The notes below the pieces were generated by a model. The model was given only the letters and a program-made list of their open reading frames with translations, made no database searches and had not been told where the DNA came from. Positions 1 through 55,865 of a stretch of 55,865 nt of DNA are shown piece after piece; within the stretch, counting starts at the first letter, position 1, and each line of letters starts with the position of its first letter. Origin of the DNA: Lachnoclostridium sp. An196. GTDB taxonomy: Bacteria; Bacillota; Clostridia; Lachnospirales; Lachnospiraceae. The stretch is taken from positions 1 through 55,865 of the forward strand of contig NZ_NFJZ01000016.1 of assembly GCF_002160135.1 (NCBI RefSeq), given 5' to 3'. A program made the position numbers and the translations under genes.

Positions 1-73
1 GTAGATAGGGCAGAGGTGGAAGCACAGCAATGTGTGGAGCTGACTGTCACTAATAGGTCGAGGGCTTAACCAA
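1..73 (+). rRNA. 23S rRNA, 3' end (partial)
   Basis: The first ~73 bases match the conserved 3' end of bacterial 23S rRNA, including GTGGAGCTGACTGTCACTAA and AATAGGTCGAGGGCTTAACC. The gene begins before the window. The exact 3' end is estimated from the terminal TTAACC, which normally pairs with the 5' end of 23S. No 5S gene follows before the terminator at 142-181. Confidence 0.95.
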
Positions 74-141
74 GAGGTTCTGGGCAGGATGGAAGTGGAA
101 GATAAAAAAGGTATAGACTGTATGCGATTTTCAGGGTATAG

Positions 142-181
142 AAAAAAGGCTTAACGAATATACATTCGTTAAGCCTTTTTT
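142..181 (+). terminator. Intrinsic terminator after 23S rRNA
   Basis: A perfect 18-bp inverted repeat (AAAAAAGGCTTAACGAAT and its complement) with a 4-base loop ends in a T run. The A and T runs on both sides could let it work in both directions, so it could also end the minus-strand regulator at 254-1825. Confidence 0.9.
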
Positions 182-253
182 GGATCTGTCTGAAATCCCG
201 GCATACAGATAGGCCCTCCCTGCCGATTATGGAAACGGCTAATTAACACTGCG

Positions 254-1825
254 TCACTGAGCGTTGTCTTCATTTTGTTCCATAATGTAGTAAGAGATGC
301 GCAGAACCAGCCGTTCTTTGGCATCATCCAGATTGACATCCGCTATTTTCTGAATCCGTTCCAGACGGTAAAAAAGAGTGCTTCTGTGAATATACAGAAG
401 CTTGGAAGTCTGCAATACATTTCTCTCCCTTTCCAGGAAAACTTTCAGTGTATGAAACAAATCTGTGTGATTTTCCTGATCATACTGTTTTAATGCCAGT
501 AATTTGGCAGAGCAGAGCAGTTCCGGTGAAAACACTTCTCCTCCTTTCTGGAGAAGATACTCTAACAGATAATCTTCAAAACGATAATACCAGTGCATAC
601 TGTGGCTGCGGCGTCCCAACTGCAGGACTGTCTTGGCCTGCAGATAACCCTGAGGAAGCTGGAAGAAATCGACGAGTTCCGAACTCGCGCCCATTTTCAG
701 CAATTCTTCACGGAGAAGCATGGCCAGACTTCGCAGGACGTCCGAACTCCGCGCTCCGGAAGGAGACAGGTTCGCGATCACGGTAATTCTGTTATCATAC
801 AGAAAAGCGAAGCTGTTCCGGATCTGGGTTTCTATGTAGCTAAGAGTCGCGGCGGAAGAATGCATCCGGACATCCGGCTGATCGGTTTCCAGGCAAAGAC
901 ACAGATAGTGATCGTGCCGTTTCCAGCCCAGAAAGGACAGACAATTTATAACGCGTGACTCATCCAGGACGCCCTGGTCCAGAAATTCACGGAAAAATTG
1001 TATCAGGTCGCCGCCCATGCCCAGACGGTACAGACTTTTTTTCCGGATAGCGTTCAAAATTACCTCGCTCAGATATTGGATAATCTGATAATGTCCGGGC
1101 AGCAAAGGTGTCTCCAGCTCATCAACGCAGATTCTTCCTTCATATCTCCCCTCATTCCAAAGATTAATATATAGAATAGGATATCCGCGCAGCTCTGCGG
1201 AATAGAGCGCAGGGCCTACTGTGCTCAATGTATGGAGATATTCCAGATCTGCCCGGAAGTCGTGGATCAGACTTAAAGGCGCAATGTCCATGCCTGTTCG
1301 GGGATCCTTATCCCAGGAAATCATTCCTGGAACTGTATGGGGACAGGAAAGGATGAAAAAATTAGAATCATGTATGAAGATTGGATTTTGGAAAATATTC
1401 AGGCACGCGTTCAGCATATTATCCAGCGGATTGGGATCGTTAAGCGCCTGGTGCAGCGATCGGTCCCACTGGAAATATTTCTCAAAGATATCCTGAGCCT
1501 GTGTAAGGACATCTGCCGGATCAGAAGCATCTTCTATGATGAGAATCTCATTTCCTGCCGCAGGTTCGTTGTCGGATGACTTGCTCAACAGAATCAGATG
1601 CAGTCCATGCATGGACGGGAGTCCGGCCGACAGGTCTTCCTCTGTGGCCAAATATACATACTGAGGCAACGGAGCAGTTTTTTCCCGATAGAGACGAACT
1701 CCTTCCAGACATGGCGTATCTGCCTGACCATGAAGACGCATGTGCTGATAATAGTTTTGAAATTCATCATACAGGATCTGCATAGTCAAATGAAATGTAA
1801 GCATGCTTGGGCCTCCTAAAATCAA
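254..1825 (-). CDS. PucR/CdaR-family transcriptional regulator
   Basis: This 523-residue protein has the C-terminal PucR-type helix-turn-helix (LLYIHRSTLFYRLERIQKI near residue 480). The preceding middle region looks like the GGDEF-like segment of CdaR/PucR proteins, and the N-terminal half is a presumed sensor region without a motif I can name. Such proteins usually activate catabolic genes in response to a substrate. It is divergent from the nat-reductase-ASKHA operon starting at 2018, so it probably controls that operon from the 190-bp spacer. A second protein of the same architecture lies at 6552-8093. The effector cannot be read from the sequence. No damage is seen. Confidence 0.85.
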   Translation of the reverse strand: MILGGPSMLTFHLTMQILYDEFQNYYQHMRLHGQADTPCLEGVRLYREKTAPLPQYVYLATEEDLSAGLPSMHGLHLILLSKSSDNEPAAGNEILIIEDASDPADVLTQAQDIFEKYFQWDRSLHQALNDPNPLDNMLNACLNIFQNPIFIHDSNFFILSCPHTVPGMISWDKDPRTGMDIAPLSLIHDFRADLEYLHTLSTVGPALYSAELRGYPILYINLWNEGRYEGRICVDELETPLLPGHYQIIQYLSEVILNAIRKKSLYRLGMGGDLIQFFREFLDQGVLDESRVINCLSFLGWKRHDHYLCLCLETDQPDVRMHSSAATLSYIETQIRNSFAFLYDNRITVIANLSPSGARSSDVLRSLAMLLREELLKMGASSELVDFFQLPQGYLQAKTVLQLGRRSHSMHWYYRFEDYLLEYLLQKGGEVFSPELLCSAKLLALKQYDQENHTDLFHTLKVFLERERNVLQTSKLLYIHRSTLFYRLERIQKIADVNLDDAKERLVLRISYYIMEQNEDNAQ

Positions 1826-2017
1826 AATAATATTGTTTATTATTATAACATGAACAGAATGGGTTGTGAATATTGTCCAAATATGATACTACAAAGAGTT
1901 GAAAGTATGGGAAAAAGAATGGGACTTTATGACGGATTTACGAAATAAAGTTGTCGTATTATAGTATAAATGGCAGAAGTATTGACAAGTACAAAAAGTA
2001 GGAAGGCGGAAGAAAAT

Positions 2018-2809
2018 ATGAATCAAAAAGAAGCGGCCCTGTACCTGAAACGGCTGCATTATGAGGATACAGTACAGCCGGGAACGGATGCTCTTGAAAA
2101 ACTGATACGGGCACACCTGGAGCAGATACCGTTTGAAAACCTGGATGTTTTTGATTTTGGAAAAGTTCCTGATCTGAATGAAAAAGTTCTGTTTGACAAA
2201 GTCGTTGTACAAAAGAGAGGAGGAGTCTGTTTTGAACTCAATCTGTTATTCCTTTCTCTGTTGGAATGCCTGAACTATCAGGTATATCCGGTGGCGGCAA
2301 GAATTCTCTGGAACAAAACAGAAATGCCGCCGCTGACTCATGTGGGGCTGATAACAGAAGTGGAGGAAGAACTGTTCTATTGCGATGTGGGATACGGAGG
2401 GCCCGGTCCCAAAGGACTGATTGCGATAAAACCGGGAGAACAGGAAGTGGATGGCTGCAGATTCCGTTTTCTGCGGATGACGGATGGAGATTACAGGTTG
2501 GACCGTCTGCACCATGGAGAATGGAAAGCGCTTTTACAGTTTGCCGACCGCCCGGTGAGAAGGCTGGATTTCCAGGTGCTGAACTTCTACTGCGCCCGGA
2601 ATCCGGTTATCATGTTCACACAAAAAAGAGTCATAAACCTGTGCACGCCGGAAGGAAGCAAGGCGCTTACAGACCTGGAGCTGACTGTACATGAAAACGG
2701 AGAGATCCGCCGGACGATATATAAAGATCTGGAAGAGCTGGAAAAAGGGCTGGAAGTTGAATTTGGCCTGCGTGTATCGCTGGCTGGCAGTATCAGGAAA
2801 GGAGAATGA
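2018..2809 (+). CDS. nat: Arylamine N-acetyltransferase
   Basis: A 263-residue NAT enzyme, which transfers acetyl from acetyl-CoA to arylamines and hydrazines by a ping-pong mechanism. The catalytic triad is visible: Cys in RGGVCFELN (near residue 69), His in THVGLI and Asp in CDVGYGG. Length is normal for the family. The start at 2018 is chosen because an AGGCGGAAG ribosome site lies just upstream; the open frame runs 48 bases further back without one. Its stop overlaps the ATGA at the beginning of the next gene, so it is first in an operon with the reductase, ASKHA and DUF2284 genes. The substrate is unknown. Confidence 0.9.
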   Translation: MNQKEAALYLKRLHYEDTVQPGTDALEKLIRAHLEQIPFENLDVFDFGKVPDLNEKVLFDKVVVQKRGGVCFELNLLFLSLLECLNYQVYPVAARILWNKTEMPPLTHVGLITEVEEELFYCDVGYGGPGPKGLIAIKPGEQEVDGCRFRFLRMTDGDYRLDRLHHGEWKALLQFADRPVRRLDFQVLNFYCARNPVIMFTQKRVINLCTPEGSKALTDLELTVHENGEIRRTIYKDLEELEKGLEVEFGLRVSLAGSIRKGE

Positions 2810-2811
2810 AT

Positions 2812-4483
2812 ATGATAAGAAAGTATCCGAATCTGTGTAAGCCGATTACGATCGGGAACGTAACATTCCGCAACCGTATGTTTTCCGCGCCTATGAGCGG
2901 GGCGGAGATCACGCCGGAGTGTATGATCGGTCCCAAATCCACCGCGTTTTATGAACTGCGGGCAAAAGGCGGAGCGGCCGCGGTGACGGTCAGTGAGCTG
3001 ATGGTGCATCCGGCCACGGACGCGTCGCATGCATATCATCTGAATACAGAGACCGTGGGATCTGTCGCCAGCTTTACTTATACGGCGGACGCGATCAAGA
3101 GACACGGGGCTGTGCCCAGCGTGGAGTTCTCCCATTCGGGACAGTATGCGGGGACTTATCTTTTGGATAAAAACAAGAAGGAAAGTATGACTCAGTACGG
3201 CCCCAGCGCCGGGACAAGACCGGACGGACTTCCGGTGACTCCATTGACAAAAGCGCAGATTGGAGATATTGTTAAAGCATACTATGACACGGCGAAGCTG
3301 GCGAAACTCTGCGGTTATGAAATGATTATGGTTCACGGCGGACATGGATGGCTGATCAACCAGTTTCTGTCGCCATACTTTAATCATCGCACGGATGAGT
3401 ATGGAGGATGTTTCGAAAACCGGGTACGGTTTGCCCGCGAGGTCCTGTCCGCGGTCCGCGAAGCGGTGGGGCCGGGTTTCCCGATTGAATTTCGAATGAG
3501 CGGATCTGAATTTTTTGAAGACGGATCCGTTCCTGCCTTCTAAAGTGGCGGAAAACCGGGATGATGAGATCGTCAGGTGCCTGCGATGTTTTGTCTGTAT
3601 GGCGGAAAGGGGAACGACGCAGACCCGGAGATGTTCGGTCAATCCGTTGATCGGACGGGAATGGGAAGGCAACGAGATACCGGAGGCCAGAAAGAAGAAG
3701 AAAGTGCTCGTGGCAGGCGGCGGAGTGGCAGGTTTGGAAGCGGCCTGGACAGCGGCGCGCCGGGGACATCAGGTGGTGCTGTGCGAAAAGAGCGATCGGC
3801 TGGGCGGAATCCTGAAGAGCGAGCAGGCAATTGATTTCAAGCATGAGATGTATGAGCTTGGACTTACACTTGAAAAACTTGCCAGAGAGGAGGGCGTGCA
3901 GATCCGGCTGAATACGGAAGTGACGCCGGAATATGCAGAAAAGGAGCAGGCTGATGCGCTGATCATTGCTGTGGGTTCCAGACCCATTGTGCCGCCGCTT
4001 CCCGGCATCGACGGAGATCATGTGGTCATAGTCAATAACTATTACCTGGAAAAGGATAAAGTAAAAGGCGGCGAAGTGGTAGTGCTGGGCGGAGGTCTGG
4101 CGGGATGTGAGTGCGCGATCCACCTGGCGAGAGAAGGCAGAAAAGTACATTTGGTGGAGATGCGCGGGGAACTGGCGCCGGACGCCAATATCCGCCACAG
4201 GCCGATCCTTCTGAAAGAACTGGAGGACCGGGGAGTCGTCTGCCATACAAATCATCAGGGGCTCCGTGTTACAGAGGAAGGACTCTGGTGTAAGACCCGG
4301 GGAGAGGAAGTCCTGATACCGGGCACTTCCGTGATCTGCGCCGTGGGTCAGAAAGCGAGAAGAGATGTAGTGGAGACGCTTCTGGACAGCGCGCCGGTAG
4401 TGAAGCAGATCGGGGACTGCATCCGCCCGGCTAATATTTGTATGGCAGTCTACCAGGGCTATCACGCGGCGCTGGACATCTAG
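2812..4483 (+). pseudogene. Old-yellow-enzyme/2-enoate-reductase-like gene, internally deleted and frameshifted
   Basis: The gene encodes a broken NADH:flavin oxidoreductase of the long Fe-S flavoenzyme type. Codons from 2812 give the N-terminal FMN barrel through HGGHGWLINQFLSPYFNHRT and FRMSGSEFFEDG, then run into a stop at 3541-3543. From about 3518 another frame (+1) resumes with DPFLPSKVAENRDDEIVRCL, a cysteine cluster (CLRCFVC...C) and a complete FAD/NAD(P) domain with two GxGxxG-like motifs (VAGGGVAG, VLGGGLAG). The last part of the barrel, which normally carries the FMN-phosphate site, about 100 residues, is absent. GGATC occurs on both sides of the junction. The start at 2812 is preferred to 2806 from its spacing to AGGAG. 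It could be real decay or an assembly collapse. Confidence 0.85.
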
Positions 4484-4519
4484 GAAACATGGAATTGGAG
4501 GAAACAGGGGCGAAGACAG

Positions 4520-5998
4520 ATGAAGTATCGGATTACATTTGTAAAAGAGGGAAAGACATACGAGGCAGAAGAGGGAATGACGGTGCTGGAGGCCGAGATA
4601 GCGGCCGGGCTGAAACCTGATGCTCCTTGCGGAGGAAGCGGAAAGTGTAAAAAATGCAGGGTACATATTGGAGGAGATGAAGTGCTTGCCTGCCAGACAG
4701 TGATCCACAGCGATCTGGAAGTGGAGACTTTGCAGGGAGATGCAAAGAATCAGATTCTGACCGCCGGATACGGCAGAAAAGTAGCGTTTCATCCTGGAAA
4801 AATTCCTGCGGATATCAGAACTCCGCTTTTGGCGGCAGTAGATCTGGGATCCACGTCGGTCGTGGCATATCTGCTGGATGGGTGTACAGGGGAGCAGCTT
4901 TCGGTGAAAAGTGTCCTGAACCCGCAGCGGCAGTATGGAGCGGATGTGGTCATGCGGAGCAGTTATGCCATGGAAAAGGGGGCGGACATCCTGAGCAGCT
5001 GCATCCGAAGGGCAGTGAATGAACTCCTCCGGGAAGCTGCGAAATCATGCGGCAGAAGCCAGGAAGAGATCGTGAAGATCGTTATGGTAGGCAATTCCTG
5101 TATGCATCATCTGTTTCTGGAGATTCCGGTTGATACATTGGTGCTGGCTCCTTACGAGCCGAGAGTGAAAGAGGCTTTGGCGCTCAGGGCATCTGATTAT
5201 GGATTCCTGGTTCATCCGGAAGCACAGCTTCTGTGGCTGCCCAATATCGGCGGTTTTGTAGGGGCTGATACGGCGGGCTGCCTGCTTGCGACGGATATGG
5301 ATCAGCGAGAGCGCATGACGCTGATGGTGGATATCGGCACCAATGGAGAGATGGTGCTCGGAAATCGTGAAACCGGCCTGACGGCCTGTTCGACAGCTGC
5401 AGGCCCGGCATTTGAAGGGGCAAAGATTACCTGCGGCATGAGAGGAAGCGAGGGAGCCATCGATCATGTATACCTGAAGGATGGGAAGCTGGAATTTCAT
5501 GTGATCGGCGATGGAGAGCCTCAGGGAATCTGCGGCTCCGGGCTTCTGGACGCCGTAGCGTGTCTGCGCCGGACAGGCGCAGTGGATGAAAGCGGCCGCA
5601 TGAAAGAAAGCTGTTATTTTACCAGAAACGTATTTATAGAACAGAAGGATATCCGGGAACTGCAGCTCGCCAAAGCCGCTATCGCAGCGGGGATCCGCCT
5701 TCTGTGCAAGAGAAAAGGAATCGGAACAGAAGATATCGAGGAACTTCTGATTGCCGGAGCTTTCGGAAATTATCTGGATCCTGCCAGTGCGTGCGCCATA
5801 GGAATGCTGCCGAAGGAACTGGAAAGCAGGATCATTTCTGTAGGGAACGCAGCCGGTGAAGGCGCCAGGATCGCGGCGCTGAATACAGACGAATTTGAAC
5901 GCAGCAAGGAGCTGGCCGCAAAGACAGAATTCCTGGAGCTGGCCATGGATCCGGAGTTCCAGGATGTTTATGTGGATGAACTGGAGTTTCCGGAATAA
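4520..5998 (+). CDS. ASKHA/DUF4445 corrinoid-activation protein with N-terminal [2Fe-2S] domain (RACE type)
   Basis: A 492-residue protein. Residues ~1-85 form a plant-type ferredoxin domain with cluster ligands in CGGSGKCKKCRV and LACQT. The remainder is a DUF4445 ASKHA ATPase, with DLGSTSVVAYLLDG, DIGTNGEMVLG and IAGAFGNYLDPASA. Proteins of this family use ATP to drive reduction of inactive Co(II) corrinoid proteins back to Co(I). The likely client is the corrinoid protein at 9193, with the methyltransferase at 8326. It follows the broken reductase by 36 bases and precedes DUF2284 by 17, so it looks co-transcribed. All four cysteine ligands are present. Confidence 0.88.
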   Translation: MKYRITFVKEGKTYEAEEGMTVLEAEIAAGLKPDAPCGGSGKCKKCRVHIGGDEVLACQTVIHSDLEVETLQGDAKNQILTAGYGRKVAFHPGKIPADIRTPLLAAVDLGSTSVVAYLLDGCTGEQLSVKSVLNPQRQYGADVVMRSSYAMEKGADILSSCIRRAVNELLREAAKSCGRSQEEIVKIVMVGNSCMHHLFLEIPVDTLVLAPYEPRVKEALALRASDYGFLVHPEAQLLWLPNIGGFVGADTAGCLLATDMDQRERMTLMVDIGTNGEMVLGNRETGLTACSTAAGPAFEGAKITCGMRGSEGAIDHVYLKDGKLEFHVIGDGEPQGICGSGLLDAVACLRRTGAVDESGRMKESCYFTRNVFIEQKDIRELQLAKAAIAAGIRLLCKRKGIGTEDIEELLIAGAFGNYLDPASACAIGMLPKELESRIISVGNAAGEGARIAALNTDEFERSKELAAKTEFLELAMDPEFQDVYVDELEFPE

Positions 5999-6015
5999 AG
6001 ACGGAGGGATAAGAG

Positions 6016-6555
6016 ATGGAAGCATTTGAACTGGCGGAAAAGATCGTGAAGGAAGCAGGGTTTACCTGTGTGGCACTTTTGGATATAGGCACACTGGAAC
6101 TGCTGGATGAAGTAAGAGATATGTGCGCGGCAAATACCTGTGGGAAATACGGAGCAAACTGGGCCTGTCCTCCCGGATGCGGGGAACTGGAAGAGCTGAG
6201 AAAGCAGATCGCCCGTTATCAGTGGGGGATCCTGGTTCAGACTGTGGGGGACGTAGAGGACAGTATGGATTTTGAGGGGATCATAGAAGTAGAAAAGAGT
6301 CATAAAAAATCATTCTATGAGGCCACGGAAAAACTGAAGGAGCAGTTTCCGGATATGTTGGCGCTGGGAGCAGGATGCTGTACGCTCTGTAAAGAATGTA
6401 CGTATCCGTCACAGCCCTGCCGTTTTCCGCAGAAAAGAGTGTCGTCCATGGAATCCTACGGGATCCTGGTCAACGATCTCTGCAAAAAAAACGGCATGAG
6501 CTATTATTACGGCTCTGAAAAGATGGCATATACATCCTGTTACCTGTTCGTTTAG
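6016..6555 (+). CDS. DUF2284 metal-binding protein
   Basis: A 179-residue cysteine-rich protein. The cysteines lie in CGKYGANWACPPGCG (near residue 40) and in GCCTLCKECTYPSQPC (near residue 120), the pattern of DUF2284 proteins, which are predicted Fe-S or metal binders. Members often sit beside corrinoid-reactivating ATPases and methyltransferases, as here; an electron-transfer role is inference. A good ribosome site (GGAGGGATAAGAG) precedes the ATG. Its stop codon overlaps by 4 bases the stop of the convergent PucR gene, leaving no room for a terminator between them. Confidence 0.85.
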   Translation: MEAFELAEKIVKEAGFTCVALLDIGTLELLDEVRDMCAANTCGKYGANWACPPGCGELEELRKQIARYQWGILVQTVGDVEDSMDFEGIIEVEKSHKKSFYEATEKLKEQFPDMLALGAGCCTLCKECTYPSQPCRFPQKRVSSMESYGILVNDLCKKNGMSYYYGSEKMAYTSCYLFV

Positions 6556-8093
6556 GTTTCCGGAGTCTGCTGTTGGTCTTCCATGTCAAGCAGATGAAAG
6601 GAAAGGAGCAGATAGAGCAGTTCATCCGGATCTGAAAAATCGGTTTTCAAGATATCTTTTATTTTATCAAGACGGTAGAGCAGCGTGCTGCGGTGAATAA
6701 ATAAAGCTTCTGATGTCTTTGTTACACTCTGGTGGTTTTCCAGATAACAGCGCACCGTCTGGTAGAGCTGGGAGTGATTCGCTTCATCCGCATATTTTAG
6801 ATTTAAAAGCTTTTCGTGACTGACCATGTACGCGGGAAGCTTTTTTGTTGTCTGTTCCAGCAGATACGGCAGGGCGATTTGGTTAAAATGGTGGATCCAT
6901 CTGGACGGGTTTTTGCGTTTGCCGAACTGGAGCGCAATAGATGCCTGTACATACTGTCGCTGAAAATTAAAGTGTCCCAGCATTTTTCGGCTGTATCCGG
7001 CATTCAGAAGACTGTCCCGGATAAAGCTGGCCAGCTTCTGGGAGATCTCGTCTATGGACAGAGAGCAGAGATCCAGATTGATGTAGACGACCACATTGCC
7101 ATGATGCTCTACGGCGCAGGAAGCGGGAATGGAGTTTTCCACATATCCGCATATGGCGCGCAGAGTAAGATTTTTGAAATCAAGGATACCTGTTTTGATC
7201 AGGATACACTGATAATAATGGGAAGACAGCCATCCGGCAGCAGAAAACTGCTGGCTGATTTCCACGTAATCGGCGCTGGGATCTGTCAGCAAAGTCTGGA
7301 ATATCTGATGGAGGGAGTGAGAGGTGTCGTGGCTGTTGACCACGTTTGTAGTCAGTGCGTGGGACACCATACGGGCCAGATATTCCATAAGGAAACCAAA
7401 AGTATCGTCCAGAGGAACTTCTCCTTCGGAAATCATAAGTCGGTAGACCGTTTTCCCAAAGCGCATGATATTGACGCAGAGAGAGGGGTCTGCAATATCA
7501 TTGCCCGGATAATAAAAATAGCCGATTTTGTAGAATGCCTCTTCATAGTTAGGATCCTGTTTTAAAGCATTGACCAGAGCACGGGTTTCTTCGGTAGAAC
7601 CCAGCACGGAATTTCGAAGGCCGTTCAGTCGGTAGCCTCTGGATGCGACGACAGTAAAATCCATGCCGATGACCATCATAGGATTGGATATAACACGCGC
7701 AGTGCGATCCAACAGATCCTGAATCGTAGAATTGGACAGCCGTGATTCAAAAAGAGACTGGTTCCATTCTTCATAAATTGAGAAAATATACTGTAAGAAA
7801 GCCAGTGCTTCATCGGCTGTGACTTTTTCGGGAAGGATACACAGATTAGGGTAGTCCCGCTCTGAAATGGAGAACCGGGCTCCGGTCAGAACCAGCAGGA
7901 TTTTCGACAACTGGTGTGAAGGCAGGTGAAAATCAGGATCATCCACCACGTAGACAGTTCCCTCATCCAGGTTTTTTTCTCCCTGATAATGGAGGGGGTA
8001 TTTTAAGTGCGGTTCACTGGAAATCCAGGAGGAAACAGAGACCGTGCAGTGTTTTTTCAGATGATAAGTAATCAAAAGAGCGCTTAACTTCAT
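6552..8093 (-). CDS. PucR/CdaR-family transcriptional regulator (second copy type)
   Basis: A 513-residue regulator with the PucR C-terminal helix-turn-helix (ALFIHRSTLLYRLDKIKDIL near residue 465). It has the same layout as the protein at 254-1825 but is clearly diverged from it. It is divergent from the methyltransferase-corrinoid pair at 8326-9828, so those two genes are its probable targets. The start at 8093 has GAGG about 10 bases upstream. The two PucR proteins bracket the reductase/ASKHA/DUF2284 block, which suggests both halves of this block answer to related but separate signals. The inducer is unknown. Confidence 0.85.
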   Translation of the reverse strand: MKLSALLITYHLKKHCTVSVSSWISSEPHLKYPLHYQGEKNLDEGTVYVVDDPDFHLPSHQLSKILLVLTGARFSISERDYPNLCILPEKVTADEALAFLQYIFSIYEEWNQSLFESRLSNSTIQDLLDRTARVISNPMMVIGMDFTVVASRGYRLNGLRNSVLGSTEETRALVNALKQDPNYEEAFYKIGYFYYPGNDIADPSLCVNIMRFGKTVYRLMISEGEVPLDDTFGFLMEYLARMVSHALTTNVVNSHDTSHSLHQIFQTLLTDPSADYVEISQQFSAAGWLSSHYYQCILIKTGILDFKNLTLRAICGYVENSIPASCAVEHHGNVVVYINLDLCSLSIDEISQKLASFIRDSLLNAGYSRKMLGHFNFQRQYVQASIALQFGKRKNPSRWIHHFNQIALPYLLEQTTKKLPAYMVSHEKLLNLKYADEANHSQLYQTVRCYLENHQSVTKTSEALFIHRSTLLYRLDKIKDILKTDFSDPDELLYLLLSFHLLDMEDQQQTPET

Positions 8094-8177
8094 GGATGGA
8101 ACCTCATTATCTTAAATGTATCGGTAGATTTTATATAGCCTATTATACCTGGGAATCGGCCGGCAGGCAAGATGGTC

Positions 8178-8196
8178 TTCCTACAAAACGTAGGAA
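8178..8196. promoter_or_regulatory. Candidate operator (inverted repeat)
   Basis: TTCCTAC and GTAGGAA form perfect 7-bp arms around AAAAC in the spacer between the PucR gene and the methyltransferase gene. It is a plausible site for the adjacent regulator. Only one such site was found, and no PucR consensus was available to compare it with. Confidence 0.35.
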
Positions 8197-8325
8197 AGCG
8201 GAGGCAAAAATCAGCGATTGTGCATATGGCATAGAAAAAGGCTCTGTGATAAACTCAAGATGTGGTTAAATTATACAATAAAAACGATGATCTTACATAA
8301 ATATTCATCAGAAGGAGGAAAATAC

Positions 8326-9129
8326 ATGATAATCATCGGTGAGAAGATTAATGGATCCATCCCAGTAGTGGCTGACGCTATTGCGAAAAGGGATGCGGAA
8401 TTCATTAAAAACAGAGCAAAGATGCAGGCGGAAGCGGGGGCTACTTTTATTGACTGCTGTGCGTCTGTGCCGGAAGCAGAAGAAGTTGAGACGCTGAAAT
8501 GGATGATCGACTGCATCCAGGAGGTGACGGATCTTCCGATCTCCGTAGACAGTCCCAGCGCGGACGTGCTGGCGCAGGTATTTCCATACTGCAAGAGACC
8601 GGGACTGATCAATTCCGTATCCGGAGAAGGCGACAAGATTGATAAGATCTTTCCGCTGATCGCAGATACCAAATGGGAAGTGATCTGTCTTCTGTCCGAC
8701 GACACGGGAATTCCCAAAAGTGCGGCGGACCGTCTGAGAGTATTTGACAAGATTCTTGAGAAGGCGGAAAAATACGGAGTTGCCCATAACCGTATGCATA
8801 TTGACCCATTGGTAGAAATGCTGTGCACTTCCGAAGACGGTATCGCACTGAATGTGGAAGTGATTAATACGGTCCGTAAGAGATGCCCGGATATGCATAT
8901 TACGGCGGCGGTCAGCAATATTTCTTTTAACCTTCCGGTGAGAAAGATGATCAACCTTGGATTTACGGTACTGGCTATGAACGCGGGTCTGGACAGCGCC
9001 ATTCTGGATCCGACCAACCGGGATATGATGGGTGTGATCTATGCGACGGAAGCGCTGCTTGGTCAGGATGATTATTGTATGGAATATATCAGCGCGTATC
9101 GTGAAGGTATCTTTGGACCGAAAAAATAA
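8326..9129 (+). CDS. Methyltetrahydrofolate:corrinoid methyltransferase (pterin-binding, MeTr/MtvA-like)
   Basis: A 267-residue TIM-barrel protein of the pterin-binding family that moves methyl groups between a corrinoid protein and tetrahydrofolate. It starts IIIGEKINGSIP, typical of these enzymes, and has VDSPSADVL, LINSVSGEGDK, HIDPLVEML and NAGLDSAILDP along the barrel. The start at 8326 is chosen for the GAAGGAGG site; a longer frame to 8218 lacks one. The partner corrinoid protein follows 63 bases downstream. No substrate-specific methyltransferase (MttB, MtvB or MtaB type) lies in the window, so the methyl donor substrate is not defined. Confidence 0.88.
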   Translation: MIIIGEKINGSIPVVADAIAKRDAEFIKNRAKMQAEAGATFIDCCASVPEAEEVETLKWMIDCIQEVTDLPISVDSPSADVLAQVFPYCKRPGLINSVSGEGDKIDKIFPLIADTKWEVICLLSDDTGIPKSAADRLRVFDKILEKAEKYGVAHNRMHIDPLVEMLCTSEDGIALNVEVINTVRKRCPDMHITAAVSNISFNLPVRKMINLGFTVLAMNAGLDSAILDPTNRDMMGVIYATEALLGQDDYCMEYISAYREGIFGPKK

Positions 9130-9192
9130 ATATGTAAAACGGATCAGTCAGGGCTGATCTGAAGATAAAATAAAAAAATGGAGGATAAAAAA

Positions 9193-9828
9193 ATGGCAGG
9201 AATTCAGGAAGTTTATGATCTGGTAGTAAAGGGAAAAGCAAAAGTAATCGCAGGCGCGGTTCAGGAAGCGCTGGATGCAGGATGTGATCCCACCGAAGTG
9301 CTGAACAAAGGCATGATCGCGGCTATGGACGAGGTTGGCGCGAAATTCAAAAACGGCGAGATCTTCGTTCCGGAGATGCTGGTTGCAGCAAGAGCCATGA
9401 AAAAAGGTGTAGAGGTACTGAAACCCCATCTGGCAAGCGGTGTGGCAGGAGCTGCCGGCAAAGTGGTAATCGGAACCGTTGCAGGAGACCTGCATGATAT
9501 CGGAAAGAACCTGGTTGCTATGATGCTGGAGTCTTCTGGATTCGAAGTCATCGACCTTGGCGTAGATGTTCCGAAGGAGAAATTTATTGAAACTGTTGAA
9601 GCAAATCCGGATACCAAGATCGTATGCTGCTCCGCTCTTCTGACAACGACGATGCCGGCTCTGAAAGATACGGTAACTGCTCTGAACGAGGCACCGTTCC
9701 GTTCCAATATTAAGGTTATGGTAGGCGGCGCTCCTATTACTCAGGCATTTGCGGACGAGATTGGCGCGGATGCGTATACAGAGGATGCTGCATCCTGTGC
9801 TCAGAGAGCAAAAGAGATCGTTGCATAA
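9193..9828 (+). CDS. Corrinoid (B12-binding) methyl-carrier protein
   Basis: A 211-residue two-domain corrinoid protein. Residues ~1-85 form the helical cap domain (NGEIFVPEMLVAARAM), and the rest is the B12-binding Rossmann domain with the base-off signature GDLHDIGKNLV, in which His is the lower cobalt ligand. This is followed by CSALLTTTMP and MVGGAPIT. It shuttles methyl groups between an unidentified substrate methyltransferase and the MeTr encoded upstream. The ATG at 9193 is chosen because GGAGG at 9180-9184 is correctly spaced; the ATG at 9178 overlaps that site. A terminator follows. Confidence 0.92.
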   Translation: MAGIQEVYDLVVKGKAKVIAGAVQEALDAGCDPTEVLNKGMIAAMDEVGAKFKNGEIFVPEMLVAARAMKKGVEVLKPHLASGVAGAAGKVVIGTVAGDLHDIGKNLVAMMLESSGFEVIDLGVDVPKEKFIETVEANPDTKIVCCSALLTTTMPALKDTVTALNEAPFRSNIKVMVGGAPITQAFADEIGADAYTEDAASCAQRAKEIVA

Positions 9829-9848
9829 TCATTGTTTCTTCCTTCTGC

Positions 9849-9883
9849 GGGGATTCTGCCGTTTGGCAGGATCCCCCTTTTCT
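9849..9883 (+). terminator. Intrinsic terminator after corrinoid protein gene
   Basis: GGGGATTCTGCC pairs with GGCAGGATCCCC, with small bulges and a short loop, followed by CTTTTCTG. It ends the methyltransferase-corrinoid operon. Confidence 0.7.
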
Positions 9884-9984
9884 GTTTGTTTCGGTGGAAA
9901 AATCGATGAGGGCATGTTATACTGGATTTCAACAGGAAGATGCGGCGGGAATTCGCTCTGCGCCGCTGCGGAAGGATGAAAAAA

Positions 9985-10473
9985 ATGACATATACAGAAT
10001 TATGCAGGGAAGTTCGGGGCGCCAATCTGGTGTTGGTGGGAATCGGCGAGGATTTGGAGGGAGATCTGGACGGATTCTACCGGAGCCTTTCGGAGCTTCT
10101 TCAGAAAAAAGATTATTTTATCGTGACATTAAAAGACCGTGACAGTCTGGAAAAAGCAGGTTTGTTTTCAGAACAGATCACTGCTCCCCTTCAGAAGGGA
10201 GAGGACGCAGTAAGCTGGGACCGGTATCTGAACTGGCTGGGATTTACATTGAATCAGAACCTGTGTATTCTGGAGCTTGGCGTAGGATTTCTGAGACCGG
10301 AGGTGATCCGGTTTCCTTTTGAGAAGACCTGCTATTTTAACCAGAAGTCCAGGTATATCCGGGTTCATGACCGGTTCTGGCAGCTTTCTGCCGAGATCGC
10401 GGACCGGGGAGTATCCGTCGGACAGCCGCCGGCGGTATTTTTTACAGAAGGCAGAGAGGAGGCGGCGCAATGA
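9985..10473 (+). CDS. Short Sir2/SirTM-like protein, function unknown
   Basis: A protein of about 162 residues upstream of hisH. The segment CILELGVGFLRPEVIRFPFE (near residue 90) resembles the C-terminal part of macrodomain-linked sirtuins (SirTM), where LELGVG followed by a proline and PF is conserved. The N-terminal segment GANLVLVGIGEDLEGD occupies the place of the sirtuin NAD-binding loop but lacks a clear GAGAS motif, and no zinc cysteines are seen. It may be a degenerate or non-catalytic relative. The start at 9985 is favoured by AGGA 8 bases upstream; 9976 is possible. Its end overlaps the hisH start (ATGA), implying co-translation. Confidence 0.55.
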   Translation: MTYTELCREVRGANLVLVGIGEDLEGDLDGFYRSLSELLQKKDYFIVTLKDRDSLEKAGLFSEQITAPLQKGEDAVSWDRYLNWLGFTLNQNLCILELGVGFLRPEVIRFPFEKTCYFNQKSRYIRVHDRFWQLSAEIADRGVSVGQPPAVFFTEGREEAAQ

Positions 10474-11075
10474 TTGCGGTTATCGATTACGATGCGGGAA
10501 ATATCCGGAGTGTGGAAAAAGCGCTTCTGCATATTGGTCAGGAGGTATGTGTCACCCGCAGCAGGGAAGAGATCCTGAAAGCAGATAAAGTAATTCTGCC
10601 GGGAGTGGGTGCTTTTGGAGATGCCATGGAGCATCTGGAAGCGTACGGGCTGACAGATGTGATCCGCGAAGCAGTAAAACGTAAAACGCCGTTTCTTGGT
10701 ATCTGCCTGGGACTGCAGCTTTTATTTGAGTCCAGCGAAGAGGCGCCGGGGGTATCCGGACTGGGAATCCTGAAAGGGAAGATTTTGCGTATTCCGGAAG
10801 GAGAGGGCAGGAAGATCCCGCACATGGGATGGAACTGTCTGGAGCTGTCCGGGGATGGGAGGCTGTTCCGGGGCCTGGGGAAGAATCCTTATGTGTATTT
10901 TGTGCATTCGTATTACCTGAAGGCGCAGGATGAAGGCATTGTGAAAGCCAGAACAGAGTATGGCGTGCAGATCCATGCGTCTGTGGAACAGGAAAATGTG
11001 TTTGCCTGTCAGTTCCATCCGGAAAAAAGCAGCGATGTGGGACTTCATATCCTGAACAATTTTGCCGGGTTATAA
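10470..11075 (+). CDS. hisH: Imidazole glycerol phosphate synthase, glutaminase subunit
   Basis: A 201-residue class-I glutamine amidotransferase that supplies ammonia to HisF in histidine synthesis. The nucleophile Cys lies in [11 protein letters not shown] (near residue 79), and the His and Glu of the triad lie in QFHPEKS (near residue 183). The N-terminus [18 protein letters not shown] is typical of HisH. hisF follows after 17 bases. No other his genes lie near, so this pair is separated from the rest of the pathway. Confidence 0.95.
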
Positions 11076-11092
11076 TCAGGAGGACGGAAGAT

Positions 11093-11854
11093 ATGCTGAC
11101 TAAAAGAATTATTCCCTGTCTGGATGTAAACAACGGACGGGTGGTAAAAGGTGTGAATTTTGTAAATCTTCGGGACGCGGGAGATCCTGTGGAGATTGCG
11201 GCGGCCTATGACCGGGCGGGAGCGGATGAACTGGTATTTCTGGACATTACCGCTTCTTCTGACGACAGGAACACAGTGGTCGATATGGTGAGTCGGGTGG
11301 CCGAGACGGTGTTCATTCCATTCACGGTAGGAGGAGGTATCCGTACCGTAGATGATTTCCGGACGATCCTGCGTGCAGGAGCAGACAAGATATCCGTCAA
11401 TTCGGCGGCGATCGTGAGGCCTGAACTGATCCGGGAAGCCGCGGACAAATTCGGCAGCCAGTGCGTGGTGGTGGCCATCGACGCCAGAAGGCGCGCCGAT
11501 GGAAGCGGATGGAATATTTATAAAAATGGCGGCCGTGTGGATATGGGAATCGACGCGGTGGAATGGGCCGAGAGAGTCAGCGAGCTGGGAGCGGGAGAGA
11601 TTCTGCTGACCAGCATGGACTGCGACGGGACCAAAGCGGGATATGATATTGAACTGACCCGTGCGGTGGCGGACCATGTGCCGGTTCCGGTTATCGCTTC
11701 CGGTGGAGCCGGTACTCTGGAACATTTCAAAGAGGCGCTGACAGACGGGGGTGCAGACGCGGCGCTGGCCGCTTCCCTGTTCCATTACAAGGAACTGGAG
11801 ATCAGCCAGGTAAAAGAGTATCTGCGGGGCTATGATATCCCGGTACGTTTATAG
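11093..11854 (+). CDS. hisF: Imidazole glycerol phosphate synthase, cyclase subunit
   Basis: A 253-residue (beta/alpha)8 barrel that converts PRFAR plus ammonia to imidazole glycerol phosphate and AICAR. Conserved catalytic Asp residues appear in [15 protein letters not shown] (Asp11) and VVVAIDARR; phosphate-binding loops are seen at FTVGGGIRT and [13 protein letters not shown]. The length is standard. An AGGAGG ribosome site lies before the ATG. It is followed after 11 bases by ung, suggesting one transcript from 9985 into ung. Confidence 0.97.
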
Positions 11855-11865
11855 GAGGAGAGAAG

Positions 11866-12540
11866 ATGGGAGCGATAAGCAATGACTGGCTGGAGCCGCT
11901 GAAACCGGAGTTTGGGAAGCCATATTACGCGAAATTATATAAGACCGTGATGCATGAATATCAGACACGCCTGATTTTTCCGCCCGCTGACGACATTTTT
12001 AACGCGTTTGAACTGACGCCGCTTTCAGAAGTGAAGGTGGTGATTCTGGGACAGGATCCGTATCATGGGGACGGGCAGGCCCATGGACTGTGTTTTTCCG
12101 TAAAACCGGATGTGGAGATTCCTCCGTCTCTGGTAAATATCTATCAGGAACTGCATGATGACTGCGGCTGTTATATACCGAATAACGGTTATCTGGAAAA
12201 ATGGGCCAGAGAAGGCGTGCTGCTTTTAAATACGGTGCTGACTGTTCGCGCGCATCAGGCGAATTCTCACAGGGGAATCGGATGGGAGGAATTCACAGAT
12301 GCGGCGATCCGTATTTTGGATCAGCAGGACCGGCCGATTGTGTTCATGCTGTGGGGGAGACCTGCGCAGGCGAAGAAAGCCATGCTTCATAATCCGCGGC
12401 ATCTGATCCTGGAAGCTCCGCATCCGAGCCCGCTTTCTGCGTACAGAGGATTTTTCGGATGCAAACATTTCAGCAAGGCGAATGAATTTCTGAAAGAGCA
12501 CGGTCTGACGCCCATCGACTGGCAGATTGAAAATCAATAG
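11866..12540 (+). CDS. ung: Uracil-DNA glycosylase (family 1)
   Basis: A 224-residue enzyme that removes uracil from DNA and starts base-excision repair. Family signatures are complete: VVILGQDPYHGDGQAHGLCF holds the catalytic Asp and the water-activating loop, LLLNTVLTVRAHQANSH the uracil-recognition Asn, and APHPSPLSAYRGFFGCKHF the leucine-intercalation loop with its His. It closes the hisHF-ung gene string; only 24 bases separate it from the histidine kinase. Confidence 0.97.
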   Translation: MGAISNDWLEPLKPEFGKPYYAKLYKTVMHEYQTRLIFPPADDIFNAFELTPLSEVKVVILGQDPYHGDGQAHGLCFSVKPDVEIPPSLVNIYQELHDDCGCYIPNNGYLEKWAREGVLLLNTVLTVRAHQANSHRGIGWEEFTDAAIRILDQQDRPIVFMLWGRPAQAKKAMLHNPRHLILEAPHPSPLSAYRGFFGCKHFSKANEFLKEHGLTPIDWQIENQ

Positions 12541-12564
12541 AGCTTCGACATTCTGGGGGAGATT

Positions 12565-15135
12565 ATGGAAGCGTTAAAGAAAAAAACAAGCCGTTTTCTG
12601 TGGGGAAGCCTGATTGGCCTGATACTTCTCTGCATCGGCGTATTTGTATGGATTACGACTTTTATGCTCAGGGAAAGCGAAAACACAATCACGCAGGTGG
12701 TCAATCTTTATATGGAAGAAATGAACAGTCAGCTTCAGCGTCATTTTAGTTCGCTGATAGGAATGCGGCTGTTTCAGGTAGAGGGGATTACGGAGATCGT
12801 ACCGCCTGATGGCGCGGATACGTTTGACGCCGAGCTGGCGGAGCGGCTGGAGTCCGCAGGAAGAAAAAGGGATTTTGTTTATATGGCCCTTTACAATACG
12901 GAAGGAGAAGAATTTTTAATATACGGCGATCCGGTTTCTGTTATTAATAAAGATTTTTATATTGAGGAGATGAATGGGGGCAGGCAGACAGCAGCCACGG
13001 GAGAAACAGCAAATGGAGATGTTTTGCTGCTGTATGGGATTTCTGTCGGCTTCCCTTATTCAAAGGGATATACCCTTCCGGACGGGAGCCGGTGCACGGC
13101 GCTGACAGTAGGGCTTCCTATCGAGAAACTGAATGCGGCGCTTGCTTTAAACGGAGACGGAAGTCTGGTATTTTCCCATATCATCCGCAGGGATGGCAGC
13201 TTTGTTGTACAGAATTCAGATATACCGAATAATAATTATTATGAATGGCTTCAGAACAATGCGGATTTTGGGGAGAGAGAGACGGAGCAGGTCATAGACG
13301 AGCTTAAAAATGCGGTAAACAGAGAAGAACCGTATTCCATGGTGTTTTCCATAGATGGAGAAAGAAGGCATGTGTATTGCACTCATTTGGAGAACTCAGA
13401 ATGGACACTGGTGACGGTCATGCCTCATGGAGGACTGGACGACGCGGTGGCGGGCCTGGGAGGAAGCCGGATCTCTGTGACACTCGCCGGATGCGGACTT
13501 CTTCTGGCGGCCACACTTGTGATCTTTTTTATATATATGGGAATGTCACGGCGCCAGATAGAAGCGACAGAAAAGGCCCAGAGAGAAGCAGAACGGGCCA
13601 ATCTGGCAAAAAGCGAGTTTCTTTCCAATATGAGCCACGATATCCGCACCCCCATGAATGCCATTGTGGGAATGACGGCGATTGCTTCCGCCAATATCGA
13701 CAAGCCGGAACAGGTGAAAACCTGTCTGCAGAAGATTACTTTATCCAGCAGGCATCTTCTGGGCCTGATCAACGATGTGCTGGATATGTCGAAGATTGAA
13801 AGCGGTAAACTGAATCTGAATACAGAGCTGGTCAGCCTGAGGGAAACTATGGAAAGTCTGGTCAGTATTGTCCAGCCTCAGGTAAAAGCAAAGGGACAGT
13901 CTTTTAATATTTCGGTGCAGCATATTTCGTCGGAACAGGTGTTGTGCGATGGAGTGCGCCTGAATCAGATACTGATCAATCTTTTGTCAAATGCTGTAAA
14001 ATTTACTCCGGAAGGCGGAAGCATCAGTGTCGCGGTCACCCAGGAACTTTCGCCAAGAGGAGAAAAATGGGTACGTACGCATTTTCGGGTGAAAGACAAT
14101 GGAATGGGAATGACGCCTGAGTTTCAGAAGAAGATCTTTGAGTCGTTTGCGCGCGAGGATACCAGAAGGGTACGGAAGATCGAGGGCAGCGGCCTGGGAA
14201 TGGCAATTACAAAATATATTGTGGATAAGATGGAAGGAACTATAGAAGTTCAGAGTAAGCTGGAAAAGGGTTCGGAATTCCATGTGACGCTGGACTTTGA
14301 AAAGGCGGAAGTACCGGAAGAAGAAATGTCTCTGCCGGCATGGGATATGCTGGTGGTGGACGATGATGAACAGCTTTGCCGGGATGTGGTGCATTCCCTG
14401 GATGAACTTGGCGTTCACGCCGAATACGCACTGAACGGAGAGACCGCGGTGCGGATGGCGGAAGAGCGGGACAGAGAAGGCCGGGGTTATCACATTGTTC
14501 TTCTGGACTGGAAGATGCCGGGAATCGGCGGCTTGGAGACAGCAAAGGAAATGCGGGGGAAAATCGGGAATCATATTCCGATTCTGCTGATTTCGGCTTA
14601 CGACTGGTCTGATTTTGAGGAAGAGGCGAAAGCGGCGGGCATCAGCGGTTTTATATCCAAACCTTTGTTCAAATCCGCATTGTATTACGGATTGGAGCCG
14701 TATACGGGTTCTGAATGTCAAAGAGAGGAACCTGTGGAGGCGGAAGAGAACTTTGGCGGAGTACGCCTTCTGGTGGCGGAGGATAATGATATTAACTGGG
14801 AGATTGCAAATGAATTATTGTCCGCAAGAGGATTTGAGCTGGAGTGGGCGGAAAACGGCCGCCAGTGCGTAGATATGTTCATGGAAAATGAACCGGGATA
14901 TTATAAGGCCATCCTTATGGACCTTCGTATGCCTGTGATGGATGGATATGAGGCGGCGAAAGCCATCAGGAATCTGGAAGAACGTCCGGACGGAAAAGAG
15001 ATTCCGGTTATTGCCATGACGGCAGACGCGTTTGCAGAGGATGTCAGCCGCTGTCTGGAATACGGTATGAATGCGCATGTGGCGAAGCCGCTGGACATCG
15101 ATGAGCTGGTGAGGACGATCAAGAGGCTGCTCTGA
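12565..15135 (+). CDS. Hybrid sensor histidine kinase with two receiver domains
   Basis: An 856-residue membrane signalling protein. A transmembrane helix lies near residues 12-35, then a ~260-residue extracellular sensor region, and a second helix near 308-328. The HisKA site is SEFLSNMSHDIRTPMNAIVG (phosphorylated His), the ATPase N-box is NQILINLLSNAVKF, and the G boxes are DNGMGM and GSGLGMAI. Two receiver domains follow: VVDDDEQ with LLDWKMPG, and VAEDNDINWEIA with LMDLRMPVMDGYEAA. No separate response regulator or output gene is nearby, so its downstream partner is unknown. A terminator follows directly. Confidence 0.93.
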   Translation: MEALKKKTSRFLWGSLIGLILLCIGVFVWITTFMLRESENTITQVVNLYMEEMNSQLQRHFSSLIGMRLFQVEGITEIVPPDGADTFDAELAERLESAGRKRDFVYMALYNTEGEEFLIYGDPVSVINKDFYIEEMNGGRQTAATGETANGDVLLLYGISVGFPYSKGYTLPDGSRCTALTVGLPIEKLNAALALNGDGSLVFSHIIRRDGSFVVQNSDIPNNNYYEWLQNNADFGERETEQVIDELKNAVNREEPYSMVFSIDGERRHVYCTHLENSEWTLVTVMPHGGLDDAVAGLGGSRISVTLAGCGLLLAATLVIFFIYMGMSRRQIEATEKAQREAERANLAKSEFLSNMSHDIRTPMNAIVGMTAIASANIDKPEQVKTCLQKITLSSRHLLGLINDVLDMSKIESGKLNLNTELVSLRETMESLVSIVQPQVKAKGQSFNISVQHISSEQVLCDGVRLNQILINLLSNAVKFTPEGGSISVAVTQELSPRGEKWVRTHFRVKDNGMGMTPEFQKKIFESFAREDTRRVRKIEGSGLGMAITKYIVDKMEGTIEVQSKLEKGSEFHVTLDFEKAEVPEEEMSLPAWDMLVVDDDEQLCRDVVHSLDELGVHAEYALNGETAVRMAEERDREGRGYHIVLLDWKMPGIGGLETAKEMRGKIGNHIPILLISAYDWSDFEEEAKAAGISGFISKPLFKSALYYGLEPYTGSECQREEPVEAEENFGGVRLLVAEDNDINWEIANELLSARGFELEWAENGRQCVDMFMENEPGYYKAILMDLRMPVMDGYEAAKAIRNLEERPDGKEIPVIAMTADAFAEDVSRCLEYGMNAHVAKPLDIDELVRTIKRLL

Positions 15136-15164
15136 GTTTACAACAGATTTTTTATTCATTTGAA

Positions 15165-15197
15165 AAAACGGAACTGTTTTGACACAGTTCCGTTTTT
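15165..15197. terminator. Bidirectional intrinsic terminator
   Basis: AAAACGGAACTGT and ACAGTTCCGTTTT form a perfect 13-bp stem with a 6-base loop, with A and T runs on the two sides. It sits between the ends of two convergent genes and can serve both. Confidence 0.9.
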
Positions 15198-15217
15198 GGG
15201 GTTTCAGGCAATGCCTG

Positions 15218-18200
15218 TTATGCTTCTTTTCTCTGTTCTTCCTTTTCTTCTTTGTGAAGATTCTTGAACGCGCTGCTCAGCATGAGTTTTATCCGGTTGA
15301 GCTGGTTCACTTCGCTGGCGCCGGGATCATAGTCGATAGCCACAATATTGGAGGATGGGTGGCGGCGGCGCAGTTCCTTGATCACACCTTTTCCGACGAT
15401 ATGGTTCGGCAGGCAGGCAAACGGCTGTGTGCAGACGATATTCGGCGTGCCGCCTTCGATCAGCTCCAGCATTTCGGCTGTCAGGAACCAACCTTCGCCG
15501 GTCTGATTTCCTAAAGAAACGATGTCTTTCGCCATATCTGCCATGTGGTCGATATTGGAAGAAGGAGTAAAGTGGATACTTTTCTTCAGGGCTTTATTGG
15601 CCGGAGCGCGGAAAAATTCCAGAGCCCGGATGCCCAGGCGCCCCATCATGGCTCCTGATTTTTTCTTCCCCAGATAGTGCGCTTTAAACTCCGTGTTTTT
15701 GAAACAGTAAAGCAGGAAGTCCATCAGATCCGGAACAACTGCTTCAGCCCCCTCGGCTTCCAGAAGGTCAACCAGTCCGTTATTGGCGGATGGCGAGAAT
15801 TTTACCAGGATCTCGCCCACAATGCCCACGCGCGGTTTGACTTCATTGGTCACCGGTATATTGTCAAATGTTTCTACAATCTCGCTGCAGAGCCGCTTGA
15901 ATCCTTTCCAGCTCGGATGCTTTTTCATAAGGAACGACTTGCAGCGCTCGTTTAACTGTTCATGCACCCGGTCGGCCTCGCCAGGAACAGATTCATAAGG
16001 CCGGGTGTGATAGAGTACCCGCATAAAAAGATCTCCGAATACAAGAGCGTAGATGCCTTTAAACAGCATCTCCGGCGTGAACTTGAAGCCGGGGTTTTTC
16101 TCCAGACCGCTCAGGTTGATGGAGATGACCGGGATATTGGGATGTCCCGCGTTCTCCAGCGCCCGGCGGATAAAGCCGATGTAGTTGGAGGCCCGGCATC
16201 CGCCTCCGGTCTGAGAGATCAGGATGGCGGTCTTGTTCAGGTCGTATTTACCGGACAGCACTGCTTCCATAATCTGACCGATGACGATCAGGGACGGGTA
16301 GCAGGCGTCGTTGTTCACATATTTCAGTCCCAGATCCACTGCGGTTCTTCCTGCGCGGGGAAGCACGTCGATGTGATAGCCGCAGGAGCGGAACGCCGTT
16401 TCCAGCAGATTGAAGTGGATCGGCGACATATCCGGGCAGAGAATCGTGTAATCTTTGCGCATATCTTCCGTGAAGATGACCCGCTGGTAAGCGGAAGATA
16501 CGACGGTCCGCTTTTCCTGGTTCTTTTCCCGTACCCGGATCGCCGCCAGCAGGGAGCGGATACGGATACGCGCCGCGCCCAGGTTGCTTACCTCGTCGAT
16601 TTTCAGGCAGGTGTAAATCTTGCCGGAACCTGTCAGGATCTCATTTACCTGATCGGTGGTGACTGCATCCAGTCCACAGCCAAAGGAATTGAGCTGCACC
16701 AGATCCAGATCGTCCCTGGTCTTCACAAAATTTGCCGCCGCATACAGGCGGGAGTGATACATCCACTGGTCCATGACACGCAGGGGGCGTTCCTCTTCGT
16801 GAAGATGGGAGACGCTGTCCTCGGTCAGGACTGCCAGCCCGTAGCTGTTGATCATCTCTGAGATACCGTGGTTGATTTCATTGTCAATATGGTAGGGGCG
16901 TCCTGCCAGCACGATGCCGTGGGCATGGTTCTCCTCCATCCATTTCAGTGTTTCTTCCCCTTTTTTGCAGATATCCAGGCGTGTCTGGCGCAGTTCTTCC
17001 CATGCTGCCTCCGCGGCTTCGGTGATTTCCTCCGCCGTCATGCCTTTCTCCCCTTCAAATTCTTCGATTAACCGCTTCGTCAGGATTTCCAGACTTTCAA
17101 AACTCAGGAACGGGTTGCGGAAGTCGAAGCGGTCGGACCGCAGTTCTTCCATATTGTTCTTGATGTTTTCCGCGTATGAAGTGACGATCGGGCAGTTGTA
17201 ATGGTTGTTGGCATCCTTGAACTCGTTGCGCTCATACGGAATGCACGGATAAAAAATGAACGGAATGTTGTGCTGCAGGAGCCATTTTACATGGCCGTGC
17301 GCCAGTTTCGCCGGATAACATTCGGACTCGCTGGGGATCGATTCGATGCCCTGCTCGTAAATCTCGTGCGTGGAGATGGGCGACAGTACTACCCGGTATC
17401 CCAGCCTGGTGAAAAACGTGAACCAGAACGGATAGTTTTCGTACATGTTCAGGACTCTCGGAATTCCCACCAGTCCGCGGGAGGCTTCCTCGTCTGTCAG
17501 CGGTTCGTAGGAGAACAGACGCTGGTTTTTATATTCAAACAAGTTCGGCGCGTGATGCTCGTTCTTTTCTTTTCCAAGTCCCCGTTCGCAGCGGTTGCCG
17601 GAGATGTAGCGCCGTCCGCCGGAGAATTTATTGATGGTCAGACGGCAGTTGTTGGTGCAGCCGCGGCACTTGGTCATGGAAGTGGAGTATTCCAGTTTCT
17701 CCATCTCTTCTCTGGACAGCATGGTCGTCTGCTGGCCTTCATAACGCTCACGGGCGATCAGCGCCGCGCCGAATGCACCCATGATTCCGGAAATGTCCGG
17801 ACGGATGACTTCACATCCGGCGATCTTTTCCAGGCTGCGCAGAACCGCGTTATTGTAGAACGTGCCGCCCTGGACGACGATGTGTTTCCCGAGGGATGAT
17901 GCATCCGATATTTTGATAACCTTAAACAGCGCGTTCTTGATGACGGAATAGGCAAGGCCGGCGGAGATGTCGTCCACGCCCGCGCCCTCTTTCTGCGCCT
18001 GTTTCACACGGGAATTCATAAATACAGTACAGCGGGTTCCCAGGTCAATGGGATTCTCGGCGAACAGAGCCGCCTGCGCGAAATCCTGAATGGAAAGATT
18101 CAGAGATTTTGCAAAGGTCTCGATAAAGGAACCGCAGCCGGAGGAACATGCCTCGTTGAGCTGTACGTTGTCTACGGTATGATTTTTAATGTGGATGCAC

Positions 18201-19480
18201 TTCATATCCTGACCGCCGATGTCCAGGATGCAGTCCACATCCGGATCGAAGAACTGCGCCGCATAGTAGTGGGAGATTGTCTCCACTTCGCCTTCGTCCA
18301 GCATCAGGGCGGCTTTTACAAGCGCTTCCCCGTAGCCGGTGGAACAGGAACGGACAATATGCGCTTTTTCCGGAAGCTTGGAAAACAGGTCCTTCAATGC
18401 TTCCAATGTGATATGTAAAGTGCTTCCGTTGTTGTTGTTGTAGAAAGAGTAGAGCAGGGATCCATCCTCGCCCACCAGCGCGATCTTGGTGGTGGTGGAC
18501 CCGGCGTCGATGCCCAGGAAACAGTTCCCTTCATAATCTTCCAGGCTGCGTTTCTGTACCTTCGCTCTGGAATGGCGGGCCTCAAAGGCATCAAATTCTT
18601 CCTGGTTGCGGAACAGCGGATCCAGACGTTCTACCTCGAAGGCAATCTGTATTTTGCTGTGCAGCTTTGCGATGATATCCTGTGCCGGAATTGCTTTTTC
18701 CTGCTTGGACAGGAGCGCGGAGCCGGACGCTGCGAACAGGTGGGAAAATTTCGGGATGATCGTGTGTTCCTCGTCCAGATTCAAAGTCCGGATAAATGCG
18801 GACCGAAGTTCGGAGAGGAAATGAAGCGGTCCTCCCAGGAACGCCACATGTCCCCGGATGGGCTTTCCGCAGGCCAGACCGCTGATGGTCTGGTTGACAA
18901 CAGCCTGAAAAATAGATGCAGCCAGATCTTCCTTGGTCGCTCCTTCATTGATCAGAGGCTGGATGTCGGTCTTTGCGAAGACGCCGCACCGTGCCGCGAT
19001 GGAATACATGGATTTGTAGCTTTTGGCATATTCGTTCAGGCCGGAAGCGTCGGTCTGCAGAAGGGACGCCATCTGGTCGATGAAGGAACCGGTGCCGCCG
19101 GCGCAGATGCCGTTCATACGCTGCTCCACGTTTCCTCCTTCAAAATAAATGATCTTGGCGTCTTCCCCGCCCAGCTCGATGGCCACGTCGGTTTTCGGGG
19201 CGAAGGTCTGCAGTGCCTCGGAAACGGCAACGACTTCCTGTGCAAACGGAATATCCAGATATTGCGCCAGGGTCAGCCCGCCGGATCCGGTGATGACCGG
19301 ATATACGTCCATGGGACCCAGGGCCTCCACGGCGCGCTCCAGGAGCATGGCGAGCGTTTCCTGGATATTTGCAAAATGTCTTTCGTAATCGGAAAACAGA
19401 ATGCGGTTTTCCGGATTCAGAACTGCAATCTTAACGGTAGTGGAACCGATATCGATTCCCAAACGGTAACATTTGTTCAT
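15218..19480 (-). CDS. Long 2-hydroxyacyl-CoA dehydratase activase-family protein (BcrA/BadF-type ASKHA plus DUF2229)
   Basis: A protein of about 1420 residues with two ASKHA domains in tandem ([19 protein letters not shown] at the N-terminus, [16 protein letters not shown] near residue 310). Each has the [16 protein letters not shown] glycine loop with an Fe-S cysteine. A cysteine motif [11 protein letters not shown] follows near residue 600, then a long DUF2229 and dehydratase-like region. Short activases use ATP to inject an electron into 2-hydroxyacyl-CoA dehydratases; the role of this giant fused form is not established. No dehydratase subunits lie nearby. The start at 19480 (MNKCYRLG) is chosen by domain alignment; the frame is open to 19546, with a GAGGTGA about 25 bases upstream of the ATG. 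Confidence 0.85.
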
Positions 19481-19627
19481 AATTGGCAGCTTTTCTGCTT
19501 TCACCTCACATCTTTTCTTCTGTAATTTGATTTCATTTTGAACCACGGTATATTATATGAAAAGTATGCGGATGAGTCCATAAAAATTTTGTAAAGATTT
19601 GCGGATGTATAAATCAATCCCAGTTCA

Positions 19628-19656
19628 TTGACAAACAGCCTGGGAAAATCTATAAT
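19628..19656 (+). promoter_or_regulatory. Consensus sigma-A promoter of the rhomboid-like gene
   Basis: TTGACA (19628-19633), a 17-base spacer and TATAAT (19651-19656) match the consensus exactly. The transcript would start near 19663, just before a strong leader hairpin. Confidence 0.85.
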
Positions 19657-19667
19657 GTGACTTGAAC

Positions 19668-19699
19668 GTGCATCCGGCCGGAAGATCGGCTGGATGCAC
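19668..19699 (+). other. Leader hairpin, not a terminator
   Basis: GTGCATCCGGCCG pairs with CGGCTGGATGCAC in a 13-bp stem (one G-T pair) around a 6-base loop, directly after the predicted transcription start. There is no T run, so termination is unlikely. It may protect the mRNA or control translation. Confidence 0.6.
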
Positions 19700-19750
19700 A
19701 GTTATACTATGGCAGGCCGCAGGCCGGCGGGAAAGGAATGTTTCTATCAT

Positions 19751-20620
19751 ATGAACTGGATTGATAAGCTGGAACGCAGGTTCGGAAAATACGCGATCCA
19801 CAATTTGATGTATTATATCATTATACTATATGCGGTGGGATTCGTACTGAATATCGTGGCGTATGGTTTCTATGAGCAGTGGCTGTGTCTGGATGCGGCG
19901 GCTATTCTGCATGGGCAGATCTGGAGGATATTCACTTTCTTGCTGATGCCGCCTACAGGAAGTTTTATTTTTATCCTGTTCTCATTATATATGTATTATT
20001 TTATGGGAAGGATGCTGGAATATCAGTGGGGAGCATTCCGGTTTAATCTGTATTTCTTTTCGGGAGTACTTCTGCATGTGATCGCATGCCTGGTTGTTTA
20101 CCTGGTTTTTGGATGGAATCTTTCACTGGGGACTTATTACCTGAATTCTTCTCTGCTGCTGGCATTTGCATTTTTGTATCCGGATGTGGAATTCCTGCTG
20201 TTCTTTATTCTTCCGATCAAGTGTAAATGGATCGGCATTTTTTACGGACTCTATTTTGCAGTGGCGATCATATCCGGATTCATTGTCAGCCCGTTCAGCC
20301 CTTCCGGAATGGCCCTGATGCAGGTCGGAATTTTTCCGTCTGTGGGCACCAGCGTGGCGGCGCTGGTATCGCTTTTGAATTTTGTGATTTTTTACCTGTC
20401 TGCGAACCGGAACAAGTTTTCTCCGAAACAGGTACAGAGAAAGAGGACTTATGCGAAGAAAGTCCGCACGGCTTCCCAGAAGAGCGCCCATCATCGCTGC
20501 GCAGTGTGCGGCAGGACGGAGGCGGACGGGGATGATCTGGAATTCCGCTTCTGCTCCAAATGTGTTGGAAATTATGAATATTGTCAGGATCACCTGTTTA
20601 CGCATGAACATCGAAAGTAA
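19751..20620 (+). CDS. Rhomboid-fold-like membrane protein with C-terminal zinc ribbon
   Basis: A protein of about 289 residues with five or six hydrophobic helices between residues ~20 and 220 (YYIIILYAVGFVLNIVAYGF; FIFILFSLYMYYF; FFILPIKCKWIGIFYG). The layout resembles bacterial rhomboid-like proteins, but the GxSG serine of active rhomboid proteases is not evident, so proteolytic activity is doubtful. The C-terminus is basic and then forms a zinc-ribbon-like unit (HHRCAVCGRTE ... FCSKC ... YCQDH). The start at 19751 gives MNWIDKLERRF; the frame extends upstream to 19694 without a better ribosome site. It has its own promoter and terminator, so it looks monocistronic. Confidence 0.7.
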   Translation: MNWIDKLERRFGKYAIHNLMYYIIILYAVGFVLNIVAYGFYEQWLCLDAAAILHGQIWRIFTFLLMPPTGSFIFILFSLYMYYFMGRMLEYQWGAFRFNLYFFSGVLLHVIACLVVYLVFGWNLSLGTYYLNSSLLLAFAFLYPDVEFLLFFILPIKCKWIGIFYGLYFAVAIISGFIVSPFSPSGMALMQVGIFPSVGTSVAALVSLLNFVIFYLSANRNKFSPKQVQRKRTYAKKVRTASQKSAHHRCAVCGRTEADGDDLEFRFCSKCVGNYEYCQDHLFTHEHRK

Positions 20621-20643
20621 ATTTTGAAAATAATGATAACGGC

Positions 20644-20672
20644 GGTGCGGCTTTTTGGCCGCACCATTTTTT
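20644..20672 (+). terminator. Intrinsic terminator after rhomboid-like gene
   Basis: GGTGCGGC pairs perfectly with GCCGCACC around TTTTTG, followed by ATTTTTT. It separates the membrane-protein gene from the cotJ operon. Confidence 0.85.
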
Positions 20673-20700
20673 CACGCTTTTTTTTGCATGACATAGGATA
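20673..20700 (+). promoter_or_regulatory. Candidate sporulation (mother-cell sigma) promoter for cotJ
   Basis: CATAGGATA at 20692-20700 fits the CATAnnnTA -10 element shared by sigma-E/sigma-K promoters. An AC lies 17 bases upstream at 20673-20674, as in sigma-K promoters. This agrees with mother-cell expression of cotJ in Bacillus, where the operon depends on sigma-E. No sigma-A promoter is seen here. Confidence 0.5.
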
Positions 20701-20732
20701 AAATGAGGAAAAAACAGAAAGGATTTTGAAAG

Positions 20733-20921
20733 TTGGAAGAATATCAGAGATGTTCCTGTACCAGAGGAATGAACAGGGAAAATAATTTTCCGCCGGCAAT
20801 GGCATATGTGCCCTGGCAGCACTGGCACAGAGTATACGATCTGGATAAAGCGCTCGCCTGCGGTACGATCTTCCCGGAACTGGATAAACCGTTTCTGGGT
20901 GTGAGGGGAGGGTGCAGGTAA
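20733..20921 (+). CDS. cotJA: Spore coat-associated protein CotJA
   Basis: A 62-residue protein with the CotJA core AMAYVPWQHW and CGTIFPELDKPFLG. It starts at a TTG with AAAGGA about 9 bases upstream; no in-frame ATG would keep the conserved part. In Bacillus, CotJA, CotJB and CotJC are made together in the mother cell and assembled in the coat. The stop touches the start of cotJB at 20921. Confidence 0.9.
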   Translation: MEEYQRCSCTRGMNRENNFPPAMAYVPWQHWHRVYDLDKALACGTIFPELDKPFLGVRGGCR

Positions 20922-21190
20922 TGGCACAGAGACAGCCTACCAGGAAACAAATGCTGTCCTGGATCAATATGGTCAGCTTCGCGGTGGTGGAAGCCAATCT
21001 GTACCTGGACACCCATCCCGCAGATCCAACAGCGCTCGCTTATTTCCGCGAATACAGCCAGCTTCGGAGACAGGCGCTGGACGACTATGCGGCGATCTAC
21101 GGACCGTTGACCTTGGACACCGCTCCCGCAGGGCAGGAGCAGTGGGAATGGATTAACCAGCCCTGGCCCTGGGAAGGAGGCGCGTGCTAG
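20921..21190 (+). CDS. cotJB: Spore coat protein CotJB
   Basis: An 89-residue protein matching CotJB: LSWINMVSFAVVEANLYLDT, then a helix with YFREYSQLRRQAL and a Trp-rich end WEWINQPWPWEGGAC. The start at 20921 follows GGGAGGG; the frame also contains an ATG at 20912. Its TAG is immediately followed by the ATG of cotJC at 21191, showing that the operon was originally cotJA-cotJB-cotJC. Confidence 0.92.
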   Translation: MAQRQPTRKQMLSWINMVSFAVVEANLYLDTHPADPTALAYFREYSQLRRQALDDYAAIYGPLTLDTAPAGQEQWEWINQPWPWEGGAC

Positions 21191-21307
21191 ATGTGGAATT
21201 ATGAAAAAAGACTGGAGTATCCGATTAATATTACCAAGGCAAATCCTAAGATGGCACGGCTGATCATCTCCCAGTTCGGAGGTCCCGACTGCAAAAAGAT
21301 AGAGTGA
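21191..21307 (+). pseudogene. cotJC: cotJC, 5' part (interrupted by the intervening element)
   Basis: Codons 1-33 encode the N-terminus of CotJC, a Mn-catalase-like coat protein (MWNYEKRLEYPINITKANPK, then ISQFGGPD). After the core GGAGGTCCCGA at 21278-21288 the frame leaves cotJC (CKKIE) and stops at 21307. The rest of the gene continues in the same frame and orientation from 31857. Joining at the core gives ISQFGGPDGELGASMRYLSQ, the normal family sequence, and a 203-codon protein. It is scored as interrupted rather than dead, because precise excision would restore it. Confidence 0.93.
21262..21302. repeat. attL of the cotJC intervening element
   Basis: The core GGAGGTCCCGA is at 21278-21288, with the central dinucleotide GG at 21281-21282. 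Left of the centre is cotJC sequence (attB half). Right of it is the element half, TCCCGACTGC followed by AAAAAGATAG. The matching attR is at 31840. Confidence 0.88.
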
Positions 21308-22454
21308 TGGTATTGTCCGGACGCCGGAAAACGATCTGAGACAAAAATGAGCGGAGAAGCTCGTTTTTTTCATTTTCAGAGATTTTGTCGGAGCGCAGAA
21401 TAGGAAGAGAGCGCTTTAACCGGGCAGGACATGCGGGGGCTGTTTCCAGCTGTTCCAGGACTTTGTCGTTAAGCCAGGCAAGGGACACCGAGTGGCTGAC
21501 AGAGCACTGCCCCCTGGCATAGCGGCAGCATTGCAGATATTTGCCTCTGACGGACTGGGTGAGTGTGGCACCGCAATTTCCGCACCGTACCAGGCCGCGG
21601 AGCATGAAATCGGCAGGGGATTGGCGCGCGTGAGGCGGAAGACAGCGCCGTCTGGAAGCAAGTGTCTGCTGGACAGACAGAAAAACCTCTTCACATATCA
21701 GAGGAATATGTTCTCCTGCTGTCAGGGTCATCTCCTGCTGTCCGGGATGCATCCGTCTGCGCAGTTTGCCGGTATAGGTCGGATTGGAGAGAATATAGTC
21801 GACAGTGCGGCTTTGAAATGGCTTGCCCCGGTTAGTGCGTATGCCTGCGGCGTTGAGTGCAGCGGCAATCTGCCGGGAGGATTTGCCGGCCAGATAATCC
21901 TGGAAAATTTGGGGGATCAGAGAGGCTTTTTCAGGATCCGGGACAAAGTGGCCGTCTCCCATGCGATAGCCGAAAGGAGGGACAGAGACGACGCCTCCAC
22001 GGGAGAACTTTTCATTCATACCTCTCCGGACTTCTTCCGCCAGATTGAGGCTGTAGTATTCGTCCATAGCTTCCAGCAGAGCTTCAATGAGTATAGAGGT
22101 GGGATCTTTGGAGAGCTGTTCGGTGATGGAGATCACTTCAATGCCGCATTCTTTGCGCAGCATGGACTTGTACAGGATGCTGTCCTGGCGGTTCCTGGCG
22201 AAACGGGAGAATTTCCATAACAAGATCACATCGAAAGGACGGGGTTTTTCTTTTGCGTCAGAAATCATGCGCATGAAGGCGGGACGCGTCCGCGCATGCC
22301 GGCCGCTGATTCCTTCGTCCAGATAGATGTATTTTTCCGGGAGAAGAATCTGATGAGCGTCTGCGTAATCCCGAATCCTGCCAAGCTGGCTGTCGGGTGA
22401 ATATTCTGTCTGTTCCTCTGTAGATACACGGATATAAGCTGCGCCTGTCTGCAT
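21264..22454 (-). CDS. Serine recombinase of the cotJC intervening element
   Basis: A 396-residue recombinase. The catalytic domain begins AAYIRVSTEEQTEYSPDSQL (nucleophile Ser in RVST) and continues LDEGISGRHARTRP and LLWKFSRFARNRQD. A recombinase domain (PPFGYRMGDG ... RTVDYILSNPTYTGKLRR) and a zinc ribbon (CGNCGATLTQ ... CCRYARGQC) follow. The C-terminal coiled coil of large serine integrases appears short, and the whole protein is shorter than SpoIVCA-like enzymes. Its last codons cross the left attachment core into cotJC antisense, ending RDLRTGR; in an excised circle they would read RDLPTAKR. It is adjacent to, and reads towards, attL, as in skin elements. The gene is divergent from trkA. 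Confidence 0.93.
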   Translation of the reverse strand: MQTGAAYIRVSTEEQTEYSPDSQLGRIRDYADAHQILLPEKYIYLDEGISGRHARTRPAFMRMISDAKEKPRPFDVILLWKFSRFARNRQDSILYKSMLRKECGIEVISITEQLSKDPTSILIEALLEAMDEYYSLNLAEEVRRGMNEKFSRGGVVSVPPFGYRMGDGHFVPDPEKASLIPQIFQDYLAGKSSRQIAAALNAAGIRTNRGKPFQSRTVDYILSNPTYTGKLRRRMHPGQQEMTLTAGEHIPLICEEVFLSVQQTLASRRRCLPPHARQSPADFMLRGLVRCGNCGATLTQSVRGKYLQCCRYARGQCSVSHSVSLAWLNDKVLEQLETAPACPARLKRSLPILRSDKISENEKNELLRSFLSQIVFRRPDNTITLSFCSRDLRTGR

Positions 22455-22557
22455 AATCCTTTAACTGCCGCCGGAGCGGCTGTTCCGGTTTTATGTCTAA
22501 TATATGGGGCAAGGGACGGCTATTTGCAAAGAGGATGTTAAGATCCTGTTCATTTTG

Positions 22558-22586
22558 TTGCGGTTTTCGACAGGTGGTGCTATATT
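22558..22586 (+). promoter_or_regulatory. Probable trkA promoter
   Basis: TTGCGG (22558-22563), a 17-base spacer and TATATT (22581-22586) lie about 70 bases before the trkA start. The -35 is weak. The direct repeats at 22589-22637 lie just downstream. Confidence 0.5.
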
Positions 22587-22588
22587 GG

Positions 22589-22637
22589 ATTAAGATTTCG
22601 TAAAGACAGAAAAAAAACAATTAAGATTTTGTCAAGA
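22589..22637 (+). repeat. Tandem direct repeat upstream of trkA
   Basis: ATTAAGATTTCGTAAAGA (22589-22606) and ATTAAGATTTTGTCAAGA (22620-22637) differ at two positions and are spaced 31 bp, about three helix turns. Each unit contains two AAGA half-sites 11 bp apart, the style of OmpR-family response-regulator sites. Placed after the predicted -10, they may act as an operator. Confidence 0.5.
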
Positions 22638-22658
22638 ATTCGGGAGGATAGAGAAAGC

Positions 22659-24047
22659 ATGAACATTATCATAGCCGGATGCGGGAAAGTAGGTTCCACA
22701 TTGGCGGAACAGCTTAGCAGGGAAGGGCATGACATTACGGTGATCGACCAGAAGACAGACGTAGTCCGGCACATGGCGGATGAAGCGGATGTACGCGGGG
22801 TCGTCGGCAACGGAGCCAGTTATAATATTCAGAAAGAAGCAGGAATTGATGAAGCGGATCTGCTGATCGCAGTGACCAATGCGGATGAAGTCAATCTGCT
22901 CTGCTGCCTGATCGCGAAAAAAGCAGGAGGATGCAAGACGATAGCCAGAGTGCGGAATCCTGTATATCATCAGGAAATCGGTCATATAAAGGGAGAACTG
23001 GGATTGTCGATGGTGATTAATCCGGAGTTCGCGGCAGCTTCGGAGATTGCCCGGCTGCTGCGTTTTCCTTCGGCCATCGAGATCAATACGTTTGCCAGAG
23101 GAAGGATCGAGCTGCTGCGCTTCCGGGTGGAGAAATCCAGCCCGCTTGCCGGCAGAAAACTGAAAGATATTTCGGAGCTGACCCAATGCGAGGCGCTGGT
23201 CTGCATCGTAGAGAGGGGAGGAAAGGTTATAATCCCGGATGGAGAAATGGAACTCCAGGCGAATGACACGATTTCTATTGTGGCTTCTCCTTTGAACGCA
23301 AGCCGTTTTTTCAAATTGATGGGTGTACAGACCAATCAGGTGAAAAACACCATGATCATCGGAGGCAGCAAGACGGCATATTATCTGGCGCGCAGGCTTC
23401 TCGCCATGAAGATCAAAGTGAAGATTATTGAAAAGGATATGAGGCATTGTGAAGAACTCTGCGAACTGCTTCCGCAGGCCATGATCATCCAGGGCGACGG
23501 TACGGATCAGGGGCTTCTGGAGGAAGAGGGACTGCGCGACGCGGAAGGGTTTGTAGCGCTGACAGATATGGACGAGGAGAATATTATGCTTTCTCTGTAC
23601 GCCAAGAGTATGAGTCATGCAAAGAAGATCACAAAAGTGAATCATGATACTTATGACACGATCATAGACACGCTGGATATCGGCAGCCTGATCCACCCTA
23701 AGCATATTACAGCAGAGAGTATTCTCCAGTATGTGCGCGCCATGCAGAATTCCATCGGAAGCAATGTGGAGACACTGTACCGTCTGGCGGACGGCAGGGC
23801 AGAAGCGCTGGAATTCATTATTAAGGAAAGCGGAGATGTCACAGGCATACCTTTGCAGGAACTGGAACTGAAGTCGCATCTGCTGATCTGTGCCATCAAC
23901 CGGAAGGGAAAGACGATCCTCCCCAGAGGACAGGACACTTTGATGGCAGGGGATTCCGTAGTCGTGATCACGACCAGATGCGGAGAGCTGAAAGATATCA
24001 AGGACGTATTGAAAAAGCAGGAGACTGCTTCTTTGTACAGCAGATAA
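22659..24047 (+). CDS. trkA: Trk potassium transporter regulatory subunit TrkA
   Basis: A 462-residue cytoplasmic subunit that binds NAD(H) and gates the TrkH channel. It has two RCK units in tandem: the first Rossmann site is MNIIIAGCGKVGSTLAEQLS, the second KNTMIIGGSKTAYYLARRLL near residue 227. Each is followed by a TrkA-C domain (GMVIN... regions ending near 220 and 455). The start at 22659 is set by GGGAGG at 22642-22647; the frame opens earlier, at 22629. trkH follows after 16 bases. The pair lies inside the cotJC element, an unusual location for potassium uptake genes. Confidence 0.93.
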   Translation: MNIIIAGCGKVGSTLAEQLSREGHDITVIDQKTDVVRHMADEADVRGVVGNGASYNIQKEAGIDEADLLIAVTNADEVNLLCCLIAKKAGGCKTIARVRNPVYHQEIGHIKGELGLSMVINPEFAAASEIARLLRFPSAIEINTFARGRIELLRFRVEKSSPLAGRKLKDISELTQCEALVCIVERGGKVIIPDGEMELQANDTISIVASPLNASRFFKLMGVQTNQVKNTMIIGGSKTAYYLARRLLAMKIKVKIIEKDMRHCEELCELLPQAMIIQGDGTDQGLLEEEGLRDAEGFVALTDMDEENIMLSLYAKSMSHAKKITKVNHDTYDTIIDTLDIGSLIHPKHITAESILQYVRAMQNSIGSNVETLYRLADGRAEALEFIIKESGDVTGIPLQELELKSHLLICAINRKGKTILPRGQDTLMAGDSVVVITTRCGELKDIKDVLKKQETASLYSR

Positions 24048-24063
24048 GGACGGGAAAACAGTT

Positions 24064-25509
24064 ATGAATTTGAAAATGATGCGTTATATTGTCGGCGCCC
24101 TGGTGCAGATAGAGGCGGCTTTATTTTTGATCCCCATATTGACGGCGGTTGTCTATCAGGAATGGGGATGTCTGCAGGTATTTGGGGCAACGGCGCTGTT
24201 TTGTCTGGCGGCAGGCCGGCTGGTGAGAGGAAAACGGCCGGAGGACGCCACGATCTTCTCTTCGGAAGGTTATACGACAGTAGCTTTGTGCTGGATCGTC
24301 ATGAGTATTGTCGGAGCGATTCCCCTGTGTGTGAGCGGCGCTTATCCGAATCCCTTTGATGCGCTCTTTGAGATCGTGTCCGGCTTCACGACCACAGGCG
24401 CGACGGTGGCCACGGATGTGGAAGCGCTGCCCCGTTCTATTCTGATGTGGAGAAGTTTCTCCCACTGGATCGGCGGTATGGGGGTGCTGGTTTTTATGCT
24501 GGCGATTCTTCCTATGGGAGCGTCCGGTATGTATCTGATGAAGGCTGAAAGCCCGGGGCCGTCCGTGGGCAAACTGGTTCCGAGGGTAAGGAGTACGGCG
24601 AAGATTTTGTATGTAATCTATCTTTTTCTGACTGTGCTCCAGATGATTCTTATGATTCTGTTCGGATGCCCGGTATTCGACTCGATTAATCTTACGTTTG
24701 CCACCGCCGGCACCGGAGGTTTTTCCGTGCTCAACAGCGGATGCGCGGATTATAATACGGCAGTTCAGATTATTCTGACGGTTTTCATGATTCTTTTTGG
24801 TGTGAATTTCAACGAGTATTTCCTGATTTATTGTAAAAAATGGAAAGAAGCGGTGCATTGCGAGGAAGTCCGCGCTTACCTGGGCATTATAGCGGCGGCG
24901 GTGATCATGATCTCGTTTAATATCTGCCATATATTTGGAAATATAGGCGAGACGGTGCTTCACGCGGCCTTTCAGGTGGCGTCCATCATCACGACTACCG
25001 GTTTCGCCAGCGTGGACTTTGACCTTTGGCCGGAATTTTCCAGGGAGATCCTGCTGCTTCTGATGTTTATCGGCGCGTGCGCGGGCAGCACGGGAGGCGG
25101 CATCAAGGTATCAAGGATTGTGATTATGGCAAAGTCTGTGCTGAAAGAACTGGCTTATATCCTTCATCCCCGGAATGTGCGAAAAGTCCGTTTCGAGGGC
25201 AAAATAGTGGAACATGAGACGATGAGATCCGTTAATGTGTTTATGGTAGCTTATCTGATCATTTTCGTGACTTCTGTCCTGTTGGTATCGCTGGACAATT
25301 TCGACGGCATAACGAATTTCTCGGCAGTGGCTTCCGCATTCAATAATGTGGGACCGGGACTGAATCAGGTGGGACCCGTCCGGAATTTTTCCATCTATTC
25401 CAATCTGTCCAAGCTGGTGCTCACGTTTGATATGCTGGCAGGAAGACTGGAAATCTTTCCCATGCTGATTCTGCTTCTGAAGATCCGCGGAAGGAAGAGA
25501 TGGAACTGA
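24064..25509 (+). CDS. trkH: Trk potassium transporter membrane subunit TrkH
   Basis: A 481-residue polytopic membrane protein with the four pore repeats of the Trk/Ktr/HKT superfamily. Selectivity-filter-like segments are GFTTTGATVA, TAGTGGFSVL, TTTGFASVDF and FNNVGPGLN. The first half starts LKMMRYIVGALVQIEAALFLIP. It forms the potassium pore that the upstream TrkA regulates. No terminator is obvious after it; the next region is the adhE control region. Confidence 0.94.
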   Translation: MNLKMMRYIVGALVQIEAALFLIPILTAVVYQEWGCLQVFGATALFCLAAGRLVRGKRPEDATIFSSEGYTTVALCWIVMSIVGAIPLCVSGAYPNPFDALFEIVSGFTTTGATVATDVEALPRSILMWRSFSHWIGGMGVLVFMLAILPMGASGMYLMKAESPGPSVGKLVPRVRSTAKILYVIYLFLTVLQMILMILFGCPVFDSINLTFATAGTGGFSVLNSGCADYNTAVQIILTVFMILFGVNFNEYFLIYCKKWKEAVHCEEVRAYLGIIAAAVIMISFNICHIFGNIGETVLHAAFQVASIITTTGFASVDFDLWPEFSREILLLLMFIGACAGSTGGGIKVSRIVIMAKSVLKELAYILHPRNVRKVRFEGKIVEHETMRSVNVFMVAYLIIFVTSVLLVSLDNFDGITNFSAVASAFNNVGPGLNQVGPVRNFSIYSNLSKLVLTFDMLAGRLEIFPMLILLLKIRGRKRWN

Positions 25510-25564
25510 TCCGGGAGAAATTTCTGTGTGGGCATGCTCAGATATTGATTTTCTGAAAACTTTC

Positions 25565-25582
25565 TTGTTAATAATTTAATTA
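25565..25582. promoter_or_regulatory. Candidate Rex (NADH-sensing repressor) site
   Basis: TTGTTAA, TAAT and TTAATTA resemble the clostridial Rex consensus TTGTTAAnnnnTTAACAA, with a full left half and 5 of 7 on the right. It lies upstream of adhE, a classic Rex target in Clostridia, and just before the putative promoter. Confidence 0.6.
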
Positions 25583-25594
25583 TCGGAAAATCTC

Positions 25595-25623
25595 TTTTCA
25601 ACAACATAAAGACATGGTAGAAT
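25595..25623 (+). promoter_or_regulatory. Probable adhE promoter
   Basis: TTTTCA (25595-25600), a 17-base spacer and TAGAAT (25618-25623). The -10 is good and the -35 poor, which fits a regulated promoter next to the Rex-like site. Confidence 0.45.
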
Positions 25624-25630
25624 GAAGCAA

Positions 25631-25695
25631 AGAATACGGAGGAGAAGGACATTCGCCTCCGTATTCTCGTATAGAAATCATATGCATCGCATATG
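25631..25695 (+). other. Two structured hairpins in the adhE leader
   Basis: AGAATACGGAGG (25631-25642) pairs perfectly with CCTCCGTATTCT (25656-25667), and the loop can pair further. A second perfect repeat, CATATGC-ATC-GCATATG, spans 25679-25695. Neither is followed by a T run, so they are not ordinary terminators. The real ribosome site AAAGGAGG is downstream. They suggest post-transcriptional control or mRNA stability. Confidence 0.55.
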
Positions 25696-25724
25696 TCTTT
25701 AAACCATTATAAAGGAGGTAATTT

Positions 25725-28343
25725 ATGGCAAGAAAGGAAGAGAGCAGGGCAGAGGAGCCCATGAGCGCGGTGGAACTGCTTCAGCAGAAGATCGAGGCCA
25801 TGAAAGAAGCACAGAAGGTGTTTGCCACCTTCACTCAGGAGCAGGTAGACAGGATCTTTTTCGAGGCGGCGATGGCAGCCAACAAACAGCGTATTCCGCT
25901 GGCAAAGATGGCGTGCGAGGAGACCGGTATGGGCGTAGTCGAAGACAAGGTGATCAAGAATCATTACGCGGCAGAGTATATGTACAACTCCTATAAAAAT
26001 GTGAAGACCTGCGGCGTGATCGAGGAAGACACTTCCTACGGCATCAAAAAGATCGCGGAACCCATGGGACTGGTTGGAGCGGTGATCCCGACCACGAATC
26101 CTACTTCCACGGCGATCTTCAAATGCCTGATCTGCCTGAAGACCAGGAACGCGATCCTGATCAGCCCCCATCCTCGCGCAAAGAAATGTACGATCGAAGC
26201 GGCAAAGGTTGTACTGGACGCCGCGGTGAAAGCCGGAGCGCCGGAAGGCGTTATCGGATGGATCGAGGAGCCTACGCTGGAGCTTTCCAATATGCTGATG
26301 AAGTCGGCGGATGTGATCCTCGCCACAGGAGGTCCCGGCATGGTCAAGGCGGCATATTCTTCGGGAAAACCCGCCATCGGCGTGGGTCCGGGCAATACGC
26401 CGGTTATCATGGACAGCAGCTGCGATATCCAGACGGCTGTGTATTCCGTGATTCATTCCAAGACATTTGACAATGGCATGATCTGTGCGTCTGAGCAGTC
26501 TGTGACCGCCCTGGCGGACATTTACGATGAGGTCAAGGCAGAGTTTGTGAAGCGCGGCTGTCATGTGCTCAGTCCGGAGGAGCTGGATAAGATGCGCAAA
26601 ATACTTCTGACGGAAGCAGGCACGGTAAACGCGAAGATCGTAGGACAGAAAGCGGCCACGATCGCGGAGCTGGCAGGCTTCCAGGTGCCGCCGGAGACAA
26701 AGATTCTGATCGGCGAGGTGACGTCGGTGGATATCTCCGAGCCGTTCGCTCATGAGAAACTTTCTCCGGTACTGGCACTTTATAAAGCGCCTGATTTTGA
26801 GACGGCGCTGGATATGTCCGAGCAGCTGATCGCGGACGGAGGATACGGACATACTTCGTCGCTCTATATCCATCCGTCCCAGACCGGGAAGATGGCAATG
26901 CATGCGGCGCGCATGAAGACCTGCCGTATTCTGGTAAATACACCTTCGTCCCACGGCGGAATCGGAGATCTGTACAATTTCAAGCTGCCCCCGTCGCTGA
27001 CTCTGGGCTGCGGTTCCTATGGCGGCAATTCGATCTCCGAGAACGTAAATGTGAAGCATCTGATCAATATCAAGACCGTTGCCGAAAGGAGAGAAAATAT
27101 GCTCTGGTTCAAGACCCCGCCGAAGGTTTATTTCAAAAAGGGCTGCCTTCCGGTGGCGCTGGACGAGCTGAAAACATACTACAACAAAAAGAAAGCGTTT
27201 ATCGTGACGGACGGTTTCCTGTTCGGCAGCGGTATGACGAAGCCGATCACGGACAAGCTGGACGAGATGGGCATTACATATGCGTGTTTCCATGAGGTCG
27301 CTCCGGATCCGACCCTGCAGACGGCACAGAAGGGCGTGGAGCAGCTCCGAGCCTTCGAGCCGGATGTGATCATCGCCCTGGGCGGCGGTTCCGCCATGGA
27401 CGCTGGCAAGATCATGTGGCTCATGTATGAGCATCCGGAATGCAGGTTCGAAGATCTGGCCATGGATTTCATGGATATCCGCAAGAGAGTCTATGTATTC
27501 CCGAAGATGGGCGAGAAGGCCATGTTTGTGGCGGTGCCCACTTCCTCCGGTACCGGTTCCGAGGTGACGCCGTTCGCGATCATCACCGATGCGGAGACTG
27601 GAACCAAGTGGCCTATCGCGGATTATGAGCTGCTTCCGAATATGGCGATTATTGATACAGATTTCATGATGACGCAGCCGAAGGGCCTGACCAGCGCCTC
27701 CGGTATCGACGCGCTGACCCATGCGCTGGAGGCGTATGTGTCGATCATGGCGACGGACTTCACCGACGGACTGGCACTGATGGCGACGAAAAATATCTTT
27801 ACCTATCTGCCGCGCGCATACGAGAAGGGCGCGGGCGATCCGATCGCCAGAGAGAAGATGGCCAATGCGTCCACGATGGCAGGTATGGCGTTTGCCAACG
27901 CGTTCCTGGGCGTCTGCCATTCCATGGCGCACAAACTGGGCGCTTACCATCATCTGCCCCACGGAGTGGCAAACGCGCTGCTGATCGAACTGGTGATGCG
28001 CTACAACGCGGGTCCGGCTCCGGTAAAGATGGGTACGTTCTCCCAGTATCCGTATCCGCACGCGAAGGAGAGATACTGCGAAGTGGCGAGATTCGTCGGT
28101 ATTCCGGGCAAAGACGATGATGAAGTATTTGAAAACTTTATCAAGGCGATAGCGGAACTGAAAGAGAAGGTCGGCATCAAGAGAACGATCAAAGATTACG
28201 GCGTCAAGGAAGAAGATTTCCTGGCAACGCTGGATGAGATGGTGGAGAACGCTTTCAATGACCAGTGTACCGGCGCCAACCCAAGATATCCGCTGATGTC
28301 CGAGATCAAAGAGATCTATCTGAAAGCATATTACGAGGGATAA
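25725..28343 (+). CDS. adhE: Bifunctional acetaldehyde-CoA/alcohol dehydrogenase
   Basis: An 872-residue two-domain enzyme that reduces acetyl-CoA to acetaldehyde and then ethanol with two NADH. The N-terminal aldehyde dehydrogenase has TFDNGMICASEQS with the catalytic Cys. The C-terminal iron alcohol dehydrogenase has ALGGGSAMDAGK, PTSSGTGSEVTPF and metal-ligand histidines in GIDALTHALEAY and CHSMAHKLGAYHHLPHG. Such enzymes assemble into spirosomes. The ribosome site AAAGGAGG is optimal. It lies in the middle of the cotJC element, with its own control region and terminator, so it is not part of the trk transcript by necessity. Confidence 0.97.
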   Translation: MARKEESRAEEPMSAVELLQQKIEAMKEAQKVFATFTQEQVDRIFFEAAMAANKQRIPLAKMACEETGMGVVEDKVIKNHYAAEYMYNSYKNVKTCGVIEEDTSYGIKKIAEPMGLVGAVIPTTNPTSTAIFKCLICLKTRNAILISPHPRAKKCTIEAAKVVLDAAVKAGAPEGVIGWIEEPTLELSNMLMKSADVILATGGPGMVKAAYSSGKPAIGVGPGNTPVIMDSSCDIQTAVYSVIHSKTFDNGMICASEQSVTALADIYDEVKAEFVKRGCHVLSPEELDKMRKILLTEAGTVNAKIVGQKAATIAELAGFQVPPETKILIGEVTSVDISEPFAHEKLSPVLALYKAPDFETALDMSEQLIADGGYGHTSSLYIHPSQTGKMAMHAARMKTCRILVNTPSSHGGIGDLYNFKLPPSLTLGCGSYGGNSISENVNVKHLINIKTVAERRENMLWFKTPPKVYFKKGCLPVALDELKTYYNKKKAFIVTDGFLFGSGMTKPITDKLDEMGITYACFHEVAPDPTLQTAQKGVEQLRAFEPDVIIALGGGSAMDAGKIMWLMYEHPECRFEDLAMDFMDIRKRVYVFPKMGEKAMFVAVPTSSGTGSEVTPFAIITDAETGTKWPIADYELLPNMAIIDTDFMMTQPKGLTSASGIDALTHALEAYVSIMATDFTDGLALMATKNIFTYLPRAYEKGAGDPIAREKMANASTMAGMAFANAFLGVCHSMAHKLGAYHHLPHGVANALLIELVMRYNAGPAPVKMGTFSQYPYPHAKERYCEVARFVGIPGKDDDEVFENFIKAIAELKEKVGIKRTIKDYGVKEEDFLATLDEMVENAFNDQCTGANPRYPLMSEIKEIYLKAYYEG

Positions 28344-28363
28344 CGTCCTTTCTGTAAAAGACT

Positions 28364-28404
28364 GCGGCGCGCAGGCGGGTACCGTCTGCGGCGCCGCATT
28401 TTTG
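28364..28404 (+). terminator. Intrinsic terminator after adhE
   Basis: A GC-rich hairpin running from GCGGCGC at 28364 to GCGCCGC at 28397 around a short GTA-containing loop, followed by ATTTTTG. Confidence 0.85.
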
Positions 28405-28473
28405 TGTGCCCGGCGGGATCATGGAGGCAGGAGTCTGTCCGGAAACTGGTGTCAGATGCCGGGGATTCTTAAA

Positions 28474-28502
28474 TTGACAGAAGCTGCCGCGTATAGTATA
28501 CT
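28474..28502 (+). promoter_or_regulatory. Sigma-A promoter with overlapping operator-like repeat
   Basis: TTGACA (28474-28479), a 17-base spacer and TATACT (28497-28502) make a strong promoter. AGTATACTAACTGTACT, an imperfect palindrome, overlaps the -10 (28496-28512) and is well placed for autorepression by the GntR protein encoded next. Confidence 0.75.
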
Positions 28503-28545
28503 AACTGTACTAGGACGATTAATACAGTAGAACGGAGGAATAGAT

Positions 28546-28917
28546 ATGATCCTCATAGATTATTCGGACCGGAGGCCGATCTATGAGCAGGTGACGGAAA
28601 AGATCGCGGAGCTGATCATCCGGGGCGTACTGCCGCCGGAGAGCCAGCTGCCTTCCGTGCGCAGTCTGGCCATGGATCTGTCTATCAATCCCAACACGAT
28701 CCAGAGAGCGTATCAGGAACTGGAACGGAAGGGTTACACCTATTCGGTCCCGGGAAAGGGGAGCTTTGTCTCGCAGAAGACAGAATATCTGGAAGAGCAG
28801 AGGGAGAATATCCTGGAAGAACAGCGGAGGCTTGCAGAAAAGGCCATGTGTCTGGGGATGGATCCGCGGCTTCTGAAAGAAGTGATCGATCAGTGTGAAG
28901 GAGGGGAGAAGGCATGA
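28546..28917 (+). CDS. GntR-family (YtrA-type) transcriptional repressor
   Basis: A 123-residue regulator with an N-terminal winged helix (RRPIYEQVTEKIAELIIRG, PSVRSLAMDLSINPNTIQRA, KGYTYSVPGKGSFVS) and only a short helical tail, the YtrA subclass. YtrA proteins typically repress a linked ABC transporter; here the ATPase gene overlaps its stop codon by 4 bases and the permease follows. The predicted operator overlaps its own promoter. The inducing signal cannot be inferred, though YtrA-type systems often respond to cell-wall-active compounds. Confidence 0.9.
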   Translation: MILIDYSDRRPIYEQVTEKIAELIIRGVLPPESQLPSVRSLAMDLSINPNTIQRAYQELERKGYTYSVPGKGSFVSQKTEYLEEQRENILEEQRRLAEKAMCLGMDPRLLKEVIDQCEGGEKA

Positions 28918-29816
28918 TTGAGACGACCGGGCTGGCCAAATCTTTCGGAGAGATTCTGGCAGTCAACCACATCACCACAAAGATCCGGGACGGGGCAGTC
29001 TTCGGCCTGGTGGGGACGAATGGAGCCGGAAAGAGCACGTTTCTTCGGCTTTTGTCGGGGGTGCTGCGCCCGGATGAAGGGACGGTCCTTGTGGACGGGG
29101 AGCCGGTGTACGAGAGGCCGCGGACGAAGAGCCGCATGTTCTATATATCGGATGAACAGTATTTTCTCCCGGGTGCCACGCCGCTGGAGACGGCGTCCCA
29201 CTACCAGCTGTTCTATCCGGATTTTCAGATGGAACGCTGCCGGAAGCTGTTTGAGAGCTTCGGGCTGGATGAAAAGAGAAAGACCGGCACCTTTTCCAAA
29301 GGGATGAAGAAACAGGTGTCCATCATCTGCGGGATCTGCTCCGGGGCTTCCTACCTTCTGTGCGACGAGGCGTTCGACGGTCTGGATCCGGTCATGCGCC
29401 AGGCGACAAAAAGCCTTTTCGCGGGCGAGATGGAAGAGCGGAATTTTACCCCGGTCATCGCTTCCCATAATCTTCGGGAACTGGAAGATATCTGTGAGGA
29501 TGTGGGACTTCTCCATGCGGGCGGCATTCTGCTGTCCGGCGAACTGGAAAACATGAAACTGAATATACACAAAGTGCAGTTTGTGCTGAAAGAAGAGGTC
29601 CCGACACAGGAACTTTTTGCGCCGCTGGAAATCCTTGCCGATGACCGCAGAGGGATGCTTCACACGGTGACGCTGAGGGGAGACCGTGAGACGGCGGAGG
29701 CGAAGATCCGCGCCGCGGAGCCGGTGTTTTATGAACTCCTGCCCCTGTCTTTGGAGGAGATCTTTATCAGTGAAACGGAGGTGGCGGGATATGACGTCCG
29801 GAAAATTATTTGTTAG
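28914..29816 (+). CDS. ABC transporter ATP-binding protein
   Basis: A 300-residue ATPase with Walker A GTNGAGKSTF (near residue 38), a variant signature FSKGMKKQVSIICGI in place of LSGGQ, and Walker B YLLCDEAFDGLD. The His of the H loop is in IASHNLRELE. The variant signature is common in YtrB/BcrA-like exporters. The ATPase starts inside the last codon of the GntR gene, and its 3' end overlaps the permease gene by 26 bases, so the three genes are translationally coupled. Substrate unknown. Confidence 0.92.
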   Translation: MIETTGLAKSFGEILAVNHITTKIRDGAVFGLVGTNGAGKSTFLRLLSGVLRPDEGTVLVDGEPVYERPRTKSRMFYISDEQYFLPGATPLETASHYQLFYPDFQMERCRKLFESFGLDEKRKTGTFSKGMKKQVSIICGICSGASYLLCDEAFDGLDPVMRQATKSLFAGEMEERNFTPVIASHNLRELEDICEDVGLLHAGGILLSGELENMKLNIHKVQFVLKEEVPTQELFAPLEILADDRRGMLHTVTLRGDRETAEAKIRAAEPVFYELLPLSLEEIFISETEVAGYDVRKIIC

Positions 29817-31836
29817 GATTCTGAAGACAGACTTTAAGCAGCGGGCGTGGAGTCTTCTGCTGGGACTTATCGTATTTTTTCTGTGCCTGCCTGCCGCATA
29901 CCTGCTGATGCTGGGAAGCCAGATAGGAACAGACCCGATCCGCGCCATGAGAACGGCGGAGGAGTTGTTACGCTCGAGTGGATCGCTGATGCTGCCTTTT
30001 GTTACGGTGGCGGCGGCATGTATCTGCGCGCCGGGAGGATTTGCCTATCTGCATAAAAGATCAGGTACGGACTATTATCACAGTCTGCCGGTTCGGAGAG
30101 AAACCCTGTTCGCCGCCAAATATGTGAACGGTATCCTGATCTATCTGCTTTCTTTCGGGATCAATCTGCTGCTTACGCTTCTGCTGGCCGCTGCCGGTGG
30201 CGGCGTGACCGGAGAGGTGCTGCGGGGCGCCGCGTGCATGTTTGCCGGTCATATGACGGCATATCTGATGCTGTATTCCATCGCGCTTGCGGCCACGTTC
30301 CTGACGGGGAATCTGCCGGTCAATATCCTGATGATCGGTTTCTTCTACTTATATGGTATTTTTGTACGGTTTCTGAGGGTATGCCTGATGGACTCCTTCC
30401 TGCGCACCTACGTGCATAGTTCATGGCTGGAAGATACGGGAACGATTCTGTCGCCGCTGTGCTTTTATACCGGTCTGACTGTATATGGAGAAGGATGGCC
30501 TGTGCATGTACTGACCGGTCTTCTGGTCGCCGCCGGGTTCAGCGCGCTCGCGCTGCTTTTGTACCGGGTACGTCCGTCGGAGGCTTCGGACCGGGCGCTG
30601 GCGTTTCCCTGGATGCGGCTGCCGTTCAAGTTTCTGGTGTGCGTCCCGGCGGGCCTGATGGGAGGCTGGTTCTTCTATTCCATGAGGATGAGCATGGGAT
30701 GGTACCTCTTTGGAACCGTGGTGCTCTGGCTGATCTCCAGTGTCTTTATGGAGATGGTGACGGCGCTTTCCTTTCGGCAGGGGTTTGCCCACTGGAAGAG
30801 TTCTGCCCTGTGTCTGGCAGTTTCCGGATTTGTACTGCTGGTATTCGTGCAGGACCTGACGGGATATGATGCTTATCTGCCCCGGAAAGATTCTCTGGCA
30901 CATATGGCGGTAAACGTAAGCATGCTGGACACAGAGCAGGACGCCTACAGCTGGGGAGAGGACGGGCTTCCGTATTATGAATCCATAAACTCTTACCGGA
31001 TGAACCATATGCGTCTGACGGATCTGGACGCGGCATATGATCTGGCGGCAGAGAGCATTCAGACTCTGGAGGCGGACGACAATGAGCAGCAGATGGATGG
31101 GAGTTGGATAACGGTTTGTTTTTCCACTAAAAGCGGGCGAAAAATCTATCGGCAGTATCCGCAATGCAATGAAGAACAGGTACGCCTTTTGGCCCAGGTG
31201 TATGATTCGGAAGAATACAAGGAGGGCAGTTTCTCCATATTGACGGACGAAGAACATCTGGAATACTACAAAGGAATCCATTACCGGGATTTCCTGGGGC
31301 AGGAATACGAACAGACACTGTCCGCCCAGGATATGGAAAGAGTCTATGAAGCGTTCACCGCAGACCTCAGGGACGCGTCTCTGGCCGACAGTTTTACGCA
31401 GGAGATCGGGACCTTAAGTTTCCGGATCGAGAGAGATTCCTGGTATGGCGACTATGACAGCACGCTGGGGTCTTATCCTGTGTATGCGGACTATGAACGT
31501 ACGCTGGCAGCTCTCGATGACTTGGGAATACAGACGGTGTGTGATCCGTCGACAGTGATAACAGTGGACGTGGACGATTATGACGACGAGTACAGCGGAC
31601 AGGTAACGACATACACCTATACAGATCCGGAAGAGATCCGCCAGATCTTTCCCTGCCTGAGAAGCAGGCGGGCAGACTGGTATTATGATACGGACTCGCT
31701 CTATGTCTACGGGGTCAGGGCAAGGGTGACACTTGCGGGGGCGCAGAATGAGTACGATTATCAAAACTATGATCTTGCCCTTTCGGAACTCCCGGATTTT
31801 CTCCGGGAGGATCTGGGGCTGGATCAGGCGCCGTAA
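29791..31836 (+). CDS. ABC transporter permease with large extracytoplasmic domain
   Basis: A 681-residue membrane protein. Residues ~1-370 hold about nine hydrophobic segments (WSLLLGLIVFFLCLPAAYLL; YLLSFGINLLLTLLLAAAGG; FLVCVPAGLMGGWFFYS). After a last helix near residue 355, the C-terminal ~320 residues are polar, Tyr/Asp-rich and probably outside the cell. The start at 29791 is chosen for GGAGGTGGCGGG and the MTSGKLFVRIL start; the frame is open back to 29686 within the ATPase gene. It stops only 20 bases before the right attachment core, making it the last gene of the element. Confidence 0.82.
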   Translation: MTSGKLFVRILKTDFKQRAWSLLLGLIVFFLCLPAAYLLMLGSQIGTDPIRAMRTAEELLRSSGSLMLPFVTVAAACICAPGGFAYLHKRSGTDYYHSLPVRRETLFAAKYVNGILIYLLSFGINLLLTLLLAAAGGGVTGEVLRGAACMFAGHMTAYLMLYSIALAATFLTGNLPVNILMIGFFYLYGIFVRFLRVCLMDSFLRTYVHSSWLEDTGTILSPLCFYTGLTVYGEGWPVHVLTGLLVAAGFSALALLLYRVRPSEASDRALAFPWMRLPFKFLVCVPAGLMGGWFFYSMRMSMGWYLFGTVVLWLISSVFMEMVTALSFRQGFAHWKSSALCLAVSGFVLLVFVQDLTGYDAYLPRKDSLAHMAVNVSMLDTEQDAYSWGEDGLPYYESINSYRMNHMRLTDLDAAYDLAAESIQTLEADDNEQQMDGSWITVCFSTKSGRKIYRQYPQCNEEQVRLLAQVYDSEEYKEGSFSILTDEEHLEYYKGIHYRDFLGQEYEQTLSAQDMERVYEAFTADLRDASLADSFTQEIGTLSFRIERDSWYGDYDSTLGSYPVYADYERTLAALDDLGIQTVCDPSTVITVDVDDYDDEYSGQVTTYTYTDPEEIRQIFPCLRSRRADWYYDTDSLYVYGVRARVTLAGAQNEYDYQNYDLALSELPDFLREDLGLDQAP

Positions 31837-31839
31837 ATC

Positions 31840-31880
31840 CTATCTTTTCGCAGTCGGGAGGTCCCGATGGGGAGCTGGGC
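31840..31880. repeat. attR of the cotJC intervening element
   Basis: The core GGAGGTCCCGA is at 31857-31867, with the central GG at 31860-31861. To the left is the element half: read on the minus strand it begins TCCCGACTGC then GAAAAGATAG, nearly identical to the element half of attL. To the right is cotJC coding sequence. Confidence 0.88.
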
Positions 31881-32381
31881 GCCAGCATGCGTTATTTGTC
31901 CCAGCGGTTCGCCATGCCGTATAAGGAGTGCATGGCGGTGCTGACCGACATAGGTACTGAAGAACTGGCGCACCTGGAAATGGTCTGTACCATCGTCCAT
32001 CAGCTGACACGGGGGATGAGCATGGAAGAACTGAAAGAATCCGGTATTGACGCCTACTATGTGGATCATACCGCCGGTATCTGGCCCCAGGCTGCGTCGG
32101 GGGAGCCGTTCTCCTCGTCTACGTTCCAGTCTACGGGAGATCCGATCACCGACCTCACGGAAGACCTCGCTGCGGAACAGAAAGCTCGGACGACATACGA
32201 CAACCTGATCCGTCTGGTGAAAGATCCGGAGGTCCTGGATCCGCTGCGGTTCCTGCGGGCGCGGGAGATCGTGCATTTCCAGAGATTCGGTGAAGCCCTG
32301 AGACTGGTGCAGGATAAACTGGATTCCAGAAATTTCTATATCATGAACCCGGCGTTCGATACGGGTACCACAAAATCATAA
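31857..32381 (+). pseudogene. cotJC: cotJC, 3' part (separated from its start by the element)
   Basis: From the core onward the frame encodes the rest of a CotJC Mn-catalase-like coat protein: GELGASMRYLSQRFAMPYKE, LTDIGTEELAHLEMV with metal-ligand Glu and His, DLAAEQKARTTYDNL, and RFLRAREIVHFQRF. It ends naturally at 32381 and is followed by a terminator. It has no start of its own with a ribosome site; the first Met is at 31887. It continues the frame of 21191-21288 exactly. Family length and sequence are normal after joining, so the gene appears preserved and restorable. Confidence 0.93.
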
Positions 32382-32385
32382 AAGA

Positions 32386-32431
32386 AAAACGCTGCTCCAT
32401 CTGCCGGGTACGGGAGAGGAGCAGCGTTTTT
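32386..32431 (+). terminator. Intrinsic terminator of cotJC
   Basis: AAAACGCTGCTCC pairs with GGAGCAGCGTTTT around a loop of 19 bases. A near-identical copy occurs at 33541-33586. Confidence 0.85.
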
Positions 32432-32594
32432 ATCTTTACTGGAAAATGGAGTCCATACAAATCCCTGTGAAACATTGAATTCCTGCGGATGATATGATAA
32501 TCTTTAGATGTTGGGAGGAAGCCGCCATATAAACGTGCAGGCGTGTCTTCCAGGCTCGCTGCCTGCGGGAATAAAATGATTTCGGAGGTGTGGT

Positions 32595-33203
32595 ATGGCG
32601 CTTGAGAATAAATTAGGACTCACAAGTTCAGCGGATCTTGCCCGTGAGGAAGAGCGTATCAGCAAGAAAAAGGCTGCGGAACTCTTTGGAGACGGTGTGC
32701 TTGATAAGCTGGAACCCGGGAAATTTTCCTCGCTCCAGGCCATACACAAATACCTTTTTGAGGAGATTTACGACTTTGCCGGAAAAATCAGAACGGTAAA
32801 TCTCGCGAAGGGTAATTTCCGTTTTGCGCCTTTAATGTATCTTGAAACAGCACTTGGAAATATTGATAAGATGCCGCAGTCCACATTTGATGAAATTGTT
32901 GAGAAATATGTAGAAATGAATATTGCCCATCCATTTCGGGAGGGAAACGGGCGAAGCATGCGTATCTGGCTGGATCTGATGTTTAAAGCTGAGCTTTATA
33001 AGGTCGTTGACTGGAGCAAGGTTGATAAAGAAGATTACCTGCTCGCCATGGAACGCAGCCCGATTAAGGACATCGAAATAAAATATCTGTTAAAGAATGC
33101 CCTGACGGATGATATTAACAGCCGCGAGGTTTATATGAAAGGCATCGACCACAGCTATTATTACGAAGGTTATACGACGTTTAAGACGGAGGAATTGTTG
33201 TGA
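32595..33203 (+). CDS. Fic-domain protein (putative AMPylating toxin-like enzyme)
   Basis: A 202-residue protein with the full Fic motif HPFREGNGRSMR (near residue 115) and the upstream flap region GNFRFAPLMYLE. Fic enzymes transfer AMP or other nucleotide groups to target proteins. The catalytic His and the anion-binding loop are intact, so it could be active. I see no clear inhibitory helix (S/T-x-x-x-E-G/N) at either end and no VbhA-like antitoxin gene. GGAGGTG precedes the ATG. The next frame overlaps its stop. It lies between cotJC's end and a damaged duplicate of that end, in an apparent inserted island. Confidence 0.88.
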   Translation: MALENKLGLTSSADLAREEERISKKKAAELFGDGVLDKLEPGKFSSLQAIHKYLFEEIYDFAGKIRTVNLAKGNFRFAPLMYLETALGNIDKMPQSTFDEIVEKYVEMNIAHPFREGNGRSMRIWLDLMFKAELYKVVDWSKVDKEDYLLAMERSPIKDIEIKYLLKNALTDDINSREVYMKGIDHSYYYEGYTTFKTEELL

Positions 33204-33469
33204 ATTTAACAGAAATGTCTTCTGACGGAAAAGTGGCATATTTGATAAAGCCGATACTAAAAGTGCTGCAGGAAGCAGGTGGCCAGCTGGAACGTTCGGA
33301 AATCAAAGAGCGAATTGCCGATTTGGATGATCAAATAGCGGAATTTTCTGAAATAGTTAAAATCTCAAAGAAAACAGGCAAGACATATAAAGAGTTCAAT
33401 TTTAAGTTTAATTTTGCTATTAAAGATTTGCTCTTTAATAAATGGTCTGTACCATTGTCCATCAGCTGA
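33200..33469 (+). pseudogene. Truncated Mrr-N-like winged-helix gene
   Basis: It starts at a GTG overlapping the fic stop. About 80 codons (MSSDGKVAYLIKPILKVLQE, LERSEIKERIADLD, FNFKFNFAIKDLLF) resemble the N-terminal winged-helix domain found in Mrr-type restriction proteins. At 33440 the sequence switches into a copy of the cotJC 3' region, giving a foreign tail and a stop at 33469. The rest of the protein is missing. It may have been an antitoxin-like or restriction partner of the Fic gene, but that is only positional inference. Confidence 0.6.
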
Positions 33470-33588
33470 CACGGGGGACGAGTATGGAAGAACTGAAAGA
33501 CCCCGGTGTTCGATACGGGCACCACAAAATCATAAAAGACAAAACGCTGCTCCATCTGCCGGGTACGGGAGAGGAGCAGCGTTTTTAG
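33440..33588 (+). repeat. Internally deleted duplicate of the cotJC 3' end and terminator
   Basis: 33440-33500 matches 31978-32038 with few changes (TGGTCTGTACCA, CATCAGCTGACACGGGGGA, ATGGAAGAACTGAAAGA). It then jumps to a copy of 32349-32431 (GTTCGATACGGG, ACCACAAAATCATAAAAGA, and the hairpin). About 300 bp of the original are absent. The retained terminator now lies at the end of nnrE. The two copies bracket the Fic/Mrr-N segment. Confidence 0.9.
33541..33586. terminator. Terminator copy shared with nnrE
   Basis: AAAACGCTGCTCC pairs with GGAGCAGCGTTTT, as at 32386. The minus-strand nnrE stop codon lies at its edge, so the hairpin can end transcription from both sides. Confidence 0.8.
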
Positions 33589-34286
33589 TAAACCTTCAGA
33601 ATATTCATATCCAGCCATGCAGGACAGGGAAGGCAGCCGGGAGCCAGGGGTTCGCCGCTGCCGCAGATCTTTTTTTCTTCTTTGACAAGGATGATTCCGA
33701 TGTCCGCGCAGATCAGGTGTTTCATGTATTTTCCTGCATTTTCCGATACCAGGCCGGTTTTGACGAAGCCGATGGTTACCGTGAGATCGGAGCGGACTGC
33801 CAGTTCTGCTTCACCGGTGTCGCCGTTCATGCCGCTGTTGATGTCCACGCTGATGATATAAGAACCGGAAGCATTGATCTCTTCGATGGCGCTGCGGTAA
33901 TGTTCACGGAGAGCGCCGTGAAAACCGGTACCGAGCAGACAGTCCACTACCCTGTCATAGCCTTTCAGGCAGCCGGGGACAAAGGGGCAGATCGGAATTT
34001 CCGCTTCTTTGCATTTGCCGGCATAGTAGGAGCTGTCCTCTGAGAGATGGGAGCCGACGGTAAATACAGTACAGTCATACCCATGTTCTTTGAGAATACA
34101 TGCCAGCGCGAAACCGTCGCCTCCGTTATTGCCGGAACCGGCCAGGATGGCCGTGTGATTCTGCCATCTTGCGGCCTGAAAGACGCCCAGGGCAGCCCGG
34201 CGCATCAGTTCCAGGCCCGGAACCAGGTGAGCGATGGTGTAAGCATCGCTTTGGCGCATATTTTCAACAGATATACAATCGATCAT
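33585..34286 (-). CDS. nnrE: NAD(P)H-hydrate epimerase (YjeF N-terminal domain)
   Basis: A 233-residue single-domain enzyme that epimerises damaged R-NAD(P)HX so that the dehydratase can repair it. Family motifs are LELMRRAALGVFQ, ILAGSGNNGGDGFALA (substrate loop), VVDCLLGTGFHGAL and SVDINSGMNGDTGE with the catalytic Asp. The fused ADP-dependent dehydratase domain (NnrD) found in many bacteria is absent here. The ATG at 34286 is chosen because GGAGGATGAT lies inside the overlapping yaaA end; an ATG at 34298 sits on that site. It is last in the bcp-yaaA-nnrE operon. Confidence 0.92.
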   Translation of the reverse strand: MIDCISVENMRQSDAYTIAHLVPGLELMRRAALGVFQAARWQNHTAILAGSGNNGGDGFALACILKEHGYDCTVFTVGSHLSEDSSYYAGKCKEAEIPICPFVPGCLKGYDRVVDCLLGTGFHGALREHYRSAIEEINASGSYIISVDINSGMNGDTGEAELAVRSDLTVTIGFVKTGLVSENAGKYMKHLICADIGIILVKEEKKICGSGEPLAPGCLPCPAWLDMNILKVY

Positions 34287-34287
34287 A

Positions 34288-35043
34288 TCATCCTCCATTA
34301 GTATTCAGAAGAAAGGTAAAGGTGCGGTCATCAGACCGGTCCGCGTCAAAATGATAGTTCAGCCGGTCAAAAGATTTGATGGCTTCCGGATCTGTGATCT
34401 GGTTTTCTGCCATATAGCGTACCATCTCTCCGCGGGCCATCTTGCATATAGTCCCTTTTTCCACCACCTTGCCGTCCTTTTCTTCTCCAAATATGCAGGT
34501 GATGAAACGGACAGAGTCCGGCAGATATCTGGACACGCAGATGCTGTATTCTTTGGAAGCCAGATTGACGATGCAGTCCGTTTCCGCAAAGAGCGCTTCG
34601 GCAAGCCGGCTGTTCCAGTAGGCGTAAAGGTCTTTGCAGTGATCTGTTTTGAGCTTTGCCTGCATCTCCAGCCGGTACGGGGTCACGCCGTCGAAAGGCT
34701 TCAGGACGCCGTAGAATCCGGACAGGATACGCAGATGCTCCTGCACGTAAGCAAACTCCCGGTCGGTGAAGACACGGGGAGCCATATACTGATACTGGAT
34801 CCCTTCATAGGACAGGATCGCAGGAGTCAGGCGGTTACGCAGATCCATGTGCTGCAGCCGGTCCATATTCAGCGACGCGATCTGATCATTGCATTTCCAG
34901 AGCTTCTTTAATTTGTCATAGGACATGTTCTGCATTCTGCTGCAGAGTTCTTCCGTACTTTCCAGAAACATGGGCAGATCTTTCCAGGCCAGATTGTCCG
35001 TGTCCACATTCATTTTCTTGGCGGGAGAAATAATGACGATCAT
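34288..35043 (-). CDS. yaaA: Peroxide stress protein YaaA (DUF328/UPF0246)
   Basis: A 251-residue member of the YaaA family, which in E. coli limits free iron and DNA damage under hydrogen peroxide stress. It begins IVIISPAKKMNVDT and has YEGIQYQYMAPRVF, LRILSGFYGVLKPFD, VNLASKEYSICV and ARGEMVRYMAEN in the expected order. It starts within the last codon of bcp (ATGA), which fits a shared oxidative-stress role. Confidence 0.94.
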   Translation of the reverse strand: MIVIISPAKKMNVDTDNLAWKDLPMFLESTEELCSRMQNMSYDKLKKLWKCNDQIASLNMDRLQHMDLRNRLTPAILSYEGIQYQYMAPRVFTDREFAYVQEHLRILSGFYGVLKPFDGVTPYRLEMQAKLKTDHCKDLYAYWNSRLAEALFAETDCIVNLASKEYSICVSRYLPDSVRFITCIFGEEKDGKVVEKGTICKMARGEMVRYMAENQITDPEAIKSFDRLNYHFDADRSDDRTFTFLLNTNGG

Positions 35044-35510
35044 GCTTTCTCTTCTCCGGTCAGGTATTCCAGAATCTCGGCGGCATTCGTATCCGGCTTG
35101 ACTTTGGGCATGACTTTCTCAATGTTTCCCTGTTCATCGATGATATAGGTAGTCCGGACGACGCCCATACTTACCTTGCCGTACAGTTTTTTCTCCTTCC
35201 ATACGTCATACGCCTGGATGGCCTGAAGCTCAGGGTCGGACAGCAGGATGAACGGCAGGTCATATTTCTGGGCGAATTTCAGATGGGAGGACACACTGTC
35301 CTTGCTGACGCCGATGACGGTCACGTCCATGGAGCGGAACCGGTCATAAGCCGCCGCAAAGGCGCATGCCTGTCTGGTACAGCCCGGAGTGTTGTCCCTG
35401 GGATAAAAATAGAGAACGACTTTCCTGCCGCGAAAATCCGACAGGCTGACGGGATTGCCGTCTTTATCGGGAAGGGTAAAATCAGGTGCTTTTGTGTTTG
35501 TTTCCAACAT
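35040..35510 (-). CDS. bcp: Thioredoxin-dependent peroxiredoxin (Bcp/PrxQ)
   Basis: A 156-residue peroxiredoxin that reduces hydroperoxides. APDFTLPDKDG opens the thioredoxin fold; YFYPRDNTPGCTRQACAF carries the peroxidatic Cys, with a resolving Cys five residues later, the PrxQ arrangement. It is first in the operon with yaaA and nnrE and divergent from the RDD gene at 35642. Confidence 0.95.
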   Translation of the reverse strand: MLETNTKAPDFTLPDKDGNPVSLSDFRGRKVVLYFYPRDNTPGCTRQACAFAAAYDRFRSMDVTVIGVSKDSVSSHLKFAQKYDLPFILLSDPELQAIQAYDVWKEKKLYGKVSMGVVRTTYIIDEQGNIEKVMPKVKPDTNAAEILEYLTGEEKA

Positions 35511-35641
35511 GTCTTCATCTCCTTACAGTATCTTAGAAATAATCTAACATAGAAGAACTGTTTTCGCAATGATATCTCTCTGGACTCGACCGGGAATACC
35601 CTTTATAATATAAACAGAATAAGGCAGGAGGAGGCCGGATT

Positions 35642-36802
35642 ATGCAGATAAAAGAAACAGAGAAAGTGACCGCTCCCTGGAGACGTTTTTTTGCCCGTTC
35701 TTTTGATCTTTCCGTCTACAGTGTGATCTGGAATACATTTCTCACACTTGCTGTCAACCTTCATTTAGAGAGCAGGACCGGTCTTTCATGGACTCTGGCG
35801 GAACTGATCGCATCTGCGTGTCTGATGTTTCTCATGGAACCTGCCCTTCTTACTCTGACCGGAACGACTCCGGGGAAATTCCTGTTTGGAATACATGTCA
35901 GCGGGACGGACGGCGACCGGCTTCCCTACGGGATGGCTCTTGCGCGGACGTGGGGTGTTTTCGGAAAAGGGATGGGATATTTTATCCCCGGTTATCAGTT
36001 GTTCCGGCAGTACAGATCATATAAAGAATGCAAGAATGGAGAGATGCTTTACTGGGAAATGGATTCTGTTCTTTGCCTGGACAGGAGGTTCCTGCCGGCG
36101 CGGGCCGCGGTTTATCTGGCGTCTTTTGCCGTCTTTGCAGGAGTGAATTTCTGGATCAACCAGTTCGGTGCGGTTCCGGTTCATCGAGGAGACATCACAG
36201 TGGCGGAATATTGTGAGAACTTTAACCGGCTTCAGGATTATTATGGTATTAAGGCTCCGCTGAATTATCCGCAGGAAGGCGTTCTGCTGGTAATCGTGGA
36301 GGCAGGCGGACATTCCGCTGCCATGCGGCTGAAAGAGGATGGAACCTGGGAAAAGGGCGAGAGTACGATTATTCTGCCGTCCGGAGAAGAATATCCGGAG
36401 CTTCCGCTTATCCGGTTTACAGAAGAAGGGGGCGTGATGACGGGGCTTCATTTTACCATTTCCTGTCCGGATGGAAGTCAGTGGATTCCTTCTTATGGAG
36501 ATCTGCTGTCTCTGTGCTCTCTTTCCTGGATCTGCGCGCAGGAAGATTACTCTGTATTCTCCATGCCGCCGTATAAAATCAGGGAAAAGGTCATGGACAG
36601 CGCGAAATTCTTTGAAAATTTTTCTATCGCTTCATCGGGCGCCGAAGTGGACTGCGAGATGGATTATGAAGGGTATTCTTATGCCTACGAATATCTGTCG
36701 GACTGGTCCGGGACCAATTTCCTCGTTCCGGATCATGGGACGGACGCCGGGTTTACGCTGAAATTTTCATTGGAAAAGGAGAAAGAATCATGTACGAACT
36801 GA
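35642..36802 (+). CDS. RDD-family membrane protein
   Basis: A 386-residue protein. The N-terminal ~170 residues form the RDD domain (WRRFFARSFDLSVYSVIWNT with the Arg-Asp pair, TPGKFLFGIHV, LARTWGVFGKGMGYFIP) with three or four membrane helices. A further helix lies near residue 165 (AAVYLASFAVFAGVNFWINQ). The rest is soluble and probably outside. RDD functions are varied (transport, unknown). GGAGG lies upstream of the ATG. Its 3' end overlaps the hydrolase gene by 13 bases. Confidence 0.85.
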   Translation: MQIKETEKVTAPWRRFFARSFDLSVYSVIWNTFLTLAVNLHLESRTGLSWTLAELIASACLMFLMEPALLTLTGTTPGKFLFGIHVSGTDGDRLPYGMALARTWGVFGKGMGYFIPGYQLFRQYRSYKECKNGEMLYWEMDSVLCLDRRFLPARAAVYLASFAVFAGVNFWINQFGAVPVHRGDITVAEYCENFNRLQDYYGIKAPLNYPQEGVLLVIVEAGGHSAAMRLKEDGTWEKGESTIILPSGEEYPELPLIRFTEEGGVMTGLHFTISCPDGSQWIPSYGDLLSLCSLSWICAQEDYSVFSMPPYKIREKVMDSAKFFENFSIASSGAEVDCEMDYEGYSYAYEYLSDWSGTNFLVPDHGTDAGFTLKFSLEKEKESCTN

Positions 36803-37668
36803 TACAGGTTTCAGAACACAATTATTATATTCAGTGTCCGGCGAAGATCGGACTGATAAAATTGAATGATACTGAGGTATGCCTCATTGACAGCGGAAGC
36901 GACAAGGATGCGGGAAGAAAGGTGCGCCAGATCCTGGACGCGAACGGATGGAAGCTGCGTGCGATCTACAATACGCATTCCAATGCGGACCATATCGGCG
37001 GCAACAAGTATCTGCAGGGACAGACGGGATGCAGGATCTATGCGCCCGGGATCGAATGTGATTTTACCAGTCATCCGATCCTGGAGCCGGCTTTTCTGTA
37101 TGGCGGATATCCGTGCAAAGATCTCCGGCATAAGTTTCTGCTGGCTCAGGAAAGTAAGGCAGAGCCTCTGACCGGGGAAGTACTGCCGGAAGGATTCGAG
37201 CTGATTCCGCTGCCGGGACATTTCTTCGATATGGCGGGATTCCGGACGCCCGACGATGTGGTCTATCTGGCGGACTGTCTGTCCGCCAGGGAGACGCTGG
37301 ATAAATATCAGATCGGATTTATCTATGATGTGGCCTCTTACCTGGAGACACTGGAAAAAGTGAAGACGATGAAAGCGAAGCTTTTTATCCCTTCTCATGC
37401 TGCTCCGGAAGAGGATATTTCAGATCTGGCTCAGTACAATATAGACAAGGTCCGGGAGATCGCCGGACGCATCCTGGAGATCTGTGCGGAACCGCTGTGC
37501 TTTGAGACGATCCTGCAGAAATTATTTACAGAGTATGGCCTGACCATGAACTTTGAACAGTATGTGCTGGTGGGCAGTACGGTCCGGTCATATCTGTCGT
37601 GGCTGAAGGATACGGGAAAGCTGAATGCCGGATTCGACGGCAATCTGCTGCTCTGGCAGCAGGCGTGA
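36790..37668 (+). CDS. MBL-fold metallo-hydrolase
   Basis: A 292-residue metallo-beta-lactamase-fold protein. It has CLIDSGSDKDAG, then the metal site NTHSNADHIGG (N instead of the first H-x-H spacing), PLPGHFFDMAGF, VYLADCL and IPSHAAPEEDI, so all five motif regions are present. The C-terminal ~70 residues look like a small helical extension. The substrate is unknown; glyoxalase II-like and lactonase-like enzymes share these motifs. Co-translation with the RDD protein gene is likely from the overlap. Confidence 0.85.
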   Translation: MYELIQVSEHNYYIQCPAKIGLIKLNDTEVCLIDSGSDKDAGRKVRQILDANGWKLRAIYNTHSNADHIGGNKYLQGQTGCRIYAPGIECDFTSHPILEPAFLYGGYPCKDLRHKFLLAQESKAEPLTGEVLPEGFELIPLPGHFFDMAGFRTPDDVVYLADCLSARETLDKYQIGFIYDVASYLETLEKVKTMKAKLFIPSHAAPEEDISDLAQYNIDKVREIAGRILEICAEPLCFETILQKLFTEYGLTMNFEQYVLVGSTVRSYLSWLKDTGKLNAGFDGNLLLWQQA

Positions 37669-37694
37669 GACCTGTGCGGGGGGGAGGCTGAAAA

Positions 37695-39020
37695 TCAGTC
37701 TTCCCCGTTTAAAATGATCTGGTCTTTGTCCACCCGGATATCGCTGGAGTAAAAGGTCCGGAGCGCCTGGATGAGATATTCGGTATCTTTGACGCCGGCC
37801 GTCTCGTAGGAAGAATGCATGGCCAGCTGGGGAAGGCCGATATCCACAGTCCGCATGGCTGCCTGCGCGATGGACAGATTGCCCAGCGTGGAACCTCCGG
37901 GGATGTCGGAGCGGTTCACGAAATCCTGGCAGGGAACGCCGGCCTTCCGGCATATGCTCCGGAAGACAGCGGCGGTGACGCCGTCGGTGGTATATTTCTG
38001 GTTGGCGCTGTGCTTGAGCACGATACCTCCGTTGATGCAGGGGCGGTTCACCGGATCGGCTTTGCCGGGATAGTTGGGATGAACCGCGTGGGCATTATCG
38101 GCGGAGATCATGAAGCTGGAGGCAAGGGCGCGCGGCAGCGCTTCCCGGTCAGCGCCCATGCTGTCGAAAATGCGCGTAAGGGTATCTTTTAAGAAGGTGG
38201 AAGAGGCTCCCTGACGGGTGAGGCTTCCTACTTCTTCGTTGTCAAAGACGCAGTGGATGCGGATCTGTCTGGTATTTTCACTCAGAAGCAGCCCTTTCAT
38301 GGATGCGAAAGCGCACTGCAGGTCGTCCAGTCTGGGAGCGGACAGAAATTCTTCGGAAGCGCCCCAGACCGTGCCTTCCATCCGGTTGTAGAGGAAGAGA
38401 TCCATGCCGCAGATATCCTCTTCCCTGACGCCTGCGGCGTCGGCTGCCAGTTTTTCAAATTTTCCGGCGGAATCCGGTCCGCCGAACAAGGGCAGCAGCT
38501 CTTCCTGGGGATTGTATTTGTGCCCCTCATTGGCGCTGCGGTCCATATGGATCGCCAGGCTGGGGATCATCAGGAGATCACGGTCAATATCCACCAGGCG
38601 TGTCTCAATCCTGGAACCGTTTTTCACCAGCAGACGTCCCGCCGCGGACAGGGGGCGGTCAAACCACGGAGATATAAGCATGCCTCCGTATTTTTCTACA
38701 TTCAGTTTTATGTATTTTTTCTCCGCGTCTATCTCCGGATGTTCTTTGATCTTGAAAGTGGGAGAGTCGCTGTGGCTCGCCGTGACCAGGAATCCCCTCT
38801 CGCCGTGGGACGGAAAATGCTCAGGGAGTGCAAATGCGATCAGAGCGGATCCGTTCCGGGAGATCATGTATTTTCCGCCTTCTCTTAATTCCCATTTGTC
38901 TTCTTCATAAAGTTTTTCATATCCGCCGGCAGCCAGTTCCTGCTCCATGCGGCAGACGGCATGGAAAGGGCTGGGGCTCTGACGGATGAAAGAGAGAAGC
39001 TCACAGGCAGATTTATTCAT
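37695..39020 (-). CDS. M18-family metalloaminopeptidase
   Basis: A 441-residue aspartyl-aminopeptidase-like enzyme. Metal and catalytic motifs are VTASHSDSPTFKIK (His-Asp), FDNEEVGSLTRQGASSTF (Glu-Glu), MISADNAHAVHPNYPGK and LAMHSSYETAGVKD (final His). It removes N-terminal acidic residues from peptides in the cytoplasm. The start at 39020 has AGAGG upstream; the frame is open to 39071. It lies downstream of the YdcF-like gene on the same strand. Confidence 0.93.
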   Translation of the reverse strand: MNKSACELLSFIRQSPSPFHAVCRMEQELAAGGYEKLYEEDKWELREGGKYMISRNGSALIAFALPEHFPSHGERGFLVTASHSDSPTFKIKEHPEIDAEKKYIKLNVEKYGGMLISPWFDRPLSAAGRLLVKNGSRIETRLVDIDRDLLMIPSLAIHMDRSANEGHKYNPQEELLPLFGGPDSAGKFEKLAADAAGVREEDICGMDLFLYNRMEGTVWGASEEFLSAPRLDDLQCAFASMKGLLLSENTRQIRIHCVFDNEEVGSLTRQGASSTFLKDTLTRIFDSMGADREALPRALASSFMISADNAHAVHPNYPGKADPVNRPCINGGIVLKHSANQKYTTDGVTAAVFRSICRKAGVPCQDFVNRSDIPGGSTLGNLSIAQAAMRTVDIGLPQLAMHSSYETAGVKDTEYLIQALRTFYSSDIRVDKDQIILNGED

Positions 39021-39073
39021 AATGAAGTACCTCTTTTCTGTTAAAATATTGTTTGCTGTCCATTGTATCACAT

Positions 39074-39871
39074 TTATGGCCCCGTATACAGCGCCATATT
39101 TCCCCTCAGGGTATCCACGCAGATGGTGAAAAATTCCCTCACCATATAATGGGGCAGGGATGCCGCGGGAAAATCAGCGGCAATTCCATATAAATGGATC
39201 TCCGTGTCCGGACCGGCGTCTTCTTTGGCGGCCCGGGAGGCCAGACAGAGAGAACGGAATACATGAAAATCGCTGGTGACGATGCCCACGGACAATTCCC
39301 CGGCGTCTGTGTCTTTCAGGAGAATAGGCAGACTGAACTGCATATTCTCCGCGGTAGTCGTAGAAGCGTCTTCGGTGAGGATGCGGTCGGAGGTTACTCC
39401 TTTTTCCAGCAGCCAGTTTTCCATGGCGAAGGCCTCGGTGACGGATGCGGAAGCATTCAGCCCGCCTGTGACCAGCACTTTGGCGTCCGGATTGTCTTCC
39501 AGACAGACCAGAGCGCGTTCCAGGCGCAGCTCCAGAGTATGGGAGGGGCGTCTGCCGTTCAGGCCGGCGCCGAGCACGACTATATAGTCCAGATTCTCCG
39601 GGGCAGTCTGCGCCATACCCCACAGCACCATTCCCTCTACCACGAGGAAGAAAGCCAGGCCGGCGGCCAGACAGCCTTTTACGGCGGCAACCAGTATGCG
39701 GGGCGTGTTCCTGATCAGCGGCAGCCTGTCCCAGAAGGCTATGAAGAGCAGCAAAAGGGACAGGAGCAGCCAGAAGGGGAGCACCGACAGGCGGAAATGA
39801 TTATGGACGCCCAGCCACAGATAATATCCCAGGCTGAGGAGAGACAGCGGGATACAAATCCTTTTTTTCAT
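39074..39871 (-). CDS. YdcF/SanA-like DUF218 membrane protein
   Basis: A 265-residue protein with three N-terminal hydrophobic segments (LSLLSLGYYLWLGVHNHF, PFWLLLSLLLLFIAFW, GLAFFLVVEGMVLWG) and then a DUF218 domain (YIVVLGAGLNGRRPSHTLEL, VLVTGGLNASASVTEA, TTTAENMQFSLPIL, VTSDFHVFRSL). SanA/YdcF proteins are linked to envelope integrity; the enzyme reaction is unknown. The start at 39871 is favoured by GAGGGAA seven bases away; an in-frame ATG at 39889 also exists. Confidence 0.88.
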   Translation of the reverse strand: MKKRICIPLSLLSLGYYLWLGVHNHFRLSVLPFWLLLSLLLLFIAFWDRLPLIRNTPRILVAAVKGCLAAGLAFFLVVEGMVLWGMAQTAPENLDYIVVLGAGLNGRRPSHTLELRLERALVCLEDNPDAKVLVTGGLNASASVTEAFAMENWLLEKGVTSDRILTEDASTTTAENMQFSLPILLKDTDAGELSVGIVTSDFHVFRSLCLASRAAKEDAGPDTEIHLYGIAADFPAASLPHYMVREFFTICVDTLRGNMALYTGP

Positions 39872-39965
39872 ATGGGATTCCCTCATCAAAAGTTTAGATA
39901 TGCCCTGACTATAACATATGGACGGCCGCGGGACAACGGGGGAAGGAAAATTCTGAAAAAATGTG

Positions 39966-39994
39966 TTGCATTTTCGGAAAATATCAGGTATAAT
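39966..39994 (+). promoter_or_regulatory. tRNA-Pro promoter
   Basis: TTGCAT (39966-39971), a 17-base spacer and TATAAT (39989-39994), 12 bases before the tRNA. Confidence 0.85.
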
Positions 39995-40006
39995 AATGCA
40001 CGTTAT

Positions 40007-40081
40007 CGGGGTATGGCTCAGTTTGGCTAGAGCGCACGGCTGGGGGCCGTGAGGTCGCAGGTTCGAATCCTGTTACCCCGA
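40007..40081 (+). tRNA. tRNA-Pro (anticodon GGG)
   Basis: The acceptor arms CGGGGTA and TACCCCG pair. The anticodon stem CACGG/CCGTG encloses CTGGGGG with anticodon GGG. The T arm is GCAGGTTCGAATCCTGT. CCA is not encoded. Confidence 0.95.
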
Positions 40082-40127
40082 TTCTTTCTTTGAAAATCAA
40101 GTTTTTGCAAACAGCATATCTGGCATT

Positions 40128-40160
40128 AACTAGAGTTACCGCTCTAGTTTTTTTGTTTTT
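40128..40160 (+). terminator. Terminator after tRNA-Pro
   Basis: AACTAGAG and CTCTAGTT form an 8-bp stem followed by a long T run. Confidence 0.85.
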
Positions 40161-40188
40161 ACCACATTTTATTAACGGAATTGTTTGG

Positions 40189-40217
40189 TTGAAATCTGAT
40201 TTTGAACATGATATTAT
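40189..40217 (+). promoter_or_regulatory. Probable lysA promoter
   Basis: TTGAAA (40189-40194), a 17-base spacer and TATTAT (40212-40217), about 75 bases before the lysA start. Confidence 0.6.
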
Positions 40218-40291
40218 AAATAAACGTACTATAAGGGAATTGCAGAGAAAAGCGATATAAGAAATACAAGGTAAGGAGCTGTAGACGTACG

Positions 40292-41563
40292 ATGAAGAGA
40301 CCTTTTGTAACCAAAGAACAGATTGAAGAGATCGCAAAGACTTATCCGACGCCGTTCCATATCTATGATGAAAAAGGGATCCGGGAGAATGCCAGGGCCC
40401 TGTATGAGGCGTTTTCATGGAATCCGGGATTTAAGGAATATTTTGCAGTGAAGGCCACTCCGAATCCGTTTCTGATGCAGATCCTGCATGAGTACGGCTG
40501 CGGCAGTGACTGTTCTTCCATGGCGGAACTGGTGCTGTCGGAGGCGGCAGGCATCACGGGCCGGGATATTATGTTCTCTTCCAATGATACTCCGCCGGAG
40601 GAGTTTGCCTGCTGTGAAAAGCTGGGAGGAATCATCAACCTGGATGATATCACGCATATTGAAGCAGTGGAAAGGGCGGTGGGTTATCTGCCGAAGACCA
40701 TGAGCTGCCGTTATAATCCGGGAGGGGTCTTCGTCCTGAGCAACGGAATCATGGACAACCCCGGAGATTCCAAATACGGGATGACCGAGGCGCAGATCTT
40801 CGAAGCATTCCGTATTATGAAAGAAAAGGGTGTGGAGCATTTCGGCATCCATGCATTTCTGGCAAGCAACACTGTGACCAACGAATATTATCCCATGCTG
40901 GCGAAAGTGCTGTTTGAACTGGCAGTGCGGTTGGCAAAAGAGACCGGCGTACACGTGGCCTTCATCAATCTGTCCGGAGGAATCGGGATTCCTTACAGAC
41001 CGGATCAGGAAGCCAATGATATCCGGGTGATCGGAGAGGGAGTCCGCAAAGTATATGAAGAAGTGCTGGTTCCGGCAGGCATGGGGGATGTGGCGCTCTA
41101 TACAGAGCTGGGCCGGTTCATGCTCGGACCTTACGGCGGGCTGGTGACCCGGGCGATCAATGAGAAGCACACCTATAAAGAATACATTGGTGTGGACGCC
41201 TGTGCGGCGAATCTGATGCGTCCCGCCATCTATGGCGCTTATCATCATATTACAGTTCTGGGTAAAGAAGATGCTCTCTGCGACCATGTATACGATGTGA
41301 CCGGTTCTCTCTGCGAGAACTGTGATAAGTTTGCCGTGGACCGGAAACTTCCGAAGATCGATATGGGAGATTATCTTTTCATCCATGACGCGGGAGCGCA
41401 CGGACATTCTATGGGGTATAACTACAACGGAAAACTTCGGTCGGCGGAACTGCTGCTGAAAGAAGACGGATCTGTGCAGATGATCCGCAGAGCGGAGACA
41501 ATGAACGATTATTTTGCCACGCTGGATTGTTTTGAGATCGGGAAAAAGCTGATTCATCGATGA
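40292..41563 (+). CDS. lysA: Diaminopimelate decarboxylase
   Basis: A 423-residue PLP enzyme of the alanine-racemase-like fold that converts meso-diaminopimelate to lysine. The PLP lysine is in EYFAVKATPNP (near residue 52); GCGSDCSSMAEL, SGGIGIPYRPDQE (glycine loop), ELGRFMLGPYGGLV and CENCDKFAVDRKLP (active-site Cys) follow. Length is usual. The ribosome site GGAG is rather far (about 13 bases) from the ATG. It is flanked by two tRNA genes and has its own terminator, so it is monocistronic. Diverged relatives act on other amino acids, so specificity is inferred. Confidence 0.9.
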   Translation: MKRPFVTKEQIEEIAKTYPTPFHIYDEKGIRENARALYEAFSWNPGFKEYFAVKATPNPFLMQILHEYGCGSDCSSMAELVLSEAAGITGRDIMFSSNDTPPEEFACCEKLGGIINLDDITHIEAVERAVGYLPKTMSCRYNPGGVFVLSNGIMDNPGDSKYGMTEAQIFEAFRIMKEKGVEHFGIHAFLASNTVTNEYYPMLAKVLFELAVRLAKETGVHVAFINLSGGIGIPYRPDQEANDIRVIGEGVRKVYEEVLVPAGMGDVALYTELGRFMLGPYGGLVTRAINEKHTYKEYIGVDACAANLMRPAIYGAYHHITVLGKEDALCDHVYDVTGSLCENCDKFAVDRKLPKIDMGDYLFIHDAGAHGHSMGYNYNGKLRSAELLLKEDGSVQMIRRAETMNDYFATLDCFEIGKKLIHR

Positions 41564-41579
41564 AAATGACAGGGGAATA

Positions 41580-41614
41580 CTGCCGGACATCGCATCCTGT
41601 CCGGCAGTTAAAAT
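41580..41614 (+). terminator. Terminator-like hairpin after lysA
   Basis: CTGCCGGACA pairs perfectly with TGTCCGGCAG (10 bp) around eight bases; the following tract is T-poor at first (TTAAAATTTTC). Confidence 0.65.
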
Positions 41615-41618
41615 TTTC

Positions 41619-41647
41619 TTGCATTTTAAGAAAACCTATGATACACT
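41619..41647 (+). promoter_or_regulatory. tRNA-Leu promoter
   Basis: TTGCAT (41619-41624), a 17-base spacer and TACACT (41642-41647), 14 bases before the tRNA. Confidence 0.75.
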
Positions 41648-41661
41648 ATCATAGTTGATAC

Positions 41662-41744
41662 GCAGGAGTGGCGGAATGGCAGACGCATCAGACTCAAAAT
41701 CTGACGTAGGTGACTATGTGTGGGTTCAAGTCCCATCTCCTGCA
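41662..41744 (+). tRNA. tRNA-Leu (anticodon CAA)
   Basis: A class II tRNA with acceptor GCAGGAG/CTCCTGC, anticodon stem TCAGA/TCTGA with loop CTCAAAA (anticodon CAA), a long variable arm, and T arm TGGGTTCAAGTCCCA. Confidence 0.95.
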
Positions 41745-41748
41745 CTTG

Positions 41749-41787
41749 TGCAAAAAGCCTTCCTGGATAGCAGGAAGGCTTTTTTGC
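41749..41787 (+). terminator. Terminator after tRNA-Leu
   Basis: AAAAGCCTTCCTG pairs with CAGGAAGGCTTTT around GATAG, followed by T residues. Confidence 0.9.
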
Positions 41788-41812
41788 ACCAAAAAAGAAA
41801 AGGGGTGAAAAG

Positions 41813-42667
41813 ATGAGTATACGAAAGAGAATTGCAAAGGGCGTCATGGCGCTGCTTCCGACGGGAGTGTTTCTGACTGTACAGTATGCATTTATTATCT
41901 TTGTGATGGTTCTGGTGACGGCTTTCATCGCCATTGGCAGCCCGGGTATGGACGCAGGCGCGCTGGGACAGAGCGCTTCAGAGCTTCTGCTCGGCTCCGT
42001 GATGGATATTCAGGTCATCGCGCAGTTTTTGACTCTGCTTGTCACGGCTCCGTGGTTCTTTTTCGCGTTTGTCTATAAAAAAAGGAAGATCAGGATACTC
42101 CGGGTATTTCGTCCGGACAGACTGGCAGGCATGGTGATTCTGAGCGTTGGATTTTACCTGGTAATCAACTGTTATATGGCGGTATTTGAGTGGGCGCTGC
42201 CCGGAGTGATGGCGGATTATCTGGAACTGGTGGAAGAAAGCGGGATAGCCGGGCTGACGCTGATGTCCACCATTGCCACGCTGGTACTGGCGCCGTTAGG
42301 AGAGGAGATCGTCTATCGGGGGCTTACGCTGGGATATCTGGGGCAGACCGGCATGCCTTTCTGGGCGGCAAATATCCTGCAGGCGGCGGCTTTCGGTTTG
42401 GTGCATATGAACTGGGTGCAGGGCGGATACGCATTCCTTCTGGGAATCCTGCTGGGATATGCATATCGGAAGTCCGGTACTCTGGCGGCCCCGATTATCC
42501 TGCATATGCTTTTTAATTTCTGCGGAACCTATCTGGCGGGGGCGCTGGATGCTTTGCCGGGCGGCGTGTGGTGGACCGGCATACTTTTGATTGTCATGAT
42601 TTTGTGCACGGCGGCAGGACTCTGGCTGACTTTCCGGGGCCCGGAATGGGGAAATGGACAGGAGTGA
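41813..42667 (+). CDS. CPBP-family intramembrane glutamic endopeptidase
   Basis: A 284-residue membrane protein with about eight hydrophobic helices. Protease motifs are APLGEEIVYRGLTLGYL (paired Glu and Arg near residue 163), FGLVHMNWVQGGYAFLLG (His) and ILHMLFNFCG (His and Asn). Abi/CPBP proteins cleave or process membrane substrates, and some give bacteriocin self-immunity. Its gene end is followed after 4 bases by the zinc-finger protein gene, so the two are probably co-expressed. Confidence 0.88.
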   Translation: MSIRKRIAKGVMALLPTGVFLTVQYAFIIFVMVLVTAFIAIGSPGMDAGALGQSASELLLGSVMDIQVIAQFLTLLVTAPWFFFAFVYKKRKIRILRVFRPDRLAGMVILSVGFYLVINCYMAVFEWALPGVMADYLELVEESGIAGLTLMSTIATLVLAPLGEEIVYRGLTLGYLGQTGMPFWAANILQAAAFGLVHMNWVQGGYAFLLGILLGYAYRKSGTLAAPIILHMLFNFCGTYLAGALDALPGGVWWTGILLIVMILCTAAGLWLTFRGPEWGNGQE

Positions 42668-42671
42668 CGAT

Positions 42672-42995
42672 ATGAACTGCAAAGAGGTGCAGCGGCAGCT
42701 TGTGCCGTATATTAACGGAGAACTGCAGGAAAAGGCAGAAGAAGAATTCGTCCGGCATGTCCGTCACTGCCCGGACTGTTATGAAGAACTGGAGGTATAT
42801 GCCACTGTCTTCGCCGGCATCCGTCAGCTGGACGGAGCGGAGGAAAAGATCGATTACAGGACGCTGGTGGAGGATACGCTGGAGAATTCCGAGGAAGATG
42901 CGAAGGACGAGCGGTTTTTTGCTCTGTATTCCTTCCTTTTGAAGACGGCGGCTACGGCGAGCCTTTTCTATATGATTGTGAGGTTGTTTTTCTGA
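42672..42995 (+). CDS. Zinc-finger (zf-HC2) anti-sigma-like membrane protein
   Basis: A 107-residue protein with the zf-HC2 motif HVRHCPDCYEEL (H-x3-C-x2-C) near residue 30 and one C-terminal membrane helix (TAATASLFYMIVRLFF). This is the layout of small anti-sigma factors, but no sigma factor gene is adjacent. The start at 42672 follows GGAG; the frame opens at 42654 in the previous gene. Its TGA overlaps the ATG of polA. Confidence 0.8.
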   Translation: MNCKEVQRQLVPYINGELQEKAEEEFVRHVRHCPDCYEELEVYATVFAGIRQLDGAEEKIDYRTLVEDTLENSEEDAKDERFFALYSFLLKTAATASLFYMIVRLFF

Positions 42996-45517
42996 TGAGC
43001 GAAAAGATTGTGCTGATAGATGGACACAGTATTATCAACCGGGCGTTTTACGGGATCCCGGATCTTACGAATGAGGAGGGACTGCATACCAACGGAATTT
43101 ATGGGTTCCTGAATATTATGTTCCGGATTCTGGACGAGGAGCATCCGGATTATCTGGCGGTGGCGTTCGACTTGAAAGCGCCCACGTTCCGTCACCAGAT
43201 GTATGAAGCGTACAAGGGAACCAGAAAGCCTATGCCGGAAGAGCTGCGGGAGCAGGTTCCGGTGCTGAAGGAGCTGTTGCGGGCCATGGGGATCCCTCTG
43301 CTGATGCAGGAAGGATATGAGGCGGACGATCTTCTGGGGACGGTAGCCAGAAAGAGCGAGGCCAAAGGCATGGACGCGGTCATTGTTTCGGGAGACCGGG
43401 ATTTGCTTCAGATCGCCACAGACCGGATACTGATCCGTATCCCGAAGACGAAGCGGGGAACCACGGAGATTGAGAATTATCATACACAGGATGTACTTGA
43501 TGCCTACAAAGTGTCTCCTTTGCAGATCATAGAACTGAAGGCTCTGATGGGAGATTCATCGGATAATATTCCCGGAGTGCCGGGCATCGGAGAGAAGACG
43601 GCCACGAATCTGATCGTGACCTACGGCAGTGTGGAGAATGCGTATGCCCATGTGGAGGAAGTCAGACCGAACCGCGCGAAGGAAGCGCTGAAGACGCATT
43701 ATGATATGGCGGTAATGAGCAGAAAACTCGCCACGATCTGTGTGGATGCCCCGGTGGAGATGGACTGGGAGCAGGCGCGGCTTGGAGATCTGTATACGCC
43801 GGAAGCATACGAGTGGTGCAAAAAACTTAACTTCAAAAAATTGCTGCAGCGTTTTGAAACGACAGACCTGGATATTCCGGAAACGGAAAAGGTATCGGAT
43901 CTTGGCAGAGCGGAAGAGATCTTCCGGATGGCTTCAGAAAAAGACAGACTTGCGTTCGAGATCTGCCGGAATGAAAACGGTATGGGCGTATCGCTGGCAT
44001 TCTCGGAAAAAGAAGCCTGTTACCTGTCCGCGGAAGGTTTTATGACAGAAGAATATCTGTTGGACAAGCTTTCGGAGATGATCGATAAAGTGCCTCTTTG
44101 CGGGACTTCCGATGTGAAAAAGCTCATGAACGATATCCATGTGGAAAAAAGAGAGCATCTGTTCGATGTGGAGATCGCGGCATATCTGGTCAATCCTCTG
44201 ATTGGAAACTATGCTCACGAGGATCTGGGGAAACCCCATGCGGCCGGAACGACTTTCCGGAAGATGCTTTCTCTGATGGAAAAGCTTTCGGAGGCAGACA
44301 TGAAAAAACTGTTCGACGAGATAGAGATGCCGCTGGTGTTTACTCTGCATGATATGGAGAAAGCGGGTATGCGTGTCAACGCAGAAGAACTTCATGCCTA
44401 CGGGGAGGCTCTGACAGGGCGGATCGGGGAACTGGAAAGCCAGATCCATCAGGCCGCGGGGGAAGCGTTTAATATTCATTCTCCCAAGCAGATGGGAGTG
44501 ATCCTTTTTGAAAAGCTGGGGCTGCCCGGAGGGAAGAAGACCAAGACCGGTTATTCTACTTCGGCAGAGGTGTTGGAGAAGCTGGCTCCGGATTATCCTA
44601 TCGTGAAAGATATCCTGGAATACCGGCAGCTTACAAAGCTCAAATCTACCTATGCGGATGGTCTTGCTTCCTGTATCGCGGAGGACGGGAGGATTCACAG
44701 CAGTTTTAATCAGACCATCACCGCTACGGGACGGATCAGCAGCACGGAGCCTAACCTTCAGAATATCCCGGTTCGGATGGAGCTGGGGCGCCTGATCCGC
44801 AAGGTGTTTATTCCTGAAGACGGATATATATTCGTGGACGCGGATTACTCCCAGATCGAGCTGAGGGTGCTGGCGCATATGTCCGGAGACGAGAAGCTGA
44901 TCGAGGCATACCGGCAGGCGGAGGATATCCATCGGATTACTGCTTCCCAGGTGTTTCATGTGCCGCTGGAGGAGGTAACCCCGCAGCAGAGACGGAATGC
45001 AAAGGCGGTGAACTTTGGGATCGTATACGGGATCAGTTCTTTCGGACTGAGCCAGGATCTGGATATATCGCCCAAAGAGGCCAGGGAGTATATTGACCGT
45101 TACTTTGAAACCTATCCGGGTATTAAAGGATTTCTGGACGGACTGGTGGCGGAAGCAAAAGAGAAAGGCTATGCCACGACCATGTTCGGCAGACGCCGTC
45201 CGGTACCGGAGCTGAAATCGTCCAATTTTATGCAGCGCTCCTTTGGGGAACGTGTGGCGATGAATTCGCCGATTCAGGGTACGGCTGCGGATATTATCAA
45301 AATCGCCATGGTGCGTGTGCATGACCGGCTGCAAAGAGAGGGCTTCCATTCCCGGCTGATCCTGCAGGTACACGACGAGCTTCTGATCGAAGCGCGAGAG
45401 GATGAAGCGGACCGGGTGGAAGAGCTTCTGCGCAGGGAAATGCAGCAGGCGGCAGAATTAAAGGTGCCTCTGGAGATCGATCTTCATCGGGGCAATAACT
45501 GGTATGAGGCGAAATAA
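42995..45517 (+). CDS. polA: DNA polymerase I
   Basis: An 840-residue polymerase for repair and RNA-primer removal. The N-terminal 5' nuclease domain has VLIDGHSIINRAFYG, VSGDRDLLQIA and ALMGDSSDNIPGVPGIGEKT. The middle exonuclease-like domain has lost the catalytic acidic residues (it begins LAFEICRNENG), so proofreading is probably absent. The polymerase domain has DADYSQIELRVLAHMSGD, RRNAKAVNFGIVYG and QVHDELLIEA. It overlaps the upstream gene and is directly followed by coaE, a frequent polA neighbour. Confidence 0.97.
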   Translation: MSEKIVLIDGHSIINRAFYGIPDLTNEEGLHTNGIYGFLNIMFRILDEEHPDYLAVAFDLKAPTFRHQMYEAYKGTRKPMPEELREQVPVLKELLRAMGIPLLMQEGYEADDLLGTVARKSEAKGMDAVIVSGDRDLLQIATDRILIRIPKTKRGTTEIENYHTQDVLDAYKVSPLQIIELKALMGDSSDNIPGVPGIGEKTATNLIVTYGSVENAYAHVEEVRPNRAKEALKTHYDMAVMSRKLATICVDAPVEMDWEQARLGDLYTPEAYEWCKKLNFKKLLQRFETTDLDIPETEKVSDLGRAEEIFRMASEKDRLAFEICRNENGMGVSLAFSEKEACYLSAEGFMTEEYLLDKLSEMIDKVPLCGTSDVKKLMNDIHVEKREHLFDVEIAAYLVNPLIGNYAHEDLGKPHAAGTTFRKMLSLMEKLSEADMKKLFDEIEMPLVFTLHDMEKAGMRVNAEELHAYGEALTGRIGELESQIHQAAGEAFNIHSPKQMGVILFEKLGLPGGKKTKTGYSTSAEVLEKLAPDYPIVKDILEYRQLTKLKSTYADGLASCIAEDGRIHSSFNQTITATGRISSTEPNLQNIPVRMELGRLIRKVFIPEDGYIFVDADYSQIELRVLAHMSGDEKLIEAYRQAEDIHRITASQVFHVPLEEVTPQQRRNAKAVNFGIVYGISSFGLSQDLDISPKEAREYIDRYFETYPGIKGFLDGLVAEAKEKGYATTMFGRRRPVPELKSSNFMQRSFGERVAMNSPIQGTAADIIKIAMVRVHDRLQREGFHSRLILQVHDELLIEAREDEADRVEELLRREMQQAAELKVPLEIDLHRGNNWYEAK

Positions 45518-46105
45518 ATGAAAATAATCGGAATAACCGGAGGCGTAGGATCCGGAAAAAGTATGGTACTGGAGTATCTCCATGAGCGGTACGGGGTGCC
45601 GGTGATCCAGGCTGATCTGGTGGGACATGAGGTCATGGAGCCGGGATTTCCGGCGTATGACCGGATTTGCAGCGAGTTTGGAGACGGCATTCTGGATGCG
45701 GACGGCAGGATTGACCGGAAGAAGTTGGGAGGGATCGTATTTGCTGATCAGGCTCGGCTTCAGATTCTCAACAGTATCATACATCCGGAAGTGAAAACGG
45801 AGATTTTAAGAAGACTCCGGACGTATGAAGAAGAAGGATACGTTTATGCGGCTGTGGAGGCCGCCCTTTTTCTGGAAGAAAATTATGGTGCGTTTTGTGA
45901 CGAAACATGGTATATTGATACCAGTGAGGAGATCCGCCGGAAGCGGCTGAAGGAAAGCCGGGGCTATACGGACGGGCGGATCGATCAGATCCTGCGGGCC
46001 CAGCTTGGCAGGGAAGAATACCTGGCCAGATGCCAGGTGGTTATAGAGAATAACGGTACGGCCCGGGAGCTTAAGGACCGGATCGACAAAAGGATGAGAC
46101 AGTAG
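45518..46105 (+). CDS. coaE: Dephospho-CoA kinase
   Basis: A 195-residue kinase that performs the last step of coenzyme A synthesis. The P-loop is GITGGVGSGKSMV; ADLVGHEVM, HPEVKTEILRRL and EAALFLEENYGAFCD follow as in CoaE. It starts one base after the polA stop and its own stop adjoins the next ATG. Confidence 0.95.
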   Translation: MKIIGITGGVGSGKSMVLEYLHERYGVPVIQADLVGHEVMEPGFPAYDRICSEFGDGILDADGRIDRKKLGGIVFADQARLQILNSIIHPEVKTEILRRLRTYEEEGYVYAAVEAALFLEENYGAFCDETWYIDTSEEIRRKRLKESRGYTDGRIDQILRAQLGREEYLARCQVVIENNGTARELKDRIDKRMRQ

Positions 46106-46903
46106 ATGAGATTGTGCAGTATTGCCAGCGGGAGCAGCGGAAATTGTATTTACACAGGAAGTGACAGCACCCATCTTCTGGTAGACGCCGGGATCAGCGC
46201 CAAAAAGATCGAGGCGGGTCTTAGGGAGATCGAACTGGAAGGAAAAGATATTCAGGGACTTCTGATCACGCACGAGCATTCGGATCATGTGAAAGGAGTC
46301 GGGATTCTTGCAAGAAGGTACGGGATGCCGATCTACGGGACAGCGGGTACCATCGGTCAGATGAAGGCCATGTCGGGACTGGGATCTATCGATGAAAGTC
46401 TGTATCATGTGGTTCGTGCGGACGAGCCTTTTACTATCGGGGATGTGGAAATCGAACCTTTTGCTATTTCTCATGACGCGGCGGAGCCGGTGGCCTATCG
46501 TTTCCGCTGCGGGGAGAAGAGTGCGGCGGTTGCCACGGATATGGGAATTTATAATGATTACATAGTAGAACATCTCCAGAATCTGGATGTACTGTTGGTG
46601 GAAGCCAATCACGATATCCAGATGCTTCAGGTAGGGCCGTATCCTTATCCGCTGAAACGCAGGATTCTGGGAGAACGGGGGCATCTGTCCAATGAGAGCG
46701 CGGGGCAGCTTCTGTGCCGGGTGCTTCATGACAACATGAAAAAAATATATCTGGGACATTTGAGCAAGGAGAACAATTATGCCGAACTGGCATATGAGAC
46801 GGTAAAGCTGGAGATCCAGCTGGATCCGGTGAAGTATATGCCGGGGGATTTTGACATTCAGGTGGCGAAGAGAGACTGTGTCTCCGGCGTATGTGAATTT
46901 TAA
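46106..46903 (+). CDS. MBL-fold hydrolase, YycJ/WalJ-like
   Basis: A 265-residue metallo-beta-lactamase-fold protein beginning RLCSIASGSSGNCIYTGSD, as in YycJ/WalJ exonuclease-like proteins. The metal site is ITHEHSDHVKG; SHDAAEPVAYRF, VEANHD and GHLSNESAGQLL follow. WalJ is linked to the WalRK cell-wall system and to 5'-3' DNA exonuclease activity in other Firmicutes; here it sits with polA and coaE, which fits a DNA role. Confidence 0.88.
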   Translation: MRLCSIASGSSGNCIYTGSDSTHLLVDAGISAKKIEAGLREIELEGKDIQGLLITHEHSDHVKGVGILARRYGMPIYGTAGTIGQMKAMSGLGSIDESLYHVVRADEPFTIGDVEIEPFAISHDAAEPVAYRFRCGEKSAAVATDMGIYNDYIVEHLQNLDVLLVEANHDIQMLQVGPYPYPLKRRILGERGHLSNESAGQLLCRVLHDNMKKIYLGHLSKENNYAELAYETVKLEIQLDPVKYMPGDFDIQVAKRDCVSGVCEF

Positions 46904-46930
46904 TGTAAAGAAGTCGAGGAGGACAAGAGA

Positions 46931-47200
46931 GTGAAAAGATTTATTATTACAGTAGTCGGACATGACGCGGTGGGGATTATTGCCAAAGTCTGCACCTACC
47001 TGGCGGAACATCAGGTGAACATCCTGGACATTTCGCAGACAATTGTAAACGGGTACTTCAACATGATGATGATCGTGGACGCGGTCAAGGTGACGGACGT
47101 GACGCAGATGTCCGGTGAACTGGCAAAACTGGGAGAAGAGATCGGAGTGGTAATCCACTGCCAGCATGAGGATATTTTCAATATGATGCACAGAATCTGA
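46931..47200 (+). CDS. ACT-domain protein (UPF0237)
   Basis: An 89-residue protein starting at GTG after GGAGGACAAG. It is a single ACT domain ([40 protein letters not shown]), a ligand-binding regulatory fold. Members are usually encoded next to DUF711/PFL proteins, as here, and the two proteins probably work together. Confidence 0.92.
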
Positions 47201-47259
47201 GCGCCGCGTTTTCGCGTATGGCAGCAGTCTGGAAAAATACAGGACAGGAGCGTATATTC

Positions 47260-48624
47260 ATGATCAATATTAACGAGGTGCTGGAGACAAATAAAATGAT
47301 CGAGCAGGAAAACCTGGACGTGCGTACGATCACGCTGGGAATCAGTCTGCTGGATTGCATTGATTCGGACCTGGAAAAACTGAAAGTCAACATTTATGAC
47401 AAGATCACCGGAACAGCAAAGGATCTGGTGGCGGTGGGGAAAGCTATTGAAGAACAGTATGGAATTCCCATCGTGAATAAAAGAATCTCGGTGACGCCCG
47501 TCTCGCTTGTGGGCAGCGCGGCATGCCGTACGCCGGAAGATTATGTGGAGATTGCCAGGGTGCTGGACCAGGCTGCCGAGACTGTAGGAGTAAATTTTCT
47601 GGGCGGTTTTTCCGCGCTGGTTTCCAAGGGAATGACAGCCAGCGACCGGCTGCTGATGCAGGCGATCCCTCAGGCGCTGGCCCGGACGGAGAGAGTATGC
47701 AGTTCGGTCAATGTGGGTTCCACGAAGACGGGGATCGACATGGACGCGGTGAAGATGATGGGAGAAGTCATCAAAAAAACTGCGGAACTGACGAAAGAAA
47801 AAGATTCTCTGGGATGTGCGAAACTGGTAATCTTCTGCAACGCGCCGGATGACAATCCTTTTATGGCGGGCGCTTTTCACGGAGTGACGGAGGCGGACGC
47901 GGTGATCAATGTGGGCGTCAGCGGTCCCGGAGTGGTGAAGACGGCGCTTTCCAAAGTGCGCGGAGAGAGTTTTGAAGTGTTGTGCGAGACGATCAAAAAG
48001 ACTGCCTTCAAAGTGACCAGAGTGGGACAGCTGGTGGCGAAAGAGGCATCCAGAAGGATGGGGATTCCGTTTGGTATCGTGGATCTTTCCCTGGCGCCTA
48101 CGCCGGCCATCGGGGACAGCGTGGCGGATATTCTGCAGGAAATCGGCGTGGAGTACGCCGGTGCGCCCGGCACGACGGCTGCGCTGGCTCTGCTGAATGA
48201 TCAGGTGAAGAAGGGCGGTGTTATGGCGTCCTCCTATGTGGGCGGTTTAAGCGGAGCGTTCATCCCGGTCAGCGAAGATCAGGGAATGATCGACGCGGTG
48301 AAAGCCGGCGCGCTGACACTGGAGAAGCTGGAAGCCATGACTTGTGTCTGCTCTGTGGGCCTGGATATGATCGCGATTCCCGGAAATACTCCCGCGTCGA
48401 CGATCTCCGGTATCATTGCGGATGAGATGGCTATCGGCATGGTGAATCAGAAGACGACTGCCGTGCGTCTGATCCCGGTGGTAGGAAAAGGCGTAGGCGA
48501 AATCGTGGAGTTTGGCGGCCTTTTGGGATATGCTCCCATTATGCCGGTAAACCAGTACTCCTGTGAAGCGTTTGTCAACCGGGGAGGAAGGATTCCCGCA
48601 CCGATCCACAGCTTTAAGAATTAA
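47260..48624 (+). CDS. PFL-like DUF711 (UPF0210) protein
   Basis: A 454-residue protein of the DUF711 family, which has a fold related to pyruvate formate-lyase; its reaction is unknown. Conserved stretches are [43 protein letters not shown] and [15 protein letters not shown]. Start 47260 follows AGGAG; the frame is open to 47218. It follows the ACT gene after 59 bases. Confidence 0.92.
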
Positions 48625-48635
48625 GGGGAACGTGC

Positions 48636-49271
48636 ATGAGCAAGTATTTTGCGGCGGATGGCGCCCTGGGAATCATTATGGAGAAAATTGCCGATTTCCT
48701 GATATTGAGCGTGCTCTACCTTTTGTTTTCAATTCCGATAGTGACAGCCGGAGCTTCCGCGACGGCATTATATACAGTAACGCTGCGCATGGCGAGGCAT
48801 GAAGAGAAGAAAACAGCGAGAGGTTTCTGGAATGCATTCCGTGAGAACTTCCGTCAGGCTACACTGATCCATCTGATTCTGACGGCGGTTCTCTTGCTGC
48901 TGGTATTCTATGCGCTGGCGGTAAGTATCCTTCCGGGAAACCTTCAGATCGTATTCGGCGTGCTGACGGGGATTTTTCTGATCGTCTGGCTGATGGAAGC
49001 AGTATTTGTGTTTCCTGTACAGGCGCGTTTCTGCGGAGGGATCTGCCGGACGATGAAGAACGCCTGGCTGATGGCGGCGGCAAATTTCCCGTATTTTCTT
49101 TTGATTGTTCTGATCAGCGGGCTGCCCATATGGAACCTGCTGCTGCTTCCGGCTGTATTTCTGCGCATCCTGATTCTCTGGATTCTTCTGGGCCCGGGGC
49201 TTTTGGCATGGGTGAACAGCCGGCTGTTTCAAAGATGTTTCCAAAAATATACGCCGGAAGAAGGCGTTTGA
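48636..49271 (+). CDS. YesL-like DUF624 membrane protein
   Basis: A 211-residue protein with five hydrophobic helices. The DUF624 signature is IPIVTAGASATALYTVTLRM near residue 34. These proteins are often in sugar-uptake operons; here the upstream gene is the DUF711 gene, 11 bases away, and no sugar transporter is present, so its role stays open. Confidence 0.8.
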   Translation: MSKYFAADGALGIIMEKIADFLILSVLYLLFSIPIVTAGASATALYTVTLRMARHEEKKTARGFWNAFRENFRQATLIHLILTAVLLLLVFYALAVSILPGNLQIVFGVLTGIFLIVWLMEAVFVFPVQARFCGGICRTMKNAWLMAAANFPYFLLIVLISGLPIWNLLLLPAVFLRILILWILLGPGLLAWVNSRLFQRCFQKYTPEEGV

Positions 49272-49314
49272 TATAAGTGACTGAAAACAGTCAGATACGA
49301 AGGAGGAATGTAGA

Positions 49315-50034
49315 ATGAGTGTTGTTGAACAGGTTCAACAGGTATCGAATTCACCGATCCTGTGGCTCCTTTGCGGAATTACGGTGGTCCTTTCCGCGGT
49401 ACAGGCGGTACTGTACATGCGCCAGTGCGGCAAAATCACGAAAGAGGCAGGGATTGATCCCCATATTCCCAAAGAGGCATTCCGGGTGGGATTCATCTCC
49501 GCTATAGGGCCGGCCCTGGGCGTATTCATTGTCATGGTGGGGCTGATGGCTTCTATTGGAGGACCTATGGCATGGCTGCGTCTGTCTATCATCGGCGCGG
49601 CTGCGACAGAGCTTTCTGCCGCGAATATAGGCGCGGAGGCGTGCGGCGTGGCTCTCGGGTCAGAGCAGTATACGCTGGTCTGTCTGGCAGTGTCCTGGTT
49701 TGCCATGGCATTGAACGGAGCCGGATGGCTTCTGTTTACCGGTGTCGCGACTCCGTCTCTGGAGACTTTGCGCAACAAGGTTTCCGGCGGAGACATGAAA
49801 TGGCTTGTAGTGCTGAGCGGCGCCTGCTCTCTTGGAATATTCGGATACCTGAATTCTGGAGAGATTCTGAAAGGAATGGGAAATACCATAGCAGTTCTCG
49901 CGGGAGCTGTTTCCATGGTGATTCTCGTAAAGACAGTATGCAGAAAAATTCCCCGGCTGATGGAATACTCACTGGGTATTGCCATGATCATCGGCATGAT
50001 ATGTTCACTGGGCTACGACCAGCTGTTCCATTAA
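49315..50034 (+). CDS. DUF5058-family membrane protein
   Basis: A 239-residue integral membrane protein with about six helices (ILWLLCGITVVLSAVQAVLY, VGFISAIGPALGVFIVMVGL, LVCLAVSWFAMALNGAGWLL). It resembles DUF5058 proteins, of unknown function. It forms a unit with another membrane protein 15 bases downstream and with an M20 amidohydrolase, which suggests a two-part transporter that brings in a substrate for hydrolysis. That role is inference. AGGAGGAATG gives a strong start. Confidence 0.7.
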   Translation: MSVVEQVQQVSNSPILWLLCGITVVLSAVQAVLYMRQCGKITKEAGIDPHIPKEAFRVGFISAIGPALGVFIVMVGLMASIGGPMAWLRLSIIGAAATELSAANIGAEACGVALGSEQYTLVCLAVSWFAMALNGAGWLLFTGVATPSLETLRNKVSGGDMKWLVVLSGACSLGIFGYLNSGEILKGMGNTIAVLAGAVSMVILVKTVCRKIPRLMEYSLGIAMIIGMICSLGYDQLFH

Positions 50035-50049
50035 GGGAGGAAGAGAACC

Positions 50050-50715
50050 ATGAATGAAAAAGATATTTTAAAACAGTGGAAGCGGGACAGCATCATTATC
50101 GGAACCCCGACCAATATTCTGGCCGCGCTGACCGCATTTATTCCTGTAATCTGGCTGTGTACGACTTATGACTGCTGGCCGCCCCTTGGTACTGTTCTGA
50201 CAGCATGGGGAATGGTGGCGGCTTCTTTCGGGGCGTTTTATTTTGTGGAGCCTATATCCTATTACGCGGCGCTGGGTCTTTCTGGAACTTATCTGAGTTT
50301 TCTCTCCGGAAATATCGGAAACATGCGCGTACCCTGCGCGGCGCTCGCTCTGGATGTAACGGATTCCACGCCGGGCACCATTCAGGCAGAAGTGGTCTCC
50401 ACTATGGCGATCTGCGGATCGATTATCACGAATCTGATCGGTACCACTTCCGCGGTGATTGTCGGAAGCGCGGTTTTGTCAGTCCTGCCGGACTTCATCG
50501 TGACCGGACTTACGCAGTATGCAAGTTCGGCCATATTCGGAGCGACCTTCGGCAATTTTGCCATTAAATACCCAAAGGTGGCCGTATTTGCTCTGGCGAT
50601 CCCTGTGGCGTTAAAGCTGTTTACTCCGCTGGCTGCCGCATGGGTGATCGTGATCACCGTATTCGGAACGCTCTTTATCGCGAGGATTTTTTATAAAAAA
50701 GGGATGCTCGCGTAA
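50050..50715 (+). CDS. Membrane protein, partner of the DUF5058 protein
   Basis: A 221-residue integral membrane protein with about six helices (NILAALTAFIPVIWLC, GAFYFVEPISYYAALGLSG, AALALDVTDSTPGTIQAE, VVSTMAICGSIITNLIGTTS). I do not recognise the family. The pairing with DUF5058, an M20 peptidase next to it and similar size suggest a heteromeric transporter. A good ribosome site, GGGAGGAAGAG, precedes the ATG. Confidence 0.7.
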   Translation: MNEKDILKQWKRDSIIIGTPTNILAALTAFIPVIWLCTTYDCWPPLGTVLTAWGMVAASFGAFYFVEPISYYAALGLSGTYLSFLSGNIGNMRVPCAALALDVTDSTPGTIQAEVVSTMAICGSIITNLIGTTSAVIVGSAVLSVLPDFIVTGLTQYASSAIFGATFGNFAIKYPKVAVFALAIPVALKLFTPLAAAWVIVITVFGTLFIARIFYKKGMLA

Positions 50716-50753
50716 TATATAAAAACTATTATTAAAATGTGGAGGATAAGAAA

Positions 50754-51938
50754 ATGTGGGAACAGTGCAGAGACCTGCAGGATGAACTGGTGGCCATGCG
50801 CCGGGAGCTTCATCGGATACCGGAGCTCGGCGGCGATCTGCCGCAGACAAAGGCATATGTGGCAGGAAAATTAACGGAGATGGGAATCCCCTTTGTGGAG
50901 AATAAAACGGACAGCGGTCTGGTAGCCCTGATCCAGGGTGGAAAGCCCGGCAGAACCATCGCTCTGCGCGCGGATATGGACGCGCTTCCGATTACGGAGG
51001 AGAATGAAGTGCCTTATAAATCCACTCATGAAGGATGCATGCACGCCTGCGGGCATGACACCCATATGACCATGCTTCTTGGCGCGGCGAAGGTACTGAA
51101 CGCTCACAAAGACCAGATTCCGGGGACTGTGAAGCTATTGTTCCAGACAGACGAAGAAGGATCCAAGGGAGCGCAGAGGATCTGTGAGGAAGGGCATCTG
51201 GATAGCGTGGACGCCATATTTGGAACACATATAGGTACCATTATCTCCAAAGATATTCCGGCCGGCACGGTGATCTGTACTCCGGGATGCTGCATGGCTT
51301 CCTTCGACCGGTTTGTAATCAAAGTAAAAGGTTTTGGCTGCCACGGCTCCACACCGGAAAAAGGAGTGGATCCGGTCAATATCGCGGCACATATTGTAAT
51401 CAGCCTTCAGGAGGTCCTGGCAAGGGAGATCGCCGCGGTGAAACCGGCAGTTCTGACTATCGGCCATATCGAAGGGGGATTCACCTACAATGTGATTCCT
51501 TCCGAGGTTCTGATCGAAGGTACGATCCGCGCACTGGAAGAAGACGTGCGTGAACATCTGGCAAAAAGGATTGAAGAGATCGCAAAAGGTACGGCGGCTA
51601 CTTTCCGCGGAGAAGCGGAAGTGGAGATGGACTGGGGCGCGCCGCCTGTGATCAATGATCCTGAGATGGCGAGGCTGGCGGCGGACGCTGCGAGAGAGAT
51701 CGTCGGAGACAGCATGGTTATCGATCATGTGGACGCTCCGAATATGGGAGGCGAGGACTTCGCTTATTACCTGAACCGCGTACCCGGGGCATTTATGTTC
51801 CTGAGTTCCGCGAATCCCGAAAAACACACGGATATTCCTCATCACAATCCCAGATTCAATGTGGATGAAGACGTATTCTGGATCGGATCCGCTCTGTTTG
51901 TCAGAATCGTGGAAAAATATCTGGGAATGGCCGAGTAA
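50754..51938 (+). CDS. M20-family amidohydrolase/peptidase
   Basis: A 394-residue zinc hydrolase of the M20D (IAA-amino acid hydrolase/N-acyl amino acid) type. Metal and catalytic residues lie in RADMDALPI, HACGHDTHMTMLL, FQTDEEGSKGA and GTHIG; dimerisation-domain motifs are GFGCHGSTPEKGVDP and GGFTYNVIPSE; the last ligand is in HHNPRFNVDED. The start at 50754 is chosen for GGAGG at 50741-50745. It probably cleaves N-acyl amino acids or small peptides taken up by the two membrane proteins upstream. Confidence 0.9.
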   Translation: MWEQCRDLQDELVAMRRELHRIPELGGDLPQTKAYVAGKLTEMGIPFVENKTDSGLVALIQGGKPGRTIALRADMDALPITEENEVPYKSTHEGCMHACGHDTHMTMLLGAAKVLNAHKDQIPGTVKLLFQTDEEGSKGAQRICEEGHLDSVDAIFGTHIGTIISKDIPAGTVICTPGCCMASFDRFVIKVKGFGCHGSTPEKGVDPVNIAAHIVISLQEVLAREIAAVKPAVLTIGHIEGGFTYNVIPSEVLIEGTIRALEEDVREHLAKRIEEIAKGTAATFRGEAEVEMDWGAPPVINDPEMARLAADAAREIVGDSMVIDHVDAPNMGGEDFAYYLNRVPGAFMFLSSANPEKHTDIPHHNPRFNVDEDVFWIGSALFVRIVEKYLGMAE

Positions 51939-51959
51939 CAGGGAAAGGAAGAACGGATC

Positions 51960-52238
51960 ATGACTCCGATTATGCTGTTTGCCGCTTATGCGGTGGTTCT
52001 GGTGGTGGCGCTGTATATCTTTGTGTACATCCCGAACAAGAAGAAACAGAGGCAGATGAAAGAACTGCACGGTTCTCTGACGCCGGGCGACGTGGTGATT
52101 ACTATGGGAGGAATCGTCGGAACAGTCACGGAAGTGAACGGAGATTACGTTACCCTTCTTTTGGACAAGAATACAGGAACTACCATGGAAGTGGTGCTGT
52201 ATGCGATCAGCCAGATCAGGGAAAAAGCATCTGCATAA
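51960..52238 (+). CDS. yajC: Preprotein translocase accessory subunit YajC
   Basis: A 92-residue protein with one N-terminal membrane helix (MLFAAYAVVLVVALYIFVYI) and a cytoplasmic domain with MKELHGSLTPGDVVITMGGI and EVNGDYVTL, the YajC pattern. It associates with SecDF-YidC in protein export. It follows the amidohydrolase after 21 bases and is ended by a large hairpin. Confidence 0.93.
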   Translation: MTPIMLFAAYAVVLVVALYIFVYIPNKKKQRQMKELHGSLTPGDVVITMGGIVGTVTEVNGDYVTLLLDKNTGTTMEVVLYAISQIREKASA

Positions 52239-52258
52239 GACGGGATAAGGTGTGAAAA

Positions 52259-52315
52259 CGGGGATAGAAACAGGCTCAGGCTTATAAGCAAGCATGACGT
52301 CTGGTTTTATCCCCG
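52259..52315 (+). terminator. Long hairpin after yajC
   Basis: CGGGGATAGAAACAG pairs with CTGGTTTTATCCCCG (14 of 15 pairs, one G-T) around a 27-base loop. The tail CTTCTTTG is only moderately T-rich. It may be a terminator. Confidence 0.6.
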
Positions 52316-52346
52316 CTTCTTTGCCGCCCTGGACTGCCGCGGTAAA

Positions 52347-53009
52347 TTACAGATAAGACTTGTTCCTGCTCATGTCCGTAACCAGATCCTCATTTCCGTC
52401 TGCTTTCATAAGTTCGATCAATCTGGGAATATTGTTCCGGTCGTCGATAATTGCCTGGATTTCTGATTCGGTGATGCCGACAAGCTGGATAAATTCTGTT
52501 TTTCCGTACACAGAGGTCTGCGGTTCTGCTTCAGTATCGTTTACCAGCAAAAGCGCCGTGATAAGGGAATCCGTACCGATATGAAGGGAGGTACCGCTGC
52601 CTTTCACATACTGATTCGGCTCAAAGAAACGTCCGGTCTTGTAGGTGTATCTTGCGAGATTTGACATCATATCTATCGCCCACATGCAGCTTTCTGTGTC
52701 TTTTTCCTTCAGCTTCATGGTCATTTCATAACCCCAGCCGTTCCATTCGCCGCCGAAAGCCTCCTCGTCTCCGTAAAGCACCGTCATCCCGTAGCTGACC
52801 AGATGCTTATACCCTTTCGGTGAACTGTACACCGAAAAACCGTCTAAATATTCATCGCCGCCGAATATGGCCCTTGACGTCATGATGGTGCCGAAATGAT
52901 CGGGATTCTGTCCGGGATAAAGCTTTTCAAAAGCGTCGTCGATAGCCTGCCAGCCGGGGGAATACTCCTCATCTTCGTTGAGACGGATTAAAAATTCTTC
53001 CTTTGTCAT
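52347..53009 (-). CDS. Suppressor-of-fused (SUFU) domain protein
   Basis: A 220-residue protein whose middle (DHFGTIMTSRAIFGGDEYLD, FSVYSSPKGYKHLVSYGMTV, GWGYEMTMKL) matches the bacterial SUFU domain. SUFU proteins frequently act as immunity proteins in polymorphic toxin systems. No toxin gene is adjacent; a toxin-antitoxin pair is nearby but unrelated. The start at 53009 is set by GGAGGACC. Upstream on the same strand the sequence does not hold an intact gene. Confidence 0.82.
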   Translation of the reverse strand: MTKEEFLIRLNEDEEYSPGWQAIDDAFEKLYPGQNPDHFGTIMTSRAIFGGDEYLDGFSVYSSPKGYKHLVSYGMTVLYGDEEAFGGEWNGWGYEMTMKLKEKDTESCMWAIDMMSNLARYTYKTGRFFEPNQYVKGSGTSLHIGTDSLITALLLVNDTEAEPQTSVYGKTEFIQLVGITESEIQAIIDDRNNIPRLIELMKADGNEDLVTDMSRNKSYL

Positions 53010-53049
53010 GTCAGGTCCTCCATATGTAAAAATTCTTCGTTTATTCGAA

Positions 53050-53172
53050 CTACGCAACCACGCGAATCGGAGATCCGTCACAATTGCTGTCCGCGATCGG
53101 GTCAAGACCGATTACATCGAAGCCGATCCCCTTATAGTTCCCATTTATGATGTACGAAAGTACTTCATCGTC
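53050..53172 (-). other. Short open fragment, possible gene remnant
   Basis: A 40-codon open stretch (DEVLSYIING, GIGFDVIGLDPIADSNCDG, then RVVA and stop) with no start codon and an upstream stop. It reads like coding sequence but I do not recognise it. The 53010-53214 interval otherwise shows no gene. Confidence 0.3.
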
Positions 53173-53214
53173 TTAATGGAACCTGCATCGGAGGATAAAT
53201 TGCTTCCCTCAAAA

Positions 53215-53526
53215 TTATATTAAATCCTTATATTCACGTCGTCCATCCATCACTGCATAGATTATTGCGGTTTTTGCTTCTTCATCTATTTTATAGAATG
53301 CCAGATGACGCTCAACAACCAATACTCTGTAACCTTGACGACGTAACGTCGCATAGCGCGGTTTAGCACCCATATATGGGAAGTTTTCCAAATTATTAAT
53401 TGAATTTTCTATCTTTTCAAGATAATTAAGCGCTATATCAACGCTGCCGGAATCTTCAGCTATATAAAAAATAATATCATGTAATTGTTCATCTGCTTTA
53501 TCAGTTCGTAAAACTTTGTAACTCAT
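53215..53526 (-). CDS. RelE/ParE-family toxin
   Basis: A 103-residue type II toxin (VLRTDKADEQLHDIIFYIAED, YLEKIENSINNLENFP, YRVLVVERHLAFYKID, IIYAVMDGRREYKDLI) in the ParE/RelE fold. ParE toxins attack gyrase and RelE cuts mRNA; the sequence alone does not decide. It starts in the last codon of its antitoxin gene (ATGA), typical of a coupled pair. Confidence 0.9.
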   Translation of the reverse strand: MSYKVLRTDKADEQLHDIIFYIAEDSGSVDIALNYLEKIENSINNLENFPYMGAKPRYATLRRQGYRVLVVERHLAFYKIDEEAKTAIIYAVMDGRREYKDLI

Positions 53527-53801
53527 TTCCCGCTCCGCGATATTAAATTTTCCCGAATAGAATCAAAGGTTTCTTTTATTGGAGACACTCTTCCAGACAT
53601 TACATCTTCTTCAGCGTCTGCGAGATTTCGTAAAAGCTCTAGCTCAGCAGTCATTTGATTATAATCCTGAATTCCCATGATAACTGTGTCCCCTCTCCCG
53701 TTTTTTGTAAGGATACAATGGGTTCGGTTTTCCCGGCATTCTTTAGCTATCTCATTGTAGTGGTTTCTTAAATCCGCTGATGGTCTGATGGTTGTTTTCA
53801 T
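53523..53801 (-). CDS. Phd/YefM-family antitoxin
   Basis: A 92-residue antitoxin with the Phd/YefM N-terminal DNA-binding fold (IRPSADLRNHYNEIAKECRE, LTKNGRGDTVIMGIQDYNQM) and an acidic C-terminal helix that should bind the toxin. It is first in the pair and probably autoregulates. An AGGAGG site precedes the ATG. Confidence 0.9.
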   Translation of the reverse strand: MKTTIRPSADLRNHYNEIAKECRENRTHCILTKNGRGDTVIMGIQDYNQMTAELELLRNLADAEEDVMSGRVSPIKETFDSIRENLISRSGK

Positions 53802-53945
53802 GATATTCCTCCTGTTTCAAGATAGTCATATTATATCATTATTTTCGTATTTTAACAATGTGCCACGTGGTTTTAAGTGGAATTTAATTTTGCACAAGTG
53901 ACAGTCAGTCTTTCATACGAATTCATATATAAACTGAAATTATAC

Positions 53946-53996
53946 TTGACATATAGTGACTACTATTGTAGACTATAATTGACTACAGAAGTAGAC
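53946..53996 (+). promoter_or_regulatory. Promoter and paired operators of the BlaI/M56 operon
   Basis: TTGACA (53946-53951), a 17-base spacer and TAGACT (53969-53974). Two copies of GACTACnnnnGTAGAC occur at 53958-53973 and 53981-53996, 23 bp apart; the first overlaps the spacer and -10. This paired-dyad layout is that of BlaI/MecI operators, and autorepression is likely. Confidence 0.75.
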
Positions 53997-54015
53997 ACAA
54001 CATGGAGGTATCGAT

Positions 54016-54387
54016 ATGGAGAAAAAGAAGAATGTCTCCGACGCGGAACTGGAGATTCTGGAAGTGCTGTGGACGGCCGGAGAGCCTTTGAATACGGCTC
54101 AGATACGGAGTATGCTGGAAGAAAACAAGAGCTGGGAGCGCACGACCGTGCTGACGTTGATCCAGAGACTGGTGAAAAAGGGGATGCTGCATCAGGAGAA
54201 GAGAGAAGTCTATTATTACAGTCCGGCAGTCAGCCGTGAAGCGTATGTGAAAGAAGAGACGAAAAATTTTGTCAACAAGTTCTTTCATGGCAGAAGCGGA
54301 AACATGGCGGCGGCGCTGATGGCGGATGATGACCTGACGAAAGAGGACATCAAAGAACTCAGAGACTTCTTCAACAGCCGGTTCTGA
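54016..54387 (+). CDS. BlaI/MecI/CopY-family transcriptional repressor
   Basis: A 123-residue winged-helix repressor (VSDAELEILEVLWTAGEPLN, WERTTVLTLIQRLVKKGMLH, REVYYYSPAVSREAYVKEET) with a C-terminal dimerisation region. In BlaI/MecI systems the repressor is cut after a partner M56 receptor senses a beta-lactam or another wall stress. That partner gene follows after 19 bases. Paired operators lie upstream. No beta-lactamase gene is in the window. Confidence 0.93.
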   Translation: MEKKKNVSDAELEILEVLWTAGEPLNTAQIRSMLEENKSWERTTVLTLIQRLVKKGMLHQEKREVYYYSPAVSREAYVKEETKNFVNKFFHGRSGNMAAALMADDDLTKEDIKELRDFFNSRF

Positions 54388-54406
54388 CAAGGAGGGAGGT
54401 GATGGT

Positions 54407-55865
54407 ATGGGAAGAGAGATCGTTTTGGAAATACTTAAGCTGTCCTGGATGGGGACGCTTCTGGGGCTTGTGCTGTTGGCTCTGCGGCCTCTGACCAGAA
54501 GACTGTTTTCCTGGAAATGGCACTATTATATCTGGGCGGTGGTCTTTCTGCGGCTGCTGCTTCCGGTACATCCGGATCCGGGTGCAGTTCCTGCTCCTGT
54601 GATCTGGAATCCGGTACAGTTTCTGGAAGAGAGCGTACAGACCGGACAGGAGAAAGCTGCTGCGGATACGGCGGTGGAAAAGGCGGCAGATACTGAGGAT
54701 ACAGTCAATATGGCGTCCGGGGTGCCGGACGGAAGTACGGATCTGAACGGTTCAGGATCTCCGGACAGTATTTCCGCAGGAACATCTGCCGGAACTTCCG
54801 CACAGACATCTGCTGCGGGCGCTTCCGCAGGGGCGGCAGGCTTCCCCCTGTTCCACTGGATGTTTCTGATCTGGGGATTTGGCGCGCTGCTGATGCTGCT
54901 TCTGAAAATCAACGATTATCGGAATTTTGTCCGCTATGTGAAGGCTGACTGTACCTGTGTGGAGGATGAAGGAATCCTGCGGCAGGCAGAAGAGATCCGC
55001 CGGGAAATGCACATCCGGAAATGGGCCTGGATCTGTGGGAGCCCGCTGGTAGCCAGCCCGGTACTGATCGGGGTCTTCCGGCCGTTTGTTGTACTGCCGA
55101 AAGAGAAAATGACTCCGGAAGAATCGGCGCTGATTCTGCGGCATGAGCTGACGCATCTGAAAAGGAAGGATATCTGGTATAAATGGCTGTTCCAGATCGT
55201 GCTCTGTATTCACTGGTATAACCCGTTTGTATACTGGTTTGGGAAAACATTCGACAAAGACTGTGAGCTTTCCTGCGATGAGAGCGTAGTGAGAACCTTG
55301 ACAGAAGAGGAGCGGCGCAGTTATGGAAATATTCTTCTGGATACGGCGGAGCGGCATATGAGATTCCGCGGAAGCGTGCTTTCCACGACGCTTCTGGAAG
55401 GCAAAAAGGATTTAAAACGGAGGCTCTCGGGGATCGCCGGATACCGGAAGCGCGGTTTCGCGGCGGTGTGTCTGTCGGCTCTGGTGTTCGGGTGCGTGAC
55501 TGCGCTGGCTGCCTGTACGGATACGGCAGGGCGGACAGGAGACGATTCTCTGAATGTGTCGGCTGTGGAAACGCACGACGCGGCCGCGCAGGAAGAGGGA
55601 GAGACAGGAGGCTTCTGGTCGCGTCTGTTCGGGACTGTTTCCCGGAACAGCTGGAGAGATAGCGTGATGAATGAATCGTTTGGGGTGGATGCCTCGGATG
55701 ATGCGTATAAAGTCTACAATGACGACACGCTGATGGCAGGAAAAGACGTGGAAGACACCGTATGGAGAGCTTATTTTTACAGCGGGGGAGACGGGGCTGT
55801 GAAGGCAGAGGTATTTGCTTTCTGCGGTTCGGATTCTGTGCTGATCCTGGAGGCTGAGAAACCGG
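54407..55865 (+). CDS. M56 (BlaR1/MecR1-like) membrane metalloprotease, partial at window end
   Basis: The gene runs off the window after 486 codons. Helices near residues 8-27 and 36-50 are followed by an unusual ~100-residue Ser/Ala/Gly/Thr-rich linker, then a third helix (MFLIWGFGALLMLLL). The zinc motif is LRHELTHLKRKDIWYK near residue 245; ELSCDESVV gives a further metal ligand. A helix near residue 352 leads to an extracytoplasmic C-terminal region. M56 receptors cut their BlaI partner on signal. The penicillin-binding sensor of true BlaR1 is not visible in the part present, so the sensed signal is unknown. Confidence 0.88.
   Translation, partial: MGREIVLEILKLSWMGTLLGLVLLALRPLTRRLFSWKWHYYIWAVVFLRLLLPVHPDPGAVPAPVIWNPVQFLEESVQTGQEKAAADTAVEKAADTEDTVNMASGVPDGSTDLNGSGSPDSISAGTSAGTSAQTSAAGASAGAAGFPLFHWMFLIWGFGALLMLLLKINDYRNFVRYVKADCTCVEDEGILRQAEEIRREMHIRKWAWICGSPLVASPVLIGVFRPFVVLPKEKMTPEESALILRHELTHLKRKDIWYKWLFQIVLCIHWYNPFVYWFGKTFDKDCELSCDESVVRTLTEEERRSYGNILLDTAERHMRFRGSVLSTTLLEGKKDLKRRLSGIAGYRKRGFAAVCLSALVFGCVTALAACTDTAGRTGDDSLNVSAVETHDAAAQEEGETGGFWSRLFGTVSRNSWRDSVMNESFGVDASDDAYKVYNDDTLMAGKDVEDTVWRAYFYSGGDGAVKAEVFAFCGSDSVLILEAEKP

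Follow-up and report, generated by a model that had tools for sequence, protein, structure and literature searches.

The spore-coat gene cotJC of a Lachnoclostridium strain is held in pieces by a skin-like, putatively excisable intervening element

The DNA analysed here, a 55,865-nucleotide stretch of Lachnoclostridium sp. An196 (the window), carries a cotJ operon on its forward strand. The operon is opened by a 62-aa ORF (20733–20921, +) that adjoins cotJB and cotJC in the relatives compared and that we take to be cotJA, a name without a Pfam basis. It is followed by cotJB (20912–21190, +; Pfam CotJB PF12652, E 2.9e-29) and directly thereafter by cotJC, which would encode the manganese-catalase-like coat protein of the cotJABC operon and which is assigned to regulon E as an inner spore coat component in a table of PMC3416734, a source available only in part. 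The interrupted gene is a mother-cell sporulation gene, as required for the class of excised elements. It lies in two pieces on one strand, the 5' piece with codons 1–33 at 21191–21288 (+) and the 3' piece with codons 30–203 and the stop codon at 31857–32381 (+), separated by an element of 10.58 kb. A preliminary description had reported this split together with a sequence shared by both ends and an in-frame join, and rereading and recomputing the DNA confirmed all three. The shared sequence is an exact 11-bp repeat, GGAGGTCCCGA, with two copies in the 55.9-kb window, the attL core at 21278–21288 (+) and the attR core at 31857–31867 (+), spaced by 10,579 bp; its reverse complement has no copy in the window. 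Joining both pieces at the repeat gives a frame of 203 codons plus stop, and the product aligns without gaps to the uninterrupted CotJC of G010, a genome of the same genus, with 82% identity over 199 aa. Elsewhere in the genome CotJC matches (E ≤ 0.001) only 27 codons that are broken by stops, the trace of a second, decayed cotJC 3' region at 33442–33536 (+), in which codons ~71–93 precede what is left of the final codons, now in a different frame.

Just inside the left end, where a serine recombinase had been noted before, Pfam domains and fold identify a large serine recombinase of 396 aa (P0002, 21264–22454, −), the last codons of which overlap the left repeat and extend into cotJC. Its domains Resolvase, Recombinase and Zn_ribbon_recom fulfil the criterion for a large serine integrase, and its AlphaFold model (mean pLDDT 71.9, pTM 0.37) matched the SPbeta, Bxb1, phiC31 and LI integrases in Foldseek, with the SPbeta integrase 9dxh being the best match. 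The dN/dS of the window recombinase is 0.12–0.13 against G013 and G014, and values of 0.08–0.19 were obtained in nine pairs after two saturated pairs had been left out. The remaining element contains trkA (22629–24047, +; Pfam TrkA_N/TrkA_C), trkH (24064–25509, +; Pfam TrkH), for which the genome has no second match at E ≤ 1e-30, adhE for a bifunctional aldehyde/alcohol dehydrogenase (25725–28343, +), the sole match at E ≤ 1e-200, and, assigned by Pfam, a GntR-family regulator (28546–28917, +), an ABC transporter ATPase (28914–29816, +) and an ABC-2 type permease ORF (29686–31836, +; ABC2_membrane_5 and DUF6449), whose real start is probably further in. No phage structural or replication genes were found among the seven proteins of the window element scanned with Pfam.

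Recombination of attL with attR at the central GG, their symmetry centre, would free a circle carrying a symmetric attP and leave the 203-codon gene. The predicted circle junction forms an inverted repeat around GG in which 19 of the first 20 and 21 of 29 positions pair; the corresponding counts for attL, attR and attB are 13, 13 and 14 of 29. The attP sites of serine integrases are likewise inverted repeats around a central dinucleotide. In random sequence, pairing of at least 12/20 is reached in ~1% of cases and of at least 15/20 in at most 0.005%, rates that are somewhat understated because our scores are the best of several registers and centres and the chance estimate uses only one. At least 12/20 was reached by 20 of the 24 junctions measured in the genus and by 15 of 20 in the family; four and five junctions, respectively, stayed below this value, and a core was absent in two more of the genus and five more of the family. 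Between species the arm sequences differ, while the cores stay in frame and the symmetry of attP persists.

Within the genus cotJC is split in 14 of the 15 genomes that bear it, and within the family (inferred to be Lachnospiraceae) in at least 45 of 151, the relatives compared being draft genomes and the four with names MAGs. Splitting is confined to four fixed positions, near codon 31 (site A), 65 (site B), 135 (site C) and 174 (site D), and the gene occurs in up to four pieces, which in one genome of the genus lie collinear on a single contig. Species of the G001, G005 and G009 types have more than one element. All 14 split genus genomes have a site-A element and each of these shares the ORF cluster containing trkA. 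Both pieces are on a single contig in 23 of the 45 split family genomes, without exception on the same strand. The left boundary was set by hand for G165, G166 and G177, where alignments overran the junction, and the site-D piece of G113 is a weak match (E 0.0018). The recombinase lineage tracks the insertion site, as a tree of 53 recombinases needs only three changes of site label, the minimum possible, compared to a mean of 23.8 for shuffled labels. The cotJC searches, done on assembled sequence and not on raw reads, returned no joined copy of a split cotJC, and excision itself is inferred.

As judged from sequence comparison the pieces of cotJC are under strong purifying selection. Ten split/split pairs, in which 11 of the 14 split genomes of the genus are represented, gave dN/dS values of 0.012–0.108 at dS up to 1.5, and the selection reaches a 5' piece of 30 codons (codons 1–30: 0.03 against G013 and 0.01 against G014) as well as a 3' piece of only 26 codons. 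The inference that both halves are undamaged and the gene still used is supported by these values, and decayed halves in relatives, named beforehand as an outcome that would refute the reading as an excisable element, were looked for in the same pairs and were absent. Together with the attP symmetry, the recurrence and the match between recombinase and site, the selection also supports the earlier comparison to skin in a different spore-coat gene, that is, a precisely excisable intervening element in cotJC. We propose, with a probability of about 0.82, that the element splitting cotJC is excised precisely, most likely in the mother cell during sporulation, restoring the gene.

Ordinary prophage-type insertions, which merely use cotJC as attB and leave by rare, non-developmental induction from a dispensable gene, would have to be considered as well, since the site-B elements of G063, G154, G243 and G239 are phage-sized (~39–42 kb), phage integrases with 49–57% identity exist, and another full-length cotJC is present in 5 of the 45 split family genomes and, among the 14 split genomes of the genus, in G003 and G014. 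In other species, too, cotJ-family mutants are little affected: the accessible parts of PMC12122855 and PMC11222575 describe B. subtilis mutants without an apparent defect and, for two C. difficile homologues, a coat that is not significantly impaired, and by this analogy CotJC may matter little. However, the low dN/dS down to the shortest pieces, the decay of the redundant 3' copy beside the window cotJC, unlike the split pieces, the site-A element in all but one of the genus genomes and the lack of phage genes in the window copy make this explanation improbable. Descent from a temperate phage with cotJC codon ~31 as attB is inferred as the most likely origin of the excisable element itself. 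A phage integrase with 57.5% identity retains the coiled coil, and a similar attP lies ~50 bp beyond the stop codon of its gene; the best phage matches reach only 46% for site-C and 31% for site-D recombinases, and neither relatives of P0002 nor the attP 21-mer (0 matches) were found in viral_contigs.

Alignment reveals that P0002 has no coiled-coil motif, which is present in site-A relatives such as that of G003 and in the phage integrase. The coil is absent in 10 of the 26 assessable site-A recombinases, and three changes of coil state are most parsimonious on the tree (bootstrap 2–4), but a single loss is not excluded. G008 (site A) and G171, with a stop codon inside their recombinases, and G001, whose recombinase is truncated at the end of the sequence analysed for that genome, were left out of this count, and for G011 and G165 the coil state was taken from the alignment, as the motif pattern is unusable there. 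In serine integrases the coiled coil blocks attL × attR recombination in the absence of an RDF. Loss of the coil might have created an excision enzyme that needs no RDF and whose timing would come from its own transcription. This inferred independence is uncertain because deletion of the coil abolishes the activity of phiC31 integrase and leaves LI integrase active with low efficiency only, according to the available portion of PMC10754689. Apart from the recombinase, the minimal site-A elements show only trkA, trkH and short ORFs without an assignment, which were not compared by structure with RDFs. Upstream of the recombinase a sigma-E-like promoter candidate, AAATAG-N13-CATATATT (22499–22525, −), has its -10 beginning 52 nt ahead of the start codon. 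A search with the sigma-E consensus upstream of the recombinases gave scattered matches; five genomes of the G001 type share a footprint just ahead of the start, and G000, G013 and G014 share CATATA(T/C)T. The promoter match is uncalibrated and suggestive only.

The element must stay in the germ line because it holds the only trkH and adhE of the genome, and excision is therefore inferred to be most likely limited, like that of skin, to the mother cell of a sporulating bacterium, which is a terminal cell. Growing cells might instead switch cotJC reversibly by excision and reintegration, a phase variation that could be within reach of a coil-less recombinase acting on both attL × attR and attB × attP, as described for coil-less LI integrase in the accessible text of PMC10754689; yet excised growing cells would risk losing their only trkH and adhE, and no genome searched has a joined copy beside a split one, so that we regard it as very unlikely. 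That cotJC is a pseudogene here, or that its 3' part alone is translated from the internal ATG at 31887, which opens a 164-codon ORF, can hardly be maintained, as codons 1–30 are as conserved as the remainder and the in-frame cores and attP symmetry persist while the arms diverge.

An uninterrupted cotJC in G010, the one cotJC-bearing genome of the genus without a split, answers the earlier suggestion to look for such a gene in relatives. The gene order there, cotJA-cotJB-intact cotJC-trkA-trkH-adhE, first suggested that the element had engulfed neighbouring trkA-trkH-adhE, and the genome, which is 80% complete, has no match to the recombinase at E ≤ 1e-30. In the cotJABC tree, whose support labels may have been shifted by rerooting, G010 is located inside the genus in a weak grouping (49) with G012, G016, G011 and G003, and the split G004 branches first. 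The gene 3' of the last cotJC piece is shared by the window, G013, G014, G012, G009 and G001; it does not occur in the stretches of G003, G011 and G016 or in the 13 kb beyond cotJC of G010. The engulfment remains unresolved, as does the possibility that the intact cotJC of G010 may be a secondary rejoining.

Several elements within one gene are known from heterocyst interruption. The heterocyst elements of cyanobacterial nitrogen-fixation genes are excised in a differentiated cell type (PMC4874684, available in part, like the other reports cited below) but belong to an unrelated lineage and development. Closer is skin in sigK of B. subtilis and C. difficile, also with a serine recombinase, a short repeat and a mother-cell gene restored by excision, as is inferred for cotJC; but the window element lies in another gene, is without phage genes and has a recombinase lacking the coil, and cotJC takes several elements; in C. 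difficile the excision requires the RDF CD1234 (PMC5025042). In a rough comparison sigK was split at one fixed codon in 11 of 22 re-searched family genomes, which are not all of those without a strong match, and none of the sigK matches in the genus passed the model's curated cut-off; the model also gave signals in 10 of 14 control genomes. SPbeta in spsM of B. subtilis shares the serine integrase and has the phage origin and sporulation-specific excision that are inferred for the cotJC element, but is an active prophage in a different gene (PMC4191935) and has SprB as directionality factor (PMC10747680). The gin element in gerE of B. cereus ATCC10987 resembles ours in lacking phage genes and in its symmetric att site and recombinase GirC, but it requires GirX and is a single element in another gene, without trapped housekeeping genes in the accessible description (PMC5595907). 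The elements vfbin (spoVFB), vrin (spoVR) and yin (yabG) also interrupt sporulation genes, one per gene and in other genes, and are described in the available text as prophage-like or with phage-related genes. Prophage phi027 of C. difficile R20291 has its attR directly upstream of the cotJC homologue CDR20291_1465 (cotG), which shows that phages meet cotJC relatives elsewhere too, but it is described beside the gene, with no splitting or restoring in the accessible parts of PMC11222575 and PMC12122855. In the literature accessible to us, which leaves out most subscription papers and preprints, no cotJC split and restored was found, and phi027 is the closest case. As far as these partial sources go, the described sporulation cases have one element per gene, whereas cotJC of this family is a repeated target with four sites.

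The preliminary, sequence-only view had missed the several elements per gene, the single-copy housekeeping genes inside and the lost directionality coil. Taking these into account, cotJC might resemble a gene with DNA-level introns at four sites, each with its own integrase lineage, so that the mother cell would have to complete as many as three or four excision events for a single protein; the site-A phage would have been domesticated, with loss of the coil, RDF-free excision and trkH and adhE being discarded in the mother cell, a fuller picture that we put forward only tentatively. Automatic annotation may miss cotJC in these bacteria or label it a pseudogene. The family offers a natural series that begins with insertions the size of a phage and ends with a trimmed excision system owned by the host. 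With this knowledge it is now possible to test how a phage integrase might become a developmental switch via loss of its coiled coil, why phages often target mother-cell genes, and what it would mean for a bacterium to keep single-copy housekeeping genes in DNA that is discarded by the mother cell.

The genes cotJA, cotJB and cotJC are present in the window, contig C8 of the draft genome of Lachnoclostridium sp. An196 (G000; 3.25 Mb, 30 contigs), and cotJC is interrupted after codon 33 at 21288, its second part beginning at 31857. Both ends of the intervening element carry GGAGGTCCCGA (attL 21278-21288, attR 31857-31867), which has no other occurrence within the window and at which the two parts of cotJC join in frame. 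In the circle junction (attP) obtained by joining the element ends, 19/20 positions pair on each side of GG, and no comparable pairing symmetry was seen for attL, attR or the joined gene (attB) in the same comparison. Symmetry around the crossover dinucleotide is a general property of serine-integrase attP sites, according to the part of the source available (PMC5595907). The reading frame of the element's large serine recombinase P0002 (21264-22454, minus strand, 396 aa) crosses attL into cotJC (21264-21290); on the circle it remains open after excision and only its last residues change, from LRTGR to LPTAKR. Directly 3' of cotJC (32595-33469) lie a Fic-domain gene and a Mrr_N-like ORF, with Mrr_N below the Pfam cut-off.

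Draft genomes of the genus and the family were compared. Within the genus cotJC was found in 15 of 17 genomes, being split in 14 and whole only in G010, and the splits fall at up to four positions, A (codon ~31), B (~65), C (~135) and D (~174). Four pieces lie in order on one contig in G001 (elements A, 4.3 kb; C, 6.4 kb; D, 9.4 kb), three pieces on one contig each in G005, G009 and G016 (sites A and C) as well as in G003 and G012 (A and B), and three over two contigs in G014 (A and B). Four pieces over two contigs are found in G008 (A, B and C) and in G007, where no match to codons ~67-132 was seen; two pieces each occur in G000, G013 and G011, and in G004 and G006 the gene runs into contig ends. 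We identified in-frame cores at 24 junctions of the genus, 20 of them with a circle symmetry of at least 12/20, and two further junctions gave no core. As the arm sequences vary between species (compare the G000 and G001 types) and the symmetry is nevertheless kept, the two half-sites have evolved in concert although they lie far apart. Only G014 (68% identity) and G003 (61%) gave a match to a second, full-length cotJC.

In the family set (250 genomes, one per genus) at least 151 gave a cotJC match. The 58 with an incomplete-looking gene were re-searched and 45 of them have the pieces on either side of one or more splits (A 20, B 21, C 5, D 3), which is a lower bound because the other 93 were not re-examined. 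Two elements appear to be present in G127, G210, G075 and, weakly, G113, and no other full copy was seen in 40 of the 45. Both pieces of a split share a contig in 23 of the 45, always on one strand (23/23). We took 40 stretches from 29 genomes, namely 27 of the 45 together with G228 and G148. In 23 of these genomes a cotJC piece has a serine recombinase ORF no more than 200 bp away, and in 26 no more than 1 kb away; the distance is 2.0 kb in G173 and 5.4 kb in G259, and the stretches from G148 showed no such ORF. Circle symmetry reached at least 12/20 at 15 of 20 measured junctions, with five more giving no core. In G076 (contig C68) codons 58-198 occur twice on one strand, ~3.5 kb apart, the 5' piece being on a different contig. 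As a control we repeated the family search with sigK, the best-known target of such elements. The best sigK matches listed, among 147 of the 250 genomes, mostly span the protein, and of 22 genomes with no or only a doubtful strong match 11 are split near codon 112, showing that the search recovers the known kind of element. Six of these 11 are also split in cotJC (G046, G049, G188, G210, G238 and G263). From these counts splits seem to be more frequent in cotJC than in sigK, even if the count for sigK is the less complete of the two. Within the genus itself the best sigK-like match is undivided in 16 of 17 genomes (24 to 215-226 of 227); none of these matches is above the model cut-off and that of G012 has a stop.

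Split cotJC evolves under strong purifying selection. Using the Nei-Gojobori method, whole-gene dN/dS was 0.012-0.108 in ten pairs of split genes covering 11 of the 14 split genus genomes (G004, G006 and G012 were left out; the pair G001/G007 covers 130 codons only), and per-piece values were at most 0.19 in all 12 pairs where they could be computed, several dS being large or not computable. The recombinases are likewise constrained, with 0.08-0.19 at site A (six pairs), 0.10-0.17 at C (two pairs) and 0.15 at D (one pair); cotJB, for comparison, gave 0.07-0.10 in two pairs. A redundant second 3' copy of cotJC beside the 3' piece of the window (33442-33536, 3' of the Fic gene) retains only a minority of its codons and is no longer in frame; a longer relic in G013 (stretch L068, 2281-2442) begins near site B, and both probably derive from an earlier duplication or a site-B event. 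Here cotJC DNA that is not needed decays and the split gene does not. The selection measured on these sequences indicates that restoring cotJC brings some benefit, although two studies, in their accessible portions, report that an intact coat does not depend on CotJC relatives in B. subtilis and C. difficile (PMC12122855, PMC11222575).

All 14 site-A elements of the genus carry a trkA and trkH ORF cluster, with trkH between the two cotJC pieces, and a P0002-related recombinase; seven also carry adhE, three of these together with GntR and ABC genes. At E≤1e-30 trkH has one match per genome in each of the 15 genomes having it, as has adhE in each of 10 genomes at E≤1e-200, the adhE of G004 being a contig-end fragment elsewhere. 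In G010 (contig C49, stretch L130) the uninterrupted cotJC is followed directly by trkA-trkH-adhE and no recombinase was matched at E≤1e-30; the genes may have been arranged in this way originally, or cotJC may have been rejoined later. Only a cell that leaves no progeny could afford to lose such cargo, and for this reason we favour excision in the mother cell over vegetative switching. Both the excision and its timing are inferred, as no excised molecule was observed, and the promoter evidence is no more than suggestive.

P0002 possesses all three Pfam domains of a large serine recombinase and its predicted model (mean pLDDT 71.9, pTM 0.37) matches the SPbeta, Bxb1, phiC31 and LI integrases. 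Its zinc domain has no coiled-coil insert. This coil is absent in 10 of 26 assessable site-A recombinases and kept in 16. In the excerpted text of PMC10754689, LI integrase without the coil recombines attL with attR as well as attB with attP at low efficiency, and coil removal abolishes the activity of phiC31 integrase. Because P0002 lacks the coil and LI integrase without it allows attL x attR, we propose that P0002 would excise the element without a recombination directionality factor (RDF). In contrast, excision of the C. difficile skin element of sigK requires the RDF CD1234, as far as the consulted part of that report goes (PMC5025042).

We built a maximum-likelihood tree with 53 recombinases. 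The 25 of site A, the 8 of site C and the 3 of site D come out as a single group per site, each with an ultrafast bootstrap of 100, and the 17 of site B fall into two groups. The site label changes only three times, the minimum (shuffled mean 23.8), and thus recombinase lineage goes with insertion site. P0002-related recombinases occur in four named records, two uncultured Lachnoclostridium MAGs, one uncultured Clostridium and one Robinsoniella classed in Lachnospiraceae; from these we infer Lachnospiraceae as the family to which the window belongs. In the Robinsoniella MAG (stretch L128, 2619-12984) cotJC is split at site A, with an ORF that we take to be thiC between the recombinase and the 5' piece; a further break in the gene, near codon 180, lies next to another recombinase (site D). 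A second serine recombinase of G000 (C30:107265-108770, stretch L160), beside a gene presumably being smpB, looks like part of an ordinary mobile element near tmRNA.

The integrase of the 32-kb circular phage genome PQ006094.1 from woodrat faeces is 57.5% identical to P0002 over residues 1-337 and keeps the coil. About 50 bp past its stop (stretch L163, 5482-5522) an attP-like sequence agrees with the circle junction of the window at 31 of 41 alignment columns, GGGAGGT among them; the alignment scores 30, compared with 28 for the best of 200 shuffles. In the window, too, the 3' end of the recombinase gene abuts the att site. This suggests that phages targeting cotJC site A exist today. For site B, the integrase of Roseburia phage Jekyll (LR596902.1) is 49% identical to the G063 recombinase, and the joined ends of its record (L157, L158; one terminal repeat copy omitted) pair symmetrically about the GA of a GAATTGG core (18/24), which we infer to correspond to the E-E-L-A codons of cotJC. 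The best phage matches are weaker for sites C (46%) and D (31%). The elements at sites A and B therefore most likely descend from phages whose attB lay in cotJC, that of site A having been domesticated in this genus. In C. difficile, prophage phi027 directly adjoins a cotJC homologue, going by the sections available of PMC11222575 and PMC12122855. Among the papers listed by our literature search, none describes a cotJC that is interrupted and later restored.

The cotJC element works like the known intervening elements of sporulation genes and meets all their features short of those that can be tested only experimentally. What sets it apart is the gene that it interrupts, how many elements one gene takes, the cargo and the recombinase.
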